From Allocoleopsis franciscana PCC 7113 (GTDB taxonomy: Bacteria; Cyanobacteriota; Cyanobacteriia; Cyanobacteriales; Coleofasciculaceae): 64,000 nucleotides of DNA. The stretch is taken from the NCBI RefSeq assembly GCF_000317515.1, contig NC_019738.1:4056001-4120000 (forward strand), written 5' to 3'. A model generated the notes under the pieces. It was not told where the DNA came from and did no database searches. It was given only the letters and a program-made list of their open reading frames with translations. Positions 1 through 64,000 of this stretch are shown here, in pieces. The first letter of the stretch is position 1; each line of letters opens with the position of its first letter. The position numbers and the translations under genes are program-made.

Positions 1-1056
1 CACCTTGAGAGCAATACCCGCTAACACTGCCATGGGAATGCTTTGGGTTAAACCGGCGGCCCACAACACGACAATCATTAAGATTAGCGCACGAGTGATA
101 CCCGATAAAGCTGTGCTAGCACCAGTCTGAATGTTAACAACTGTTCCCATCGTGGCACCCGCACCCGGTAGTCCACCACATAAACCAGATATGAGGTTAC
201 CGATCCCTTGACCAATTAATTCCTTATCAGATTTGTGTTCCGTGCGAGTCAAACTGTCGGCAATTACAGCGGTGAGCAAGGTATCAATACAACCCAACAT
301 CCCTAGCATTGCCGCATCTACAAACATCACAACCATTTGAGATGCCGAGAAAGTGGGCATTTGCAAGGTTGGCAGCCCCATTGGGATTTCGCCAATCCGT
401 CTGATGTCAGCATTCCCGAAGAAAACGAGAGAAATTATAGTGACACCAACTAATGCCACGAGTTGGGGTGGAGCAAAGCGCTTAATTTTGGCTGGCATTA
501 AGAAAATAATTGCCAACGTCATCGCGCCCAAAGCTGTTTCCGCAGGATTAATATTGGATAACAGCTGCGGCAGATTTTGCACCATCCCCAACACGCCACC
601 TTTAGGGTTTGGTTGTCCCACAAAAGGTGCAATCTGTAGGATGATCAGGATGACTCCAATCCCAGACATAAAGCCGGAGATTACGCTGTAAGGCATGAGC
701 GTAATGTATTTTCCCAGCTTAAATATCCCCAACACGATTTGAAATATTCCAGACAGCATAACTACGGTAAATGCCATAGCTAAGCCGTTTTCTGGGTTAT
801 TTGCCACCATGGAACTGACGATCGCAGTCATGACTACAGTCATCGGTCCGGTTGGCTCAGAAATCAGAGTTGGCGTACCACCAAACAATGCTGCAAAAAA
901 GCCGACGCAAACAGCGCCATAAAGACCAGCCACAGGGCCAGCACCCGAAGCAACACCGAACGCCAACGCTAACGGTAAGGAAACGATCGCAGCCGTTAAA
1001 CCACCAAATAAATCCCCTCTTAGGTTTCTGAAATGGATAGTATTGGTCAATGACAT
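1..1056 (-). CDS. bicA: SulP-family bicarbonate transporter, BicA-like (3' part outside window)
   Basis: This is the first 352 codons of an inner-membrane SulP/SLC26 permease; the gene runs off the left edge, so the C-terminal STAS domain is not seen. The start is the ATG at 1056-1054, giving MSLTNTIHFRNLRGDLFGG. The stretches FGVASGAGP and FGGTPTLISEPTGPMTV and the helix-rich hydrophobic pattern match from memory the N-terminal half of cyanobacterial BicA, the low-affinity, high-flux Na+-dependent HCO3- transporter of the CO2-concentrating mechanism. A sulfate-transporting SulP paralogue is the main alternative, but the IHFRN opening and the TRTEHKSDKELIGQG segment favour BicA. Confidence 0.85.
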   Translation of the reverse strand, partial: MSLTNTIHFRNLRGDLFGGLTAAIVSLPLALAFGVASGAGPVAGLYGAVCVGFFAALFGGTPTLISEPTGPMTVVMTAIVSSMVANNPENGLAMAFTVVMLSGIFQIVLGIFKLGKYITLMPYSVISGFMSGIGVILIILQIAPFVGQPNPKGGVLGMVQNLPQLLSNINPAETALGAMTLAIIFLMPAKIKRFAPPQLVALVGVTIISLVFFGNADIRRIGEIPMGLPTLQMPTFSASQMVVMFVDAAMLGMLGCIDTLLTAVIADSLTRTEHKSDKELIGQGIGNLISGLCGGLPGAGATMGTVVNIQTGASTALSGITRALILMIVVLWAAGLTQSIPMAVLAGIALKV

Positions 1057-1704
1057 ATTGGGTTCATTGGATACAAGGACAGAAAAATGCTGATTTACAA
1101 AAAGTGTGTCTACTTTGAGTAAATTACATTTTTTACAAGCATGAAATTCAGCAAGCCAAAAATGCCTTGCTAAAGGCTAGCCCTCCTTCCTAAAGGCTAA
1201 GCCGCTATGGTGTGAATCTCAATTAGAGAAAGCTTTGTTGAAAACAGGTCACCCAGGGGGCTATGAATTTTTACCTAAATTTTAGGGATTTCTTGTGAAC
1301 CGTTATTGGGTTTGCTTAGAAATAGCTTACAACGTTTAAAACCAATATTCTTCCCTAATATCGATAGTTGTTAAAATAATCTTAAATGAAGATCATAGAT
1401 AAAAGCTTATATAGCTTCAAGCACTCATAAGTATAAGTAAAGCTTTTTGGTAAACTTGCCGTTGCTGAAACTGCCGACTGAGGAGACAATCCGTTTGGCG
1501 GTGGCTTTGAGTACGGTGCTATCAGGGCTTTTCCCGCCGACTGTCTGGGATGGGCTGGGCTAAGGTATCCCGCTTCAGGCTGTGAGAAGACGTGATCGTA
1601 GAGGAGGGTGGCAAGCCTAGTGCGATCCGCTAGCGTCACGCCGACGATCGTGCTACGCTAACGTCGCTACCGCTACAAACAGAGGAGATGCCAAAAGCGA
1701 TCGC
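1057..1704. other. Intergenic region upstream of the bicA-like gene
   Basis: About 650 bases without a gene I can support. Near 1165-1205 there are two close copies of a short CTAAAGGCTA motif. At 1630-1678 lies a G/C-rich patch with the 12-mer CTAGCGTCACGC, which recurs elsewhere in the window. An 85-codon minus-strand frame here (1382-1639) has no family resemblance and overlaps this repeat-like DNA, so it is not called. Confidence 0.6.
1630..1641 (+). repeat. Dispersed repeat core CTAGCGTCACGC, copy 1
   Basis: Exact 12-mer also present at 11879-11890, and in reverse complement at 51585-51596. All three lie in intergenic DNA within G/C-rich, TCGCTAACG-like surroundings, which suggests fragments of a dispersed repeat family rather than coding sequence. 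Confidence 0.5.
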
Positions 1705-1971
1705 TTATCGGACTGTGACAGTCAATGTCAAATCGCTCATACCCCAGACTTCAAGGAACCGACTAAATAACCGTTCACTGGCTGAGGTCATATCTCCATC
1801 CGGTCCAATAATTCCACCCTCGATCAGCCTACCTCCATCGGTTTGCAAATCCAAGCGCAATTCACCCTCGTCGTCTTTGTGAAGAATTAGGCTTCCCCTA
1901 GCCAAGACTTGCCCCGCACGACTACTAATGGCACACCGCATAATTGAAGTTTCTCCTGCTTGAAATAACAT
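1705..1971 (-). CDS. Small acidic hypothetical protein (about 78-88 aa)
   Basis: I do not recognise this gene. The frame encodes 88 residues, or 78 if translation starts at the internal Met of MRCAISSRAGQV. The composition is protein-like, with alternating hydrophobic and charged residues (GELRLDLQTDGGRLIEGG) suggesting a small beta-rich fold, and no membrane segment or signal peptide. It stands alone between bicA and the aminotransferase. The overlapping plus-strand frame has a low-complexity Pro/Ser composition and is its shadow. Coding status is plausible but unproven. Confidence 0.5.
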   Translation of the reverse strand: MLFQAGETSIMRCAISSRAGQVLARGSLILHKDDEGELRLDLQTDGGRLIEGGIIGPDGDMTSASERLFSRFLEVWGMSDLTLTVTVR

Positions 1972-2198
1972 CCTTAATCATCATGCCAGGATATTTGCGG
2001 TGATAGAGCAACACTATCTCTCGCCGTAAGCCCAAATCACATTCTGCGCTACTGGAGAAGTCTCGTAGGAGATGGTGATCGCAGTGATACGATCAAAGCG
2101 ATTGTCTATCGATTGGTTTATCTCAACACCATAAAGCTTTAGGGTCAATTATGCGATCGCCTATTTTTATCGGTTGGGTTAACCGAGGTAACCCAACA

Positions 2199-3029
2199 TC
2201 AGCTTTTGGCATAGTTTTGAAATAAATCCATTAAAGTTTGAGTATTTTCTCCCGGTTTACCTTGAGAGATATGTAACTCATCAATTTGAACCACGGGCAT
2301 TATCTCTTTAGTCGAAGAGGTGATAAACGCTTCATCACAATGATTTAACTGGCTGTAAGCAATCGATTGTTCAACGATTTCAAATCTATCTTTAGCCAGT
2401 TCCAAAATCACGTCCCTTGTGATTCCATTCAAAATACCTTCTTTCGGCGTAAGGAGTTGAGAACCTCGGAAAACAAAGAAATTTGTCGTTGTTCCTTCCA
2501 ATACATCACCCTGGGAATTCACATATAGTGCTTCAACTGCATTCGTTTGTTTGGCTTGTTGGAGTGCTCCAATCGCCGAGATATAATTCAGGCTTTTTGC
2601 TTTCGGAATGAACCGTTCTATGGGTACAGTAATCACTTTTATCCCTTGTTCATAGTATTCCTGGGGATATTCAGAAACAGGAGTGACAATCACCATTAGA
2701 CTCGGTTGACCCAAAGGTGTAATAAAGTCAGCGGAAGCACCACCCGTTACGACAATCCGAATATTAGCTTCAGCAAGATGATTGTGTGTGAGTGTATTTT
2801 GCGTGATCTCTTCGATTTCTGCGCTTGACCACGGTAAACTTAAGCCAATTAATTTTGCTGAATTTTGCAGCCTTTGAATATGTTCTGTGAGTTTAAAGGG
2901 TACTCCATTATAAGTGCGGAGAAAATCAAAGATTCCATACCCTCGGACAATGCCTAAATCATTGAGGGGCAGGCAAGCCTGATCGAAGGAAACATATTTC
3001 CCATTAAGGTAGCAGATCGGTTGAGTCAT
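2199..3029 (-). CDS. Class IV aminotransferase (branched-chain or D-amino acid transaminase family)
   Basis: A 276-residue PLP-dependent fold-type IV enzyme, the usual length for IlvE, D-alanine transaminase or aminodeoxychorismate lyase. Visible family features are the N-terminal YLNGKYV and GIVRGYGIFDFLRTYNG segments, the Schiff-base lysine in PKAKSLNYISAI (about residue 146-148), EALYVNSQGDVLEGTTTNFF before the cofactor phosphate loop, and GILNGITRDVILELA. It would transfer amino groups between an amino acid and a 2-oxo acid in the cytosol. The sequence alone does not separate branched-chain aminotransferase from D-amino acid transaminase. It stands alone, tail to head with the large kinase upstream. 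Confidence 0.88.
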   Translation of the reverse strand: MTQPICYLNGKYVSFDQACLPLNDLGIVRGYGIFDFLRTYNGVPFKLTEHIQRLQNSAKLIGLSLPWSSAEIEEITQNTLTHNHLAEANIRIVVTGGASADFITPLGQPSLMVIVTPVSEYPQEYYEQGIKVITVPIERFIPKAKSLNYISAIGALQQAKQTNAVEALYVNSQGDVLEGTTTNFFVFRGSQLLTPKEGILNGITRDVILELAKDRFEIVEQSIAYSQLNHCDEAFITSSTKEIMPVVQIDELHISQGKPGENTQTLMDLFQNYAKS

Positions 3030-3115
3030 TTTCTATTAGGATACGTCTTTGTGAATCCAAGAATATGTTTAATCATCATCTCATGAGCTCAAACTCTCAT
3101 CAATGATGACCCATC

Positions 3116-6100
3116 CTAACCCTCACTGATGAAGGCTTGAATACACTCTAGAATCTCATCTAACTCAGTGAGCAGTTCAGAAGCGCCCAAAAGCTGATTT
3201 TCTTCAGCCTGACGCTCTAACTGAGCAGCGATTTCTGGCATCTGATAGATGGCTACTGTTGCACTTGAACCTTTAAGTTGGTGGGCGCGACGAGCCACAG
3301 TAGTACAGTCTCCTGCTGCTAGGGCATTCTTTAATTCTTCCAAGTAAACGAGTGCATCTTCTAAAAAAACTTGTAATAGTTCTTTGAGAAATTCCGTATC
3401 TCCCCTAGAGAGTTCTGACAAACGCTCTAAATCCACAGGTACTTTTTTCGCCTGTTTGGCAACGGATGGGGAAAGGGTTAAAGGGCTAGAGGGGTGATAA
3501 TAGTTGGGAGTCAAGGGTTGTGAGTTTTGACTCGTAGCCATGTTCAAGTGCCCCGATGGGAATTCTGGCTGTTTGATTCCTACACCGGCTGATTCCTTGA
3601 CTCGTGGCGGTAGCCAACGTTCTAACACTTGTTCTAATTCTTCTAGCCTGACGGGTTTGCTGATGTAATCATCCATGTCTGCCGCCAGACACTTTTCGCG
3701 ATCGCCCACCAAAGCATTTGCTGTCATCGCAATCACAACGGTTCGACGCGATGCACCTTCAAAGGCACGCAAGTGCTGGGTTGCTTCGTAACCATCCATA
3801 ATAGGCATCTGACAGTCCATCAGGATAATGTCATAGGGGACAGCCGATGACGGCATCAGGGAACGAATAGCTGCTCGTGATGGCTCCAAAGGGGCAGTAC
3901 GGAGCGTTCGCCAAGCATTCGCAACAATCGGAGCGTTATCGACGCCCAGTTCGGGCGTGACGTGAGGAAATTCTCCGATTCGGGCTTCATCCCATTGGGA
4001 CGCCATCACTAGAGCATCCCTTTCACTATCCCCCCCTGGCAACAGTTTTTGCTCGCTAGTCCCAGCTAAGCTTAGACACCGGGTTAGCAAGTCCAGTGCT
4101 TCCCTACCGTTAACCGCACAATCCGCCTCATAACCCAACATTTTCAATTGATTGAGTACAACCTTTTGGTTAGTCGGAGTATCTTCTACTAACAAAATTT
4201 TCACCTTTGAGCGGTAGGATACGTTCTTCGGCGTTAGTAAGGGCGGTTGAAGCACAGTAACCTGACTCCGATGCTTCAACTCATCCAAGGGCATCAAAAC
4301 CTGCCTGAGACAACCCAATAGCTTAGAGGCTTTCAAGGGCTTGGTGATACATCCACTAAACCCCAAATCCATCAGACGTAACGCTAGCGATCGCTCTTGC
4401 ACCGAGTTCATCAGCAACCACTTTGTTGAGCACTGTAGCCCTGTTGTGTGACTAGAACCGGGTGAATTAACCGACTTCCAGGCGTTTGTGCCAGTGTTAC
4501 GGGTTAAATCGGTCGCAGCCTGATTGGTACTCTGGGTTTGAAGCACCAAAGCCAAAGCTGCTCTCACACTTTCGCTTTCCCTGTCTAGCAAGTTCAAGTC
4601 AAAAATTGCGACATCAATAAACTGGTTTTTGCGCTCAACCGATCGCCAAACCTTGACAGCTTCTTCACAACTGGACGCTTCCAAGACATCCATTCCCCAA
4701 AAGATTGCCAGAGAATGCACCACTTTCCGAATGGTGGCGCTACCACTGACAATTAACAATTTCAACCCAATCAAATCAAGAGCGGGTGGTGGCGTAGCGA
4801 GATTACTCGCTTGTTTCACCAGTGGTAAGGTGAACCAGAAGGTTGACCCCTGCTTGGGACAGGAGGATAAGGGGAGCGGGGTTGGTAGGGTTGGAGGCGT
4901 GATTTTAGGAAGCTCAGCAGAGCACGATAGTACACAGGATGGGAAAAATTTCTCTGGTTTCTCAGGTGTTTCGGCTCCTCTCGGCTGGAAATCTGTCGTT
5001 TTCCTGCTCTTTTTTCCCGGCTGTGAAGCCACTTTCACCGACCACCGCCCCGCGACGAAAGCTCCCCCTCGACTGGCAACACCGATTTCACCCCCCATCA
5101 GTTCTACCAACTGCTTACAAATAGCTAAGCCTAAGCCGCTACCTCCATGCTGGCGTGTGCTGGAAGTATCCACTTGAGAAAAGGATTGAAACAGCTTCTT
5201 TTGGTCTGCGGGTGCAATGCCGATTCCTGTATCCGTTACGGAAAATCGTAGTTCGGAATAGGTTGAAGTCTCAAATTCCAAAGACACTTGAATCACGACT
5301 TCTCCAGCAAAGGTAAATTTGATCGCATTCCCAACCAAATTCATCAAAATCTGCCGCAGTCGATGAGCATCCCCCAATAACTGTCGCGGCACATTATTAT
5401 CAATTAAAACGGCTAATTCTAACCCTTTGCTCTGAGCTGCGGTTGCCAGTAAATCCGCGACATCTTCTATGCAGCGGTTTAAGTCAAATTCTTGAATCTC
5501 CAGACGCATTTCACTGGCTTCCAGCTTGGAAAAATCGAGAATGTCGTTGAGCAGCGTCAGCAGATTCTCGGCACTGACGCGTAGCGTCTGCACAAAGTCT
5601 ACTTGTTCGGGATTAAGGTCTGTTTTTGCCAGCAATTCGGTCATCCCCAACACTCCATTCATGGGGGTGCGGATTTCGTGACTCATATTGGCGAGAAATT
5701 GGGATTTGAGTCGCGAGTTTTCTAATGCCGCTTCTCTGGCTTCTACCAATTCGTTGATTCGGTCGGTGGCAATCACCACGCCACCCACTGAGCCTTCGGG
5801 GGTAGACCAAGGTTGAACGGCCCAACGCAGGTAGAGAGTGGAGCCATCTTCTCGTTCCCACTTATCTTCTGGCTGGGACAAGACTTCACCGTTTAATGCG
5901 CGTTGTACCACAGCCTGCCAGCGGTGGGGAAAGTCGGAAAACACCTCACACAGCGTCCGACCCATCATGGACTGTCCTTCTAAGCCATAATCCATTGACC
6001 ACTTGTGAGAATGCACCAGACAGCGCATCTGGGTATCAAACATGGCGATCGCAACAGGAGCATTAGCAATAATCTCTCGCAATTGCTGGCGCTCTCGTTC

Positions 6101-6616
6101 TAGTGCTTGCTCAACCTGCTGGCGTAAGCGAACCTCACCATAAGTCTCGCGCATGTTTTGTTGCTGTGATTTTGCCAGGGCAATCTGGGCTTGGTGGCGC
6201 TCAATGGCATAGCGCAGGGCGTAAACCAGCAAAGGGCTGTCTATTTCTGCTTTGATTAAATACTCCTGTGCACCTGAGGTCATCGCCTTTATGGCTAGAG
6301 GTTCATGCTCAAGATCGGTCAGAACCACAATGGGTGTAAGGGGCGCTTTGGTACGGATGCTCACAAACGCCTCCATCCCCTGGCTATCAGGCAAACAGAG
6401 GTCTAATAGAATGACATCAAACCCATTTTGCTCTAAATACTTAAGTGTCTGATCCAGCCGCTGAGCATGAGTCAGCTCAATGCTTATCCTTCGGGCTTGT
6501 GATAAGAACGTTTCAAAATGTGCAGCTTCTTGGCAGTTGCCCTCAACCAAAAGGACTTTAAGCGATTGGGCTTCCATGGTTATGTTGGTTATTCCCTTTA
6601 GTTGCATCGGAAACAA
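3116..6616 (-). CDS. Hybrid sensor histidine kinase (REC-PAS-HisKA-HATPase-REC-REC-HPt)
   Basis: A 1166-residue phosphorelay protein with no transmembrane segment. In order: a receiver at about 20-140 with D72, a PAS domain at about 180-290, HisKA with H313 in [13 protein letters not shown], and a HATPase with N430, DTGIGIAP at 462-469 and GSGLGLAI at 492-499. A degenerate receiver follows at about 617-775, a canonical receiver at about 805-1000 (D934, K987), and an HPt domain with H1112 in [12 protein letters not shown]. Extra Pro/Ser-rich stretches interrupt the ATPase (about 515-588), the second receiver (about 681-731) and the third receiver (about 843-926). The longest frame starts at a TTG; ATGs at codons 4 (6607) and 14 (6577) are more likely starts. 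No input signal can be named. Confidence 0.9.
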
Positions 6617-7679
6617 GTAGAGTTTTCACCCTTCGCATGACACTGTTATTGGAATTAACGAGAGAATCCAAAAGAAGCGATTTTGGCAGCATTGACAGGA
6701 TGGTTATCGGTAGCAACCTCAACTAGTAAACGTTCATTTTTTTTCCATCTGATTGGCTAACACAATAGAAATGAATAAACTTTTCATCTTTATAACTCTT
6801 TCTACTTAAGGTTATGCATAAAAATTTTAACCGACGATAAAGCTCTATTTTGTATCCTAATAAAAGTTTGAAATAATTTTTTTAAAAAAGATTATTTTTT
6901 TGCTAATCTTCATACAACTAACAAAATTGCCTATAGAGTGTTTATCAAAACTTGGTAGACTCTTTTTGAGTTAAGGTGATATATAGCGGTTCCCTCTCAT
7001 GTGAGGTACAACACGATCCCCCTCGCATCTCCGGACTTCGTCCCGCTTCGCTAACACTAAAGCTCCGGCTTAAAAAGGGGGACTTGAAGCTCAAGAATGT
7101 ACCTCACGAGACTAGGAAACGCTATAGATTTGTAGGGTATTATTATTCACCTCCAAGCGGTAGCCCACAACAGGAAAGTAGGATTAAAGCTTGATTGTAA
7201 CCTTAGGCTGATGACAATGACAGCCGATTGAGTCGATGATTCAGGGGCATGATAGTACAGAAGACTTCTCTGCTGAGGCGGACAAGAGAGGATGAACTCA
7301 GGGAATTCGAGGCTTTGTGATCTAACTGTCATTGAGCGTGTTCGCCGCACCTTTTGACCGTCTGGGGATTCTGGCGAAGTTAGCTAAACTGAGAATAGAA
7401 AGAACATAAATATTTAATGTTTATGTCCTATTTGGATACCGTTAGGTTGAGATGCTGTGGTGTCTTGCTGCACTAAAACGGTGTAAGCCAGTGAGGTTGC
7501 CTATTTGAGGAGGGCAATTGTAACTGGAAAATCCCACCGTTCCTTTGACAAGAGTATGCAGCAGGGTACAAAGCCTTGCCAGAGTTCTTGCACAGGGCGG
7601 TAGGAGGGTGCCACAATTCCTAGTGATACCCTGATGGATAGCTTGTATTGATAGTTTGGAGTTTTGTAGAGGCAGATAT
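6617..7679. other. Long A/T-rich intergenic region with a MITE-like element
   Basis: About 1.06 kb without a supportable gene. The section 6740-6960 is strongly A/T-rich and could contain promoters for the divergent neighbours. A 145-bp element with inverted ends sits at 6982-7126 and is listed separately. Short frames at 6976-7194 and 7147-7350 lie on or beside that element and have no protein-like features. Confidence 0.6.
6982..7126. mobile_element. MITE-like element with 28-bp imperfect terminal inverted repeats
   Basis: The left end (6982-7009, beginning TATAGCGGTTCC and ending GTGAGGTAC) and the reverse complement of the right end (7099-7126) agree at 22 of 28 positions. The outer 7 and inner 9 bases are identical. 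The inside holds a second opposed pair, GATCCCCCT near 7015 and AGGGGGAC near 7075, typical of cyanobacterial intergenic repeats. There is no transposase, so it would be a non-autonomous miniature element. A target duplication is not clear. Confidence 0.6.
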
Positions 7680-8324
7680 ATGACATCCTATGCAACCTCT
7701 TCTGCCAGAGCCGAGATGAGTGAACTCCGGCGTTTAAAAACGTTGCTGCCACCAGAATTGCAGAGCTGGGTCATGGTAGAAGCAACCACTGAAGTCAATC
7801 CCCCCTTGCTTCGCACTGAAGAAATTGGCAGAGATGAGGTTGAAATTCAAATTGACCTAGTCAAATGGGAGCAGCTCGCTCTTGACCAGCGCAACTTGAT
7901 ATTTTGGCATGAAGTGGCTCGAATTCAGAATGATACCATCCCCAAAGAGGGATGGGAAATGGCGGCTCTAGCCATTGGTTTAGGCGGCGCTGTGGGCGAA
8001 CTGTGGGTACAGGATGGCTTGCTGCTGTTGTTAGCCTTGGCGCTGTGTGGAGTTTCCGGCTGGCGGCTGTATCAAAAAAACAATGGGGATAAAACCTTCA
8101 AGGAAGCGGTGGAGGCAGATGAAAAAGCGATCGCCCTTGCCACTCGCTTTGGTTATACTCTACCCAACGCCTACAAAAGTCTGGGCAGCGCGTTGAAAAC
8201 CCTGGTGGAAATCACACCGAGTCGGCGTCAACGGCGCAAATACGAAGCACGGCTTTCGGCGCTGAAAAAGAGTGCAGCTCAAGCTAAAGCCAGAGTGAAA
8301 TCCCAACGCGAGGAACAGTACTAA
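7680..8324 (+). CDS. DUF3318 domain-containing membrane protein
   Basis: A protein of 214 residues from the ATG at 7680 (MTSYATSSARAEMSELRRLK). The track frame opens 8 codons earlier, but this start gives the family-like N terminus. The order LKTLLPPELQSWV, DLVKWEQLALDQRNLIFWHEVARIQ, two adjacent hydrophobic stretches at about 100-135, and a Lys/Arg-rich helical C terminus is that of the cyanobacterial DUF3318 family. That family has no established function. It converges with queE: the two stop codons share the four bases 8321-8324. Confidence 0.8.
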   Translation: MTSYATSSARAEMSELRRLKTLLPPELQSWVMVEATTEVNPPLLRTEEIGRDEVEIQIDLVKWEQLALDQRNLIFWHEVARIQNDTIPKEGWEMAALAIGLGGAVGELWVQDGLLLLLALALCGVSGWRLYQKNNGDKTFKEAVEADEKAIALATRFGYTLPNAYKSLGSALKTLVEITPSRRQRRKYEARLSALKKSAAQAKARVKSQREEQY

Positions 8325-9100
8325 AGCTGATCCATCATTTTATGGGTCTGCGGTACGACCCGCACAGAGGCGAGAGTGCCCTTCATTAAAGCTTGCCAAG
8401 CGAGAACCTGTTCTGGAGCAGGCACGCGCAACGGCTGATTCGAGCTTTCCAAGGGAGTAACGGGTTGGAGAAATACGGGGATTTGGGGGCTAACCTGTGC
8501 CACTAATTGAGCCGCCTGCTCCAACTCAGCGGGATCGGTGTTGTGGTCAACAATTAACTTGACAAATAACTCCAATGATGAATTATGGCAAAGTTGGAGA
8601 AATTCGGTGTGCGCCGCCCAGTGTTCCTCTCCACTCACACTCTTGAGCTTGATATCCATACCCACCGAGTCTAAGTAGGGCAAAATCATCGCTAACTGTT
8701 CGGGACGGTGACCACCCGTTTCCAGATAAATTGGCAATGGAGTGAACTGTTGTAATAAAGGAAGAAACTCGACCAGAAATGGAGCATGGAGTAGGGGTTC
8801 GCCGCCCGTCAGCGTCAGGCTATCGTGTAAGCCCGGTTGATTTTGCCGTTCCACCCATTGAAGCAGCAGGCTTCCTGGTACCGGATTAGAATGCGTTTCA
8901 AAATCCCGCTCTCCAGGCGTCCGCTCGATGCGACACTGGGAGGGGATGCCCCAAGTATGGGCACTGTCGCAAAACTTACAGCGTAGGTCGCACATCGCAA
9001 AGCGGACAAATATCTGACGAGTACCGACGTTCAGACCTTCGCCTTGAATGGCAGAAAAAATTTCAACGAGGCGAGCAGTAAGCTTAGTTTCCAAGGGCAT
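8321..9100 (-). CDS. queE: 7-carboxy-7-deazaguanine synthase (radical SAM)
   Basis: A 259-residue cytosolic radical SAM enzyme that contracts 6-carboxy-tetrahydropterin to 7-carboxy-7-deazaguanine, a step toward queuosine-type tRNA modification. The N-terminal EIFSAIQGEG substrate-binding signature, the cluster motif C37-x3-C41-x2-C44 (CDLRCKFC) and TLTGGEPLLH are all present. Length fits the cyanobacterial and proteobacterial QueE types. It is not beside other que genes here, and no preQ1 riboswitch is evident upstream. Confidence 0.93.
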   Translation of the reverse strand: MPLETKLTARLVEIFSAIQGEGLNVGTRQIFVRFAMCDLRCKFCDSAHTWGIPSQCRIERTPGERDFETHSNPVPGSLLLQWVERQNQPGLHDSLTLTGGEPLLHAPFLVEFLPLLQQFTPLPIYLETGGHRPEQLAMILPYLDSVGMDIKLKSVSGEEHWAAHTEFLQLCHNSSLELFVKLIVDHNTDPAELEQAAQLVAQVSPQIPVFLQPVTPLESSNQPLRVPAPEQVLAWQALMKGTLASVRVVPQTHKMMDQL

Positions 9101-9437
9101 TTAGTTCTAGATAGCTTATTTTAACTTGCAATAGGGGTTGGGGGGAGACCATAAGTCCTCTTCACTCTCATCTCCGGTATCCTAGTAGTCGGTCAACTAG
9201 ATATGGACGTTGTACTCATCACACCCGGATTGTTCACAACCCGTGGTAGCGTTAAGGAAGCGTTAGGCGTCCCCAAGAGTACCAGCGAGTCCTAAAAATA
9301 ATCTTACCGATGTAGCCCCAAGCCTCTGGTGCATTAAGCAGGGAGCATGAATTTAAGACAAATATTTGGCGATGGCGAAGATTGTAGGACACAATAGTTG
9401 GTCAGAACGATAGGTTACAACTGAGTACCAAATTTTT
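9101..9437. other. Intergenic region between queE and the STAS-sugar transferase gene
   Basis: This 337-base divergent region must hold promoters for queE (minus strand) and the STAS-sugar transferase gene (plus strand). I see no RNA gene, repeat or obvious operator. Confidence 0.5.
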
Positions 9438-10439
9438 ATGGCTGACCCAGTTCCAGAAACAAGTTTTGAGGTAAATTTCACAAACGGTGCTGCTGTGATG
9501 CAGATTCCCGTTCGCTTGGCTGGGGTTGACGCTGTGGCCTTTAAAGACGCTTGTCACCAGCTTTTGGAAAAAAGCTCACTTCCCGAAAATCTCGTTTTTG
9601 ATTTTTCACAGACGACATTTATCGACAGCAGTGGGATTGGCGCAATCGTGAGCAATCATAAGATCGCTCGGATCAAGGATGTTAAGGTGGTACTCAGGGG
9701 CGTGCTTCCGCAGGTGAAGGCTGTGCTGGAAATGACCGCGCTCGACAAAGTTTTGACGATTGAGCCAGTGGAGGCATCCGAAAATTCCGTTGCCAATCGC
9801 TCAAAAACCGAGTTACCAACAACTCATCCTTCTGTACAATCTAAGGTCAAGCGCACATTAGACGTTGTGGGTTCGCTGGTGGGTTTAGGCATTACGGCTT
9901 TAGTGTTTATTCCGATCGCACTGGCGATTAAACTCAATGACCCAGGCCCCATCTTATTTAGTCAGACCCGCTTAGGCTGGATGGGAAAGCCGTTTAAGAT
10001 CTGGAAATTCCGTTCCATGTATGTTGATGCCGAAGCCAGAAAAAAAGAGCTTGAAAATCAAAATCAAGCCGATGGCAAGGTATTCAAGATGGAAAACGAC
10101 CCCAGAATCACAAAGGTGGGTCGCATTTTGCGGAAAACGAGTCTGGATGAACTCCCTCAGTTTTGGAATGTCCTAAAAGGTGAGATGAGTTTGGTTGGCA
10201 CCCGACCTCCGACACCGAATGAAGTTGACATTTATGAAGTACCCGAATGGCAACGATTAGATGTCAAACCCGGAATGACTGGCGAGTGGCAGGTCAATGG
10301 GCGATCTTCCATCCGCAATTTTGAAGACATCATTAGACTGGATTTACGCTACCAGCAAAACTGGAGCTTGGCGTATGACCTGAAGCTCATTCTCAAAACA
10401 ATCTTGGTTGTGTTTCGTAAAGACAGTGGCGCTGTTTAA
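9438..10439 (+). CDS. STAS domain fused to an undecaprenyl-phosphate sugar-1-phosphate transferase
   Basis: A 333-residue fusion. Residues 1-112 are a STAS (anti-sigma-factor antagonist) domain with the phosphorylatable serine S65 in FIDSSGIGAI. Residues 113-135 form a linker. Residues 136-333 are a bacterial sugar transferase of the WbaP/PssY catalytic type, with one membrane helix (about 142-165), DPGPILFSQTRLG, KIWKFRSM, and the catalytic pair D237-E238 in SLDELPQFWNVLKGEMSLVG. It would start exopolysaccharide repeat synthesis by loading a sugar phosphate onto undecaprenyl phosphate. The next gene encodes an RsbW-like kinase, the usual partner of a STAS protein, suggesting control of polysaccharide initiation by Ser phosphorylation. 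Confidence 0.9.
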   Translation: MADPVPETSFEVNFTNGAAVMQIPVRLAGVDAVAFKDACHQLLEKSSLPENLVFDFSQTTFIDSSGIGAIVSNHKIARIKDVKVVLRGVLPQVKAVLEMTALDKVLTIEPVEASENSVANRSKTELPTTHPSVQSKVKRTLDVVGSLVGLGITALVFIPIALAIKLNDPGPILFSQTRLGWMGKPFKIWKFRSMYVDAEARKKELENQNQADGKVFKMENDPRITKVGRILRKTSLDELPQFWNVLKGEMSLVGTRPPTPNEVDIYEVPEWQRLDVKPGMTGEWQVNGRSSIRNFEDIIRLDLRYQQNWSLAYDLKLILKTILVVFRKDSGAV

Positions 10440-10905
10440 AAAACCCTGGAACCTTGTTTGGTTGAGGCATAACGAAAAACCCCTCAAACAAGACCGTCTC
10501 CAAGTCGAGACGGACTTGCACGCTGTTACACAAGTTTTACAGTGGTTTGAGGATTTTACCAAACCGCTCCTGCCTCAACCCTTTCAATCGCAGTGCCAAC
10601 TCGCATTTGTAGAAGGCTTTACAAATGCAGTTCGCCATGCTCATCAAAAATTACCTCCAACGACACCAATCGAGCTGGAATTGAAGGTATTTACTGACAG
10701 CTTAGAGATGCGAATCTGGGATCATGGGCAGCCATTTGATTTGCAAACTAAACTTCAAGAAGCCCTCGACCACCATAAACAGGCTGATCCACTAGAGGAA
10801 ATAGGAGGCAGAGGGCTGATTTTTATGCACCAACTCATGGATGAGCTAGCTTACTTGCGCGTAGACGACGAGCGCAATTGTCTGCTGATGCGTAAACGGC
10901 ACTAG
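10408..10905 (+). CDS. RsbW/SpoIIAB-like anti-sigma factor serine kinase (HATPase_c_2)
   Basis: A protein of about 160-165 residues with a single GHKL ATPase domain: N-box EGFTNAVRHAH, G1-like DHGQPFDL, and G2-like GGRGLIFMHQLMDEL. These are features of partner-switching kinases that phosphorylate STAS proteins. There is no ATG start. A TTG at 10408 overlaps the end of the STAS-sugar transferase gene by 32 bases, and a GTG at 10426 is the better alternative. The overlap implies translational coupling, so the fused STAS domain is its probable substrate. Its stop overlaps that of the convergent gene by four bases (10902-10905). Confidence 0.87.
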   Translation: MCFVKTVALFKKPWNLVWLRHNEKPLKQDRLQVETDLHAVTQVLQWFEDFTKPLLPQPFQSQCQLAFVEGFTNAVRHAHQKLPPTTPIELELKVFTDSLEMRIWDHGQPFDLQTKLQEALDHHKQADPLEEIGGRGLIFMHQLMDELAYLRVDDERNCLLMRKRH

Positions 10906-11789
10906 ATTTCAGCAACCGCTCTCTCAATTAGTCGTCGAGCTAAGGTTTGGGTGCCTGTATGCTCGAAATAGTTGGTAGACACATCGAGAAAAGCTCCCAA
11001 ATAGTCCAATTTGCTATCAGCAACGTCAATAAACCCTTGCAGGTTATTGGCTACATTTTGTGGAGTCAAACTTTTTGATGCCACAAAATTACTCATCCAA
11101 CCTTTGACTGAATCAAAGCTTTGACCGATAAAGTTGAGCTTACCACCCGCATCGCCCCCAGGAATGGCGTCACTAACGCTACTGAAGGTCTGATTTCGCT
11201 CTAAATCTGAAGGACTAAGTCCTGAAAGAGTGGATTGCGCCTGCCTGATAAAATCGGGGCCGAGGGGAATCAGGCCATCAAAACACACGAGCGCAGCCAT
11301 CCGCATCAAATTTTCGCCACTGTATTCCCCTAAAGAGGCGACAAAGTCCCCAATACTATCACCGGGAATGCCGTTAATCTGACAGAAGGCGACTAACTCT
11401 ACAACCAGTTTCAAGCACAAATCGATGGTTTGGGCTTTGTCAGCTTTGGGTGTTAGGTTGCTTAAAAACCCCATGAGAGGGATTTTTTCTCCCACTTTAT
11501 TGGCTAGAGCCGCTGCACCCAAGGCATAATCCGTCTTGTCAACGGTTTGGTAAAGCCACATGGCACGTTGGTAGCCTTGGGAGCGATCATTGTACAGGTA
11601 GACCGCGCGATCGCCAATTTGCTGAATAATCTCTTCGTCCGTTTCACCCGTAACGGTGCGAATGGTATTCTCAAAACCAACCACATTTTGCCACTCACCT
11701 GGAATGACAAAATCGAGAGACCTCAACGCCATCGTGGTGATATTGCTGGTTGGTAGCTCATCAACAAGTTCAAAAATTGGTTTGCTCAT
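10902..11789 (-). CDS. Conserved hypothetical alpha-helical protein
   Basis: I do not recognise the family. From the ATG at 11789 (MSKPIFELVDELP), preceded by AGGAG at good spacing, it has 295 residues; a longer frame to 11888 has no ribosome binding site and a poor N terminus. The protein is rich in predicted helices, with no signal peptide or membrane segment, and contains segments such as GDRAVYLYNDRSQGYQRAMWLYQTVDKTDYALGAAALA (positions about 58-95). It converges with the RsbW-like gene; a functional link is not implied. Confidence 0.7.
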   Translation of the reverse strand: MSKPIFELVDELPTSNITTMALRSLDFVIPGEWQNVVGFENTIRTVTGETDEEIIQQIGDRAVYLYNDRSQGYQRAMWLYQTVDKTDYALGAAALANKVGEKIPLMGFLSNLTPKADKAQTIDLCLKLVVELVAFCQINGIPGDSIGDFVASLGEYSGENLMRMAALVCFDGLIPLGPDFIRQAQSTLSGLSPSDLERNQTFSSVSDAIPGGDAGGKLNFIGQSFDSVKGWMSNFVASKSLTPQNVANNLQGFIDVADSKLDYLGAFLDVSTNYFEHTGTQTLARRLIERAVAEI

Positions 11790-11878
11790 GGGCAGGCTCC
11801 TTGCCTTAGTTTTGAAGATTTGTACTAACCGATTAGCGAGGGTAAAGTTCTTTGACGCCCTACCCTTCTCTAATCCAT

Positions 11879-11890
11879 CTAGCGTCACGC
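11879..11890 (+). repeat. Dispersed repeat core CTAGCGTCACGC, copy 2
   Basis: Same exact 12-mer as at 1630-1641, followed by CGGACTACGCCCCGTTACTC. A variant of that tail, GGACTTCGTCCCGCTTCGC, occurs inside the MITE-like element near 7033-7051, which suggests related repeat material. Confidence 0.5.
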
Positions 11891-12001
11891 CGGACTACGC
11901 CCCGTTACTCTAACGCGCCCAACCACGAATGTCAGCATTCTATGCGGTCGAACGCTCGCTCGTGAAGCTTTGAGGATCAGGCTACTTTCCGTTGTTCAGC
12001 C

Positions 12002-12057
12002 AGGGGAAAAATTCCCCTAATTATCGTCTTTAGGGGCTGAAACTGTATTTCAGTTTC
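12002..12057 (-). terminator. Paired hairpins downstream of the lipoprotein gene
   Basis: Two perfect 7-bp stems follow the lipoprotein stop codon (minus-strand reading). GAAACTG (12039-12045) pairs with CAGTTTC (12051-12057) around a 5-base loop. AGGGGAA (12002-12008) pairs with TTCCCCT (12012-12018) around AAA. No long T-run follows, so these are transcription-end or mRNA-stability structures rather than a textbook terminator. Confidence 0.45.
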
Positions 12058-12075
12058 GATTGTCACACCTGTTAT

Positions 12076-12579
12076 TTATTGGAGTCGAGCAAGACCCGCT
12101 AGGTCAAATTTTTGCAACCAAGCTTCGCGATTAAAAGAGGGGTCAGTGGATCTGACTGTAACCTGGTAGCGATTATTGACGAGTACACTGGTTTGACTAT
12201 TGCCCAGGGTTGCCGCTGGATAACCCGCAATTGTTTTAGTGCTTTGCTGGTATTTCTTTGCCGTATCGGGGGTGCTTTTGATATCAGAGATAGAAAGTGT
12301 GGCAATATCTTTGCCGTCTTTTTTCAATTTGGCTTGGGAAAAACCTTTTTTCTCCTGAGTATAAACACGCTGGTAGCCGCTATCCCCCTTAGGGAAGAAT
12401 TTATTAAAGTTGGCTCCTTGTGTAGCATCCTTGACTACAGCCTGACCGCTTTTCTGCTGGCTGCTTGTCTGTTGAGCTTGATCAAAACGGGAAGGTGCCT
12501 TGCTGGCACAGGAGGTTACGAGGAGTAACAGGCTCAGCAGTAAAGGAGCCAAAATTTTATGCAGACGTGACATAATCAT
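12076..12579 (-). CDS. Putative lipoprotein of unknown function
   Basis: A 167-residue secreted protein. The N terminus has basic residues, a Leu-rich hydrophobic core (APLLLSLLLLVTS) and a lipobox ending TSC at residues 23-25, so it should be lipidated at Cys25 and anchored in a membrane. A Gln/Ser-rich linker follows, then a small alpha/beta domain (about 55-165). AGGAG lies 7-8 bases before the ATG at 12579. No family could be named; it resembles the many small photosynthesis- or envelope-associated lipoproteins of cyanobacteria only in general form. Confidence 0.78.
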   Translation of the reverse strand: MIMSRLHKILAPLLLSLLLLVTSCASKAPSRFDQAQQTSSQQKSGQAVVKDATQGANFNKFFPKGDSGYQRVYTQEKKGFSQAKLKKDGKDIATLSISDIKSTPDTAKKYQQSTKTIAGYPAATLGNSQTSVLVNNRYQVTVRSTDPSFNREAWLQKFDLAGLARLQ

Positions 12580-13210
12580 CGTCTTCTCCTTAATAAGTAG
12601 AGTTCTCGTTCCAATTTTGGCTTACAGATTGTCAATCTGGATCACTCCACAGTCACATCACCGATTGCCTCGCTCTAGTAAATCCTTCGTCATTTTGAGG
12701 AATCTTGCCCTAGAGAGCGGTTTTGATCGAGATCAACTATACTGATGCCGAACCGCACAACGATGAATCTCTCTCAACAAGTTGACAATACCGTCTATTT
12801 TAATTACGATCACCACTTTGGCCAGAGAATTAAGAATAGGCGATCGCCTAGAGAGCCTTGGCTCAGCGTCGCAGGAGTGCATCACGATCGGCCATTTGAG
12901 TCAAAAACGAGGGAATTCTGAACAGAAGAGCTTGCGAAAGATTCACACAGTGGCTCATCCCTTCTTGGCGTTTCTAGCTTCAAATCGCGGGGAGCCTCCA
13001 GCAAGTGGTTAATTTTTACAACACACGCCTCAAGGCAGCAACGTATTACCGTATAACCCCAAATATCAAAGATTCCAGGAGTTCCATAAGTTCACCTCGC
13101 CTTCTTGATTGGGCAAGGAATCTTTAAACATCTTTACTGAAGCTAGGGATAGCCTGGAGGGACAATCCCGATAACTCGGCAAGTATCTACCCAGATTGCA
13201 ACCTCAAGCC
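12580..13210. other. Intergenic region between lipoprotein and glycosyltransferase
   Basis: About 630 bases, divergent between the flanking genes. Short frames at 12500-12745 and 12782-13012 show no family resemblance. I see no RNA gene or repeat, only scattered HIP1-like octamers. Confidence 0.5.
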
Positions 13211-14440
13211 ATGCGCATTCTGATTTATACCTATAACTATTTTCCAGAGCCAATTGGGATTGCTCCCCTCGTCACAGAGCTAGCAGAAGGTTTAGTCAAG
13301 CGAGGGCACCAAGTTCGTGTCGTGACTGGAATGCCCAACTATCCTCAGCGCCGGATTTATGAAGGATATAGAGGTAAACTGTACCTCACCGAACTAACCA
13401 ATGGTGTTGCGGTTCAACGCAGTTACGTCTGGGTTCGTCCGAAACCTAGTTTACTGGATCGATTGTTACTCGAAGCTAGTTTCGTTGTGACCAGCTTCAT
13501 CCATGCTCTGAGAGGCAAGCGTCCAGATGTGATTTTCATCACCGCGCCCCCTCTACCAGTGTCCGTTCCATCGGCACTTTTGGGATGGCTACATCGTACA
13601 CCGATCGTCTTGAATCTTCAGGATATTTTGCCAGAGGCGGCGGTTAACGTTGGATTACTCAAGAATCCCAAGCTCATCCGGATTTTTGAACTTTTAGAAC
13701 AGTTTGCTTACCGTAGCGCCACCAAGATTAGTGTGATTGCGGAGGACTTCGTCGATCACTTAATCAGTAAAGGCGTTCCCGCCCGTAAAATTGTACAAAT
13801 ACCCAATTGGGTAGATGTTAATTTTATTCACCCTTTGCCCAAAGAAAAAAACGCCTTCCGCGCCGAACATCAACTAACGGATAAATTTGTCGTCCTCTAC
13901 TCCGGTAATATCGCTCTCACACAAGGATTAGAAACCGTCATCGAGGCGGCGAGTCGCCTGCATCATATTCCCAACTTAGCAATTGTGATTGTCGGGGAAG
14001 AGCAAGCCTTGCAGCGATTGCAGCAATTTTGCGATGGGTGTGGCGCTCACAATGTGACATTACTACCGCTTCAACCCCGCGAGAAACTTCCTGAAATGCT
14101 CGCCGCCGCCGATGTGGGATTAGTGGTGCAAAAGCATAACGTGATTTCTTTCAATATGCCGTCGAAAATTCAAGTGCTGCTGGCTAGTGGTTGTGCGGTG
14201 GTGGCGTCTGTTCCGGCAAATGGCACAGCCGCCAAAGCCATCGAACACAGTGGCGGGGGTCTTATTGTCCCTCCCGAAGATCCAGATGCACTAGCGGCAG
14301 CCATTTTGGAGCTGTATTACCAACCAGAAAAGATTAAAATGCTTGGGGAGAAGAGTCGGCAGTACGCTCTGGCTCACTACACATTGGAGCACGCACTTGA
14401 CCAGTATGAAGAACTTTTTGCTGCCGTTCATAAGCGTTAA
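13211..14440 (+). CDS. Glycosyltransferase family 4, WcaI-like
   Basis: A 409-residue GT-B glycosyltransferase from the ATG at 13211 (MRILIYTYNYFPEPIGIA). The N-terminal Rossmann domain has LVKRGHQVRVVTGMPNYPQ; the C-terminal GT4 domain has VVLYSGNIALTQGLETVIEAA, a VIVGEE turn, and the donor-binding segment MPSKIQVLLASGCAVVAS then GGGLIVPPEDPDALAAAI. This order matches colanic-acid-type WcaI transferases that extend lipid-linked exopolysaccharide repeats on the cytoplasmic face. The STAS-sugar transferase lies 2.8 kb upstream on the same strand and could supply the first sugar, but they are not in one operon. Confidence 0.88.
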   Translation: MRILIYTYNYFPEPIGIAPLVTELAEGLVKRGHQVRVVTGMPNYPQRRIYEGYRGKLYLTELTNGVAVQRSYVWVRPKPSLLDRLLLEASFVVTSFIHALRGKRPDVIFITAPPLPVSVPSALLGWLHRTPIVLNLQDILPEAAVNVGLLKNPKLIRIFELLEQFAYRSATKISVIAEDFVDHLISKGVPARKIVQIPNWVDVNFIHPLPKEKNAFRAEHQLTDKFVVLYSGNIALTQGLETVIEAASRLHHIPNLAIVIVGEEQALQRLQQFCDGCGAHNVTLLPLQPREKLPEMLAAADVGLVVQKHNVISFNMPSKIQVLLASGCAVVASVPANGTAAKAIEHSGGGLIVPPEDPDALAAAILELYYQPEKIKMLGEKSRQYALAHYTLEHALDQYEELFAAVHKR

Positions 14441-14712
14441 GCTAAAATGAGGGCACGAGCATGTTCTCCTGGTTGTCAGTGCGTAAGACGTTACTTGACA
14501 GCAAGAATAAAGTTATCGCGTACCGGGCGCGATGGGGTGAGGCGTAAACTGCGCGAATGCCGCAAGGCGGGGCGTAAGGAAAGTGGTATTAAAAGAGCTA
14601 GCGCTACCTTATTTTGCGCCAGACTAGAGTTTGAGGACGTGATGGTTAAGTTTAATAACGTTGCTGTAATACAATTGGCCGATTTAAGACGTTGCCTTTA
14701 GGAGTATTTTTG

Positions 14713-15402
14713 ATGCGTGATCAGGTCTTAACCTGGTTAGCAGATAACGTTCCTGCTGCTCGGCTTCAGCATATTTTAGGTGTAGAGCAGATGTCCGTTG
14801 AACTAGCAAGGCATTATCATCTGGATGTCGAAAAGGCTGCTCAAGCTGGACTGATGCACGACCTGGCTAAATACTTTAAGCCCAATGTGTTGTTGCAGAT
14901 GGCAAGGGATGAAGGGATAGAAATAGACCCAATCTGTGAAGCCACACCTCATCTATTGCACGCCGATGTCAGCGCGATTGTCGCCAAAAATCAATTTGGG
15001 ATGCAAGATAAAGAGGTAATGGAGGCCATTGCCAATCACACCTTGGGGTGTCCGGCTATGAGTCCTTTAAGCTGTGTCGTGTTTCTCGCCGATAGTTTGG
15101 AGCCAAGTAGAGGCCAGACGCCGGAGTTGGAAAGATTACGGCAAGTTAGCAAACAAGACCTTTACAAAGCAATTTGCCTTACCAGCGAGTATTCACTGAG
15201 TTTTTTGTTTGATAGCCGTTGTTTGATTCACCCGCGCACGATTTTGACTCGAAATTGGGCGCTTAGCCTGTCTCAGCACCAGACGAAAGGCAAAGACCAA
15301 CTAACCAAAAAAGGGTTAGGAAAACTCCAAGTTGCCTCTGAGGAACAGCCTTCAGGTTTGATGCGAGAAAATCAAAGAACAATTTCTAAAAAGAAAGTAT
15401 GA
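14713..15402 (+). CDS. yqeK: HD-domain diadenosine tetraphosphate hydrolase, YqeK family
   Basis: A protein of 229 residues from the ATG at 14713 (MRDQVLTWLADNVPAARLQHILG). HD-domain metal ligands are visible as the first RLQHILGVEQ, LMHDLAKYF, HLLHADVSA and ANHTLGCPAMSPLSCVVFLADSLEPSR (about residues 108-133). It hydrolyses Ap4A symmetrically to ADP and is usually linked to rsfS and NaMN adenylyltransferase genes. A basic Gln/Lys-rich tail of about 40 residues after LTRNWALSL extends beyond the usual length of the family. It leads the rsfS/CGLD27/asparaginase group on the same strand. Confidence 0.9.
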   Translation: MRDQVLTWLADNVPAARLQHILGVEQMSVELARHYHLDVEKAAQAGLMHDLAKYFKPNVLLQMARDEGIEIDPICEATPHLLHADVSAIVAKNQFGMQDKEVMEAIANHTLGCPAMSPLSCVVFLADSLEPSRGQTPELERLRQVSKQDLYKAICLTSEYSLSFLFDSRCLIHPRTILTRNWALSLSQHQTKGKDQLTKKGLGKLQVASEEQPSGLMRENQRTISKKKV

Positions 15403-15577
15403 GCGTGATTGAACAAGGTGTCAAACCAGGGAAGTAGAAAGGGTAATGCGGATGAAGGAGAAAGGTTAAAAGCTAAGATGATTCAGCCTTTGTCCAATTT
15501 AGATCCTTCATCCTTTTTTTGTTCTCAGTCCCCTGAATGCACGTTGATTTCGTTTTGAACAAGGAATTTAGGATTTA

Positions 15578-15997
15578 ATGAGAGATCAATTGAAAATGCC
15601 TTCTACCTTAGTGTCTACCAATACTCAAGCACAAGATATGAGCAAGGGTCTGGCGTTGACCATTGCTGAAGCCGCAGATGACCGCAAAGCCGGAGATATC
15701 GTTATCCTCAGGGTAGGTGATGTCAGTTACTTAGCAGACTTCTTTGTGATTGTGACAGGTTATTCTAAGGCGCAGGTCAGGGCAATTTCTCAAGCGATTG
15801 AACACAAAGTTGAGATGGAGTGGGAACGGCGGTCTCTCAGGACGGAAGGTGTCGCTGAGAGTAGCTGGATTCTTCAGGACTACGGTGAGGTGATTGTCCA
15901 CATCTTGCTACCTCAAGAGCGAGAGTTCTATAATTTGGAAGCGTTCTGGGGTCACGCAGAACAGATTGAATTTCAGGTATCCCAACCGCAACAGTGA
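15578..15997 (+). CDS. rsfS: Ribosome silencing factor RsfS
   Basis: A 139-residue RsfS/Iojap protein that binds ribosomal protein L14 and blocks subunit joining during starvation. Core motifs are [63 protein letters not shown] and [11 protein letters not shown] (about 35-130). AGGA stands 5 bases before the chosen ATG. It lies 175 bases downstream of yqeK and 6 bases before the CGLD27 gene, an arrangement common in cyanobacteria. Confidence 0.95.
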
Positions 15998-16003
15998 CGA
16001 AAT

Positions 16004-16504
16004 ATGATGGAATCTTCTGTTTCTATCTGCCCAGTTCCCACTGAGCAGCAACCAATCAACGAGTATCAGGAGTTGCAAGAGTCCTGGTTCTTTCGCTGGG
16101 GAACGCTGGATCTGCCAAACTATATTAAGAAGCTAGTTTGGGTTTGGGGAGTGAGCTGGATGGTGGCAGGCCCTTGGGCATCTGCCAGTTTTGCGCCAAC
16201 TCGTTATACCGTACAGTTTCTGCTGTGTGGTGCGGCGGGTGCCGGGGTGTTCTTGGCGTTGACGTTGTTGCGGCTCTATTTGGGTTGGTCTTACGTGCGC
16301 GATCGCCTGTTAAAGGAGACAATATTCTATGAGGAGTCAGGTTGGTATGATGGTCAAACCTGGACAAAGCCGCCAGAAATTTTGACCCGCGATCGCCTGA
16401 TTGTCTCTTATCAAGTCCAACCCATTCTGAAACGTCTGAAGCGGACATTTGGCATTCTTATTTTGTTGGTTTTTGGTGGTAGCTTAATTTGGAATTTTTT
16501 ATAA
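16004..16504 (+). CDS. CGLD27 family (DUF1230) membrane protein
   Basis: A 166-residue protein opening with CPVPTEQQPINEYQELQES, the signature of the DUF1230/CGLD27 family conserved in cyanobacteria and chloroplasts. Three hydrophobic segments are visible at about 48-66, 73-94 and 147-165, so it should sit in a thylakoid or plasma membrane. In algae and plants the family has been connected to photoprotection and metal homeostasis, but its biochemical role is not settled. It follows rsfS by 6 bases, so the two are probably cotranscribed. Confidence 0.9.
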   Translation: MMESSVSICPVPTEQQPINEYQELQESWFFRWGTLDLPNYIKKLVWVWGVSWMVAGPWASASFAPTRYTVQFLLCGAAGAGVFLALTLLRLYLGWSYVRDRLLKETIFYEESGWYDGQTWTKPPEILTRDRLIVSYQVQPILKRLKRTFGILILLVFGGSLIWNFL

Positions 16505-16586
16505 ACTCTAGGCGGTCAATCCGCATCAGCGCGGCTGTGCCCCAACAGCAATTCTTGAGTCCCCTTACAGTGTTAAGGTCTTAGGC

Positions 16587-17540
16587 ATGACAAGGGGAAA
16601 ACGCACTCAAACACCAGTTATAGAAGTACGGTTGCTGCGCGAAGGAATCGTCGAATCGACCCATCGAGTTCAAGCCGTCGTCTGTGACAATCGGGGACGG
16701 GTTTTATCTGTGGCGGGTAATCCAGAGACCTCAACCTTTATTCGTTCAGCCCTCAAACCTTTTCAGGCGCTAGCGGTGACTACCACCGGCACACTAGAAC
16801 GCTATAACCTGAATGACCGGGATTTGGCGATTATCTGTAGCTCTCATCAGGGCAAGGTGGAACAAGTCCGTCAGGTTTTCCATATCCTTTGGCGCTGTGA
16901 TGTAGACCCGTCCGCCCTGCAATGTCCGATTCCCGAAGGAACGAAAAGCCCACTGCAACACAACTGCTCTGGGAAACATGCAGGGATGTTAGCGGTTTGT
17001 CAGCAACGTCAATGGCCTCTTACCAGCTATTTGCAGTATCACCATCCGGTACAAAAGCTCATCTTGAGCCAAGTGGCTGAGTTGATGAAGATGCCAGGAG
17101 AAGAGTTAATTCGGGCACACGATGACTGTGGGGCACCGACTTACTTTGTACAACTGCGGCAAATGGCCTCGTTGTATGCCCAGTTAGCTTCCGGTGACAA
17201 CCTGGCAATGGAGCGGATTGTCCGCGCCATGACTCATCATCCTCACCTCATTTCAGGTGAAGGCGCATTTGATACGGAACTGATGCGATTGTCAGAAGGA
17301 GAACTGGTGAGTAAAGCGGGGTCAGAGGGTGTTCAATGCATTGGTCGGATTGGAGAAGGCATGGGAATCGCGATTAAGGTGATGGATGGCGCGAAACGAG
17401 CCAAGTATGCCGTTGCTATCCACCTACTCAAGCAAATGGGTTGGATTACTCCCTCGATATCGGAAACTCTGTCCGAAACGTTCCTCAAACTCGGTAACTA
17501 CAAGCGTTTAGAGGTCATTGGCGAACTTTCTATGCTTTAA
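16587..17540 (+). CDS. Asparaginase, type II Rhizobium-like (AnsA/asparaginase II family)
   Basis: A 317-residue cytosolic amidohydrolase that converts L-asparagine to aspartate and ammonia. It belongs to the asparaginase_II family, which is unrelated to the E. coli enzymes. Diagnostic segments are SALKPFQALAV, ICSSHQGK, QHNCSGKHAGMLAVC (about 127-141), and AHDDCGAPTYFVQL, carrying the conserved Ser-Lys and Cys residues of the zinc and active site. It closes the yqeK-rsfS-CGLD27 group after an 82-base gap and is followed by tRNA-fMet. Confidence 0.9.
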   Translation: MTRGKRTQTPVIEVRLLREGIVESTHRVQAVVCDNRGRVLSVAGNPETSTFIRSALKPFQALAVTTTGTLERYNLNDRDLAIICSSHQGKVEQVRQVFHILWRCDVDPSALQCPIPEGTKSPLQHNCSGKHAGMLAVCQQRQWPLTSYLQYHHPVQKLILSQVAELMKMPGEELIRAHDDCGAPTYFVQLRQMASLYAQLASGDNLAMERIVRAMTHHPHLISGEGAFDTELMRLSEGELVSKAGSEGVQCIGRIGEGMGIAIKVMDGAKRAKYAVAIHLLKQMGWITPSISETLSETFLKLGNYKRLEVIGELSML

Positions 17541-17590
17541 GGGTTGCCTTTTTTTAAGACTTAGGGTTATACTAGGAAAAGCGAGAACGA

Positions 17591-17667
<77 letters not shown>

Positions 17668-17685
17668 ACTCAAAGATAAAACAAG

Positions 17686-17720
17686 CCCTGCAATCTGTAA
17701 AGGTTGTGGGGTTTTGTTTT
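17686..17720 (+). terminator. Rho-independent terminator of the tRNA-fMet gene
   Basis: CCCTGCAA (17686-17693) pairs with TTGTGGGG (17704-17711) over eight pairs, including two wobbles, around a 10-base loop. It is followed by TTTTGTTTT. An A-rich stretch stands before the stem. Confidence 0.8.
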
Positions 17721-17741
17721 AGGAAAATTCGCCTACAGGTA

Positions 17742-17763
17742 GGGGCAAGGTATGCCTTGCCCC
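17742..17763. repeat. Perfect 9-bp palindromic hairpin GGGGCAAGG/CCTTGCCCC
   Basis: GGGGCAAGG (17742-17750), loop TATG, then CCTTGCCCC (17755-17763). It lies between tRNA-fMet and the ileS stop codon, and could end transcription in either direction. Such G/C-rich hairpins recur between cyanobacterial genes; compare 23601-23629. Confidence 0.65.
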
Positions 17764-17840
17764 GATGAAGATGATTCGTTAAAAGTTGGTAGCCACGAAG
17801 CTGACACCAGAGATAGAGATGTGAGGTGCGGACAGTCCGA

Positions 17841-20744
17841 TTAAAATTGACCTTTCAATGCGGGCACACAGCGCTCGCACAATAAAGGATGCTCTGATAG
17901 GGTACCAACGCGGGTGGAGTAATTCCAGCAGCGATCGCACTTTTCCCCGTCTGCTTTCACGACACCGACAGATAGCTTGTCCGACTCACTCTTGAACTCC
18001 GCTTTTTGGATGGCTTCGGGTGAGTCTAATAACTCCACCTGTGAAGCTAAAAACAAATAGCGTAGCTCATCTACTCGATCACCACTCAGACTATCCTGCG
18101 GATTGAGTGCTTCTAGCTGCTTTCGTAACTCTGGCTCAGAAACGTAGAGTAACACCTTCCCATCTAGGGAAGCACCAATCATCTTCTGTGCTCTTGCTTG
18201 CTCCATCACTTTGTTAACCTCAGTGCGGATGGTGCGTAATATTGTCCAAGATGCAGCGAGTTCTGGTTTTTTCCATTTGTCCTCTAACTTCACCCAACCC
18301 GCTTCAAACACCGATTTGTAGGGCGTTTTGTAGGGGAGATATTGCCAGATATCCTCTGCCAGGTGAGATAGCACCGGTGCGATCGCTCGTGCTAAATTCT
18401 CCAAAGCTACGACCATCACCGTCTGACAACTGCGACGGCGCGAAGAGTCGGGGGAACTGATGTAAAGTCGATCTTTGGCAATATCCAGATAGAAGTTGGA
18501 TAAGTCAACCACGCAGAAATTCTGTATCGTCTGGAAAAAGCGGAAGAACTGATAACTGTTAAAAGCCTCAGTAACTTCTTGGAAAACCTCCGTCATCCGG
18601 TGCAGCATATAACGGTCTAATTCCGGCAACTCCTCATAAGGCACCGTATGCTTTTCCGGATCGAAGTCATGTAAATTGCCCAACAAAAAACGGGCGGTAT
18701 TGCGAATCTTGCCCCTGACGTCTCCTAGCTGCTTGAGGATGGTTGTACTTAGGGGAATATCTGCCGAGTAGTCCACCGATGACACCCACAGGCGCAACAC
18801 ATCAGCCCCATAAGGCGGCATCGTTACCTTCTCTTTTTTCCCTTTTTTTTGGAGTTGAATTGTCCCGCCCTCAATCACCTCCATCGGATCGAACCCATTC
18901 CCCAGAGATTTACTCATCTTGCGCCCCTCTTCATCCACCGTAAAGCCGTGGGTTAAGACGGTTTTATATGGCGCACAGCCATTTGTGGCAACGCTGGTGA
19001 GCAAACTGGACTGGAACCAACCCCGATGTTGATCAGACCCTTCCAAATACAAGTCAGCCGGATAACGCAGTTCCTCACGTTGCTGGAGTACAGACGCCCA
19101 GGAAGAACCGGAGTCAAACCAGACATCCATCGTATCGGTGCCTTTGCGGTAGGACTTGCCATTATTGCGGTAGTTTTCGGGTAATAACTCTTCTACCGAT
19201 AGTTCCCACCAAGCATCCGAGCCTTTTTCTGCAATGATGGCTTGAACGTGTGCGATTGTCTCCTCGTTGAGCAGAGGTTCGTTGGTGGCTTCGTCGTAGA
19301 ACACAGGGATGGGAACACCCCAACTCCGTTGCCGAGAAATGCACCAATCGGAACGTTCTGCCACCATTGGCGTGATCCGGTTTTCCCCTTGAGCCGGAAT
19401 CCATTTTACCGATGCGATCGCTTTTAGCGCCTCATCCCGAAATCCCTCGACCGAAGCAAACCACTGTTCCGTTGCCCTAAAGATAGTTGGCTTCTTCGTG
19501 CGCCAATCATAGGGATATTTATGGAGATAAGGCTCCTCCTTCAGCAAGGAACCTGCTGCTTCCATGGCTTGGATAATGGCCTCATTGGCATCCTTGAGGA
19601 CATTTAACCCAGCAAACTTTCCAGCTTCTTGGGTAAAGTTACCTTTGTCATCCACGGGTGAGAGAATCGGCAAGCCATAGCGTTGACCCACCTGATAGTC
19701 TTCTTGACCGTGTCCTGGTGCCGTGTGTACCAATCCGGTACCCGATTCCGTGGTCACATAATCACCCCCAATCACCACCGGACTTTGGCGATCAAACAGT
19801 GGATGCTGATAGGTACTGTGTTCCAATGCTTTTCCTGGCATTGTGGCTTTCACCGTTAGCGGCGTTCCGAAGGTTTCAGACAGCCTTTCCACCAAATCTG
19901 CTGCCACAATCAGGTATTTGTACGGGCTTTCACTGCCAACCTGTACCACGGCATAATTGAGTTCTGGATTGACCGCAACAGCCAGGTTGCCGGGAAGCGT
20001 CCAAGGCGTTGTTGTCCAGATGGCAACACCCAAATCCGGCAAAAATGGCTCTAATACCTCTTTTACGCCTGCCGCTGGCTGAGTCATTCTAAAAGCGGCG
20101 TAGAGACTACGGGAAGTATGACCTTCCGGATATTCCAACTCCGCTTCTGCCAAGGCGGTTTGAGAACTCGGACTCCAGTGGACGGGCTTCAATCCTCGGT
20201 AGATGTAGCCCTTTAAGACCATCTGACCGAAGACACCAATCTGAGCCGCCTCGTATTCTGGGGTTAAGGTTAGGTAAGGATGCTCCCAGTCCCCCCAAAC
20301 GCCATAACGCTTAAAGCCTTGGCGTTGCTCATCGACAGCTTTGAGGGCAAAGTCACGTGCTTTGTGACGTAGTGTGAGTGGGGTCAAGTTTTGCCGTTCT
20401 TCGGACTTCATATTTTGCAGGACTTTCAGCTCAATCGGCAAGCCGTGACAGTCCCATCCGGGAACGTAGCGAACCTTGCGCCCTTGCAGCAGTTGATATT
20501 TGTTGATGATGTCTTTGAGGATTTTGTTGAGGGCATGACCCATGTGCAAGGAGCCATTGGCGTAGGGTGGCCCATCGTGCAAAATAAAAATCTCACCAGG
20601 GTTGTTCTGTGACAGTTGCTCGTAAATCTGGTGTTCTGCCCAAAACTGTTGCAGTTCGGGTTCGCGCTTGACAGCGTTCGCCCGCATATCAAATTTGGTC
20701 TGGGGAAGATTGACGGTATCTTTGTAAGATTTTGCTTCTGTCAC
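17841..20744 (-). CDS. ileS: Isoleucyl-tRNA synthetase
   Basis: A 967-residue class I synthetase that charges tRNA-Ile and edits misactivated valine. Visible are the HIGH-type site H67-M-G-H70 within GSLHMGHALNK, the editing domain (GTGLVHTAPGHGQEDYQVG, about 340-360), WCISRQRSWGVPIP, the KMSKS loop (GRKMSKSLGNG), the anticodon-binding helical domain, and a C-terminal zinc knuckle with C936, C939, C956 and C959. This is the bacterial short type. It is convergent with tRNA-fMet, and no T-box leader is seen. Confidence 0.98.
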   Translation of the reverse strand: MTEAKSYKDTVNLPQTKFDMRANAVKREPELQQFWAEHQIYEQLSQNNPGEIFILHDGPPYANGSLHMGHALNKILKDIINKYQLLQGRKVRYVPGWDCHGLPIELKVLQNMKSEERQNLTPLTLRHKARDFALKAVDEQRQGFKRYGVWGDWEHPYLTLTPEYEAAQIGVFGQMVLKGYIYRGLKPVHWSPSSQTALAEAELEYPEGHTSRSLYAAFRMTQPAAGVKEVLEPFLPDLGVAIWTTTPWTLPGNLAVAVNPELNYAVVQVGSESPYKYLIVAADLVERLSETFGTPLTVKATMPGKALEHSTYQHPLFDRQSPVVIGGDYVTTESGTGLVHTAPGHGQEDYQVGQRYGLPILSPVDDKGNFTQEAGKFAGLNVLKDANEAIIQAMEAAGSLLKEEPYLHKYPYDWRTKKPTIFRATEQWFASVEGFRDEALKAIASVKWIPAQGENRITPMVAERSDWCISRQRSWGVPIPVFYDEATNEPLLNEETIAHVQAIIAEKGSDAWWELSVEELLPENYRNNGKSYRKGTDTMDVWFDSGSSWASVLQQREELRYPADLYLEGSDQHRGWFQSSLLTSVATNGCAPYKTVLTHGFTVDEEGRKMSKSLGNGFDPMEVIEGGTIQLQKKGKKEKVTMPPYGADVLRLWVSSVDYSADIPLSTTILKQLGDVRGKIRNTARFLLGNLHDFDPEKHTVPYEELPELDRYMLHRMTEVFQEVTEAFNSYQFFRFFQTIQNFCVVDLSNFYLDIAKDRLYISSPDSSRRRSCQTVMVVALENLARAIAPVLSHLAEDIWQYLPYKTPYKSVFEAGWVKLEDKWKKPELAASWTILRTIRTEVNKVMEQARAQKMIGASLDGKVLLYVSEPELRKQLEALNPQDSLSGDRVDELRYLFLASQVELLDSPEAIQKAEFKSESDKLSVGVVKADGEKCDRCWNYSTRVGTLSEHPLLCERCVPALKGQF

Positions 20745-20900
20745 AGTCTGACGCTGAGATAGGTTGACTCGCTTTTAAGCCTATCCGAAAAGTGGCGTCG
20801 AGATTTGAAACCCAACATCAACAGAGGTGGAACGTCATGATCCATCAAGGATTTCTCGGATAGGCTCTTTTCCCATTATCTGTGAGAATTTAGGGGAACT

Positions 20901-21803
20901 TCAACTGAGCGTTGGCGGATTCTCTGGGTCGATGGGAACGCCTTCGATCGCAATATCCCCATCTGGAGGATTTTGTCTCATCATCGGGTCGCCATCACCA
21001 GGCGGTTCAGCAGGGGGTGCCAGTTCAACTTCGGGTGCAATGTCCTCAATGGGCGTTGCGGCGTCTACGCCAGAGTCTGCCGTGTTAGACATAGCCGATT
21101 CTTGGGCGGCTTTTACCCGTTCGGGTGCGGGGGGATTTGGTCGAACCAGTTCAGGAGACGCTGACATTTCGGCGTTATCTGCTGCTGGTTCATCCACTGG
21201 GGTTGGTGATGGGCTTACCTCTGTTGTCGCATTTTCCTGAATTGCTATCTCGGTTGAGGTATTTCTGGAGTCAATAATTGTTACAACCTTGGAGCTGTTT
21301 GGAGTATCTGCTGTATCTGTCGGTGCTGGGGCTGTCTCAGGAACCTGGGTCGTGGCTTGTCCTCCAGTCGCCTTGTTCTTATCTTTCGGTGTGTTTGCCG
21401 TTGTGGGTGAAGCGGACGAAGATGGGGCCGCCGATGGCTGTTTCTTTTGTAAACCGCTGACTTGCTGTTGCAGTTTTTGTCCCAATCCGGTGAATGAGAA
21501 CCCTTTAATTTTCTCTTGCACTTCTGGAGAAATGGGTGTTCTGCGTTCTGGGGAAGTCAGTTCTCGCCTTAAGGTCAGGGTTTGCCAGCCAAACCAACCT
21601 AACAGCGCTACACTTGCCGTCTGCCCTAAAAGAACGCCGCCGGTAATGCGTCCAGCACACACCCATAAGACTAAGGCGTAAAATAATCCAATGCCGCTCC
21701 AGATAAAATCTTCTTTGCGATGAACTTCTGGTAAAAAGAAGCCTGCCAGGTACATTCCCAGGCTACCAAGACCAATGACCAACGCCAGGACGTATGCCAA
21801 CAT
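20901..21803 (-). CDS. Ycf66 family protein with long low-complexity C terminus
   Basis: A 300-residue protein. The first 80 residues are the Ycf66 domain: four short hydrophobic segments, an LGSLGMYLAGFFLPEVHR turn and KEDFIWSGIGLFYALVLWVCAGRI. The family is conserved in cyanobacteria and some plastids, without a defined function. From about residue 110 onward the chain is Pro/Ala/Ser/Thr/Glu-rich with no predicted fold, probably an exposed disordered tail. It is minus-strand and upstream of ileS; the gap of 156 bases leaves co-transcription open. Confidence 0.85.
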   Translation of the reverse strand: MLAYVLALVIGLGSLGMYLAGFFLPEVHRKEDFIWSGIGLFYALVLWVCAGRITGGVLLGQTASVALLGWFGWQTLTLRRELTSPERRTPISPEVQEKIKGFSFTGLGQKLQQQVSGLQKKQPSAAPSSSASPTTANTPKDKNKATGGQATTQVPETAPAPTDTADTPNSSKVVTIIDSRNTSTEIAIQENATTEVSPSPTPVDEPAADNAEMSASPELVRPNPPAPERVKAAQESAMSNTADSGVDAATPIEDIAPEVELAPPAEPPGDGDPMMRQNPPDGDIAIEGVPIDPENPPTLS

Positions 21804-22084
21804 TTTGTGGGTACTCCTTACTCTGTGTCTCTAAATTTTGGCGTGAAAATGTAGATTTAAATACCAATTAGTTAATCTGCCGTTGCAGATCATGATGTCT
21901 TTGCTAATTCCAGCCAGTTATGCTAAAATTCCATCTTAAACCTATTTGAATAAGATAAAAGTTTCGTTAATCAATCAAAGGCAGACTTTTAATTTAATCT
22001 ATATCTTTACAGGGCTACTCCGGGGATCGAGATACTCTGAAGGCTGAGACAACCGTAATACTCAGAGTTCCGGAGAGAGTTCAG

Positions 22085-23533
22085 ATGACACAACCAAGTT
22101 TTGGTCTGATTGGTCTAGCCGTTATGGGCGAAAACCTTGCCCTGAATGTGGAGCGTAATGGTTTTCCAGTCAGTGTTTACAATCGTACCGCTGCCGTGAC
22201 TGAAAAGTTTATGGAAGAGCGGGCTAAGGGGAAGAACTTCACAGCGACTTACTCGATTGAAGAATTTGTCAAATCGTTGCAACGACCCCGCAAGATTCTA
22301 ATTATGGTGAAAGCGGGTGCGCCGGTTGATGCGGTGATTGCCCAGCTCAAGCCCTTCCTAGAGCAGGGAGACATGATCATTGACGGCGGTAACTCCTATT
22401 ATCCAGACACAGAGCGACGCACCCAAGAATTAGAGGCTGCTGGACTGGGATTTGTGGGCATGGGCGTCAGCGGTGGTGAAGAAGGAGCGCTGAATGGCCC
22501 AAGCTTAATGCCTGGGGGTACACAGCAGGCTTACGCAGAATTACAGCCCATTCTGACGAAAATAGCCGCTCAAGTAGATGATGGGCCTTGTGTTACCTAC
22601 ATCGGCGCTGGTGGTGCAGGTCACTACGTCAAGATGGTACACAACGGGATTGAATACGGCGATATGCAGCTCATTGCCGAAGCCTACGACCTGCTTAAGA
22701 ACACGTTGGGACTGGATCATCAGCAGATACACGAAGTTTTTACCGAGTGGAACACTACCGACGAACTCAACTCATTTTTGATTGAAATTACAGCGGATAT
22801 TTTCAGGTTCATTGACCCCGATACGAACTTACCTCTAGTCGATGTTATTCAAGATGCGGCGGGGCAAAAAGGGACGGGACGCTGGACAGTACAGAGTGCT
22901 TTAGAACTCGCTGTACCCATTCCCACCATGATTGCAGCCGTCAACGCTCGGATTATGTCTTTCTATAAAGAAGACCGGGTGGCAGCCTCAAAAGAGCTAC
23001 CAGGCCCGACAGGAAAGTATGAAGGGGATACTAAGGAATTTATCAACAAAATCCGCGATGCTCTCTATTGCTCAAAGATTTGTTCCTATGCTCAAGGCAT
23101 GGCGCTGTTGAGTAAAGCATCTAAAGATTTGAACTACAACCTGGCTTTAAGCGAAATTTCGCGGATTTGGAAAGGTGGTTGTATTATTCGCGCTGGGTTC
23201 CTGGATAAAATTAAGACCGCTTTCCGGGACGACGAAAATTTGCCCAACTTGTTGTTGGCTCCTGAATTTAAGCAAAGCATTTTGGATCGGCAAGAGGCTT
23301 GGCGAGATGTGCTGATAGTGGCGAATAAACTAGGAATTGCAGTTCCGGCGTTCAGTGCATCGTTGGATTATTTCGACAGCTACCGACGTGCTCGCCTGCC
23401 ACAAAACCTCACTCAAGCACAGCGTGACTACTTCGGTGCTCATACCTATGAACGTACTGATAAACCCGGTGCATTCCACACTGAATGGACAAAGGTTGCT
23501 GAAGAATCTCTCCAAACTGGCACCACCGATTAA
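22085..23533 (+). CDS. gnd: 6-phosphogluconate dehydrogenase, NADP-dependent, decarboxylating
   Basis: A 482-residue cytosolic enzyme of the oxidative pentose phosphate pathway that converts 6-phosphogluconate to ribulose 5-phosphate, CO2 and NADPH. The Rossmann motif GLIGLAVMGENLALN is at 8-22, with NRT at 33-35 for NADP 2'-phosphate recognition. The substrate loop is GVSGGEEGALNGPSLMPGG (127-145), and the catalytic K183, N187 and E190 lie in VKMVHNGIEYGD. The C-terminal helical domain ends at full length. It is monocistronic, with its own terminator. Confidence 0.98.
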   Translation: MTQPSFGLIGLAVMGENLALNVERNGFPVSVYNRTAAVTEKFMEERAKGKNFTATYSIEEFVKSLQRPRKILIMVKAGAPVDAVIAQLKPFLEQGDMIIDGGNSYYPDTERRTQELEAAGLGFVGMGVSGGEEGALNGPSLMPGGTQQAYAELQPILTKIAAQVDDGPCVTYIGAGGAGHYVKMVHNGIEYGDMQLIAEAYDLLKNTLGLDHQQIHEVFTEWNTTDELNSFLIEITADIFRFIDPDTNLPLVDVIQDAAGQKGTGRWTVQSALELAVPIPTMIAAVNARIMSFYKEDRVAASKELPGPTGKYEGDTKEFINKIRDALYCSKICSYAQGMALLSKASKDLNYNLALSEISRIWKGGCIIRAGFLDKIKTAFRDDENLPNLLLAPEFKQSILDRQEAWRDVLIVANKLGIAVPAFSASLDYFDSYRRARLPQNLTQAQRDYFGAHTYERTDKPGAFHTEWTKVAEESLQTGTTD

Positions 23534-23544
23534 TCGGGTTAATT

Positions 23545-23577
23545 CCGCTCATTTCTCAGTCAATTAGAGCGGTTTTT
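23545..23577 (+). terminator. Rho-independent terminator of gnd
   Basis: CCGCTC (23545-23550) pairs with GAGCGG (23567-23572) across a 16-base loop and is followed by TTTTTATT, 12 bases after the gnd stop codon. Confidence 0.75.
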
Positions 23578-23600
23578 ATTCGGGTAGAATATGGGTTTTT

Positions 23601-23629
23601 GTAGGGGTATGCTCAGAGCGTGCCCCTAC
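23601..23629. repeat. Long intergenic hairpin with GTAGGGG/CCCCTAC arms
   Basis: GTAGGGG (23601-23607) pairs with CCCCTAC (23623-23629), and inner GCTC/GAGC arms extend the stem almost to the tip. It shares the GTAGGGGCA theme with the hairpin near 17742, so both may belong to one dispersed palindromic family. Confidence 0.55.
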
Positions 23630-24137
23630 CCATAGTGTATGCAAATAACAATTCCAATCAGCATCAGTAAGTTAAAAATTAAGAAGTTATAATTCAAACC
23701 AGGAAAAGGACATCAACAGACCTTGTATTGATTAGAATTTAGCTGTGGTTCTGATTCCTGGAATTTTTCTTTAACCGTTTTTGTTGAGGCTCACGAACGG
23801 AAGAATAAGTCCCTCTGTGATTGGTCTTCGGTGGTGATTAGGATGGGAGTGTATTAGATGGTTCACAAATTATTCACATTGATCGACTAATTTTTAAGGT
23901 ATAGCCAGACCAATTTTTGGTTGAACCGTCATTTCTGGGTCTAGCTTTTGCTCTCGACGTGCGGAAATTGAAGCCGCTAATCAGCTACGAGACGTTCTTG
24001 CCTTCGCTGAGATAGCCTACAGTTCTCACGCACAAAGGTGGCTTATGCTTATCATCTCCATGACTTGGCGGTCTCAACTTTAAGGCTGGTTGTACTATCT
24101 GCCAAGAGTCTCCTTTTGATTGATAAGGAAAAGACCC
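23630..24137. other. Intergenic region downstream of gnd
   Basis: About 500 bases of A/T-rich sequence with no gene I can support on either strand. It contains the promoter region of the hypothetical gene starting at 24138. No RNA gene was recognised. Confidence 0.5.
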
Positions 24138-24575
24138 GTGAGCATGTGTTTAGCCAAAACCTATGATATTCACCTTGAATTAGCTGTAGATGTTTTTAAA
24201 AGTCAAAACCCAGCACTGATTATTTCTTTGAAAAACTTTCTTACTGTTTTACCTAATCCTCAATGTGTTGAAGATGTTTTGATGGCAGCAATTTACATGT
24301 TAGCTAAAACTGAGCCTGAGGCTTGTCGCTGGATTTTACGTAATTCTTATTATCTCAAGCCTGAAGTTGATTTAGTTGAATTTACGAGTAACTTAGCACT
24401 CACAAAGCTTCAAAATCAGGGATTTCTTTTGAATCAAGATTTTAACTTTGAACCCAATCGGCATCTACAAGTCACGGAACAAGCAAAAGCTGGATTGATG
24501 GTAGACAATTCAGACGGCGATCGCCTTCTTTTAGAAGAAATTTTACAAATTCGTGACTCAACACCCGCTTTATAA
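24138..24575 (+). CDS. Conserved hypothetical protein (145 aa)
   Basis: The start is set at the GTG at 24138 because AAGGA lies about 7 bases upstream; an ATG two codons later is the alternative. The sequence (MSMCLAKTYDIHLELAVDVF onward) is soluble, helical and Leu-rich, with one Cys-rich spot (EACRWILRN) and no membrane segment. The codon usage and composition look genuine. I cannot name a family or function, and the neighbours give no hint. Confidence 0.65.
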   Translation: MSMCLAKTYDIHLELAVDVFKSQNPALIISLKNFLTVLPNPQCVEDVLMAAIYMLAKTEPEACRWILRNSYYLKPEVDLVEFTSNLALTKLQNQGFLLNQDFNFEPNRHLQVTEQAKAGLMVDNSDGDRLLLEEILQIRDSTPAL

Positions 24576-24794
24576 GCGGACTACGGATTACAGCAATTTG
24601 TTACCCAAAAACCCATTCAAAAGATTTTAATATTTCCAAGATTTCATTCAATCATAGCCTTGGGTAGAAGAGTGATTGGACTTGAAGCGGTGTTAAAGGC
24701 GATCGCTGATTTGTCCTGCTTGTGAAACGTGACCTGTCATTGGCTCAAATCATCTAAACTTTAACTCTGTAACTCTGTACTAAAAGAGGTTAAA

Positions 24795-26054
24795 TTAGGG
24801 GGTATTAGTTTTGGTAGAGCTTCGGTAAAGTTTCCAGCGAGCGGCGGGTATCTCAATGGCATAATAAGTTATCGTTGCTAGTACACTTGATAAAACGAGT
24901 GTTCCTACGAGCTTAATCAAAAATACTTCGACCGGATGAATTGACGTGATAATCGTAGTAATTTTTGCCAGAATGGCTTGATGCCAAAGATAGACACCGT
25001 AAGAAAGAACTCCTCCAATCTCTAAGATTCTCACAGGATTTCTGACTATAGCATCCAAGGATAACTTTTCATTTTTATGAAAAGATTCATCATTACCACT
25101 TGACTCAAACAACCCAATGAAAAGCGAAGTTATTATTGCGGTTACGGCTGGATAAACAATGGACTCGCCAGGGCCGTGATAATAGTAGTAATAGGCAGTA
25201 AACAAAAAGAGAATTATTACTAGGGTAAAAGCAATTATCTTTTTGGCATGGCTTGATACATTGAAAACGAAGGGCTTTGTGAGTACATCCGTGCTTGGCT
25301 TTGGCTCATTACTTTTTTTACACTTCAGCCAAGCATTAACCAAAAAACCACACATAAAAACATCAATATTCGTCAGGAGGGGAGTATAAATATATTGAAT
25401 GTAGTTATCGTGAATTTCTTGAGTTTTAAAAATAACAGTAAAGCCTAATCGTAAGAGACAAACTAGCAAGAGAATAGCTCCAAATGAAAAAATAACTTGT
25501 TTCTGAGTTTGTAAACGATTTTTAAAACCGGCATAGATTAGAGGAACCACAAGATAAAACTGGAATTCTGTTGAGAGCGACCAGAAACTGCCACTAAATT
25601 CAATAGGAAGACTTTGATTGTAAGTAAAAGTAGATAAGCGAAATAAATATTCCCAGTTAGAAATTTGCAAAATCGGTGTATACACAAATACGGCTAAAAT
25701 GAAAATACTAAAGTAGTAGAGAGGAAAAATCCTCAAAATACGGTTTCGCCAAAAATTAAAAACACCTGTTCGATCAAGGGTATATCTTCCTGAATAAAAT
25801 ACTTTTCCCATCAAATAACCGGATAAACAAAAGAAAACTAAAACAGCGGCATAACCATGACCAAATAGTATCCAGCTAAAGTCATAGTTTTGATAACCGA
25901 TAAAATTTCTGGGAGGAGCAACATGATAAAAAACCACAACAAGACAAGCCAGCCCTCGAAGTGCAAGAAAAGGATCTAATTGATTCGCACAGTTGACTTT
26001 GGGGTAATGCATGATTGAACGCCACTGACGGTCTAATTGGAAATTTTTATTCAA
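24795..26054 (-). CDS. Acyltransferase 3 family membrane protein (OafA/YrhL type)
   Basis: A 419-residue integral membrane protein with about ten hydrophobic segments. The N-terminal RGLACLVVVFYHVAPPR carries the family's Arg and His (FYH, about residue 43). It is followed by FFCLSGYLMGKVFY, RILRIFPLYYFSIFIL and LSTEFQFYLVVPLIYAG. Such proteins transfer acetyl or other acyl groups to surface polysaccharides or lipids. The substrate here is unknown. The start may be at the internal Met at codon 15 (26012). It is divergent from the ATP-grasp gene. Confidence 0.88.
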   Translation of the reverse strand: MNKNFQLDRQWRSIMHYPKVNCANQLDPFLALRGLACLVVVFYHVAPPRNFIGYQNYDFSWILFGHGYAAVLVFFCLSGYLMGKVFYSGRYTLDRTGVFNFWRNRILRIFPLYYFSIFILAVFVYTPILQISNWEYLFRLSTFTYNQSLPIEFSGSFWSLSTEFQFYLVVPLIYAGFKNRLQTQKQVIFSFGAILLLVCLLRLGFTVIFKTQEIHDNYIQYIYTPLLTNIDVFMCGFLVNAWLKCKKSNEPKPSTDVLTKPFVFNVSSHAKKIIAFTLVIILFLFTAYYYYYHGPGESIVYPAVTAIITSLFIGLFESSGNDESFHKNEKLSLDAIVRNPVRILEIGGVLSYGVYLWHQAILAKITTIITSIHPVEVFLIKLVGTLVLSSVLATITYYAIEIPAARWKLYRSSTKTNTP

Positions 26055-26244
26055 TTGTCTTGAAAATCTAGGCTTTGAAGTTTAATATCTTCAATAAAAG
26101 GAGTTTAGTCAAGATTCATTGGCTACCCCATCTGAAAGACCGGTTTCTGGGCAAGATGAAGTACAACTTGATTGCGGTTTGTGAACCTGTTCCCCCGGTA
26201 ACCGTTAAGATTGCATTTATCAGGATTAAGGTGGGGTTGGGGCA

Positions 26245-27852
26245 ATGAAAACTTTAAATTCTTCTTCCTCTGCTTATGCAGAGCAATTTCGACATCTTCA
26301 GAATCAGTTGCGTGAGCGCTGGCATAGCGTTGACTTCTTCGACCAAGACGACCACGATATCTTGATTGTCCCTTCAGTCAGTATGGATCAGCGAGAACTC
26401 AAGAAGATTGAGGGCTGTCTGCATTACGAAGAACGGCTGTTGTTTTCTTTGATTCGTCTACGCAATCCGCGCACACGGTTAATTTACATTACGGCTGTGC
26501 CTCTGTCGCCGATTATCATTGATTATTATTTGCAGCTATTGCCGGGAATTCCTTTCTCCCATGCCCGCGATCGCTTACTGCTGCTTTCGACCTATGATGG
26601 CTCTCCCAAACCCCTCAGCCAAAAAATTTTAGAGCGTCCCCGATTAATTGAGCGGATTCGTCAAGCCCTTCGTCCTCAGAAGTCGTACATGGTTTGTTAT
26701 AACTCATCGGAGTTCGAGCGAGAGTTATCCGTAAAAGTTGGGATTCCGCTGCTAGCCCCAGATCCGGATTTGCTGTATTTGGGTACAAAAAGCGGCAGTC
26801 GGGAAATTTTTGCCGAAAGTGGTGTGCCTTATCCAGACGGCAGCAAGACGATGAAAACCGTCAGTGATCTGGTGGAAGCAGCGGCCGAGTTGTGGGAACG
26901 CCAACCATCCCTAAAGCGGATCGTGGTTAAACTCAATGAAGGCTTTTCCGGAGAGGGAAATGCCATCCTTGACTTGAGGAAAATACCACAGGTTGCTCCC
27001 GAAAAAGCCTCCCATGCCGAACGAGTAGCAACACTTCATGAGCGCATGGAATCCATGAGCTTTCAGGCAAAAAATGAGACGTGGGAGAATTTTGCCAGTC
27101 GTATTCCAGAGTTGGGGGCAATTGTTGAGGCATTTATTGAGGGGGAAGAAAAGCGATCGCCCAGCGTCCAGGGATATATTAGTCCCAGTGGCGAGGTTCA
27201 CATCCTCTCAACCCACGATCAGATTTTAGGTGGCCCAGACGGTCAGATTTATTTGGGTTGCAAGTTTCCTGGGGATGAAGCCTATCGCCTACTCTTGCAA
27301 GAGATGGGGCTGCGTGTGGGTCGGGTTTTGGCGGATAAGGGAGCAATTGAGCGCTACGGAGTTGATTTTGTTGCCGTTCATCAACCTGATAGTCCCGGTG
27401 CCCAATGGGATTTACAGGCGATTGAAATCAACTTACGCAAAGGTGGTACAACTCATCCATTTATGAGCCTTAAGTTTTTGACCAATGGTCGTTATGACCA
27501 GTCTACGGGTTTATTTTATAGCCACGAGGGTCGAGAAAAGTACTATATGGCAACTGACAATTTGCAAAAAGAGCGCTATCGAGGATTGATGCCCCAAGAT
27601 TTAATGGATATTATTGCCCATCACCGTTTGCACTTTGATAGTAGTACCAAAACGGGGAACGTGTTTCACCTGATGGGGTCACTTTCCGAGTTTGGTAAGC
27701 TGGGAGTAACCAGTATCGGGGATTCTCTACAACAAGCAGAAGATTTATATAACCAGGTGGTCAATGTCCTGGATGAAGAAACTAAGCCAAGCCTCAATCC
27801 TGCCCAGCATCCTTCCTATCCCAGCCCTCCCATTGCTTGGGGAACCATCTAG
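26245..27852 (+). CDS. ATP-grasp ligase, PGM1-like peptide ligase family
   Basis: A 535-residue protein with a two-part layout. Residues 1-170 form an alpha/beta preATP region (DILIVPSVSMDQRELKKIEG, CLHYEERLLFSLIRLRNP). Residues about 180-460 form an ATP-grasp fold: GTKSGSREIFAESGVPYPDG, RIVVKLNEGFSGEGNA (the phosphate-binding loop), GAIVEAFIEGEEKRSP, and metal-binding VDFVAVH then LQAIEINLRKGGTTHP. The C terminus is helical. It resembles cyanobacterial proteins annotated as PGM1-related peptide ligases, from the pheganomycin enzyme that joins an amino acid to a peptide. The substrate is unknown, and no precursor peptide gene was seen nearby. Confidence 0.8.
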   Translation: MKTLNSSSSAYAEQFRHLQNQLRERWHSVDFFDQDDHDILIVPSVSMDQRELKKIEGCLHYEERLLFSLIRLRNPRTRLIYITAVPLSPIIIDYYLQLLPGIPFSHARDRLLLLSTYDGSPKPLSQKILERPRLIERIRQALRPQKSYMVCYNSSEFERELSVKVGIPLLAPDPDLLYLGTKSGSREIFAESGVPYPDGSKTMKTVSDLVEAAAELWERQPSLKRIVVKLNEGFSGEGNAILDLRKIPQVAPEKASHAERVATLHERMESMSFQAKNETWENFASRIPELGAIVEAFIEGEEKRSPSVQGYISPSGEVHILSTHDQILGGPDGQIYLGCKFPGDEAYRLLLQEMGLRVGRVLADKGAIERYGVDFVAVHQPDSPGAQWDLQAIEINLRKGGTTHPFMSLKFLTNGRYDQSTGLFYSHEGREKYYMATDNLQKERYRGLMPQDLMDIIAHHRLHFDSSTKTGNVFHLMGSLSEFGKLGVTSIGDSLQQAEDLYNQVVNVLDEETKPSLNPAQHPSYPSPPIAWGTI

Positions 27853-27876
27853 AGTTTTTGGGTCATAGATTGGGGG

Positions 27877-28866
27877 TCAATCAATTTTGGATTTTGGATT
27901 TTGAAGGGTCTCCACGGATGAATCTGGGGGCTGGCAATCAATCATAATCTCTTTCGTTCTAGGTTGAGCCTGTAGGAACTTCAAAAAATTCTGTTGGTTA
28001 AAGCTTCTTGGGTCGCCTCTTTGACCGGAACGATCGACAGCTTTATGAGTTGTAATTCGGTAATCAGGGACTCCAGTTTTGGCGATTAACCAGGCCAGAG
28101 ATTGGTATTGAGCCTTGGTATAACCACTATGTCGTCGGCGATTATTATTACCATCTCTGGGTGTTTCTAGAGATACATGATATGCAAAATTGTTGACCGA
28201 CGGAGGATGTTTAGGACTAGTTTTTACAGTTTCTCGCCCATTTTCACTCTCAAAAACCGAGTTCCCCGCCCCATAAGCTCTCATGTCTGGAGGGACTATA
28301 TAAACAATTTCACCGGAACGCTTAATTAATGAGTGATAGCTTACTTGTTGTGAATCTAGTGGGTGTGGAGTTCGGAATAAATTAATGGCACTCCTAGCTG
28401 AACCAACGGTTTCATGAATCACAACAATGGGAGCGTATTGGGCGGGTTTACCATACAAGTCATTGAGAAAACGTTCTCCATAGTTTGTGGGATGGGCTAC
28501 AGCAATGGATTCGATGGGTTGGGAATTGTTAAAGAGTCTGAAAGGACTTTGTCTATTAATAGGTTCTCCTGTAGATGGATTAACTTCATTGCCAAGTTTT
28601 CTAAAACGGGAGAGGGTAATTGGCTGAAACTCAATATCAGTGAATTGATTCCATGTTTGTTTATTGATTTCTGGCTGTAGAGCACACCTTGAGGGAATAG
28701 CTGGAGCCATATTTTTTCCATCAATATTGGAGTTAGGAGATAACTGATGGGGCACACCAAACTCATTATCACTTACCAATTCTGTTCGCCCCGTCTTCGG
28801 ACTCACAATTATGATTGTTAACCACAAAGCTAATAAGAATATAAGACTTACTAGATATTGTTTCAT
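27877..28866 (-). CDS. Secreted N-acetylmuramoyl-L-alanine amidase (Amidase_2/PGRP fold)
   Basis: A 329-residue protein with an N-terminal membrane-spanning or signal segment (QYLVSLIFLLALWLTIIIV, residues 3-21), then a linker, then a zinc amidase domain at about 140-310. VVIHETVG carries the first zinc His, SYHSLIKRSGEIVYIVP and NFAYHVSLETPRDG are family signatures, and RITTHKAVDRSGQRGDP carries the second His and the last acidic ligand. It should cut the MurNAc-L-Ala bond in the periplasm. In contrast to the peptidoglycan-directed set at 38.6-44.9 kb, this one has a clear export signal. Confidence 0.88.
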   Translation of the reverse strand: MKQYLVSLIFLLALWLTIIIVSPKTGRTELVSDNEFGVPHQLSPNSNIDGKNMAPAIPSRCALQPEINKQTWNQFTDIEFQPITLSRFRKLGNEVNPSTGEPINRQSPFRLFNNSQPIESIAVAHPTNYGERFLNDLYGKPAQYAPIVVIHETVGSARSAINLFRTPHPLDSQQVSYHSLIKRSGEIVYIVPPDMRAYGAGNSVFESENGRETVKTSPKHPPSVNNFAYHVSLETPRDGNNNRRRHSGYTKAQYQSLAWLIAKTGVPDYRITTHKAVDRSGQRGDPRSFNQQNFLKFLQAQPRTKEIMIDCQPPDSSVETLQNPKSKID

Positions 28867-28931
28867 GGACGAATATTCACTTAAGTTTTACTTTTTCAAT
28901 GACGCTGAATAGATGTGAGTAGGTTCCAAAG

Positions 28932-29098
28932 ATGATTCTATCTGGATACGGCTCAATCCCAGCATTTTTGTTCCACCTGCCCCACTTAATGACAGCCAAT
29001 CAGGATTATTCTATCTGGATACTGTTAAATCTCAACGTTTTTGTTCCACTTGTCCCATCTGCCCCACTTAATGACAGCCAATCAGGATTATTCTATCT
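28932..29098. repeat. Direct repeat of about 82 bp, two and a half units
   Basis: The 40-base block from CTGCCCCACTTAATGACAGC to CTATCT occurs exactly at 28977-29016 and again at 29059-29098, a period of 82. The preceding GATTCTATCTGGATAC (from about 28934) and the TTTTTGTTCCAC pieces repeat with small changes, giving a partial third unit. The last copy runs over the stop codon of the HepT-like gene at 29088. Confidence 0.85.
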
Positions 29099-29447
29099 CT
29101 GGTGGTAGAGGTGGTATCAAAGCTTCTAACTGAGCAGTCAACTTGGGAATGCTTGAAGTTACCACAGACCAAAGTTGTTCTAAATCAATATCATCATATT
29201 GATGAGCGATGACATTCCGTTGCCCGATAATGGAACTCCAAGGAATTTCAGGATGCTCTTGTCGGAAAGCCTCAGACATTCGCCGTGCTGCCTCTCCCAA
29301 AATTTCTAGTTGTCGCTCAACTGCGCTCTGAAGTAACACACTATCTAGATAGGCTTGGTAGGATACACCCGTTGTAAATTCTTGAAGGCGACGTGCTGCT
29401 TGTAACATATCCCAAAGGTAGCCAGCTTCGCGATTATTGGGCGGCAT
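29088..29447 (-). CDS. HepT-like HEPN ribonuclease toxin (DUF86)
   Basis: A 119-residue all-helical HEPN protein. The RNase motif R77-NVIA-H82-x-Y84 (RX4HXY) is intact, and the upstream VERQLEILGEAARRMSEAF helix is typical. In the studied type VII systems HepT degrades RNA and is silenced when MntA attaches AMP to the Tyr of this motif. It overlaps the mntA-like gene by 14 bases, antitoxin first. Its last codons lie inside the 82-bp repeat array, so the C terminus may have been replaced or extended by repeat DNA. Confidence 0.9.
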   Translation of the reverse strand: MPPNNREAGYLWDMLQAARRLQEFTTGVSYQAYLDSVLLQSAVERQLEILGEAARRMSEAFRQEHPEIPWSSIIGQRNVIAHQYDDIDLEQLWSVVTSSIPKLTAQLEALIPPLPPEIE

Positions 29448-29748
29448 AGATTACCTGTTTTGTACTCAAAATCTCATAACGCCGGAAGGGATTGCGTAAA
29501 CAATCCTTTTGTACCAAATCAACCTCACGCCCAAACAACGTTTCAAGTTCCTCTTTCATTGCGATAATATCCCACAAACTCCACTTAGCATCCGGAGCAA
29601 AACTTACCAGCACATCCACATCGCTATCGGGGCGAAAATCATCCCGTAAAATAGAGCCAAATAGAGCCAATTCAGTGATTTTCCAGCGTTGGCAAAAAGA
29701 CGCGATCGCATCCTCCGATACCTCAGTTTTTAGATTAATTGCAGTCAT
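29434..29748 (-). CDS. MntA-like minimal nucleotidyltransferase antitoxin
   Basis: A 104-residue nucleotidyltransferase with the complete motif GS(31-32)-x10-D43-x-D45 in LFGSILRDDFRPDSDVDVLV, and a third acidic residue in EVDLVQK. It would act as an AMP- or nucleotidyl-transferring antitoxin for the overlapping HepT gene. It lies 8 bases downstream of the Uma2 gene, so all three may share one transcript. Confidence 0.9.
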   Translation of the reverse strand: MTAINLKTEVSEDAIASFCQRWKITELALFGSILRDDFRPDSDVDVLVSFAPDAKWSLWDIIAMKEELETLFGREVDLVQKDCLRNPFRRYEILSTKQVIYAAQ

Positions 29749-29756
29749 TTAAACTT

Positions 29757-30335
29757 TTACACTTCTGTTTCAAATACAACACCTTCATACAGCAGTTCAA
29801 TCGGACAATTGAATTCAAGGCTTGATAAAGTGATGATATCTCCAGCCATGTAGGGATAATAAAGCCACATTCTTCCCTCTCCCCGACAGTACCGCTCAAC
29901 AGAAATCTTTTCTGAATCAATCATGATATACTCTTGCAAACTTGGAATTGTAAGATAGCAAGTGAATTTTTCACCCCTATCTTTAGCGCTTGTACCAGGA
30001 GAAAGAACTTCGGCAATTAGTTTGGGACTTTGAATAAATTTACGGGCATTCAGGTCTTGAGGGTCACAACTGACAATAACATCAGGATAGTAGTATGGAC
30101 TTTTAGGACTGACTTGCACTTTCACATCTGAAACGTTAGCCCGACAACCTCTAGAACGCACATGTGGACGTAAGGCTGTGTAGAGATTGAGCGCAATGTC
30201 ATTATGGGGAATTGTCCCGCCTGTCATGGCAAAGACTTCGCCGTTGACATATTCGTAGCGAAGGTCTTGTTGAGGTTCCCATTCCAGATATTCCTCAATG
30301 GTTATGTTTTGCGGTTGTTCGGGGATGGCTATCAT
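29757..30335 (-). CDS. Uma2 family putative restriction-like endonuclease (DUF820)
   Basis: A 192-residue PD-(D/E)XK-fold protein of the Uma2 family, hugely expanded in filamentous cyanobacteria. Motifs are TIEEYLEWEPQQDLRYEYVNGEVFAMTGG, VSDVKVQVSPKSPYYYPDVIVSC (catalytic Asp in the PDV turn), and KLIAEVLSPGTSAKDRGEKF (E-x-K-like core near residue 107). The role is unproven; mobile-element-linked nucleases are one proposal. It is the first gene of a probable three-gene minus-strand group with mntA and hepT. Confidence 0.88.
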   Translation of the reverse strand: MIAIPEQPQNITIEEYLEWEPQQDLRYEYVNGEVFAMTGGTIPHNDIALNLYTALRPHVRSRGCRANVSDVKVQVSPKSPYYYPDVIVSCDPQDLNARKFIQSPKLIAEVLSPGTSAKDRGEKFTCYLTIPSLQEYIMIDSEKISVERYCRGEGRMWLYYPYMAGDIITLSSLEFNCPIELLYEGVVFETEV

Positions 30336-30505
30336 ATCAGGATTTTTTCAAGCTTATTTTGATTGTAGCAATGGTGCATAACAATCATTCAATGCCCTAC
30401 ATTGCTATTTTGGAGACGGTATTTTTGAGACCTATGAGTTTGATTTATCCTGCTTTCTATAATATCGATTAGCGGATAATTAAGGATAATTTTTGTCATA
30501 TTTAC

Positions 30506-33500
30506 CTAAACCGTAACCCCTTCTAATTGCTCATCTGTCAACTCATACAACGCCCGTAACTTCTGCAACTTCTCCTCACTCGGTTGCCAAAATCCTCGCC
30601 CATGCGCCTCCAACATCCTACCTACAACATTCCGAAATGCCTCAGGATTTGCCTCTCGCAACTTCTTCGCCATCTCTACATCTAAAGCATAAGTATCCGC
30701 CGCTTGGTCGTACACCCAAGAATCGGTAAAATCAACCGTACCGCCCCAACCGATTAATGCTGTCATCCGTTGCGAGATTTCATAAGCACCACCAGAACCT
30801 TGATTCGCCATCGCATCTGCCCATTTGGGATTCAATAACTTTGTGCGATATTCCAAGCGCAGCAAATCTTCTAATTTTCGGGGTGTAGTATCTTTCGAGA
30901 AACTTTCTACAAAACTAGCGCTAACTTTTTTACCTTGTTTTTGTTCCGCTGCCTTCTTCAATCCTCCCGTATTCGCATAGTATTCCTGAATATCGGTTAA
31001 TCCATATTCCACTGAGTCAATTTCTTGAACAATGCGATTAGTTGTTTTCAGCAATTGGTTGAGGATTTCCGGACGCGCTTGTCCTTTATCTTTCCTCCCA
31101 TAACTAAAGGAATTGCGGCTTTGCCACGTATTTCCCAACTCATCGCCAGATTCCCAGTTTCCATCCACAACCTGGTCATTTACCAGAGAACCAAAATCCC
31201 CAGCCGGGTTGGAAAATAATCGGGCAGAGGTATTTTCTACGCCTTGCGATCGCAACGCCAAAGCATGTTTGCGGATAAAATTCTGTTCCTCCGATTCCTC
31301 TGCCTCTGCTGCCCGTTTGAACAAGTCATCCAGCAATTCAATAATATTGACAAAACTATCTCGAAAAATACCCGAAAGATTAGCTAACACATCAATCCGA
31401 GGATGCCCAACTTCTGCCAAAGATTTCAACTCATAACGAACAATTCTTCCTGTCCCCTCCTTCACAGGTTCTGCCCCCACTAATTCCAGCAAAATACCCA
31501 GCGATTCCCCCTTCGTTTTAATCGCATCCAACCCCCATAACATCACTGCCACGGTTTCCGGATACTCACCCTGTTCTTGTAAGTGCTGGGTAATAATTTT
31601 CTGAGCAATTTCTCTCCCTCGTTCATACGCCGCAGGGGATGGCATTCGATAGGGATCTAAGGCATGAATATTACGTCCCGTTGGCAACACACCCAACCCA
31701 TCCCGCAACAAATCACCCCCTGGTGCAGGCGGAATATACTCTCCATTCAACCCTCGCAAAAGATTCGTCAACTCATCGCTAGTTTGCATCAACAACTCAC
31801 GAATCTTCAACCCCTCTTTCAACCTCTCCAAACCCTCTTCTGTGTACTCTCTTTTCTGGAGTGGTTCAATTCTTCCCTCCGCAATTGCCTCCAACACCTC
31901 TTCCGACAACTCCTCTCCAAAATAAGCCCGAAGATAAGACCCTAATCCCTCCGAATCAGGCACCTCACCTAAAGTATGTAACCCCGATGAAAACAGACGT
32001 TGTTCTACAACCTGCAAATACTCATACAACTTAACCAAATAATCATTGAAAGCATGAACACTAAACATCCGCGCATTCTCCGGCGTAAAAGCCATCCCCA
32101 ACTTCTTCGCCTCCTCAAACGGACAATCTGCCTCTAAACCCGTGTCCACAATCTTTTTGCAAATTATCTCTTTAAGAGCATAATTCTTCTCAGAATCTTC
32201 CCGATATTCTGAAATTAAATCCCGCAATGCCATCAATTCTTTATACAACCCTGCCCGACCATAAGGCGGCACATTATGGGAAATCAGCACACCATAGCCT
32301 CGACGTTTTGCCAAAATTGACTCAGAAGGATTATTGGCTGCATAAATATAAAGATGAGGCATATCTCCCAAGAGAATATCAGGCCAAGAATAACCCGTAT
32401 TTCCTAATGGAGAACCGGGCAACCATTCCACCGTACCGTGCATTCCAAAGTGAACCACAGCATCAGGCTTAAAGTCATTTTGTAACCATTTATAAAAAGC
32501 CGCATACTGAGGATGGGGCGTCATATCCCGTTCAAACATCAGCCGCATCGGGTCACCTGAAATACCGAGGGGCGGTTGTACCCCAATCCAGATGTTTCCT
32601 AATTGAATACCACCAATTTGTAATTCATCTCCATATGTTTTAATGCCCGTTCCCGTGAGGGATTTCCATTGCTTCTCGATTCGGGTAGTGAGGAGGTAAC
32701 CCAGCCATGTTTCTAGAGTTTGGGCATTGACGGTGGAACCCCCCCTAACCCCCCCTTGGTAAGGGGGGAGGATTTCCTTCGCTTTTCTGCTTTGGGAAGG
32801 CATGGAGATTTCCTTAGCTTCCCCTTGGTAAGGGAGGAAAGTTTCTTTAGCCCCCCCTTGATAAGGGGGGGTAGCTTCATCAGCTTCTTTGACGGTGCGG
32901 ATTAATTCTTCGCCATCTTCCGGTAACTCCCCAACGTTGTACCCTTGCTCTTTGAGAGAGTGGAGGAAATTAAGAAGCGATCGCGGTACATTTAATAAAG
33001 CCGCTGTCCCTGTTGCCCCGTACCCAGGCGGGAAGCCATACAGAATAATCGCAATTTTCTTTTCAGTGGGTGATGTCTTGCGTAGGGCAATCCACCGCTT
33101 AATTCGTCCGGTTAACCGCTTCACCCGTTCCGGAATCAGATAGATATCTTCTCCTACCAACCCGCCTAGGGGTATGGGGTCGATCGCTCCATCCAATTCG
33201 GGCAATGCATATAAGACAACACTTTGCAACCCCCCAATTCCCTTGCGTGTCCAAGAGTGAATATCCTGAATCAACAGGGGGGCAGCAACAAAATAAGGCA
33301 CATTTTTAGCCGAGAGGATGCGTTTGGCGACTTCCACCTGCCGCCCCGCCTCCATCGAACCCGCCGGCCCCCCGACTAAGGGAAAGCCAATCGTCGAAAC
33401 AATCGCGTCTACCTCGACTGACTGAGGAGAAAGAGAGGGCGTTTCCACATTACCCTGTTGGCGTTGCTTGGTTTCATGGGTCGATGTCATCCAATCTCGC

Positions 33501-34336
33501 ACGGCAACATGCCCTTCCACGCCATTAATAAAAATCGGCACTGGAATCAAACCCGCGTTTTCAAAGTGGCGAATCAGTTGGGGAATGTAAGGCTGCTTGG
33601 TAACAACATGCTTGCGATACAGCAAGATTCCCACCACTGGCAAATGCCAGGTTTCTGGCTTGGCTTGGCGATACCATTCCAGATAGTGGCGAGGGGATTC
33701 AAAGTAATCGGCAGAGTCGGGATGCAGCAATCCCATGTTGGGGGTTTCTACAGGTGGCGGAATTTCTCCTACCTTTAACCCCAAGTATTTTTCGGCTAGC
33801 GTCCAGAACATTGACGCCACGTTATCCACGCCACCAGCATTCCAATAACCGTAAATAATCAGCCAGTTGCGTAAGTCTTGAACTTTTTTGGCAGGGATGT
33901 ATTTCAGTAGCTTGGGGCCAACTTTTAAGAAGCTGATGTAACCAGCGAGTTTGTCTTCCTCTCGCCCATTGCTGAATTTATCGAGAATGAATTTAATCGG
34001 CTTGGGCATCCCTTTGGGCTTATCCCCAATTTTGAACGCACCGATTTGGGTAAGACTCATTAATTCGAGGGCAGACTCGAAGACGAGGCGAATTGGGATG
34101 GATGAGGTGCGATCGCGCAGCCACAGAACCTGGTCATAATCAAAGATGAGGCTGGCGAAGAAGACTTGGGCGTCTTTGAGGGCTTCTTCGATGACGGCAG
34201 GTTCGGTGGTGAGGGAAGAATCGCTAAATACCCGAATATCCAACTTAGGACAACGCAAAGTTGCCAACTCAGCGGCTTTGCGGTACAAGTCAGCGTTGAA
34301 GGATTCAAACCCAGCAATCAAGACGATGCGTTTCAT
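30506..34336 (-). CDS. Magnesium/cobalt chelatase large subunit (ChlH/CobN family, second cyanobacterial type)
   Basis: A 1276-residue chelatase that would insert Mg2+ into protoporphyrin IX or Co2+ into a corrin with ChlI/ChlD-type partners. The N-terminal DUF3479-like region (1-165) is followed by the long CobN/Mg-chelatase domain: GFPPGYGATGTAALLNVPRSLLNFL, VHFGMHGTVEWLPG with conserved His residues, and DPYRMPSPAAYERG. The opening MKRIVLIAGFES differs from the main cyanobacterial ChlH I know, so this is probably the paralogue often named CobN; the metal is undecided. Residues about 485-535 contain a repeat-derived insert. No cobalamin riboswitch is seen upstream. Confidence 0.85.
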   Translation of the reverse strand: MKRIVLIAGFESFNADLYRKAAELATLRCPKLDIRVFSDSSLTTEPAVIEEALKDAQVFFASLIFDYDQVLWLRDRTSSIPIRLVFESALELMSLTQIGAFKIGDKPKGMPKPIKFILDKFSNGREEDKLAGYISFLKVGPKLLKYIPAKKVQDLRNWLIIYGYWNAGGVDNVASMFWTLAEKYLGLKVGEIPPPVETPNMGLLHPDSADYFESPRHYLEWYRQAKPETWHLPVVGILLYRKHVVTKQPYIPQLIRHFENAGLIPVPIFINGVEGHVAVRDWMTSTHETKQRQQGNVETPSLSPQSVEVDAIVSTIGFPLVGGPAGSMEAGRQVEVAKRILSAKNVPYFVAAPLLIQDIHSWTRKGIGGLQSVVLYALPELDGAIDPIPLGGLVGEDIYLIPERVKRLTGRIKRWIALRKTSPTEKKIAIILYGFPPGYGATGTAALLNVPRSLLNFLHSLKEQGYNVGELPEDGEELIRTVKEADEATPPYQGGAKETFLPYQGEAKEISMPSQSRKAKEILPPYQGGVRGGSTVNAQTLETWLGYLLTTRIEKQWKSLTGTGIKTYGDELQIGGIQLGNIWIGVQPPLGISGDPMRLMFERDMTPHPQYAAFYKWLQNDFKPDAVVHFGMHGTVEWLPGSPLGNTGYSWPDILLGDMPHLYIYAANNPSESILAKRRGYGVLISHNVPPYGRAGLYKELMALRDLISEYREDSEKNYALKEIICKKIVDTGLEADCPFEEAKKLGMAFTPENARMFSVHAFNDYLVKLYEYLQVVEQRLFSSGLHTLGEVPDSEGLGSYLRAYFGEELSEEVLEAIAEGRIEPLQKREYTEEGLERLKEGLKIRELLMQTSDELTNLLRGLNGEYIPPAPGGDLLRDGLGVLPTGRNIHALDPYRMPSPAAYERGREIAQKIITQHLQEQGEYPETVAVMLWGLDAIKTKGESLGILLELVGAEPVKEGTGRIVRYELKSLAEVGHPRIDVLANLSGIFRDSFVNIIELLDDLFKRAAEAEESEEQNFIRKHALALRSQGVENTSARLFSNPAGDFGSLVNDQVVDGNWESGDELGNTWQSRNSFSYGRKDKGQARPEILNQLLKTTNRIVQEIDSVEYGLTDIQEYYANTGGLKKAAEQKQGKKVSASFVESFSKDTTPRKLEDLLRLEYRTKLLNPKWADAMANQGSGGAYEISQRMTALIGWGGTVDFTDSWVYDQAADTYALDVEMAKKLREANPEAFRNVVGRMLEAHGRGFWQPSEEKLQKLRALYELTDEQLEGVTV
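32731..32890 (-). repeat. In-frame repeat insertion inside the chelatase gene (four PPYQGG-like units)
   Basis: Four imperfect units of 30-36 bases, each built on CCCCCTTGGTAAGGGGG-like palindromes, encode PPYQGGAKETF, LPYQGEAKEIS, MPSQSRKAKEIL and PPYQGGVRGG. The DNA is the same kind of C-tract/G-tract palindrome seen between cyanobacterial genes, here read through in frame. The sequence on each side is ordinary chelatase. Confidence 0.85.
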
Positions 34337-34481
34337 GCCCTAAGCCCGGTGAAAGTGTTCCTACTCGATCTTAAGCAGGGACATCAGATTTAAAGAGAAG
34401 TTGCCACCGAGCCAGATTTACTCCCATCCCGCTCTAAAATTACCGAAATGTTGGCAGAATACTCCACCCTCCTTGACAACT

Positions 34482-35354
34482 ATGCAACCTCATAGAGTCA
34501 GTCTAGTACTCATCACCCGGACACTAACGATCACCCTGCTAGGCATAGCCGCTGGGTGTTCCCAGGCTGAGCCGCCTCAAACTACTGTTGTATCGGATAA
34601 GCCGTCTACACCCGCAGCAACAACATTACCAAAGTCATCGGCACCAGCCAAAGCGTCACCTGCGTCTACATCTTTTGCAACACCAGCGCCTCAGGCTGAT
34701 CCCTTCCCACAGGCGATGGACACAGCCATGGGAGCAGCCACTCTCACACAATCGGCTATATGTCAGGATGACTGGAATCTGATCGCTAATCAGTGGCAAA
34801 GGGCGATCGTACTACTCAAGTCATTACCAACTTCCCACCCCAAAAGGGCATTGGCACAACAAAAAATAGCAGAGTATCAGCGTAAACTGGCTTATGCCAA
34901 ACAGCAGGTAGTAGTCGGCTCAAAACCAATAGCCTCTTCAATTTCACCATCCTCTACTTTACCTGCATCCCAGCCACCAACCTCTCCAACTCAGCGCCCC
35001 CCTGCTTCAGTACCATTCCAGCCAACAACACCCTCGACTCAATCCTCTTATGTTTCACCAACAGTAGCTTTAGCAAGGCACCTCCAAAAGATAGGAGCCA
35101 AGATGTACACCACCTTCTGGTGTTCCGCTTGCCGCAGGCAGGAGCAACAGTTTGGTGAAGAGGCATTGAGTTTAATCAATATTATTGAGTGCGATCCTCG
35201 TGGCAAAAATGCACAACCAAGACTCTGCCGCGAATCTGGAATCAGAGCCTATCCCACTTGGGAAATTAACGGTCAGCTCTATGAAGGAGGTATGCCGTTA
35301 GAGACACTGGCTAATTTGTCAGGTTATCAAGGTTCCCGCAACTTTAGCAACTGA
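34482..35354 (+). CDS. Lipoprotein with C-terminal thioredoxin-like domain
   Basis: A 290-residue protein from the ATG at 34482 (MQPHRVSLVLITRTLTIT). The lipobox LLGIAAGC puts the lipidated Cys at about residue 27. A Ser/Pro/Thr/Ala-rich region follows with a short helical block (QDDWNLIANQWQRAIVLL). The last 85 residues form a thioredoxin-like domain with CSAC in KMYTTFWCSACRRQEQQFG and GIRAYPTWEINGQLYEGG, including the cis-Pro. This resembles the thioredoxin part of cyanobacterial VKOR fusions. It lies 42 bases before a CcdA-like gene, so it is probably a membrane-tethered thiol oxidoreductase. Confidence 0.82.
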   Translation: MQPHRVSLVLITRTLTITLLGIAAGCSQAEPPQTTVVSDKPSTPAATTLPKSSAPAKASPASTSFATPAPQADPFPQAMDTAMGAATLTQSAICQDDWNLIANQWQRAIVLLKSLPTSHPKRALAQQKIAEYQRKLAYAKQQVVVGSKPIASSISPSSTLPASQPPTSPTQRPPASVPFQPTTPSTQSSYVSPTVALARHLQKIGAKMYTTFWCSACRRQEQQFGEEALSLINIIECDPRGKNAQPRLCRESGIRAYPTWEINGQLYEGGMPLETLANLSGYQGSRNFSN

Positions 35355-35396
35355 TCTTGTGCACTTTGGATTGGATTTAATACATGCAGTGACATC

Positions 35397-36263
35397 ATGA
35401 GACGCACCAAACCATTCACTCCAAACTCTACTAAACCGAATCTCTCAAAATTCCTATTACCTGCGTTACTCTTCGGAGGAACGGTTCTACTGATTCTGGC
35501 TGCCAGCCAGTTCAATGGAGGGGCTTTATCTGAGGCGATTGATAATTTAGCCTTCGGGCTGGGCGATCGCTATCAGCAATGGTTTGATAAGCAGAGTACC
35601 AATAACCCACTAGTTTTGCTTTCCTTATCCTTTGCAGGGGGTTTAATTGCCAGTATCTCTCCCTGCATCCTATGCCTACTACCTGTGAACCTGAGTTACA
35701 TTGGCACTCGTGAGATTACATCTCGCTGGGATGCCTTGATCAAAGCTGGGTCATTTGTCCTGGGAGTAGTGACAATGCTCAGCCTGTTTGGCTTATTCTC
35801 TTCCTTGGCTGGGGCTGTATTGATCCACTTTCGTGGCTATGTCCAGGTAGTAGTCGGTGCAGTCATTATCGTAATGGGGCTGATGCTCTTAGGCATAGTA
35901 CACCTGCCTCTACCTCAGACCAACTTTAAATTGCCGATTGCTGGTCCCTTCGGCGTTGGGTTGACCTTCGCCTTAGTGAGTTCTCCCTGTACTAGCCCCG
36001 TGATGTTTGCGGTTCTAGCTGCTGCCGCCGCTACGGGTTCCCAAATCCAGAGTGTACTGTCAATGGTCAGCTATTCGCTGGGCTACACAGCGATAATTTT
36101 CTTCGCCAGCCTTTTTACGGGTTTGGTTAAACGAACCCGCTTTTTGTTGAACCACTCTCAAGGAATAGTTCGCTTTGGTAGTGTGGCTTTAATCCTTATC
36201 GGAGGATACTACCTAGTCGATGGTGTTAGCTGGTTTGTCTTGCCCATAATGAGCAACAGCTAA
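35397..36263 (+). CDS. CcdA/DsbD-type membrane thiol-electron transporter
   Basis: A 288-residue membrane protein with about seven hydrophobic segments, six of them in the CcdA core (about 78-288). The paired Cys positions of the family are visible as GLIASISPCILCLLPV in the first core helix and LVSSPCTSPVMFAV in the fourth. CcdA passes electrons from cytosolic thioredoxin across the membrane to outer-face thiol proteins for cytochrome c maturation or disulfide reduction. The upstream thioredoxin-like lipoprotein is the likely acceptor. An N-terminal extension of about 75 residues with one more helix is unusual. Confidence 0.88.
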   Translation: MRRTKPFTPNSTKPNLSKFLLPALLFGGTVLLILAASQFNGGALSEAIDNLAFGLGDRYQQWFDKQSTNNPLVLLSLSFAGGLIASISPCILCLLPVNLSYIGTREITSRWDALIKAGSFVLGVVTMLSLFGLFSSLAGAVLIHFRGYVQVVVGAVIIVMGLMLLGIVHLPLPQTNFKLPIAGPFGVGLTFALVSSPCTSPVMFAVLAAAAATGSQIQSVLSMVSYSLGYTAIIFFASLFTGLVKRTRFLLNHSQGIVRFGSVALILIGGYYLVDGVSWFVLPIMSNS

Positions 36264-36322
36264 TCGATTGATTGCGATCGCACCTGGAGCCGTCTGAATG
36301 AGCAGTAGAACTCACATTAAAC

Positions 36323-37387
36323 TCACGTCTCACTTTGATTCATGTCATTTCTGAACTTAGCCAGTTCCCCATAAATTCGCTTACGAGCGCGATTAACCCC
36401 TCCTAAGGGTTGATGTTCTAGTAGAGTATGCCAGGGGGAAAACGATTGCTTTTCATCCAACCGTTTGCGCTCCTCGGTGTTAAAGTCTTGGGCGGGAATT
36501 CTAATTGTTGCTACCTTGATATAAGGAGATTCTTGTTCATCCCACTCAACTGTTGGGTCTTCAATGGGCATCTTGACTGCATCGGTTTGCAGTTGAATTT
36601 TAAAATCAAAACAAGCATCTTGACTAGCTAAATGTTGAGTCATTGCCTCCCGCAGATAATTACTTTTATCAGCAGCATTGTCTGGATTGAAGCTTTCGCC
36701 CGTGACATGGGGAACTACAGAAAATTTTATGGCTTGATTGCCCAATTTGTAGGGAGTCGCACTCCAATAGGGAATTTCTAACGGACTGGTAGTTACTTTT
36801 GCTTTAATTTTCTGAAACCTTGGGAAGGCGTAAGCCACGGCTTGAAAATTTGCTTGTAACTCAGCGGGTACGTCGGGCGGTTCGCCTGGTTTGAAAACGA
36901 TTTTCTCTTCTTTAATGGCTCTAACAACAGGGAAAAAGTCAATGTACCCCTGAACGTCACGAATAAAGAACGTGGGATGATTCATCAGAATAAAATCTTG
37001 CTCTCCTTGATGTTCAGAATCAGGGAGTACCATTTCACCTTCGACATGCATCAGCTTGATTGCCATCCCGCGAACATCACCGACTGTATCCGGCACAAAA
37101 TCTCCAGTCTGTGGATTGCGATCGCTCCCGCCATTAGAAAAACGAATCCAGATTGGATAGGTTTTGGATTGCTTAAAAACCCCAGCTTTCATAGTCTCAG
37201 GGATATCTTCTTCAACGATAAACTCTCCCTGAACGTAGCCGTGACTTTTGGGATGCTGATCTCTCGACATGGGGGGATGAGGTTTGCCTTTCATCGACAA
37301 TTTACTGATTTTCAATATTTGTTCAATCTGGGCTTCCTCTTCCTGTGGCGGATATTCTTTGCCTAACTCTAACGGTGCTTTTGCCAT
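36323..37387 (-). CDS. Catalase-related heme protein
   Basis: A 354-residue protein from the ATG at 37387 (MAKAPLELGKEYPPQEEEA). It has the shortened catalase-like fold: HPKSHGYVQGEFIVEEDIPE with the distal His, the WIRFSNGG strand, DVRGMAIKLMHVEGE, a QDFILMNHPTFFIRD segment, and the proximal RARKRIYGELAKFR with a Tyr at the heme-ligand position. Such short catalase-family proteins are often peroxidases or fatty-acid hydroperoxide enzymes (allene oxide synthase-like) rather than true catalases. It has no signal peptide and lies 205 bases downstream of the DUF3616 gene on the same strand. Confidence 0.85.
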   Translation of the reverse strand: MAKAPLELGKEYPPQEEEAQIEQILKISKLSMKGKPHPPMSRDQHPKSHGYVQGEFIVEEDIPETMKAGVFKQSKTYPIWIRFSNGGSDRNPQTGDFVPDTVGDVRGMAIKLMHVEGEMVLPDSEHQGEQDFILMNHPTFFIRDVQGYIDFFPVVRAIKEEKIVFKPGEPPDVPAELQANFQAVAYAFPRFQKIKAKVTTSPLEIPYWSATPYKLGNQAIKFSVVPHVTGESFNPDNAADKSNYLREAMTQHLASQDACFDFKIQLQTDAVKMPIEDPTVEWDEQESPYIKVATIRIPAQDFNTEERKRLDEKQSFSPWHTLLEHQPLGGVNRARKRIYGELAKFRNDMNQSET

Positions 37388-37592
37388 GATATTTGGGTTA
37401 CTTTTGTCAGGTTTGTAAATTTGCAAGTTGTAGAGGTGTGGGGAAGTGCGATAGCATCTTTCACGCTCATCTATTGTTATCTGGCGAATAGATGAACAAG
37501 TATTGATGTGAACTTGCAGTTTAACCCTTATCTATAAAAAACGATCGCAATACAGACTAGAGTAGATTTCCCGAATAAATCGGTAAAAAATC

Positions 37593-38567
37593 TTAAGTTT
37601 CACTCACAGTAATCCACAAACTGCGGAAATATTTTTCGGAATGATTCTCATCCTTTATTTCTTTACATTCCTTACCATCAGCTCTGATGATTGCTCCATC
37701 ATCGCTGATAATTTGCAGTTGATTCTTTCGGTTAGGATAAAATAAAACCGCTTCTGGACGAAAATCAGATGGTAAATTAATTGCTTCAATTTTTTCGGGA
37801 GTATCTTGGCAATTGCCTGACCACCAATACAAAGCGAATTCATCGCTGCTATCGTAAGCTCCAGCAATTATCAAATAGACTTGATAAACTTGCCAATATT
37901 CAATACTCCGAATGCCCAAGCCTCCTAAATCAAGTTCAATTGGGTTGCCAAAAATGGCATTGACTTCGTCTTCCTTTTCCTGAATGAGGTCGAGAGGATT
38001 CGTTAAGGGTAAAATTAAAGCCTTACCTCTAGGGATAGGATTACGGAAACCAATTAATAATTTCCCATCTGGAGTAGCGGTTAATCCTTCAATATTTAAG
38101 CCACCTTTTTCTTTAGGCGCTAACTCTTCTGCTTTCTCAAGAACATAGTTTTTAAGTCGTTCATCTTGAAACATATCCTTAAAAACTAGTTGGGTGTAAG
38201 ACTTTCCTACTTGCTCTAAGATTGGTTGACCAGGATGAGTGATTTTATTGGCAAAAAATTGATGACGTAATGGTTTGCGCTTCTTCTTTTTATTTCTGCC
38301 GTGAGAAGTTATCCAGTAAATGAGTCCATTTAGTTCTGTTGCTGCTTCAATATCAACTTCTTCTTTCTCAGGATTGTTTGGAAAGTAATTGTTAATATCA
38401 ATGATGGTACGCGGCTTACCTGACTCATCAGCCGAATAGACTCTTAAAAAATTATCTTCATCATTGGCAACGATAAAGCTATTGTCGTCTAAAGCAATAG
38501 CTCCAGAAGCATCACAAATGCCATGATGTTTTAGTTCTTTTTCAACGGCAAAGCTAAGTTTTTGCAT
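37593..38567 (-). CDS. DUF3616 domain-containing protein
   Basis: A 324-residue predicted beta-propeller-like protein of the DUF3616 family: GICDASGAIALDDNSFIVANDEDNFLRVYS, EVDIEAATELNGLIYWITSHGRNKKKKRKPLR (split for length: about 70-100), and LNIEGLTATPDGKLLIGFRNPI. The family has no experimental function. There is no signal peptide. It is the last gene before the peptidoglycan-directed set begins, 60 bases from the serine hydrolase gene and on the same strand. Confidence 0.82.
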   Translation of the reverse strand: MQKLSFAVEKELKHHGICDASGAIALDDNSFIVANDEDNFLRVYSADESGKPRTIIDINNYFPNNPEKEEVDIEAATELNGLIYWITSHGRNKKKKRKPLRHQFFANKITHPGQPILEQVGKSYTQLVFKDMFQDERLKNYVLEKAEELAPKEKGGLNIEGLTATPDGKLLIGFRNPIPRGKALILPLTNPLDLIQEKEDEVNAIFGNPIELDLGGLGIRSIEYWQVYQVYLIIAGAYDSSDEFALYWWSGNCQDTPEKIEAINLPSDFRPEAVLFYPNRKNQLQIISDDGAIIRADGKECKEIKDENHSEKYFRSLWITVSET

Positions 38568-38627
38568 AATTTTCTCTCCTTTTTTTTCTCAACGCCAGAG
38601 CATAAATCGGAATGGTTAATGTATTTT

Positions 38628-40109
38628 TCAAGCTAGTTTCTCATTGATAATCCGCCGCACAATTTCTGTGACTGCTGCCGCTAAATTAGTATCTCGCAGT
38701 TCATTAGAGCCATTGGGAGTTCGTAGTGCCATCGCGAAAGTTCTTAATTTTGCAGGTTGCACACGGCGATCAACAAATTTCACAAAAGCCACATAGGTAA
38801 AGGAACTTTCCCCAAATCCAACTTTAGAAATAATGACTGGTTCGCTAATGACATCAACAACTCCTAGAGTTTCTAGCGCTACATCCACATAACGGGCAGG
38901 ATCTGTTCCCATTGCTCGCACAACACTTTCTAAACTATTCCACTGTGCGTTTGGTAATCGAGTATTAGGAGTTAGATGCAAATGCCAGCCCAGCATGGAA
39001 ATAATACGAACTAAGTCGTAAGCAGATACATGGTTATTTCCTATATTCCCTTCAGATGTTGAACTAAGAACCGATGTCCCACTGGCAATATCCTTGACTT
39101 GTGGATTAGAAATTAACGATGGAAAATCCTTTCCATATCCACCTCTAAATTCTAATTTATTATTACCAGTTTGTCCTTTTAACCAAGCTTCTAAATGTTC
39201 TCGTTTAGTAAATCGCTTAAATAAAGCTCCAATTCGATTAGAACGCCCTATATTTCCTTTTGCATCTTCTCGATAGGACACCATATCAATGAGTAAATCG
39301 TGAAACCGGAATTTAGGAGATTCAATGGTGCAATTATCAATGTCAATACTCAGAGGATTGGCATGAATTTGACAGATAGCATTCAAAACACCGATAAACT
39401 TAGTGGCGCTGAGTAATTGAATTGGTTCTAAAGCATTTTTTCCTAACCAATGAGTTTTAATCGAACTACTTCCATCGCTAAAACTGCCGATGCAAATACA
39501 GGCATGAGAAATGTTACTAGCGAGAAAATTTAAACCAGTATTATCAATGATGGGTAATTTACCTTGGTTTGGATAATCACTGAATGTTACCGTTTTACCT
39601 GAACTTAAAGTGATGCTATCTCCATAGGAAATGATTGATGTTCCGTCTGGTTTCTGAGCTAGGTATTGGGGGTAGTTGCTAATTTCTGCTGCAAAAGGAG
39701 AGTTCCGAGTAGTACGCGCTATAAAGGCATCATTCACCCCAATATTAACAGGAGCAGGACTGTTAGTTTGAATACCTGTCAATTTTTCAAGAATAAATTT
39801 GGTGTTTTCAGCTTGCTCTAAAATGAAAGGCAGTTGTTTGGTTTCCAGTAGTTTTTTAGCAATATCTGCATTAATGGCTACTGTGTCTGAAGGAAGGCTA
39901 GAAGGCTCAAGTGCTTGACAAAATTCTTTTAACCCTTTCCAAGAGAAACTATTATTGCCCCCTAAATCTCCATCTATCCACTGTCCACCTGGATAAAGTC
40001 CTAAATTCCTCAGTCTTAGCTGAATTTCTCGTACTAATCCTTTATCAGCTTTTAGCTGGGTGCGTGTTAATACTGAATTGCCATTAATAAGGTCTTGAAG
40101 AGTAGTCAT
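38628..40109 (-). CDS. Putative serine DD-peptidase/beta-lactamase-fold protein with peptidoglycan-binding-like N terminus
   Basis: A 493-residue protein without signal peptide (starts MTTLQDLINGN). Residues 22-66 resemble a PG_binding_1 repeat (VREIQLRLRNLGLYPGG). The rest carries the three motifs of penicillin-recognising serine enzymes in order and at reasonable spacing: S234-A-T-K237 (SxxK), S290-N-R (SxN-like, in GNIGRSNRIG) and K429-V-G (KTG-like). SAYDLVRIISMLG at 362-374 is a family-like helix. It would hydrolyse or remodel D-Ala peptide bonds, but activity is inferred from motifs only. It is the last gene of a five-gene peptidoglycan-directed set. Confidence 0.65.
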   Translation of the reverse strand: MTTLQDLINGNSVLTRTQLKADKGLVREIQLRLRNLGLYPGGQWIDGDLGGNNSFSWKGLKEFCQALEPSSLPSDTVAINADIAKKLLETKQLPFILEQAENTKFILEKLTGIQTNSPAPVNIGVNDAFIARTTRNSPFAAEISNYPQYLAQKPDGTSIISYGDSITLSSGKTVTFSDYPNQGKLPIIDNTGLNFLASNISHACICIGSFSDGSSSIKTHWLGKNALEPIQLLSATKFIGVLNAICQIHANPLSIDIDNCTIESPKFRFHDLLIDMVSYREDAKGNIGRSNRIGALFKRFTKREHLEAWLKGQTGNNKLEFRGGYGKDFPSLISNPQVKDIASGTSVLSSTSEGNIGNNHVSAYDLVRIISMLGWHLHLTPNTRLPNAQWNSLESVVRAMGTDPARYVDVALETLGVVDVISEPVIISKVGFGESSFTYVAFVKFVDRRVQPAKLRTFAMALRTPNGSNELRDTNLAAAVTEIVRRIINEKLA

Positions 40110-40305
40110 GATTTTCCTCGTCTAAAGTTAGTTATTCATTCATGTTGATATTCAATTGTAAAGTTAATTTATCTACAGCAATCCTAAATCAGATCGGAGC
40201 GATATCTTTTAGAAAGGCTACAAGGAACCACCCCTACAAAGAACTCCTACAGGTTTTACACTGACTGTTCTATTTTTATTTAGGATTGCTATGTATTTAG
40301 ATTAA

Positions 40306-41076
40306 CTAAAAGTTATTTTTGAGTATGCCAAATACTCTTCCAGTCGCTCTCAAAAAACCACTACCATTTAATGGATATGTAGTGATCGAAACTGAGTTAC
40401 TGACGTTACCACCTAGGGTACGAACTTCTGTATCCCGAATTTCCACTACAATGTCACAGTGACTGGTAAATCCTCCATTAGGTAATGAATCCATAGAAGA
40501 AATCGCGTTATTACCACGCCAACGACATACTAAATCGCCAAGTTGTGGCTTATGTTCATTAACATTAAATCCCCAAAAAGGAGCAGAGTTTGTATTTGAT
40601 CTGCGTTTTTTCACTGCATCATGAATGTATGTAGAGTGAGCGGAGGCAAATTTGAAATTGTTATAACCAGCAACACGAGCAACAAAAGAAATAAAAGCTG
40701 CTGACCAAAACATATCTCGATCTCTTCCATCATGATTTGCTCCAATCTTTGACCAATACTCTCCCACATATTTAAATTGAGGATCTTCAAATTCTAATTT
40801 ATCCCCTTGATCGAATCGGAGCCATTCTTTTACAGCAGCGCTAATTAATGCCTCTTTAGCTGCGCTTACAGGTTGACGTAAAAAAGCTGCACTGGCAAAA
40901 CCTTGAAGAGTCGAGCCATTAATTATAGTTTTGACTTCCCAAAATCTAGCTGAAGGATTGCCATTTACAACTTCTACCTCCTGGGCAAGTGGTAAAGCGG
41001 TGATGATATTATCACTTTTGATTTCTGGAGATCTACGCAGATTCAGACTGTCAGTTTTAACTTTTAGTGTTGCCAT
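40306..41076 (-). CDS. SH3-DUF2272 protein (NlpC/P60-like fold)
   Basis: A 256-residue protein starting MATLKVKTDSLNLRRSPE. Residues 1-68 form a bacterial SH3 domain closely related to that of the next gene (LNLR, NIITALP, FWEVKTIINGSTLQGFAS). Residues 75-256 match DUF2272 in layout: YWSKIGANHDGRDRDMFWSAAFISFVAR, SHCDIVVEI and the HC/DIV turn typical of papain-like amidohydrolases acting on cell wall. No signal peptide or membrane segment. The catalytic Cys of NlpC/P60 is not obvious in the MFWSAAF region, as usual for DUF2272. Confidence 0.75.
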   Translation of the reverse strand: MATLKVKTDSLNLRRSPEIKSDNIITALPLAQEVEVVNGNPSARFWEVKTIINGSTLQGFASAAFLRQPVSAAKEALISAAVKEWLRFDQGDKLEFEDPQFKYVGEYWSKIGANHDGRDRDMFWSAAFISFVARVAGYNNFKFASAHSTYIHDAVKKRRSNTNSAPFWGFNVNEHKPQLGDLVCRWRGNNAISSMDSLPNGGFTSHCDIVVEIRDTEVRTLGGNVSNSVSITTYPLNGSGFLRATGRVFGILKNNF

Positions 41077-41166
41077 GATTATTCACCTTAATAGATTTTG
41101 TGTTGTGTATAACTAAGCACTAAACTTAGAATAAGTTGCTGGTTTGAAAGAAAGTTGCTGTACTTT

Positions 41167-42048
41167 TTAACTATGAGCATTCTTGAGTTCCTTGGTAATG
41201 GAGGCGTCATTTACTATGAAGGCATCAAATGTCCCACTCTCATTACTTTTGACGAAAGGGAAAGGATTCTTGTTTGCTACCCCGAGGAAAACATCAATAT
41301 GGTTATCTTTGATTGCTCCACCAACATCTGCGGCAAAAAAATAACCATCATGAAATGTACTTTCCCCAGACGGTACAATCACTTTTACTCCACGAGCTGC
41401 TGGAATGTAGATTACTGTACCGATCGCAATTTCAGTACGATCGACTGCAATGCTGCGATAGGGAACTAACTTTAATCCATTTACCCCTTCTCCGAAAATA
41501 CCCTTAGATAAGCCAAATCGAGTTTTATTTGTCTTACTGATTGTGGCTAAACTGGGGAAAAAAGGACGGCAATTTACTTGCTCTACTGCACCTGTACCTG
41601 CAAAATTAAATGTTTTAGTTTCGCCAGTCCCGGTACGGACATTAACAGTACCTTCAACTGCTGCACTACACCAATCTTTATCTGATAGTTTAACGCCTAA
41701 TTTATTGCCACTCATGTCTAGCAAATCAATGCCAGTAGAATCATGATTAACCAATGGAATAAAATAAAATGTCGCCCAAAGATTTAGTTTTTTACCAAGG
41801 GCGCTGCTGTTTGGTGAGGGAAAATTAAATTGGTCTAATACAGTAGACAGAAAAGATTTACTAACGAATCCATTTAAAGTGCGTCCATCTACAATAGCTC
41901 TTACCTGCCACCATTTTTCACTATCTGATTCACTACCAATTCGGGTAACAATTTGCCCTTGGGGTAGAACTGCGATAATATTATTGGAAGCAACTACACC
42001 AGATGAACGTAAATTTAATTCGGCTGAAATAACTCTAAAATCACTCAT
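41167..42048 (-). CDS. SH3 and 3D (Asp-Asp-Asp) domain protein, MltA-like lytic fold
   Basis: A 293-residue protein. Residues 1-68 are an SH3 domain paralogous to that of its downstream neighbour. Residues about 195-258 hold a 3D domain, the double-psi barrel of lytic transglycosylases, with the three aspartates D203 (AVDRTEIAIGT), D241 (AADVGGAIK) and D252 (HIDVF). The region between contains an additional beta-rich segment with two Cys residues. GGAGG precedes the ATG at good spacing. No signal peptide, although related 3D proteins are normally exported. Predicted to cut glycan strands. Confidence 0.8.
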   Translation of the reverse strand: MSDFRVISAELNLRSSGVVASNNIIAVLPQGQIVTRIGSESDSEKWWQVRAIVDGRTLNGFVSKSFLSTVLDQFNFPSPNSSALGKKLNLWATFYFIPLVNHDSTGIDLLDMSGNKLGVKLSDKDWCSAAVEGTVNVRTGTGETKTFNFAGTGAVEQVNCRPFFPSLATISKTNKTRFGLSKGIFGEGVNGLKLVPYRSIAVDRTEIAIGTVIYIPAARGVKVIVPSGESTFHDGYFFAADVGGAIKDNHIDVFLGVANKNPFPFVKSNESGTFDAFIVNDASITKELKNAHS

Positions 42049-42262
42049 AAAGAAACCTCCACATTTTTATCTAGGTTTAGCTATTTGCTACTTTGCTAAT
42101 TGAAAAAAAGTACTGGGTTGAACTTCCTATATCTAGAAGGACTTCTGAACGAAACCCAGAGCTAATTTTCAGTGAGTCTATAGTTAGAAGTGATTTTTAA
42201 GAGCGATCGCATCTGCTCTTTTAATAAAAACTAGGAGCGATCGCACTTTTTAAGTTCTGCTC

Positions 42263-43825
42263 CTATGCTCGTGGTGGTGGGCTAATTGCAAAGTGAATGT
42301 GGTGATGGTGTCCAAGGGCAAAACGACATAGCCCTCGGTCGATTAGTATTGGATCATTGAAGAAAACAGCTTTTTTATTGACTAGCTTCTGGTTGCGAAT
42401 TGACTTTAGCAAAGCCTCTGTTGCTTTCTGGTCATATTTTGCTTTCATCGTAAAATCAATGCCACCAAACTTGCCATCTTGTCGGGGTAAAAACACGTCA
42501 CACATCAAACCTGTTTCATGTCCAGAATGATGGGGAGTATCGCCACCATGAGGAAGACTGATATCATTAATGGCGAAAGGAGCAGCACCAGGATTAGCTT
42601 CTATATGGGTATTGTGGTAGTCTCTAGCGATGTCTAAAATAACCTCGGCTAACCAATGAGTTCCAAAATCATGCTTATCGCTAGTCTGTTCTAATTCTCT
42701 GTTGACAAAGCTAATTGCAGGATCGCTTTTCGGCATCAGAACCCACATTGGCGCGTTTGCTGCTTGTAACCATTGATGTGTAAAAAAATCAACATCAACT
42801 CGACCATCTGCTTTGTTTGTTCTTTGTTCACCAGCAATAATTGATTGAAACAACTTTATTGCGTCGTCCAACCCTCTGGTTCTTCTATCAGAGCCTGGAG
42901 AACCAACCCAGGTGTAACCAAGCTCATGCAGTCGCTGCATCACTGCCTTGATATCGTTTTTGGTATTAATTCCACCGACACCAACACTAGCACTTAATTT
43001 AATTGCCGCTTTACCTGGGTGTTTTGAGGTAGCTGTTCCTGCCGATGGGGGTGGTGATGGTACGCTATCCTTGACTTTAATGATGATTTCAATAGTGTGA
43101 ACGCCACTAGCAATCGTCATTGTTCGATTGCCTGCTGAATTAAACACAAAAGGAAATTCCCATTTTCCATCAGGAGCAACCGTCACACCTGGAGCAAAAA
43201 ACTTATCATCAATCCCTACGGCTAGTGTTTGACCGATAAATTTTGGATGAGCGACTCCTTCAACTGTGAAGACTTGTCCAACGACAACTTCTTCGGGAGC
43301 GCGGAGCAAATCAAATTCGTCAACAATAATTTTTCCTGTATCTGTACCTACTAGCAAGCCCTGAGCTTCGGGTACAAGTTTCATCACCTTTTCGACATAA
43401 TTAGGAACAGTTGAAAAGCCTTTTGCCTGAAGGAACCCCAGAAAATTTTCTGGTGTATTGGTATTTTCTTCTAACCCAATGTAAGGAGGACGAGTTAAAA
43501 ACTTCCAATAACCAACAATAAAAGCATCAACATCTTTGAAATTACAAAACTTAACTAGCTCCGGTTGAGAAGCAACGTTAATTTCAATTGGCTCAGCAAA
43601 ACCATTCATCTCATCGCGCCATTGCAATCTAGCAAAATTGTTAGCCTTAATAGCCAATTCTTCAGTTGCTTTGTCTGATGCTAGCAGCCATTGAGCCAAG
43701 GTTACTTCTTTCAAAATTTGTAGATTAATTAGATTAATCTTGCCAACTTCAATTCCAACATTGGTGAAGATTATCTCTAAATCTACCGCCGTATACTTTT
43801 GCACTAGCTCGTTCAGTAATGACAT
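42263..43825 (-). CDS. Modular murein hydrolase: degenerate GH73, Ig-like, PG-binding, M74 endopeptidase
   Basis: A 520-residue multidomain protein with no signal peptide. Residues 40-155 resemble a glucosaminidase (ELAIKANNF, FLTRPPYIGL, PNYVEKVMKLV), but the usual ALES catalytic Glu reads LLAS. Residues 175-250 are Ig-like, 255-275 a linker, and 288-355 a PG_binding_1 domain. Residues 370-515 form an M74/MepA-type zinc endopeptidase: H436 and D443 in SGHETGLMCDVF with the exact seven-residue spacing, and H509/H511 in GHHHHIHFAI. It should cleave peptide cross-links. It follows the amidase gene by 42 bases. Confidence 0.78.
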   Translation of the reverse strand: MSLLNELVQKYTAVDLEIIFTNVGIEVGKINLINLQILKEVTLAQWLLASDKATEELAIKANNFARLQWRDEMNGFAEPIEINVASQPELVKFCNFKDVDAFIVGYWKFLTRPPYIGLEENTNTPENFLGFLQAKGFSTVPNYVEKVMKLVPEAQGLLVGTDTGKIIVDEFDLLRAPEEVVVGQVFTVEGVAHPKFIGQTLAVGIDDKFFAPGVTVAPDGKWEFPFVFNSAGNRTMTIASGVHTIEIIIKVKDSVPSPPPSAGTATSKHPGKAAIKLSASVGVGGINTKNDIKAVMQRLHELGYTWVGSPGSDRRTRGLDDAIKLFQSIIAGEQRTNKADGRVDVDFFTHQWLQAANAPMWVLMPKSDPAISFVNRELEQTSDKHDFGTHWLAEVILDIARDYHNTHIEANPGAAPFAINDISLPHGGDTPHHSGHETGLMCDVFLPRQDGKFGGIDFTMKAKYDQKATEALLKSIRNQKLVNKKAVFFNDPILIDRGLCRFALGHHHHIHFAISPPPRA

Positions 43826-43867
43826 AGTTATTTCTATCCTCTCAAAGATTTTTTTAGTTCAACGTCT

Positions 43868-44941
43868 CTATTTTCGTGGGTTCTTTTTCAGCCAATCGAC
43901 AATTGCTCGACCAATTGCTTCACCACCGTGACTTGAAGAAGTTTTGAGGTCGGGTTTTGGGAAACTTTTTCCCTTAACTGTACCGCCTACAAAATCAATG
44001 AAATAAACTTCTGCAAGAACAGCAGCGCGAACATTTGTGTCTTCAGCACCTGACAAAACTCCCAAGTTGGCTTGTTTTGCCCCTCCATCGATAAGACCCA
44101 AAGTTTTAGACATTTCTGCGGATATCATGCTGGCAAGTTCTTGATCTGGTTTTTCACCCTTTGTTGCGTGTGAAAAAGCTTCTGATCTTTGTGCTGTGTT
44201 TTGTCCCTTTCTAAGAGCATTATGGTGAACGCTACAGAACACATCAAACCCAGATGCTTTTAAACCAAGGATGCGAAGACTTCCTGGCGTGTCGATAACT
44301 GTGCAATTAACTCCAGCTGCAACAAGCACATTACGAGCAGCATTTGCAGCAATTATATTGAGTTCGTGTTCTGTCGTTTTATTGTCATGGGCGATCGCAC
44401 CCGGATCGAACGGAACCCCAGGCCCATGTCCAATCTCTAGTATTACCCGATGTCCAGACGGTTTAGGTGGTGTAGGTGTAGGTGTACGTGGCTTCCATTC
44501 AGGAATGCCTTGTGGAATTGATATGCTAGCCGGAGCAATTTGAAAAGTATTAGCACCCGAATGTCTTACCAAGAAGTCAATCAGAGCTTGCCTGAGATTC
44601 CCTTTATAAAACTCGACTTCATTAGTATCTTTCATTGCAATTACAATCGGTTGCCCATCTCCATTACGAAAAAATTGAAACCAAGTTGCATCGGGTGTCC
44701 CATTAGTGTCATCGGAAGCACTTGAGTCACTTTGCGGAAGAAGCTCAACTGCCTCCACTTCACTGTCAGAACCATCTGGTTTCGCTACGAGAAACGTACC
44801 TGCTCCAGAAAAACGCTTCAAAAACCCGATTAGATTATCCTTAGAATCACTATTAAGGCTCTCTTCTACAGTTCCGCCATTCATGGCAGACACGAGGGGT
44901 TTATCGCTTTTATCGCGGGCAAATGAAATCCAGTTAGCCAT
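43868..44941 (-). CDS. N-acetylmuramoyl-L-alanine amidase (Amidase_3) with two N-terminal repeats
   Basis: A 357-residue protein starting MANWISFARDKSDKPLV. Two related segments of about 50 residues (4-54 and 87-136: WxxFxRxxxxxPxVxAM ... FLxRxSGAxTF) precede a Pro/Thr linker. The catalytic Amidase_3 domain (165-350) has all zinc ligands: H172 in ILEIGHGPG, E191 in TEHELN and H239 in FCSVHHNA, with the catalytic E311 in LAEVYFIDF. No signal peptide is present, unlike typical AmiC-type enzymes. It is the first gene of the five-gene peptidoglycan-directed set. Confidence 0.85.
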   Translation of the reverse strand: MANWISFARDKSDKPLVSAMNGGTVEESLNSDSKDNLIGFLKRFSGAGTFLVAKPDGSDSEVEAVELLPQSDSSASDDTNGTPDATWFQFFRNGDGQPIVIAMKDTNEVEFYKGNLRQALIDFLVRHSGANTFQIAPASISIPQGIPEWKPRTPTPTPPKPSGHRVILEIGHGPGVPFDPGAIAHDNKTTEHELNIIAANAARNVLVAAGVNCTVIDTPGSLRILGLKASGFDVFCSVHHNALRKGQNTAQRSEAFSHATKGEKPDQELASMISAEMSKTLGLIDGGAKQANLGVLSGAEDTNVRAAVLAEVYFIDFVGGTVKGKSFPKPDLKTSSSHGGEAIGRAIVDWLKKNPRK

Positions 44942-45524
44942 GTCATCACCTTATTTAAGACTTAAAACAATGCTTCGCTTAAACGAGTGCGGTCTGTATT
45001 TGCCATCAAAACTTTTCCGTACGCGGCAGCATAACTCAACGAATAACCCACACCCGATCGCACTGTCGGTGAGAAAAAGTGAGTTCTTTTTGTAAAGATT
45101 GGTAAATTCCCCTGTGATCGAGCGATGGAAAAAGAGCGATGCCTGCGGAAAGCAATGCTTACGCCTCTTTCACCCTCATCTCTTCCATAACGATGAAACC
45201 AACCTAACTGTTCGGTATACGCCTTGGCAGTCGGAAAAAGTCAGCATAAAGTCAGATAGAAAGTCGTAAAAAGTCAGATCCTCACAGCAGCTAGAATTAC
45301 GTCACTGTGCTTAAAAACTGGCTCACGACTCCACACGGCTGGAGAAAAAGCTAGCGCGATCTGTCTTAGCGGCAGCGCAAGCGCGATCGCTCAACCCTAA
45401 ATTGAAGCGGAAAGAAACGCGATCGCTCAATAGAGGTTGAGGTATCGGGGGAGTAGCTTTCGATTGGAAAATCTTAAGGGGAACTACCAGAGGAAAACCC
45501 CCTGGGATGAACTATTTAACGCCT
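44942..45524. other. HIP1-rich intergenic region before xisH
   Basis: About 580 bases, divergent between the amidase gene and xisH. It contains the left copy of a 31-bp direct repeat (45048-45078), several GCGATCGC octamers near 45385-45425, and a TCAGCATAAAGTCAG / AAAGTCGTAAAAAGTCAG set of AAGTCAG repeats at 45240-45277. No gene was recognised. Confidence 0.6.
45048..45078 (+). repeat. 31-bp direct repeat flanking xisHI, left copy
   Basis: Matches 46278-46308 at 28 of 31 positions (CCACACC, GATCGCACTGTC and GTGAGA blocks). The core CACTGTCGGTG is an imperfect dyad. The copies are exactly 1230 bases apart and lie on either side of the xisH-xisI pair. Confidence 0.8.
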
Positions 45525-45941
45525 ATGCCAGCCAGAGATATTTACTACGACGCTGTAAAAAATGCTCTCATCAAAGATGATTGGACAATTACCCACGATC
45601 CACTCAGTTTAAAATGGGGTAAGAAAGATATGTACGTTGACTTGGGAGCAGAGCAATTCCTAGCTGCCGAGAGAGCCGAACGCAAAATCGCCGTTGAAAT
45701 TAAGAGCTTTACAGGTCTATCTGAAATGAGTGACCTGGAGAAAGCTATCGGTCAGTATATTGTATATCATGACGTTCTAGCCCAAGTTGAACCTGACCGA
45801 GTACTTTATTTGGCAGTATCCGAAGAAGTTGCCAGGGGACTGTTTGAAGAACCGATTGGCGAGCTATTGTTAAGAAACAATCGCGTCCGTCTGTTAGTTT
45901 TCGAGCCTGATGCGGAGGCTATCGTCAAATGGATACCTTAG
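45525..45941 (+). CDS. xisH: XisH family protein (fdxN element excision controlling factor)
   Basis: A protein of 138 residues from the second Met, MPARDIYYDAVKNALIKDDW, the normal XisH N terminus; the longer frame adds six residues. It is a PD-(D/E)XK nuclease-fold protein: YVDLGAEQFLAAERAERKIAVEIKSF gives the D-E-x-K core, followed by DLEKAIGQYIVYHDVL. In Anabaena XisH helps XisF excise the fdxN element. Here no recombinase is next to it, so its role is open; such pairs are common and mobile in cyanobacteria. It overlaps xisI by 13 bases. Confidence 0.93.
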   Translation: MPARDIYYDAVKNALIKDDWTITHDPLSLKWGKKDMYVDLGAEQFLAAERAERKIAVEIKSFTGLSEMSDLEKAIGQYIVYHDVLAQVEPDRVLYLAVSEEVARGLFEEPIGELLLRNNRVRLLVFEPDAEAIVKWIP

Positions 45942-46264
45942 AGCAAGAACGGCAGATTATCCAAAAAATCATCTCCGAATACGCGCAAATTCCTTATGCT
46001 CACGGAGAGATCGAACGACATACCGTGTTTGACCGCGACTGCGATCGCTACCTATTGATGATAGTTGGATGGGAGGGAGTTTCTCAGGTTCACGGCTGTA
46101 TCATTCATGTCGAGATTATCGACGGCAAAATCTGGATTCATCGAGATGGTACGGAAGATGGCATCGCTAGCGAACTACTAGAGGCAGGTATCCCCAAAGA
46201 GCGCATTGTTCTAGGTTTTAAATCACCTCGGATGAGGAAACATACAGGGTTTGCAGTGGCTTGA
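45929..46264 (+). CDS. xisI: XisI family protein (fdxN element excision controlling factor)
   Basis: A 111-residue XisI protein with the standard order QIIQKIISEYAQIPYAHGEIE, DRDCDRYLLMIVGWEG, RVHGCI-like HGCIIHVEIIDGKIWIHRDGTEDGIA, LLEAGIPKERIVLGFKSPRMRKHT. It is the obligate companion of XisH and translationally coupled to it. Its function is known only from the Anabaena fdxN excision work. Direct repeats bracket the pair. Confidence 0.93.
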   Translation: MDTLEQERQIIQKIISEYAQIPYAHGEIERHTVFDRDCDRYLLMIVGWEGVSQVHGCIIHVEIIDGKIWIHRDGTEDGIASELLEAGIPKERIVLGFKSPRMRKHTGFAVA

Positions 46265-46277
46265 AACCTAATCAAAA

Positions 46278-46308
46278 CCACACCTGATCGCACTGTCAGT
46301 GAGATAAA
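46278..46308 (+). repeat. 31-bp direct repeat flanking xisHI, right copy
   Basis: Right partner of 45048-45078, starting 13 bases after the xisI stop codon. In this copy the core is a perfect dyad, CACTG-T-CAGTG (46291-46301), which looks like a protein-binding or recombination site. Confidence 0.8.
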
Positions 46309-46407
46309 ATAAAATACTCCGGAAGGAGGATGTAAATTTTAGATGTATTACTGTGAGACACCCTGAAAAATCCAGTAAATTTAAGACTTACGTCAAGATG
46401 ACTGGCA

Positions 46408-46722
46408 ATGACAGGACAAGAAGCGCTCACTTTCGTCGATACATTTTTACGCTTTGGTCACAAAAGGCAAAGACTCAATGACATTCAATCAGAAGTCTTT
46501 CTGCAAACTTGGGCTGGACTCTCCTATAAAGAGATTGCCCAGCAGTTAGGTTATCAACACGACTACATCAAACAAGTTGGTTCGCAACTGTGGCGAAGTC
46601 TCTCCCAAGCCTTCGGCGAACCCGTCTCGAAGCAAAATGTTAAAGCCGTTTTACGCCACTACCAACAAGAAACCTGCGCCCTCCCCGACACTCGTGGAAT
46701 ATCAAAAGCAGTGCTTTGCTAA
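46408..46722 (+). pseudogene. Solo vMAP-type helix-turn-helix domain, remnant of a large signalling protein
   Basis: A 104-residue frame whose first 85 residues (TGQEALTFVDTFLRFGHKRQ, QSEVFLQTWAGLSYKEIAQQ, YIKQVGSQLWRSLSQAFGE) match the N-terminal HTH domain (vWA-MoxR-associated protein type) found at the start of cyanobacterial AAA/NACHT-WD40 and CHAT-type proteins. Nothing of the expected ATPase or repeat domain follows; the frame ends in a short unrelated tail. It is therefore probably a truncated gene, although a free-standing HTH regulator cannot be excluded. Confidence 0.6.
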
Positions 46723-46813
46723 AAACATCATGGCTGACATAAAAGCTCAGTGGGCAATATTGAATGCATTAGGTGCCACTCCCTGAGCCAGCGAAATTGG
46801 AATTTGGGTTTAA

Positions 46814-47896
46814 TTACGGGGTATCGGACTTTTGGCTTAAGAGTCGGGAGAGTTGATTTTGCAGCTTTTCTCGCAGGTGTTGGGCATTTCGGTAAGCTTG
46901 CGATCGCCTGATAGTCGGTGGTGCAGCCATTTGTCCTTGGTGAACTTTCAACGCTGTTCCCCCTTCCGATGTTTCAGTTCTCACTGTCTGATCTGACCCT
47001 TCATCCGTCCAAGACTCATACAAAGGCTGAATGTAATAACTCAATCGGGTTCTCATCGCCCAAACCCCCATGGATGGAAAGAGTAAGAAGACAAACATCA
47101 ACGGTGAGATAGGTAGGAAGGGCAAAGAGACTCGTCTCGCTAATTTTTTGACATTCAACGCCCAAGGATGCAACGACTCACTGCCGAGGCAAAGCACTGG
47201 CAGAACAGGAAGATGGTAGCGATCGCACAGTTGAATAAAACTCGGATGAAACGTCTCCAACTGATAGCGCTTCGACCAACCTTTCCCTGGGCCATGTACG
47301 CCTTCGGGTGGATAAAGTAAAACGGTTTTGTGAGTCACTGCCGCTTCAAACTCATTCAGTTCTGCTCGCACACCCCCTAAAACCTGCGACCATCCAGGAG
47401 GTAACCACCAAATTACCCAAGGATGGTCAAATAACGAAACACTTGCCAGGGGTTGCACGACCCAACCGCGTGTATCAGCTAATAGATAAGCTAAGACGAT
47501 GAAGTCCCAAGGAAAACACATCCCCGCATGATTCATCGCTACCATCAATCGCTCAGTTTCAGGGAGATTTTCCGTTTGGTGTAATTCAGCCCGAAAATAA
47601 TACTGAACAATCGGTGCCACAATTTCATCCCGGAAGGCGTTCTGATAGTTTGGATCGAACTCAGCAACCGATGAACGAGGTGAACGACAACCCAAGCGTA
47701 ACCAGCGCAGCAGCAGCGCCAGGTAAAATCCCCCTGGAATCAGAAATAATGCATATTCCAACCCATTCCAGCCATCCGGATCAGCATGATAGTGTTGCCA
47801 ATGGCGGTTGAACAAAATCAGCCAACCTGGAGGATACCAGAGGCAAAACCAATCAAACCCGGTAAATCGATAAGAACGAACTGAGGATTGCTGCAT
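46814..47896 (-). CDS. Lysophospholipid acyltransferase family membrane protein
   Basis: A 360-residue PlsC-like acyltransferase. The acceptor motif region AMNHAGMCFPWDFIVLAYLL replaces the usual NHx4D with a spaced His...Asp, as in some plant-like and cyanobacterial members. LLYPPEGVHGPGKGWSKRYQLETF is the second conserved block. Hydrophobic segments lie at about 13-30, 45-65 and 270-295. It would transfer a fatty acyl group to glycerolipid. The Pro-rich C terminus after about residue 320 is extra. Confidence 0.82.
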   Translation of the reverse strand: MQQSSVRSYRFTGFDWFCLWYPPGWLILFNRHWQHYHADPDGWNGLEYALFLIPGGFYLALLLRWLRLGCRSPRSSVAEFDPNYQNAFRDEIVAPIVQYYFRAELHQTENLPETERLMVAMNHAGMCFPWDFIVLAYLLADTRGWVVQPLASVSLFDHPWVIWWLPPGWSQVLGGVRAELNEFEAAVTHKTVLLYPPEGVHGPGKGWSKRYQLETFHPSFIQLCDRYHLPVLPVLCLGSESLHPWALNVKKLARRVSLPFLPISPLMFVFLLFPSMGVWAMRTRLSYYIQPLYESWTDEGSDQTVRTETSEGGTALKVHQGQMAAPPTIRRSQAYRNAQHLREKLQNQLSRLLSQKSDTP

Positions 47897-47996
47897 TCGG
47901 TTGGATCGTCGCTATTGCTCGTGTCCTATCTTTATTGTGAATGAGCCATCAATACCTCTACCCGATAGCTGATCTTAATCGGCTTGGGGTAGCAAG

Positions 47997-49352
47997 CTAA
48001 AAACCAAAAGGATAAGTCTCCGGTGCTTCGCCTGATTCCCAGTGGGGAGTGCGCTCTAGGGGTTCTAAAGCTCGTGTTTGATCAAAGTGGATCATCACAT
48101 CAAATTGCTCGGATAGACGAGCCTTGAAGTAGTGGCTGACGCGCTCGCTTTGGGGAAGATAAATCACACCGATCGCACGTTCCAATCGTGGCTGACGCAG
48201 CCTCTCTCCAAGTTCATGGTTATCCCGCAGATTCAACCAGAATTGTGGCAACTCGGTAGCGTGAAACAAGGCTTCATAACTCCCTGACAACCCCGGACGA
48301 ACCCGCTTGCGCTGTGCCGGTGCCCCCCAATCGGAAGCCGCCGTAACAGTCCCCGTGTAGGTGCTGAAGCCGACTAATACAGCATCCTTGCCATACTGTT
48401 GACGCACCAATTGACCGACATTCAATTCTCCAGATGTCCCCATGTCTGTTGCGCGTGCATCCCCAAGGTGGGAGTTGTGTGCCCAGACAACGACTTTAGT
48501 ACGATTCCCTTGTCGATCCAAGTGAGCAACCAGGTGATCGAGAGTTTCCGCCATGTGGCGGTCGCGTAAATTCCACGACGAGACTCGCCCCCGAAACATC
48601 GAACGGTAGTATTCCTCCGCGTTCTTCACCAGCCGTGCATTTTGCTGGGCATAGAAAAACTCATCCTCTGCCACCTGACCATCTTGTTGCGAATACTCAA
48701 CCGTGCGGTGTTGCAATTCCTTTAGCTGGCTAATCGCTTCCTCTTTACAGGATGAACTCAAGCCAAAGCTGGCAGCATATCCATATGATTGGCTATCCTC
48801 GCCAAAATGTTCCAAGCAAGAATAGCGATACCGTGCCCTCTGAGCGGCTTCCGGGTCAATCTTGTCGAGATAGCCAAGAACAGCTTTGATGGACTCATAC
48901 ATGCTATAGAGGTCAAGCCCATAAAAGCCTGTCTGGGTAGCATTGGGTGGCAATGAGTGATTGTATTCACGTAGCCAATCCACGAAGTTGGTCACAACTG
49001 TATTACGCCACATCCAGGTGGGGAAGCGATCAAAGCCAGCCAGAGCATCGGTACTGGTCGCATCATCGTTCATCCCGCGCACATAGCGGTTCACGCGGTA
49101 GGCATCCGGCCAATCCGCCTCAACCGCCACAGCCGTAAAGCCTTTTTCCCGAATCAGCCGCTTAGTAATTTCAGCTCGTTGTTCATAGAATTCGTATGTA
49201 CCGTGAGACGCCTCACCGATCAGAACAAAGCGAGCATCACCCATTAAATCCATCAATAAGTCATAATCTTGAGCTACGCCTGTGAGTGGCTCAGCCGCCT
49301 GACGCACGACATCACTTATATTCGTTTTTGTGAAATCTAACATCGTTCTCAT
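47997..49352 (-). CDS. Erythromycin esterase family protein
   Basis: A 451-residue protein of the EreA/EreB-like superfamily. Motifs: FVLIGEASHGTYEFYEQRAEITK (catalytic Glu/His block at about 45-65), FTAVAVEADWPDAYRVNRYV, GFYGLDLYSMYESI, and VVVWAHNSHLGDA with conserved His residues (about 288-300). True macrolide esterases are a minority of this family; the pairing with a phosphoribosyltransferase gene is common and points to an unknown metabolic role. Twelve bases separate it from that upstream gene. Start may be the second Met (MLDFTKTN). Confidence 0.9.
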   Translation of the reverse strand: MRTMLDFTKTNISDVVRQAAEPLTGVAQDYDLLMDLMGDARFVLIGEASHGTYEFYEQRAEITKRLIREKGFTAVAVEADWPDAYRVNRYVRGMNDDATSTDALAGFDRFPTWMWRNTVVTNFVDWLREYNHSLPPNATQTGFYGLDLYSMYESIKAVLGYLDKIDPEAAQRARYRYSCLEHFGEDSQSYGYAASFGLSSSCKEEAISQLKELQHRTVEYSQQDGQVAEDEFFYAQQNARLVKNAEEYYRSMFRGRVSSWNLRDRHMAETLDHLVAHLDRQGNRTKVVVWAHNSHLGDARATDMGTSGELNVGQLVRQQYGKDAVLVGFSTYTGTVTAASDWGAPAQRKRVRPGLSGSYEALFHATELPQFWLNLRDNHELGERLRQPRLERAIGVIYLPQSERVSHYFKARLSEQFDVMIHFDQTRALEPLERTPHWESGEAPETYPFGF

Positions 49353-49363
49353 CCTTTGACGCT

Positions 49364-50038
49364 TTACAGCTGAGCCACTCCAACGGCTGAAGGTTGAGTC
49401 CTGGTTGTTGCCTGTTGGAGTAGGTCACGAACCTCTTGGTCTGTCGTTTGTGAAAAATTGTTGTACCAGTGACCAACGCTCTGGAAAGGAGAGGGTGTCA
49501 TGGCGCAGATCATTTCGTCTACCTCGGCTGCCAATTCCTGGCAGGTTTCCGGTGAAGAAATCGGTACAGCAACAACAATCCGAGTCGGTTGCTGTTGCCG
49601 AATCGCCTTGACGGCTGCACGCATGGTTGCACCTGTTGCTAGACCATCATCGACTACAATAACGGTGCATTCTTTTAGATTCGGGGCAAGACGGTCATCC
49701 CGATAAAGGCATTCTCTTCGTTCTAGCTCTTGCTGTTCTTGGGTTGCCACCTGATCGATGGTTACTTCAGAAAGATGAAGCGATCGCACCACTTCGTCAT
49801 TGAGAACTCGCACACCGCCAGAGGCAAGCGCCCCCATTGCCAACTCTTCTTGACCGGGTACACCCAGTTTGCGAACCAGAAAAATATTTAAGGGAACATG
49901 AAGCGTTTGGGCAACCTCAAAGGCGACGGGTACACCCCCTCTCGGTAGCGCCAACACTAAAACATCTGGACGGTTGGCATAGGCGGCTAGCTTCTCAGCC
50001 AGTTGTTGACCTGCCGCCCTCCGGTCTTTGAATAGCAT
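49364..50038 (-). CDS. Phosphoribosyltransferase
   Basis: A 224-residue type I phosphoribosyltransferase. The PRPP-binding motif is CTVIVVDDGLATGATMRAAV (about 132-151), preceded by LVLALPRGGVPVAFEVA and LVRKLGVPGQEELAMGA. Substrate base unknown. It is cotranscribed with the erythromycin-esterase-like gene; in other bacteria the two are even fused, so they probably act on one small molecule. Confidence 0.9.
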   Translation of the reverse strand: MLFKDRRAAGQQLAEKLAAYANRPDVLVLALPRGGVPVAFEVAQTLHVPLNIFLVRKLGVPGQEELAMGALASGGVRVLNDEVVRSLHLSEVTIDQVATQEQQELERRECLYRDDRLAPNLKECTVIVVDDGLATGATMRAAVKAIRQQQPTRIVVAVPISSPETCQELAAEVDEMICAMTPSPFQSVGHWYNNFSQTTDQEVRDLLQQATTRTQPSAVGVAQL

Positions 50039-50417
50039 GGTGATTACTGTTCCTTTTTTAGTGGACTTCTTCTGACATCCGGGTACAAAATTCCTGCTTA
50101 CTCGCTAGCGCTGCGTCCGCTTTGCTCACAACCAAGGAAGTCAGCTGCTACTTGTCCACAGGGGTAAATTCGGGGCGAACCGACCCTATTTCATCATTCA
50201 TCAGGAGCATTTGCCAAGTTCTGAGATGCGTGTAAATCCCGCAGCTTGGTTATCGCGCTTTTAAGCGGTTTGACAGCTTCTAACTCAGTTCCATCACTAT
50301 AAATAGCCTATTGATTAATTCTCTTCGCTCTATAGAAGGGGTTCCCTTCTCTCTTAAGAGATAGATAATATGAATAGGTAGAAATCCTAATTTTTAGAGA
50401 TTGCTAGCTCAACAGTT
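50039..50417. other. Intergenic region with two adjacent palindromes
   Basis: About 380 bases between mobA and the phosphoribosyltransferase gene. AGAAGGG (50334-50340) pairs with CCCTTCT (50344-50350), and the perfect palindrome CTCTTAAGAG follows immediately at 50351-50360. They may be the 3' end of the mobA transcript, though no T-run follows. No gene is seen. Confidence 0.55.
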
Positions 50418-51029
50418 TTATTGATAGGAAGCTAAGCGTTCTAAGTCAGCTGGAGTGTTGCAATTAAATAAGATTCGGGTATCCTGAATCATCAGTTCTT
50501 GCACTGGATGTTGCGCTAACCAAGACTGAAACGAGCGTCCTCCCTCGTTGATAAAGTCAAAGAGTATTGGCAGACACTGGCGTCTATAGAAACCACACAA
50601 CGGCTCCCAACCTTTAGCATGTCGCGGCAGCAGAGCAATGACATTTTTGTCCGTCTTTTCTAGCTGCGTTGCCCAATTTTGTAAAACGTTGACCTGTAGT
50701 TGGGGTAAATCGCAGGCGAGTAAGAGTACCCAATCGGTTTTAACTGGAGCCAGACCTTGAGCAAATCCTACGAGAGGGCCATGGGGTTCGGTTTGACCGG
50801 GTAAAGGAACTTCCTGTAGTAAACGGCACGCATTGGGTAAAAGGTTTTGGTAGCGCTCAGGCCAAGGGGTAACGACGTAGACTTCACTGGCACAGTGGAG
50901 AGCGACCTCACTAACCCGTCGCAGCAGCGGAATACCCTGGAGAGGAATCAAGGCTTTGTCCTGACCCATGCGAGAACTCTGCCCTCCAGCCAGGATAATC
51001 GCAGATAGTAATTCAGTCTTACTCATCAT
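50418..51029 (-). CDS. mobA: Molybdenum cofactor guanylyltransferase
   Basis: A 203-residue MobA that joins GMP from GTP to molybdopterin to give the bis-MGD cofactor of enzymes such as nitrate reductase. The nucleotide-binding signature LSAIILAGGQSSRMGQDKAL is at 5-24, and LLACDLPQLQVNVL carries the metal-binding Asp. GFYRRQCLPILFDFINEGGRSFQSWL is typical near the C terminus. The start codon directly abuts the stop codon of the upstream 102-residue gene, so the two are translationally coupled. Confidence 0.93.
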   Translation of the reverse strand: MMSKTELLSAIILAGGQSSRMGQDKALIPLQGIPLLRRVSEVALHCASEVYVVTPWPERYQNLLPNACRLLQEVPLPGQTEPHGPLVGFAQGLAPVKTDWVLLLACDLPQLQVNVLQNWATQLEKTDKNVIALLPRHAKGWEPLCGFYRRQCLPILFDFINEGGRSFQSWLAQHPVQELMIQDTRILFNCNTPADLERLASYQ

Positions 51030-51338
51030 TTAGGCCAGCACAGAAAGTTCATCCACCATGGTGAGCCGTCCTCGGCGAACCGCACGCAGTAGCCGATCAA
51101 TCACGCTACGTTCTTCTACGCCCAGGTTTTCCTCTAATAGAGCTGCCATTAGCCCATAACGGTCAGCTTGTGTGAGATAGCCAGAGAAACTAACTTGAGC
51201 AAATAGGTCAGACAGAGCACCGGGGAGAAGAACTGGAGATTGCATTACAACTGAGCCTAAACTCGATAACTCTAATATTCCCGAAACACGAGGAGTAATA
51301 CGTGACAATTCTCTAGTCAATTGAGTGAGACTGATCAC
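51030..51338 (-). CDS. Conserved hypothetical protein coupled to mobA
   Basis: A 102-residue soluble helical protein (MISLTQLTRELSRITPRV...) with no motif I recognise. Its stop codon touches the mobA start with no gap, so joint translation is likely. The coupling suggests a role in molybdenum cofactor or nitrate assimilation, but this is inference from position only. No NtcA-type GTAN8TAC box was found in the upstream stretch. Confidence 0.7.
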   Translation of the reverse strand: MISLTQLTRELSRITPRVSGILELSSLGSVVMQSPVLLPGALSDLFAQVSFSGYLTQADRYGLMAALLEENLGVEERSVIDRLLRAVRRGRLTMVDELSVLA

Positions 51339-51761
51339 ATCGACAAAAAATTTTGGATGGGATTTTCAGTACGAGCCAGATGTAATCCGGCAGCTAAGAC
51401 AGCCCTGATTTCTAGAGGAGAGAGCCGCTAAAACACGATAAAACTCGGTAGGATGGTAGTTTAGTTTATATGTATACTTCACCCTGGGCGTGGCGGGAAC
51501 GCTCACAGTTGTACTGTTTAGGTCAAAGCACGATACGCTCTTTGTGACACGTAGCTCAGCCAAGCGTAGCAAACTCTACTCCTAGCGTGACGCTAGCGCA
51601 CGGCTTTTAAAGGCGTTGGCGTGAAGCGGATGCAACAGTATGCAGCGTTAAGTCCACAGCACCATGTTCAAAAAACCTAGTGCACTACCAGCATCGCTTC
51701 TTACCAAAAAGTAGGAACTCGCTTTTCACCCGGCTCTTCCCCAAGACGTGAGGATACAGGA
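51339..51761. other. Divergent intergenic region with repeat fragment
   Basis: About 420 bases between the mobA operon and the diguanylate cyclase gene, presumably holding both promoters. It contains the reverse-complement copy of the 12-mer repeat (51585-51596) within the perfect dyad TAGCGT-G-ACGCTA (51583-51595). Frames at 51366-51572 and 51685-51927 look spurious. Confidence 0.55.
51585..51596 (-). repeat. Dispersed repeat core CTAGCGTCACGC, copy 3 (reverse)
   Basis: Reverse complement (GCGTGACGCTAG) of the 12-mer at 1630 and 11879. Here it lies in a longer palindrome, TAGCGTGACGCTA. Confidence 0.5.
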
Positions 51762-54626
51762 GTGAGTAATACAGAGAACACCCCTTCGCCCTTCGTTTCC
51801 GATATTTCGTTAATGTTCTTCCCAGACGGGGAAGATATGACCCATCACCACCAGCCCGTTGAACAGCAAAAGCAACTCTTGAAACAGCGCCTGAACCTAC
51901 AGACACAGGCACTGGTAACACTGGCAAGAAGCCAGACCATTGACCGGGGCAACTTCAAGGCGGCCTTGCAAGAAATTACAGAGGTTGTCGCCGATATTCT
52001 GAACGTTGAACGGGTGAGCGTTTGGCTCTACCAAGGTATTGCTGTGGCTCAGAGGCTACCGTTGGGGTTCTTTCCCCAGGTCAATGAGGCTTTCTTTGAG
52101 CGGGGCACACCGTCAGGCACGGCAAGGCAGGTTCCAGGGACAGAGGGCATACGGATAAAGTGTCTGGACTTGTATGAACACAACCTCCGATGTCATACAT
52201 CGGGCACGGAACTGGCAGCGGGAAATTATCCAGTTTATTTCCAAGCGTTAGCGAGTGAATGCCCTCTTGCCGTACATGATGCCCAGACTGATTCTAGGAG
52301 CCAGGAATTATCTGAGTCCTATCTCAGACCAAACGGTATCACCTCATTTTTGGATGCGCCCATTTGGCTTAACGGTCAGATGGTGGGAATTGTTTGTCTT
52401 GAACACATTGGTGTACAACGTCAGTGGACGTTAATCGAAGAAAATTTTGTCACCGCGATCGCAACTCTGGTTGCTCTCACGATTGAAGCGTGCGATCACA
52501 TCCTGACTCAAAAACAAATGAGACAGCACCACCAATTCTTGGTGAGTGAATACCATGACGACCTGGAGAGATTGGTAGAAGAACGGACTGCCGAACTCAC
52601 AAGAACGAATGAAAAACTGCAAAAGGAAATTCAGCGACGTTCTACGGTTGAAGCCCAACTTAGAAATTACCAGCAGCACCTTGAGGAATTAGTTGAAGAA
52701 GGGACTCGCGAAATCATTCAAACGAACGAGCAACTTCAAAGAGAAATTCTCAGTCACCAACGCGCCCAGGAGGCTTTACAGGAAAGTGAGGAGCAATTCC
52801 GATGCTTGTCTGAGGCGACATTTGAGGCGATTTTGATTATCGATCAGGGCAATTTATGCCAAGTGAATACTAATTTCACTCAGCTATTTGGTTACGAATC
52901 TGGGGAAGTAATTGGCAGAAATTTAGGCGAATTCTTAGCTCCTGAATATCGGAGTTGTGTGCCACAGCTTACAGCGTCCAATAGTGAGCAAATGTATGAA
53001 ACATGTTGCCTCAAGAAAGATGGTTCAACCTTCCCTGCTGAAATTCGCAGTAAAGCGATTCCTTATCAAGGACGCCTTGTAAAAGTAACAGCTATTCGAG
53101 ACATTACAGCCCAAAGCCAAGCTCAGGAAGAACTCAAGAAATCTGTTTCTCTACTCAATGCCACTCTTAACTCTACAACGGACGGAATTGTTGCGGTCAG
53201 TACAGCCGGGAAAATTGTCAGCTTTAACCAAAAATTTGTCGAGATGTGGGGGCTTTCACAGGACGTTTTGAGGGTGCCCGAAAAGCAAGAGGGATTCAAA
53301 TTTTTCCAGGAGCAGTTAAAAGAACCGGAACGTTTTTTAGAAAAAGTCAATCAGTTTTACGCTCAACCCAATGCGGAAGGTGATGATGTACTGGAATTAA
53401 AAGATGGTCGAATTATTGAATGCTTTACCCAACCTCAACGCAGTGGCTTTCAAATTATTGGTCGAGTATGGAGCTTTCGGGACGTTACCGAGAAAGCGAA
53501 GGCAGAAAATACATTGCGCCAACATCTCCAACAAGAACTTCTGATTGCAGGGATGTGCGATCGCATTCGTCAATCTCTGAACCTGGGGGAGATTCTCAAC
53601 ACCACCGTCGAGGAAGTTCGACAGTTTCTTCGCACGGATCGAGTGATCATTTACCGTTTTGAGCCAGACTGGAGTGGAACGGTTGTGGTTGAGTCTGTTG
53701 CTCCTGAATATCTTGCCACCTTAGATATTGTGATTCACGACCCCTGCTTTGGAGCAGACCAAATCGTACCCTACCAGCAAGGACGTATCCAAGCGTTCGC
53801 GGATATTTGTGCTGCCGGGTTAACCCCCTGTTATGCCGATTTTCTCAGGCAGTTACAGGTGAGAGCCAATCTTGTGGTACCGATTTTATATGGCGTGAGC
53901 AGCCAGAAGAGAGGAGGAGACGGAGAACGGCTACGTCCAGAGGGAGATAAAGAGCCGGCTTTATGGGGACTTTTAATTGCTCATCATTGTAGCGGCTCTA
54001 GGCAATGGCAGCCGATTGAAATTGATTTGCTTAAATCCTTGGCAACCCAAGTTGCGATCGCAATTCAGCAATCCTCGTTATTTGAACAGCTAGAAGCTGC
54101 CAATCAAGAACTACAGCGCCTTGCGAGTATTGATGGTCTTACCCAAGTGGCGAACCGACGGCGGTTTGATGAATATCTGCACGAGGAGTGGCGGCGGTTA
54201 GCACGGGAGCAAAGCCCCCTGTCGCTAATTTTATGTGATATCGATTATTTCAAGCTCTACAACGATAATTACGGTCATCTCGCCGGAGACTTTTGTCTGC
54301 AACAAGTCGCCGCCGTCCTCCGTCAGTGCGTGAGGCGTCCCCCTGATTTGGTGGCTCGTTACGGTGGAGAAGAATTTGCCCTAATTTTACCGAACACAGA
54401 TGCTAGAGGTGCGGCTTTTGTGGCTGAAACGGTTCGACAGCGCGTTCGAGGGTTGAGAATTCCTCATGTCAAATCACCGGTGAGCCAATATGTCACGCTC
54501 AGTTTGGGGGTTGCCAGTACCATACCCAGGCTCTATGCTTCATCACAAAAGTTGATTGGGGCAGCGGATGAAGCGCTGTATCAGGCTAAAGCAGAGGGAC
54601 GCGATTGCCTGAGGCACCAAAGATAA
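51762..54626 (+). CDS. GAF-PAS-PAS-GAF(cyanobacteriochrome-like)-GGDEF diguanylate cyclase
   Basis: A 954-residue soluble signalling enzyme. In order: GAF (about 45-245), coiled coil (250-340), PAS (342-450), PAS (460-580), a second GAF (590-780) and GGDEF (785-950). The output domain is intact: G868-GEEF and an I-site R859-x-x-D862, so it should make c-di-GMP and be feedback-inhibited. The second GAF has D660-P-C662-F, the DXCF motif of cyanobacteriochromes, and C690 28 residues later in TPCYADFL, at the position of the bilin-anchoring Cys. The following residue is Tyr (Y691), not His. Start: GTG with GAGG nearby; ATGs at 51813 and 51837 are alternatives. Confidence 0.88.
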   Translation: MSNTENTPSPFVSDISLMFFPDGEDMTHHHQPVEQQKQLLKQRLNLQTQALVTLARSQTIDRGNFKAALQEITEVVADILNVERVSVWLYQGIAVAQRLPLGFFPQVNEAFFERGTPSGTARQVPGTEGIRIKCLDLYEHNLRCHTSGTELAAGNYPVYFQALASECPLAVHDAQTDSRSQELSESYLRPNGITSFLDAPIWLNGQMVGIVCLEHIGVQRQWTLIEENFVTAIATLVALTIEACDHILTQKQMRQHHQFLVSEYHDDLERLVEERTAELTRTNEKLQKEIQRRSTVEAQLRNYQQHLEELVEEGTREIIQTNEQLQREILSHQRAQEALQESEEQFRCLSEATFEAILIIDQGNLCQVNTNFTQLFGYESGEVIGRNLGEFLAPEYRSCVPQLTASNSEQMYETCCLKKDGSTFPAEIRSKAIPYQGRLVKVTAIRDITAQSQAQEELKKSVSLLNATLNSTTDGIVAVSTAGKIVSFNQKFVEMWGLSQDVLRVPEKQEGFKFFQEQLKEPERFLEKVNQFYAQPNAEGDDVLELKDGRIIECFTQPQRSGFQIIGRVWSFRDVTEKAKAENTLRQHLQQELLIAGMCDRIRQSLNLGEILNTTVEEVRQFLRTDRVIIYRFEPDWSGTVVVESVAPEYLATLDIVIHDPCFGADQIVPYQQGRIQAFADICAAGLTPCYADFLRQLQVRANLVVPILYGVSSQKRGGDGERLRPEGDKEPALWGLLIAHHCSGSRQWQPIEIDLLKSLATQVAIAIQQSSLFEQLEAANQELQRLASIDGLTQVANRRRFDEYLHEEWRRLAREQSPLSLILCDIDYFKLYNDNYGHLAGDFCLQQVAAVLRQCVRRPPDLVARYGGEEFALILPNTDARGAAFVAETVRQRVRGLRIPHVKSPVSQYVTLSLGVASTIPRLYASSQKLIGAADEALYQAKAEGRDCLRHQR

Positions 54627-54816
54627 CCTGGGATGCCTCCCGTTTTTGTAAAAATAAGGTCGGCAGGGGAGCAGGAGAGCATTTAGATATAAACTCTCCT
54701 CATCTTCTCTTCTTTAAAGCGTGTACATTTGCGATGCTCTCATCCTCTGTACAGTCACAGTCTGAATCAAAAAAGATATCAGATTGAGTCGAGGGAAAAT
54801 CTAAAATCAAATGGCT

Positions 54817-55263
54817 CTAAGACGCCTGATTCCACATCCTTCTAATTTTTTCGGGTAAGAAACTGGCAATTTCTTCAATTCTTGCTTGTGACAATTCCTG
54901 TTTAGTTGCACTGAAAACGGCACAAATGACGGTTTCTAAATCGATTCCTTCGGGTAAATTAGCTTCTTGACGAAGTCGGAACAGAAAAGAATCAGAATCA
55001 AATTTCATCGGTCCCTGAATGCGGCTGAGGAATCCCATCACCGGGTCAGTGTCTCGCCATAAATCCCCTAGATCGTCGGGTATGGGTTTGTATTCTTCTG
55101 TGGGCACCTCCTCGTTTTCTTCTTTGAGTTCTATGGCTACCCGATCCGAGGCTTCTGTTGTCATCAAATCTCGCATTGTCCGGAAGACGAGTTCAGTGAT
55201 ATCTTTAGCCACAAAGGCATTCTCTAAATGCCCTTTATGCATTACTGTTTCCATGAAAGTCAT
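54817..55263 (-). CDS. DUF2267 domain-containing protein
   Basis: A protein of 148 residues from the ATG at 55263 (MTFMETVMHKGHLENAFVA), preceded by AGGAG at ideal spacing. The order AFVAKDITELVFRTMRDLM, DLGDLWRD, FLFRLRQEANLPEGIDLETVICAVFSATKQ and EIASFLPEKIRRMW is that of DUF2267, a small helical family common in cyanobacteria, of unknown function and often near stress genes. No signal peptide. The gene is alone. Confidence 0.85.
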   Translation of the reverse strand: MTFMETVMHKGHLENAFVAKDITELVFRTMRDLMTTEASDRVAIELKEENEEVPTEEYKPIPDDLGDLWRDTDPVMGFLSRIQGPMKFDSDSFLFRLRQEANLPEGIDLETVICAVFSATKQELSQARIEEIASFLPEKIRRMWNQAS

Positions 55264-55721
55264 ATATTTTCTCCTTGACTTAATCACATTTTTATTCTGC
55301 CCAACGCTTAATTTTCTGTATTGGGCAGTTCTATTCCAAATGAGCAACGGCAAGATCTAAACAGTCTTTGATTAATTTACAGATGCTTTTAAGCTATAGC
55401 GGATTGAGTAAGGACTTACTCCTGTTTTTAGGAAAAATTTAAATCTTGCTCTTGCTTTTTCAGTCACATACCCAAACATTACAAGTGTTTGCTTGCTTCT
55501 ACATCCGTCATAGGAAACAGCCCAAAAGATAGATTTTTTAAGCCTTTGTTAATTTCATTTAGGTTGAGCTTGATTCTATTTCAAAGCTGTGAAACTCCCT
55601 CAAGCAAAGTGTTACAATTTTTTTTACCCTGGCATCTAAACCAAGATTAAGCAAGGGGCTTCATGTCCCTTGTTGGTGACATTTATTTTGTAAAGAAATA
55701 TCTCTAAATAATGTTAAAAAT
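55264..55721. other. A/T-rich intergenic region
   Basis: About 460 bases between the DUF2267 gene and the histidine kinase gene. It is A/T-rich, with TATAGCGG near 55396 that echoes the end of the MITE-like element but without a matching second end. No gene is seen. Confidence 0.5.
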
Positions 55722-57116
55722 TTAATTATGTGGATCAAGTTTAGAAACCGGAAAAGTGACTGTAACGGTTGTGCCTTGATGGAGAATGCTTTCGACTTGA
55801 ATTTGACCGTGGTGATTCTCGATGATAGCTTTAGCGATCGCTAATCCTAACCCCGAACCGGCTGCCGTATCATGTTTTCTGGCAGGATCGACTCGATAGA
55901 AACGGTCAAAAAGCTGGGGCAATGCCGATTCTGAAATACCGATGCCTGTATCGCGGACTTGCACTCGCAGGAGGGATTGCGTGTTTCGCCCCCCAACATG
56001 GCTCAGACGTTGTAACTGCTGCAATTCCACCTGAACAGATGCCTCACCAGGATTCTCGGTAGAGGCAACGGTGTATTGCAGGGCGTTACTCACCAGATTA
56101 GTAAATAAGCGAGCAAGCTGATCCCAATCTCCTAAAAGCGTAAAGGCATCGTCTGATAAAGCCGGAAATATCGCACAGTGTTCCCCTACAAATTCTTCGC
56201 TGGGTGTTTCTACGAAATGTAAGGAGAGAGAAATGCCCTTCTCAGCCGCCAGTAACTGTTGTTCTTCGATCACCTCCATCAGTAAAGCATCCAGAGGTAC
56301 AGGTTGCCATTGGGGTTGTATGATGCCACTATCCACCCGTGCTAAAAATAAGAGGTCATTCACCAAACGCCCTAATCGTTGGGTTAACCGCTCTACCACC
56401 TTGAGCTGCTGGCGTTGCAGGGGAGAGTCCAAATCCGGATCAGCCAGGGCAACCTGCACGTTGGTTTGAATCATGGCGATCGGATTTCTCAGCTCGTGGG
56501 AAGCGTCGGCTGTAAACTGCTTCAGACGTTGATAAGATTCTCGCACCGGCTTCATCGCCAATCCGGAAAGGAACCAGCCGATCGCGGCAACAGACATTAC
56601 CATGAAAATTGTGCCCAGGGTGAGATCGACAATGAGCTGGCGAATCGGCTTAGTCACCTCAAACCAAGGATGGCTGACTCGCAGATAGCCTAAAACGTAA
56701 CGCCCAAGTTGTACCCGTTTAGTTACCTGTCGCAACAGATGATCAGCAGATAAATGTACAGTTTCGCCTGTATCGTTAGGGTGTAAGGAAATCTCCAGAG
56801 GTTCGGATAGGGTTGACCACAACAACTCTCCCGTAGGACTAAACCACTCTAAGTCAATGTGGTCATCTTCTGCGGTGTCGGCGTTATCTCGAAAACTGGC
56901 TTCAACGTTAACTCGAAAGGGGATGTCGGACAATCGTACAGGTTCGATGACGAGCGATCGCTCCACCACTTCTACCACATGTTCGAGAGTATCATCTACC
57001 CGCTCAATCAAGGTGCTACGAACATATAAATAAAAACCTGTAGCAAATAGCAGCAGCAACACTGCCGTTACAGTGGTGTACCAAAGAGCTAAACGTCGGC
57101 GGGTAGCCTGAAACAT
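55722..57116 (-). CDS. Membrane sensor histidine kinase, RppB-like
   Basis: A protein of 464 residues from the ATG at 57116 (MFQATRRRLALWYTTVTAV). The first membrane helix is at 12-35, a periplasmic sensor domain at about 36-165, a second helix at about 166-190, then HisKA with the phosphorylatable His in ADASHELRNPIAMIQTN, the N box NLVSNALQYTV, DTGIGISESALPQLFDRF and [18 protein letters not shown]. The N terminus and order match cyanobacterial RppB (NrsS-like) kinases, which respond to redox or metals. The usual rppA regulator gene is not adjacent on either side, so its partner lies elsewhere. Confidence 0.85.
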   Translation of the reverse strand: MFQATRRRLALWYTTVTAVLLLLFATGFYLYVRSTLIERVDDTLEHVVEVVERSLVIEPVRLSDIPFRVNVEASFRDNADTAEDDHIDLEWFSPTGELLWSTLSEPLEISLHPNDTGETVHLSADHLLRQVTKRVQLGRYVLGYLRVSHPWFEVTKPIRQLIVDLTLGTIFMVMSVAAIGWFLSGLAMKPVRESYQRLKQFTADASHELRNPIAMIQTNVQVALADPDLDSPLQRQQLKVVERLTQRLGRLVNDLLFLARVDSGIIQPQWQPVPLDALLMEVIEEQQLLAAEKGISLSLHFVETPSEEFVGEHCAIFPALSDDAFTLLGDWDQLARLFTNLVSNALQYTVASTENPGEASVQVELQQLQRLSHVGGRNTQSLLRVQVRDTGIGISESALPQLFDRFYRVDPARKHDTAAGSGLGLAIAKAIIENHHGQIQVESILHQGTTVTVTFPVSKLDPHN

Positions 57117-57297
57117 GATGGTATGCTTCCCAAACTTTGATGGCAACGGTATCCCCATGCCTCTATACGGTTGTAAGATCCGCCACTGCTGAACACACTC
57201 AAAAATCCTGCTTTAGACTTATTCCTTTTGATAGGTAGTAATACTTATGTATGACAGTCATAAAGAATATATGTAGAAACATTAAGGTGCATCACTC

Positions 57298-57504
57298 ATG
57301 ATTTCACGTTGGTCTAATCCACTACCGAAAGAAGAGTACACAGCCGCCAAAGTCGTCATCTGTGCTTATGAGAACCAATGGGTTCCTATTACTTTTTCCA
57401 GTTTGGCGGAGGCGATACGGCTTTACAATCAGGCGGTGCTTCACGGTACAGAAATTTTTGTATTTCCTTGTGATTTAGTTCCCTGGAATCCAATAAAAGA
57501 CTAA
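57298..57504 (+). CDS. Small hypothetical protein (68 aa)
   Basis: I do not recognise it. The ATG-started frame gives a balanced soluble sequence (KVVICAYENQWVPITFSSLAEAIRLYNQAVLHGTEIFVF, about 19-57) with alternating beta and helical character. It sits alone, divergent from the RppB-like kinase gene. A weak AAGGTG upstream could serve as ribosome binding site. Confidence 0.5.
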   Translation: MISRWSNPLPKEEYTAAKVVICAYENQWVPITFSSLAEAIRLYNQAVLHGTEIFVFPCDLVPWNPIKD

Positions 57505-57514
57505 AGGCGATCGC

Positions 57515-58177
57515 TTAGACGGCTGGCATCTGAGGGTTGCGTTCCAGTAAAATGGCTCGGATGCCCACTGCCCTTGCGCCCTGGAAGTCTTGTGTCAAGC
57601 TATCCCCAATGTGCCATGCATCTTGCGGTTCACAGAAATGTTTTTGTAAGGCAATGGAAAAAATTCGGGAATCAGGCTTCGCGACACCCGCCTGAGTACA
57701 AACCGTGATTGAGGTAAAAAACGTCTTCAGGTTCAGCGCTTCTAATACATAATCCAGACGGGAATCAAAATTAGACACAATCCCCATCTCAATCCCAATC
57801 CGTTGCCATGCTTGCAACGCCGGAAGCACATCGGGATAGATAAACCAAGGTTCAGCCGTGGCAAAGTAATTGTAGAGTTGGTCAAAAAAATCATCGAAGT
57901 CAGCAAATTGGTGAAGAACGCCAGCTTGTTGGAATGTGCGCTGGGCAATCACGCGCCACCATTCAAATTCGCACTGGGGAATCTCATCAGGGTAACATCC
58001 AGGAAAAACTGGGGGGTTGGTGGCGGCAAACGCTTGGATAAAGGCTTGGTTCAATGAGTCCGTTGGGACTGTAACGCCAAACCGTTGCGCGATCGCACTA
58101 TACACCTCCCCCACACTCCCCCGGATACCAAACAGTGTACCGACGGCATCGAGAAAAATCACTTTCGGTTGTTGCAT
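57515..58177 (-). CDS. HAD-IA family hydrolase
   Basis: A 220-residue haloacid dehalogenase-type phosphatase with an alpha-helical cap after motif I. Motif I is FLDAVGTLFG (nucleophile Asp; the second Asp of the DxDGT form is replaced by Val, as in REG-2/HDHD3-like members), motif II VSNFDSR, motif III Lys in AGVAKPDSRIF, and motif IV WHIGDSLTQDFQGARAVG. A phosphomonoesterase of unknown substrate. It lies 10 bases downstream of the NADH dehydrogenase-like gene and is probably cotranscribed. Confidence 0.9.
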   Translation of the reverse strand: MQQPKVIFLDAVGTLFGIRGSVGEVYSAIAQRFGVTVPTDSLNQAFIQAFAATNPPVFPGCYPDEIPQCEFEWWRVIAQRTFQQAGVLHQFADFDDFFDQLYNYFATAEPWFIYPDVLPALQAWQRIGIEMGIVSNFDSRLDYVLEALNLKTFFTSITVCTQAGVAKPDSRIFSIALQKHFCEPQDAWHIGDSLTQDFQGARAVGIRAILLERNPQMPAV

Positions 58178-58187
58178 GTTCTTTCAA

Positions 58188-59387
58188 CTAAGAGTTTCCC
58201 GATAACATCTCCACGAAAGGTTGTGCTATCCAGTTCAAGCCAACTTTCAGCTTGTGGTCTAAAGTCGGCATCCGATAGAGATAGGCAAGACGCCGAGTCA
58301 GGTAGGCTAAGGGGCCATCTAACTTAATTCCCAGACCGGTGAAAGTGGCATTGTCTATCCCCAAGGTCATCATCTCCCCTAAGTGCTGATAACGGAAGGG
58401 TAGCAGAGGACGACCGGTGAGGGAAGCCCAAATATTCCAGGCGGTATAATCGGCTTGTTGGAATGCCGCTTGCGCCGTGTTGGGGACTTGTTGACCTTCG
58501 GCATCATGGCAATCGGCGAGGTCGCCCAAAGCAAAGATTTCGGGATGATCAATGGCTTGGAGTGTCGGTGTTACAGTCAACTGTCCCCGTTGGCTTTGCT
58601 TGAGTGAGAGGGCACGTACAACGGGCGCAACCCTTGTTCCCACAGTCCACAACACCAAATCGACGGGAATGGTATCTAGTTGTCCTTTATAGAGCAGGGA
58701 AATTGTATCTGGCTCAATTGACGCCACAGAGGTTTCTAAATCAATCCAAACACTCCGGTCATTTAAAGCCTTATGAGCGGCATCGCGATTAAAATCTGTT
58801 GAGGTTCTGAGAATCATATCACTCAGTTCAATCAACCGCAGTCGTCCGCGATCGCCGAGTCGTTCAGCCAGTTTGCAAGCTAACTCAACTCCCGAATAAC
58901 CCCCACCCACAATCGCGACTCGGATTTTCTCCTTGTCAGACTCTTCCAAAATCCGCAGCCGTTCTTCTAAGCGATAGGCATCCGCTATGGTGCGGAATCC
59001 AATCCCATACTCCATTACCCCAGGTGCCATATCCAGGGGAGTTTCTCCACCCATCGCCAACACCAAGCGATCGTAAGTAAAGTCTGGGCCATCTTGCAGT
59101 TGTACCTGCCGCTCCTCTACATTAATGCCAGCCACAGCGGCTTGAGTGAATCGCACCCCTGTGTTGGCTAACAGTTCTTCATAGGGTGGGGCAATTTCCC
59201 AGGTTTGGAGTTCGCCCGTCAGGAGTTCATACAGTAACGGTGTGAATAAAAAGCGATCGTTTTGATCGACGAGGATAATTTCCGGTCGTTGGGGCTTTTC
59301 CCACGGTAATTGACTCAAGCGCAGGGCAGTATAGAGACCCCCAAAGCCTCCTCCAAGAATACAGATTCGGGTCGGTTGTTCACTCAT
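58188..59387 (-). CDS. Type II NADH dehydrogenase-like FAD-dependent oxidoreductase
   Basis: A 399-residue flavoprotein. The FAD-binding GXGXXG is ICILGGGFGGLYTALRL (8-24), the NAD(P)-binding motif VAIVGGGYSGVELACKLAE (about 157-175), and the second FAD contact EIFALGDLADCHD (about 285-297). TPLLYELLTGEL and the C-terminal membrane-associating region are typical of NDH-2. It would oxidise NAD(P)H and reduce quinone at the membrane without proton pumping. Among the cyanobacterial NdbA/B/C types I favour NdbB, but not firmly. Confidence 0.87.
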   Translation of the reverse strand: MSEQPTRICILGGGFGGLYTALRLSQLPWEKPQRPEIILVDQNDRFLFTPLLYELLTGELQTWEIAPPYEELLANTGVRFTQAAVAGINVEERQVQLQDGPDFTYDRLVLAMGGETPLDMAPGVMEYGIGFRTIADAYRLEERLRILEESDKEKIRVAIVGGGYSGVELACKLAERLGDRGRLRLIELSDMILRTSTDFNRDAAHKALNDRSVWIDLETSVASIEPDTISLLYKGQLDTIPVDLVLWTVGTRVAPVVRALSLKQSQRGQLTVTPTLQAIDHPEIFALGDLADCHDAEGQQVPNTAQAAFQQADYTAWNIWASLTGRPLLPFRYQHLGEMMTLGIDNATFTGLGIKLDGPLAYLTRRLAYLYRMPTLDHKLKVGLNWIAQPFVEMLSGNS

Positions 59388-59630
59388 GGTTTAAAGCGCG
59401 TGCGTCCCTTGCGGGCTATTTTCTTCAGTGTAGCGAGACTCTTCCCAGCTAGCTCTTGGAGGTGGGGTAATTTACATCCTGCGTTAACGCACCGCAATGC
59501 TCACAGACTTCAACCCTCAGTTAATAGGGCTGTATTGAAAATATCTGGGCTTTTTTTTCCTTTTAACCTAAACTATTCATCAATCTTGGGATAGATTTTC
59601 CACCAAGATTTGTGAAGGGTTTATAGTCTT

Positions 59631-62300
59631 ATGCTTCTATCGCAGATTCAGCTAGAAAAAACTCATAACTCTAGCCACGAGAGACAAGACAACTCATTAA
59701 CTAAGCAAAATCTCATTCCTAACACTATCGTTTTTATTGATGCTGCTGTTGATGATGCCCAAATTTTAGCGGATGGGGTCATCCCTGGAGCAGAAATCAT
59801 TTTTCTCGACCCCAACCAGGATGGCGTCGAACAAATTACGGAAGCTTTGAAAGAACGTACTGCTGTTTCTAGTGTCCATATTGTTTCTCACGGTGCACCG
59901 GGTTGCTTGTCTCTCGGCAGTACTCAGCTATGCCTGGATACCTTGGAGCGCTATGTTAGTGACTTGCAACTTTGGTCAAACCTTTTCTCTCACCAGTCAA
60001 GCCAACATAAAAGCTCAGATCTTCTCCTTTATGGATGCAATGTAGCGGCTGGAGAAGTCGGTATCGCCTTTGTCCAACAACTCCACCAAGCCACCGGAGC
60101 CAATATTGCAGCTTCTGGCGATCGCACAGGTAACAGTGCCTTGGGTGGAACCTGGGAACTGGAATATAGAGTGGGTAAAGTTGAGGCTCCTTTGGCATTT
60201 CAGCCTTGGGTTATGCAAGCCTATCCCTCTGCGTTTCCACTCGCTCTCTATAACGGCACCTTGGGAACTCTGCCTCAAGAGCAAGGCTTTCTAGCTTTTG
60301 CAGACTTATTGCCCAACACTGCCGCTCAAACGCTAGTTGCTGGTGGGGTCACTCTCAATACCGCTCCCCAAGCTGCTTTCGGACGTCGCTATGCCGGCTA
60401 CAGCAACTATTCTACCGCTGGCACCCCAGCCAATGCTACTTTCCCCATATTGGATCGCACGACGGGCTTCAGCATTTCATTTAATGTTGCCATCACCGAG
60501 GAAAATAGTGTCAGTCCGGATCGCGCTGGTTTTAGCTTTATTGCAATTAGTAACGATCTACAGGGAATCGAATTCGGATTTAATAACAATCTAATCTTCG
60601 CTCAGCAAGATAATCTCCTGTTCACTCGCGGCGAAAATATTGCTTTTAATACAACCCAAGCGACTAACTACACCGTTAGAGTACTCGGCAACAATTACAC
60701 ACTCTTGGCTAACGGGACACAAATCCTAACGGGAGAGTTACGCAACTACACAGCCTTCAATCCGGCTACCAGTCAGCCCCCTTTGCCTATTGATCCCTAT
60801 GAATTACCTAACTATCTCTTCTTCGGGGACAGTACTGACCAGGCTGAAGCCATAACGACGATCAGTTCCATCGCAGTCAACCGCACTCCCAACAATTCCA
60901 CCAATGACACCTACACTATCGAAGCTAACACCCCGCTCAACGTACCCATCAATTTAGGTGTTTTGGCTAATGATACTGACCCGGAGCAAGACCCACTCAA
61001 TAGCTTCTTGGTGGCTGGACCCGCTAACGGGACGCTGACGTTAAACCCAAATGGTTCCTTTAACTACACAGCCAACCCTGGTTTTATAGGTACAGATAGC
61101 TTTACCTACCAAATCAACGATGGCGACTTGACCAATCCCAATGCAGCTACCGTAAGTATCGCAGTCACGCCCACGCCAACGCCAACGCCAGTTCCAACAC
61201 CAACGCCAACGCCAGTTCCAACACCAACCCCCACAGACACTGCCTTAACGTTGGGGCTGAATCCAAACAATATTTTTGTAATTGAAGGCTCTTCAGGACA
61301 AACCCAACTCAAGTACAGCCTTGTGCAAGGCAGTTCTGCTGCTGTGAATGAAGTGGGTGTTGTCGTTCTCGATAATGATGCTGGTACGATTAACGGTGTT
61401 GCTCCGGGTGAGGCCGGCTATGTGCAAGCTGCCCTGAGTCAGGGAACGGTAATTTTTTCAGCACTCTCTAACCCCCCCAATGGTTTTGGGGTATCGAATC
61501 AAACTCGCAATTTAAGCGTTGATGCAAATGACCGCCTCTTGTTTTACATTGTCCAAAACAGTACCACGGATACAGCACTCGCTGACTTAGCCGCTGGGCG
61601 GACACCCCCCAATATATTCTTCGCCTCGTCCTCGTTCAATACGGGTGGGATAGACTCTCTGCAAGTATCAAACCCAGGCAATGGAGTTTTTACCCTGCGC
61701 TGGGAAGATAAATTAGGTGGGGGTGACCAAGATTTTAATGACTTAGTGATGACCATTCAACCCACCACTGAGCCTTTAAAAGTGGGTGTAACTTTACAAG
61801 GGGAGTCGCAACACGAAGTCATTGATTTACGGAACCAAACAGCAGGATTACAAGCTCAGTTTGTCGTGAATCGAGAGGCGGCTTTTGACAATTTTGTCGG
61901 CTTTTATCGAGTTTTGGATGTCAATGGTGGAATTGATACGGATGGAAATGGTACGGCTGATGTTCGTCCCGGCGAGACGGGGTATGCACAAGCGGCTATT
62001 CAACAACGGGTGCAAAACTTAGACCTCACTTGTGCTAATCAATCCACAGCGACGTTCACCGCACAGCTAGAGGGTGGATTGATTTATGTACCATTTTTGA
62101 TTGCCAATGGCAAACCGGATGCACTCTTAGATGGAAATTCCAGTAATGACCCTGCTGTGTATTTTCCCTTTTTAGGGGCTAATGGGGATGGCGTTGACCA
62201 CATCCGCTTATTGGGGGATAACACTTTCGGTTTTGAGGATTTATCGGGAGGCGGTGATCGGGACTATAACGATGTGATTGTGCGGGTGAATTTTGCCTGA
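59631..62300 (+). CDS. Large modular surface protein: DUF4347, cadherin-like, DUF4114 x2
   Basis: An 889-residue acidic protein. Residues 32-195 are DUF4347 (TIVFIDAAVDDAQILADG, HIVSHGAPG, LLLYGCNVAAGEVG). About 200-415 is a beta-rich domain. A cadherin-like/VCBS-type domain at about 420-510 has GVLANDTDPEQDPL and DSFTYQINDGDL. A (Pro-Thr)n linker is at 511-537. Two DUF4114 copies end in LGGGDQDFNDLVMTIQP and LSGGGDRDYNDVIVRV, calcium-binding-like. Such cyanobacterial proteins are thought to be secreted by a type I-like route without a classical signal peptide. The repetitive linker DNA (61168-61236) is a short CCAACG-based microsatellite. Confidence 0.85.
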   Translation: MLLSQIQLEKTHNSSHERQDNSLTKQNLIPNTIVFIDAAVDDAQILADGVIPGAEIIFLDPNQDGVEQITEALKERTAVSSVHIVSHGAPGCLSLGSTQLCLDTLERYVSDLQLWSNLFSHQSSQHKSSDLLLYGCNVAAGEVGIAFVQQLHQATGANIAASGDRTGNSALGGTWELEYRVGKVEAPLAFQPWVMQAYPSAFPLALYNGTLGTLPQEQGFLAFADLLPNTAAQTLVAGGVTLNTAPQAAFGRRYAGYSNYSTAGTPANATFPILDRTTGFSISFNVAITEENSVSPDRAGFSFIAISNDLQGIEFGFNNNLIFAQQDNLLFTRGENIAFNTTQATNYTVRVLGNNYTLLANGTQILTGELRNYTAFNPATSQPPLPIDPYELPNYLFFGDSTDQAEAITTISSIAVNRTPNNSTNDTYTIEANTPLNVPINLGVLANDTDPEQDPLNSFLVAGPANGTLTLNPNGSFNYTANPGFIGTDSFTYQINDGDLTNPNAATVSIAVTPTPTPTPVPTPTPTPVPTPTPTDTALTLGLNPNNIFVIEGSSGQTQLKYSLVQGSSAAVNEVGVVVLDNDAGTINGVAPGEAGYVQAALSQGTVIFSALSNPPNGFGVSNQTRNLSVDANDRLLFYIVQNSTTDTALADLAAGRTPPNIFFASSSFNTGGIDSLQVSNPGNGVFTLRWEDKLGGGDQDFNDLVMTIQPTTEPLKVGVTLQGESQHEVIDLRNQTAGLQAQFVVNREAAFDNFVGFYRVLDVNGGIDTDGNGTADVRPGETGYAQAAIQQRVQNLDLTCANQSTATFTAQLEGGLIYVPFLIANGKPDALLDGNSSNDPAVYFPFLGANGDGVDHIRLLGDNTFGFEDLSGGGDRDYNDVIVRVNFA
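61168..61236 (+). repeat. CCAACG/CCAACA microsatellite encoding a Pro-Thr linker
   Basis: A tandem array of ACGCCAACGCCAGTTCCAAC-type units inside the surface protein gene, encoding a PTPTPTPVP-type hinge. Its length is expected to vary between strains. Confidence 0.85.
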
Positions 62301-62313
62301 AAATACGTCAGTT

Positions 62314-64000
62314 TCACTCGAAACGCTGGTTCTCCGATGACCAACGCTTCAAGCTGTAACTGTTATTTCCAGAAAGGACTAAAGCCCCAGGACTACCATC
62401 TCCTAAATCTGCGATCGCCGTGAGTGAGGTATTAGCATCTTGGGAAAATTCACTGTAGAGTAAGAGTCCGTCGTCTGCAAAAATTAGAGTCCGGGGCTTA
62501 AAAATCTCTGGATTCTCAACGATGCGATTGTCATTTTGCCGTTTCAAGGCTCCAAATATCCGGTCTTCGTATAAAGTAAACACGGCGTCTGGTTTGTTGT
62601 TGCCGGTTAACTCAACCAGTCGAACCGACCATTGTCCCATTTCTTTGAGCAGTAACGCATCACTTGGGAGTGCGCCAGACTTGAGATGACCGCTATTCAC
62701 TAACTCGCGTCTGAGTGTGGGGAGGAGTGCCGATACCCATTCGGGCTGTACTTCGTTGAGGCTGGATAAGGTGACAGACGACGGTTCTATCCATTCTAGG
62801 GCAGCGTCTGTGTAGGCGAGAAGGCTACTTTTCACCGCCGCGTCAGCGGTTTTGAACGTGGGTAGGACATCACCTGCCGCCAAAAGCTGAAGCGAACCTC
62901 CCTTAAAGGAAACCGCTTTCACCGTCGCCATTATGCCTTCTTGGCGTCCCTCGGCATTCCAAACTGTAATCTGAATTTGGGAATCCATGCCCAATCCGAG
63001 ATAATTCCACATCTGCTGGGCACTGACGGAGTTGGGCAAAAGCCAATTGGAAAATGGAGCTTGCCACCACCGTGCCCCATCGTGGAAAGCGCTGACTTGC
63101 ACTTGATACCAGACTTTTAACGGCTCTAGTTGTAGGGTTGGGGAGGTTTGGGCGAAGGGAGGAGTGGGTGATAACGTAGCAAGATTTTCTGCATCCGGGC
63201 TATTGGTACTTGCTCCAGGAGTGGTTGTAGCATTTGGCGAAGCTTGCTCCTGTGCTCCCTGTTCCCCGTTCAAGTCTCCCGGTTGCAGCCAATCCGCAGG
63301 ATTGACATTTAAGACGGGTTGTGCTGTACCAATAATTCGACTGACATGACGGTTGGAGGGGAGCTTTTTACCTAAGAACGTATCGAGACGGTCGAGTAAT
63401 TCGTTGATGGAGGAATAGTTGACGGGTTTAGTTTTAGAATTTTGAGAGAATTGCCCTAACCAGGCGATCGCTTTTAATCGTCCTTGCTTGACCGCCACAA
63501 TCAAGGCTCCCCACGCTTTGACTTCCACACTATCGGGATTCACCTTGAGCGCTGTTTCCACCCGATCCAACAAGCTATCGGAATCGGTTTGGATCAACGT
63601 GACAATGTCCTGTGCCTGCACCCCTGGAACGAACGATTGGAACATGAGCAGAGCATCGGCCCAGCGACCATCGATTAATTTCGCCAAAATGGCAGAACTT
63701 GGGTTTGCCCAGGCTTGCTTAGCTTGGGATTGTGTCACCTGTGCGTGCAATTGAATCAGATCCATTTGCGCTTGGGCGGTAGCTGACCCATTGTTTTTCT
63801 TCTGGGATTGCAACAATTCCAACGCAGGCGACCACAACCCATGACGCGCTAATAACAAGGCATTGCGAAAGACTGGACTGTCTAAAGCGGGTTGAATTAA
63901 AGAAATTTCTTCCAGAACGATGGGGTTGGGTACAAAATTGCGCGGACGAAGCTGGTAAACCTTGAAGCGGGGTTCTAAACCCACCGTCTGATTGACGACA
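62314..64000 (-). CDS. Large hypothetical protein (5' end outside window)
   Basis: The frame stays open to the right edge (codons for V-V-N-Q-T precede the first possible GTG start at 63984), so the true start lies beyond the window; 562 codons are seen. Residues about 20-200 are helical and repeat-like (ARHGLWSPALELLQSQKK), resembling a TPR-type region. A Pro/Thr/Ser/Ala-rich linker is at about 235-290. A beta-rich C terminus with KVWYQVQVSAF, a DVLPTFKT segment and a propeller-like end (TLIFADDGLLLYSE) follows. I cannot name the family. It converges with the surface protein gene, 13 bases apart. Confidence 0.75.
   Translation of the reverse strand, partial: VVNQTVGLEPRFKVYQLRPRNFVPNPIVLEEISLIQPALDSPVFRNALLLARHGLWSPALELLQSQKKNNGSATAQAQMDLIQLHAQVTQSQAKQAWANPSSAILAKLIDGRWADALLMFQSFVPGVQAQDIVTLIQTDSDSLLDRVETALKVNPDSVEVKAWGALIVAVKQGRLKAIAWLGQFSQNSKTKPVNYSSINELLDRLDTFLGKKLPSNRHVSRIIGTAQPVLNVNPADWLQPGDLNGEQGAQEQASPNATTTPGASTNSPDAENLATLSPTPPFAQTSPTLQLEPLKVWYQVQVSAFHDGARWWQAPFSNWLLPNSVSAQQMWNYLGLGMDSQIQITVWNAEGRQEGIMATVKAVSFKGGSLQLLAAGDVLPTFKTADAAVKSSLLAYTDAALEWIEPSSVTLSSLNEVQPEWVSALLPTLRRELVNSGHLKSGALPSDALLLKEMGQWSVRLVELTGNNKPDAVFTLYEDRIFGALKRQNDNRIVENPEIFKPRTLIFADDGLLLYSEFSQDANTSLTAIADLGDGSPGALVLSGNNSYSLKRWSSENQRFE

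Follow-up and report, generated by a model that had tools for sequence, protein, structure and literature searches.

The closest described systems pair an RsbW-type kinase with a STAS-domain protein. In Vibrio fischeri, the STAS protein SypA and the RsbW-type kinase/phosphatase SypE control the syp biofilm polysaccharide (PMC10120452, PMC4517449); SypA acts on the polysaccharide below transcription, and no sigma factor is known as its output. The HmpU/HmpV/HmpW set (phosphatase, STAS protein and RsbW-type kinase) of the cyanobacterium Nostoc punctiforme has been connected with both motility and polysaccharide (Riley 2018, through the accounts in PMC6495340 and PMC8256260). SypE/SypA and HmpUVW are both partner switches for which no sigma-factor output is known. 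In the Slr1861/Ssr1600/SigC system of Synechocystis, in contrast, a cyanobacterial RsbW-type kinase and its STAS substrate have a sigma factor as the output (PMC12329169). On the enzyme side, the phosphorylated signalling protein EpsW~P of Myxococcus xanthus, a single-domain response regulator, acts directly and in trans on EpsZ, the large monotopic phosphoglycosyl transferase (monoPGT) that initiates exopolysaccharide (EPS) synthesis, providing a precedent for direct signalling control of a phosphoglycosyl transferase (PGT) (PMC12802240). The same paper cites small monoPGTs fused to regulatory domains, including receiver domains, and also the tyrosine kinase CapB1 of Staphylococcus aureus, which phosphorylates the small monoPGT CapM and raises its activity in vitro; as cited there, CapB1 acts on the catalytic protein itself, and CapM appears without a STAS domain.

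Both components of the locus described here, a partner switch and a monotopic PGT, are of known kinds. It lies in a window, the whole stretch of DNA analysed, of 64,000 nt from Allocoleopsis franciscana PCC 7113 (GCF_000317515.1, NC_019738.1, positions 4,056,001-4,120,000, forward strand). As the sequence-only reading of this DNA had proposed, a STAS domain (PF01740) and a sugar-1-phosphate transferase (PF02397) are joined in one protein of 333 residues, followed by the gene for an RsbW-type kinase (Table 1). The STAS domain is thus fused to an initiating PGT, whereas SypA is a free STAS protein with no known target, and HmpV, in the accounts cited above, is a stand-alone STAS protein for which no effector is named. 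As in HmpUVW a STAS protein serves as the proposed output, and as in the Synechocystis system the kinase is of the RsbW type; kinase and phosphatase are separate proteins, unlike in SypE. Compared with EpsW/EpsZ, the signalling part is a fused STAS domain with a Ser kinase, and the PGT core lacks the large-monoPGT N-terminus. The literature searched contained no account of a STAS-PGT fusion, although the PGT survey of O'Toole 2021 (PMC7848588) might mention one.

Table 1. Features of the STAS-PGT locus, numbered from the first nucleotide of the window.
Feature	Position	Strand	Evidence
STAS-PGT fusion gene	9438..10439	+	333 aa plus stop; Pfam, solved-structure relatives, kept in 87/386 cyanobacterial genomes
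STAS domain, SpoIIAA/RsbV-like, residues 11-113	9468..9776	+	PF01740 E 1.7e-14; fold match 1tid_B/6m36_B, about 2 A rmsd
S64 codon, predicted phospho-acceptor (first Ser of DSSG)	9627..9629	+	alignment with SpoIIAA and SypA S56
Monotopic PGT domain, residues 138-326	9849..10415	+	PF02397 E 2.6e-68; PglC/WbaP relatives; Foldseek PglC 8g1n
Catalytic Asp-Glu dyad D237-E238	10146..10151	+	alignment with WbaP SLDELPQ; invariant in 98 distinct fusions
RsbW/SpoIIAB-type serine kinase, up to 165 aa	10408..10905	+	PF13581 (HATPase_c_2) E 4.6e-25; RsbW 6m36_A; AF2 fold
GT4-type glycosyltransferase, downstream neighbour, retained in many related loci	13196..14440	+	Pfam; cluster c4, 17 members
DUF3318 gene (PF11780), upstream syntenic marker of the locus	7656..8324	+	Pfam; cluster c1, 32 members

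In the STAS half, S64 aligns with Ser58 of SpoIIAA in the alignment to chain 1tid_B, which carries Ala at that position, presumably as the S58A mutant. The STAS motif is FIDSSGIGAIV, as compared with FLDSSGIGAIV in SypA, which is phosphorylated on S56, the first Ser of the motif, S57 being a different position (PMC10120452). By both alignments the predicted acceptor is S64, the first Ser of D63-S64-S65-G, and not S65, to which the sequence-only reading had assigned the phosphorylation; on these alignments, and with Cys in its place in 3 of the 98 distinct fusions, S65 is rejected as the phosphosite. Throughout the first 128 positions of the 98 aligned fusions, S64 is the sole invariant residue. 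The fusion thus has the STAS substrate of a partner switch, with a phosphorylatable Ser in D-S-S/T-G. Loss of S64 was sought in the fusions of G014, G076 and G093, three genomes in which no kinase could be recognised, and was not found; the Ser is kept, and only the G-x-G pattern after the Ser pair is lost. This erosion fits a relaxed constraint, short of proof. These fusions and the second copy of G080 (L173-L176) are of about 50% identity, with eroded motifs such as DSSGVVYL and DSSAIIYL.

The PGT half holds 61 invariant positions among the 98 distinct fusions, the D237-E238 dyad included. A Bac_transf fold with the Asp-Glu dyad, together with the PglC and WbaP matches, identifies it as a PglC-like monotopic PGT. 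The N-terminal four-TM bundle and cytoplasmic DUF of the large monoPGTs are missing, the N-terminus being the STAS domain, and the WcaJ, WbaP and EpsZ models match the fusion over its C-terminal part only, below the cut-off. Each half matches the fold of its own family (STAS, 1tid_B and 6m36_B; PGT, PglC 8g1n), and a long helix is predicted at residues 136-167 in the AF2 model of the fusion. As a whole this model is weak (pLDDT 67, pTM 0.46), and a STAS-PGT contact taken from it was dropped for that reason.

The downstream gene had been read as a kinase of the RsbW type with intact N, G1 and G2 boxes, and this holds: the top match among solved structures is B. subtilis RsbW (6m36_A, from the RsbV/RsbW complex 6m36), and the N box (E69..N73), G1 (D105/G107) and G2 (G133-G-R-G-L137) are all present. 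The AF2 model (pLDDT 85.8, pTM 0.79) has SpoIIAB and RsbW as its top fold matches. The predicted product is accordingly the RsbW/SpoIIAB-type GHKL serine kinase expected of a partner switch. The overlap of the two genes, also claimed before, depends on the start codon, which is uncertain: TTG at 10408 gives an overlap of 32 bp and GTG at 10426 one of 14 bp, while TTG at 10462 leaves none.

The fusion was detected in 87 of 386 sampled cyanobacterial genomes, representing 50 of 143 genera (E 1e-90 or better; one of the 87 matches, in G175, spans the PGT half only). Among the named relatives are Microcoleus, Moorena, Planktothrix, Microcystis, Okeania, Cyanobium and many Nostoc species. Because the same two-domain gene recurs so widely, a chance fusion is excluded. 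Linkage was checked for 90 fusions in 80 of these genomes, and the kinase gene was directly downstream on the same strand in 37 of them. The conservation of the pair in cyanobacteria, proposed earlier as a check, was thereby confirmed, and a pairing unique to this strain is ruled out. The distribution is uneven. Outside family f6, the kinase directly follows 32 of 45 fusions, across ten families, leaving 13 without an adjacent kinase. Within f6, which we read as the Nostoc-type family because its main copies resemble named Nostoc loci, none of the 40 main copies has an adjacent kinase, and all five kinase-linked cases are a second, more distant copy of the fusion. Every f6 main copy sequenced here retains S64, which calls for either a different kinase at these loci or an additional function of S64. 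A full-length fusion without a linked kinase is also present in the purple sulfur bacterium Rhabdochromatium marinum (L038:5956-6969), probably by horizontal transfer.

These 40 loci lend weight to a different explanation, in which the STAS half is merely structural or localising, replacing the DUF of the large monoPGTs, the kinase targets other STAS proteins, and the linkage reflects no more than a shared operon; other phosphorylatable STAS proteins are indeed present in this genome. The invariance of S64 alone in an otherwise variable STAS half argues against it, as does the eroded motif in the three kinase-less genomes and the behaviour of the kinase, which tracks the fusion. In the kinase tree, one branch (support 94/88) separates all linked kinases from 15 other RsbW-like kinases, most of which come from the same genomes; this separation from the non-linked kinases tested is a further difference from HmpUVW. 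Among the best 30 kinase matches in the 386 genomes (at least 176 bits), 27 adjoin a fusion. Of the other three, one lies away from the fusion in G070, one falls at the edge of a contig in G097, and one comes from G060, where no fusion was detected. In a mirror-tree analysis of 36 non-redundant pairs, the kinase co-varied with the STAS half (partial r 0.62 given PGT, permutation p 0.0005), and the corresponding value for PGT and kinase given STAS was 0.19, a difference that may come in part from the slower rate of the PGT half and the faster rate of the STAS half. Taken with this co-variation, a purely structural STAS half appears quite unlikely. One sequence used solely as a kinase in the alignments and the tree comes from a contig labelled Chloroflexaceae (L072:951-2405), which carries a frame-broken cyanobacterial-like fusion with a kinase and is probably cyanobacterial contamination.

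A genome-wide search for SpoIIE domains gave nine matches in this genome, none of them linked to the fusion, and no PP2C gene in the window. The matching phosphatase, which the earlier reading had wished to find, is thus missing from the window, but a PP2C gene is linked to the fusion cassette in nine relatives from about three lineages. In three Laspinema/Oscillatoria loci (L024, L028, L043), the fusion and kinase are accompanied by an 803-residue PP2C with PAS domains and a STAS-only gene; in G229 (L202), by a 722-residue PAS-PP2C and a STAS-only gene; in G091 (L193), by a REC-PP2C; and in G042, G024, G340 and G078 (L194-L197), by a STAS-only gene, a PP2C and a large neighbouring gene. Among the last four the Pfam scan covered L194, a Nostoc-type locus, in which the PP2C has a receiver domain and the large gene encodes a hybrid histidine kinase with HNOBA, PAS and GAF domains. 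Upstream in L194 are genes for a pyruvyl transferase, a flippase, a GT2 and an Alg14-like protein, with the cassette as the last part of this run of EPS genes; in G091 a GT28-like gene occupies the place corresponding to these polysaccharide genes. By its predicted domains, L194 encodes every step between sensor and enzyme, next to the EPS genes. The candidate sensor is the 1320-aa hybrid histidine kinase with its heme-NO-binding-associated (HNOBA) region (L194:9740-13699).

The STAS-only genes beside the cassettes of L024, L028, L043, L202 and L194-L197 raise the possibility of a module with two outputs, in which the STAS half has two effects, gating the PGT and sequestering the kinase so that another STAS or partner protein is freed. 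Such a gene is absent beside the window copy and from some of the cassettes, and we regard a second output as improbable.

No sigma factor was found in the window, the nearest in this genome being about 38 kb from the fusion, or among the Pfam-scanned genes of the linked cassettes. This bears on the classical reading, in which the kinase would be an anti-sigma factor and the fusion its antagonist, the PGT half anchoring the protein at the membrane or reporting sugar-lipid flux to a sigma factor. Sigma factors are the classical partners of RsbW-type kinases, the Synechocystis system Slr1861/Ssr1600/SigC being an example (PMC12329169), and this genome has 11 Sigma70_r2 matches. The invariance of the PGT catalytic residues and the placement of the Nostoc-type L194 cassette at the tail of a run of EPS genes speak for the enzyme instead, and together with the lack of a nearby sigma factor they make a transcriptional output unlikely.

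The conserved association of fusion and kinase, the single kinase clade, its co-variation with the STAS half, the linked PP2C genes and the lack of a sigma factor nearby are best explained by a partner-switching module with the PGT enzyme as its output. On this comparative evidence, the earlier proposal, an enzyme as output where a sigma factor would be usual, is the preferred reading and probably correct, with appreciable room for doubt; the 40 f6 main copies without an adjacent kinase are its weak point. For phosphorylation, gating, polarity and the polymer made, we infer the following course. The RsbW-like kinase would bind the STAS half and phosphorylate S64, and a SpoIIE-type PP2C, encoded elsewhere in this genome and next door in some relatives, would remove the phosphate on a signal from its own sensor domain or from the upstream hybrid histidine kinase. 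Whether the STAS domain is phosphorylated, and whether it is bound by the kinase, would then set the activity of the attached PGT. This enzyme is expected to load the carrier, polyprenyl phosphate, with sugar-1-phosphate, the first and committing reaction in making a polysaccharide for export. SypA is reported to be active when unphosphorylated (PMC4517449), and so is HmpV according to the account in PMC8256260. By analogy with these two, our guess is that phospho-S64 is probably the off state of the PGT and the unphosphorylated form the active one.

If so, a signalling system best known for the control of sigma factors would have a direct enzyme output, and control would fall on the step that commits the cell to polysaccharide export, at which supplies of carrier lipid and sugar nucleotides are limiting. 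Since in many cyanobacteria the enzyme is fused to a switch domain, often with an adjacent kinase and sometimes with a phosphatase and sensor, such cells probably switch slime production at the enzyme rather than through gene expression. In some cassettes sensor kinase, phosphatase, Ser kinase and enzyme are encoded side by side. The occurrence of the fusion in Microcystis, Planktothrix, Microcoleus and Nostoc bears on the formation of mats, blooms and sheaths. The fusion also offers a candidate target for SypA, with its biofilm control below transcription, and for HmpV: more speculatively, and with considerable reserve, STAS outputs of this kind might exert their effect by binding to the PGT that initiates their own polysaccharide pathway. 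Were this true, the fusion would serve as a "Rosetta stone" for partner switches that lack a sigma factor, and partner switching a general gate on polysaccharide synthesis at its first enzyme, below transcription.

Several other arrangements were observed. Two tandem RsbW-like kinases lie directly 3' of the fusion in L039 (6962-8152), and a 473-aa triple fusion of a GT28/Alg13-like domain with STAS and PGT is encoded in G109 (L198:8638-10056), with a kinase nearby on the opposite strand. Outside the window, a stressosome-like group of three HATPase_c_2 matches, one SpoIIE phosphatase and two STAS matches is located at G000:C1:4633057-4635703. Within the window, the gene at 10902-11888 on the minus strand encodes a protein without a Pfam match, relatives of which recur near the fusion in L027, L029, L035 and L042.

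Follow-up and report, generated by a model that had tools for sequence, protein, structure and literature searches.

A leaderless wall-hydrolase cassette of Allocoleopsis franciscana PCC 7113 as the exchangeable payload of a putative STAND/HTH-controlled lysis module

What use a cyanobacterium may have for a row of peptidoglycan-cutting enzymes that carry no export signal is the question raised by a 64,000-nucleotide stretch of the Allocoleopsis franciscana PCC 7113 genome (NC_019738.1:4056001-4120000; the window, below). An earlier note on this DNA had described five consecutive minus-strand genes for wall-directed proteins, termed A to E here, and had seen in them a dedicated lytic cassette. 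We recovered all five open reading frames at the coordinates and with the N termini that it gave (Table 1); gaps of 42-214 bp separate them, and a terminator scan, whose overall candidate count stayed below that of shuffles, returned zero candidates between the five genes. The DUF3616 gene is part of the same block and lies within the exchanged segment described below.

Table 1. Features of the hydrolase block and its control region, in window coordinates
Feature	Position	Strand	Remarks
Gene A	38628..40109	-	PG-binding-like N terminus and SxxK/SxN/KxG serine hydrolase (predicted); leaderless
Gene B	40306..41076	-	SH3 and DUF2272 (papain-like, Ser replacing Cys); leaderless
Gene C	41167..42048	-	SH3 and 3D (MltA-like lytic transglycosylase); leaderless
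Gene D	42263..43825	-	GH73 (catalytic Glu replaced by Ala49), Ig-like, PG-binding-like and M74-type endopeptidase
Gene E	43868..44941	-	two N-terminal repeats and Amidase_3; leaderless
DUF3616 gene, sixth of block	37593..38567	-	leaderless; 60 bp downstream of A
Payload block	37496..45032	-	other genes there in sister species G001 (alignment with G001)
Control region surrounding element	45033..45334	.	88% identity with G001
Putative operator TGTCGGTGAGAAAAAGTGAG	45064..45083	+	direct repeat GTGAG-N5-GTGAG; ~120 bp upstream of E
xisH and most of xisI, inserted segment	45335..46249	+	between element and HTH gene; missing in G001
Degenerate second element copy	46294..46313	+	3 mismatches; ~95 bp upstream of HTH gene
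Divergent sigma-region-4-like HTH gene	46408..46722	+	104 aa; homologues solo or fused to NB-ARC(-WD40)

Our comparison of N termini bears out that the five proteins have no signal peptide and that the amidase at 27877-28866 of the same window, with which they had been contrasted, has one: the best 15-residue Kyte-Doolittle mean is 0.3-1.3 for the former and 2.9 for the latter. Nor is an upstream start possible that would supply such a signal in frame, extension reaching a stop after 2-11 codons and gaining no hydrophobic segment. By the 10-residue hydrophobicity maximum the leaderless group (at most 1.8) separates from eight signal-bearing controls (at least 2.1), and every payload hydrolase checked by N-terminal hydrophobicity at the element-linked loci described below is leaderless. 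The N-terminal export signal that marks housekeeping and exported murein hydrolases is missing from the five proteins, and leaderless wall-protein relatives with freely shuffled domains are widespread in the order; the idea of a dedicated, non-housekeeping lytic cassette is supported.

As to the enzymes themselves, Pfam recognises DUF2272 in B (5.7e-30), a 3D domain in C (2.1e-12) and Amidase_3 in E (3.1e-13), DUF2272 having been grouped with papain-like families in which Ser takes the place of Cys (PMC10318531). Protein A has no Pfam family match and is predicted to be a serine hydrolase from its SxxK/SxN/KxG motifs, which are retained in the homologues examined. The assignment of D as a peptidoglycan-binding M74 protein is tentative: metal-site residues H436, D443, H509 and H511 are kept and invariant among homologues, but the Pfam match is weak (0.0043) and under the family cutoff, and an N-terminal GH73 glucosaminidase domain (residues 35-152, 6.8e-11) had been overlooked. 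This domain is probably inactive because Ala49 (in LLASDK) occupies the position where the other GH73 copies examined have Glu; hence glycan cutting, which the five enzymes had been thought to share with the cutting of other wall bonds, would depend on the 3D gene C. An AlphaFold model of A from a single sequence (mean pLDDT 32) was unusable, and with one of D from 20 sequences (pLDDT 60) Foldseek recognised the Ig-like domain only; PDB sequence searches found no relative for A or D and weak relatives for E and C.

Endolysin-like domains of this sort, with PHROG endolysin matches for E and weak ones for D and B, might be what is left of the lysis genes of a prophage. We nevertheless regard a prophage remnant as highly improbable and its case as poorly supported, given that viral contigs gave no relative of D and phage records none of E, the one match being to the GH73 domain of D, that no phage structural genes were recognised adjoining the homologous loci and that these loci combine several wall-lytic genes with a STAND-type regulator. 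What the block does share with phage lysis cassettes of endolysin and holin is wall hydrolases without leaders and dependent on a breach of the membrane; it differs in having no recognised holin and no close phage homologues, and in having a regulator and control element instead.

The regulator, the element and the exchange of the payload, all overlooked in the earlier note, tell more about function than the list of enzymes. Aligned with its sister species G001, the window matches through the catalase gene (36318-37495), is unaligned over 37496-45032 and aligns again from 45033, which places the exchange junction 31 bp from the element. G001 retains regulator and element and has, at the payload position, a GH73-Amidase_2-LysM-M23 gene together with a gene for a patatin-like phospholipase whose N-terminal part is hydrophobic and of membrane type. 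The xisHI segment of the window is an insertion separate from this exchange. Because relatives keep regulator and element but carry different wall enzymes, the locus suggests a lysis module that can be exchanged and switched, not a set for routine upkeep of the wall.

The intact five-gene set of the earlier note was found only here, whereas partial sets recur, three to four of the five families occurring together in G062, G280, G606 and on plasmid pNPM5. G062 has E (65%), a further Amidase_3 gene and D on its main contig, and on a second contig homologues of A and B, each broken by inserted ORFs; there (L115, 8097-12250) the A and B homologues show 64-82% identity and the interrupting ORFs resemble insertion elements. 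G280, from outside the order, has genes for B (77%), GH75, M74, A (55%) and GHL10 in one row, G606 has M74, an A fragment, B and an SH3 gene, and pNPM5 has A (65%), M74, GHL10, M15 and SH3 genes, with a closely similar C-like SH3 module joined to a GH25-like domain. Full-length homologues of A occur at L034, L035 and L120 as well as on pNPM5, those of B (73-82%) at L115, L120 and L189, and in Nostoc and relatives a small leaderless Amidase_3 gene nearly always precedes D. A named-genome scan with E as query gave no match and was rerun with the D alignment, which gave no match for D in Anabaena PCC 7120.

Similar domains appear in other settings too. On a Rhizobium leguminosarum plasmid (L139, 8001-10103) a leaderless GH73-Amidase_2 gene precedes a DUF3616 gene whose product does have a signal peptide, and in Crocosphaera and Cyanothece (L088, 6285-9455; L089, 6561-9479) D-type PG-binding and M74 domains lie within long proteins with N-terminal membrane segments. 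At L028 and L029, genes that by eye resemble CHAT-type operons are only a few kb away from leaderless GH73-Amidase_2-M23 genes.

The 20-bp element, TGTCRGTGAGAWAARGTGAG, was noticed as a short conserved block within otherwise poorly alignable upstream DNA and then searched for genome-wide. Its site in the window is the sole exact one in this 8-Mb genome. Across the order, 24 of 389 genomes hold 25 exact sites, those of Nostoc sharing descent and hence not being independent, and the reversed control none. At 21/25 of these sites an HTH or HTH-NB-ARC(-WD40) gene is found no more than 3 kb away, and at 16/25 a wall hydrolase gene is; in all but one of these 16 the hydrolase gene is on the opposite strand and begins at a distance of 59-151 bp. 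Where HTH genes lack the element, a hydrolase of our BLAST panel is nearby in 1/29; as this panel, which also underlies the count of 16, was drawn partly from the counted loci themselves, payload classes at element/regulator loci were assigned by Pfam and comprise the unrelated families Amidase_3, GH73, M74, GH24, GH25, GH108, M15/VanY, DUF2272, C39 and NlpC/P60-like. Some exact sites carry other payloads (haloperoxidase-like, alpha/beta hydrolase, unknown), and one-mismatch sites are less specific, with a regulator near 11/25 in the loci examined. In a further sample of the class, three exact sites came from outside the order; an HTH-NB-ARC-WD40 gene is located downstream of one of them, and a wall hydrolase accompanies none, so that in this held-out test the link of the element to hydrolases failed (0/3) and that to the regulator mostly did (1/3). 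Thus, the element is most closely associated with the regulator, and wall-lytic payloads belong mainly to this order.

An element so close to an exchange junction could also be a site at which a mobile cassette system recombines or inserts, and not an operator. Two to four same-orientation copies do bracket payload units at six loci (L189 and, around separate units, L175, L182, L191, L195 and L197), and relatives occur on plasmids. Yet the spacing is near-constant and the orientation fixed relative to the payload start, copies also sit ~95 bp upstream of HTH genes, and no conserved recombinase was seen; we therefore think this alternative unlikely, the two roles being in any case mutually compatible. 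The units at L197 include a DyP peroxidase and a staphylococcal-nuclease-like gene.

As for the regulator, in 7/7 genomes with only 3-13 HTH copies apiece one copy is divergent from the cassette and no more than 2.6 kb away from it; the chance product for this proximity over five lineage representatives, a post hoc figure, is 5e-14. The HTH is fused to NB-ARC(-WD40) at L024, L057, L177, L180 and L189 and on pNPM5, where HTH-NB-ARC lies directly upstream of the hydrolase operon containing A; the window has the HTH part only. Joined Sigma70, NB-ARC and WD40 domains are on record in cyanobacteria (PMC11119718). Compared with G001, the window HTH gene has a dN of 0.05 and a dS of 0.23, and at dN/dS values of 0.14-0.30 the HTH gene, D and the amidase paired with D are under purifying selection. 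A reading of the HTH domain as 'vMAP' was dropped, Pfam giving a sub-threshold Sigma70_r4_2 match only. In G030 and on the NIES-3756 plasmid AAA_35 proteins occupy the regulator position; on the latter (L137, 4049-9594) two AAA-like genes and a DUF2272 gene are tightly spaced, and a 93-bp 'KHM-1 beta-lactamase' annotation in PLSDB (1548-1640) is apparently spurious.

Open-access literature text yielded no account of a regulator, element and payload arranged in this way, and PADLOC has no defence model that matches the window proteins, its one match being an unspecific one in the L180 regulator's repeat region. In MalT-type transcription activators a STAND ATPase is combined with an HTH whose sites of action are direct repeats. 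The present module would resemble them in both respects, but it has a sigma-4-like HTH at the N terminus, often has no sensor part and is directed at wall hydrolases. With the STAND/EAD conflict systems of multicellular prokaryotes (PMC7159879) it shares STAND-type components linked to effectors, and lysozyme and papain-like peptidoglycan peptidase domains are among the EAD1-linked effectors described by Kaur et al. 2020 (PMC7159879). What makes the link here, unlike in those systems, is an HTH gene in divergent orientation together with a DNA element common to the loci; this link is apparently transcriptional and leads to multi-enzyme operons.

Our findings that regulator, element and hydrolase genes are linked and that the payload is exchanged are well supported, and we infer DNA binding, a trigger, a breach of the membrane or other route to the wall, and a purpose. 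In the scheme that we favour, the sigma-4-like HTH protein, which relatives frequently have in fusion with an NB-ARC(-WD40) STAND sensor, would act on the 20-bp direct-repeat putative operator and so switch on the divergent operon of leaderless peptidoglycan-cutting enzymes, which may be harmless while in the cytosol and would reach the wall only after the inner membrane is breached. Since access to the wall would await such a breach, the likeliest use may be self- or sacrificial lysis, be it of stressed or infected cells or in trichome breakage. That these genes form a regulated module appears likely to us; for the whole scheme, a STAND/HTH-controlled module with exchangeable payload that probably serves self- or sacrificial lysis, we see the scales as evenly poised, and self-lysis taken as the purpose falls slightly short of that. 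More tentatively still, this may be a previously unnamed cyanobacterial system in which a fixed HTH/STAND-operator head governs interchangeable leaderless lytic payloads, block-swapped or arrayed, as a programmed wall-lysis switch in multicellular filaments. Several observations weigh against our favoured scheme: the window copy of the regulator is without NB-ARC-WD40, reading of the block and its neighbours recognised no holin or other membrane-breaching gene, three clusters of similar hydrolases (L115, L119, L120) have neither HTH nor element, and there are the non-hydrolase payloads at some exact sites and the outcome outside the order reported above. Stress-lysed Anabaena ghost cells are described as completely devoid of peptidoglycan (PMC8894136), and the passages of the ghost-cell and necridia literature used here (PMC8894136, PMC9415839) cite Lamont 1969 for a role of murein in sacrificial cell death; these passages name no responsible enzymes, any tie of the module to such cells is hypothetical, and the named-genome scan gave no D in Anabaena PCC 7120. 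The G001 phospholipase and the peptidoglycan-free ghost cells fit self-lysis, though neither is proof of it.

The enzymes could, in principle, leave the cell instead. Delivery as effectors of a contractile injection system, a route that the earlier note had considered, seems to us very improbable. This genome does have a tail-sheath gene, and elsewhere (L125, 8177-9805) a leaderless M74-PGB-GH19 gene lies beside such a system, shortly after sheath, tube and AAA ATPase genes and before a caspase-like gene. However, the sole sheath match here (G000:C1:7010495-7010914, L092), which lies with tube-like genes, is at a distance of 2.9 Mb, the 20 kb around it contain no panel hydrolase, and G062 (completeness 100%) has E, an amidase and D yet no sheath match. 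Co-occurrence of cassette and sheath in the 148 genomes searched is weak (8/11 vs 54/137, p = 0.05) and confounded by phylogeny, for which it was not corrected.

The main rival to self-lysis is release to attack other cells, in which the same regulated enzymes would get out of the cell without a leader, be it in vesicles, through an unknown exporter or when a few cells lyse, to break down the walls of competing, prey or partner organisms. GH19, chitosanase-like GH75 (L120) and SLH-bearing members in related clusters speak for it, GH75 and GH19 suggesting extracellular targets, as do exported homologues (a Tat-like A domain at L036, a signal-bearing DUF2272 at L116) and the efficient secretion of the leaderless protein HesF by Anabaena (PMC4390845). 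The predator Herpetosiphon, too, has hydrolases of like kinds, namely PG-binding, Amidase_2 and M74 genes on pHAU01 (L140, 5514-8627), all of them signal-bearing. Against this, no export gene is linked to the cassette and element-linked payloads are mostly plain murein hydrolases, so that we regard such a weapon or foraging set as possible but rather doubtful.

The proposal of a regulated self-lysis module is testable in that the element, short and nearly unique, predicts both regulator and lytic targets, and it offers a search key for more wall-lytic enzymes. If payload exchange is general, the module would be unusual in pairing a control head that stays the same with enzymes that can be swapped, and, within what the cited accounts of ghost cells and necridia cover, it may bear on what enzymes break down the wall when cyanobacterial cells lyse or are sacrificed.
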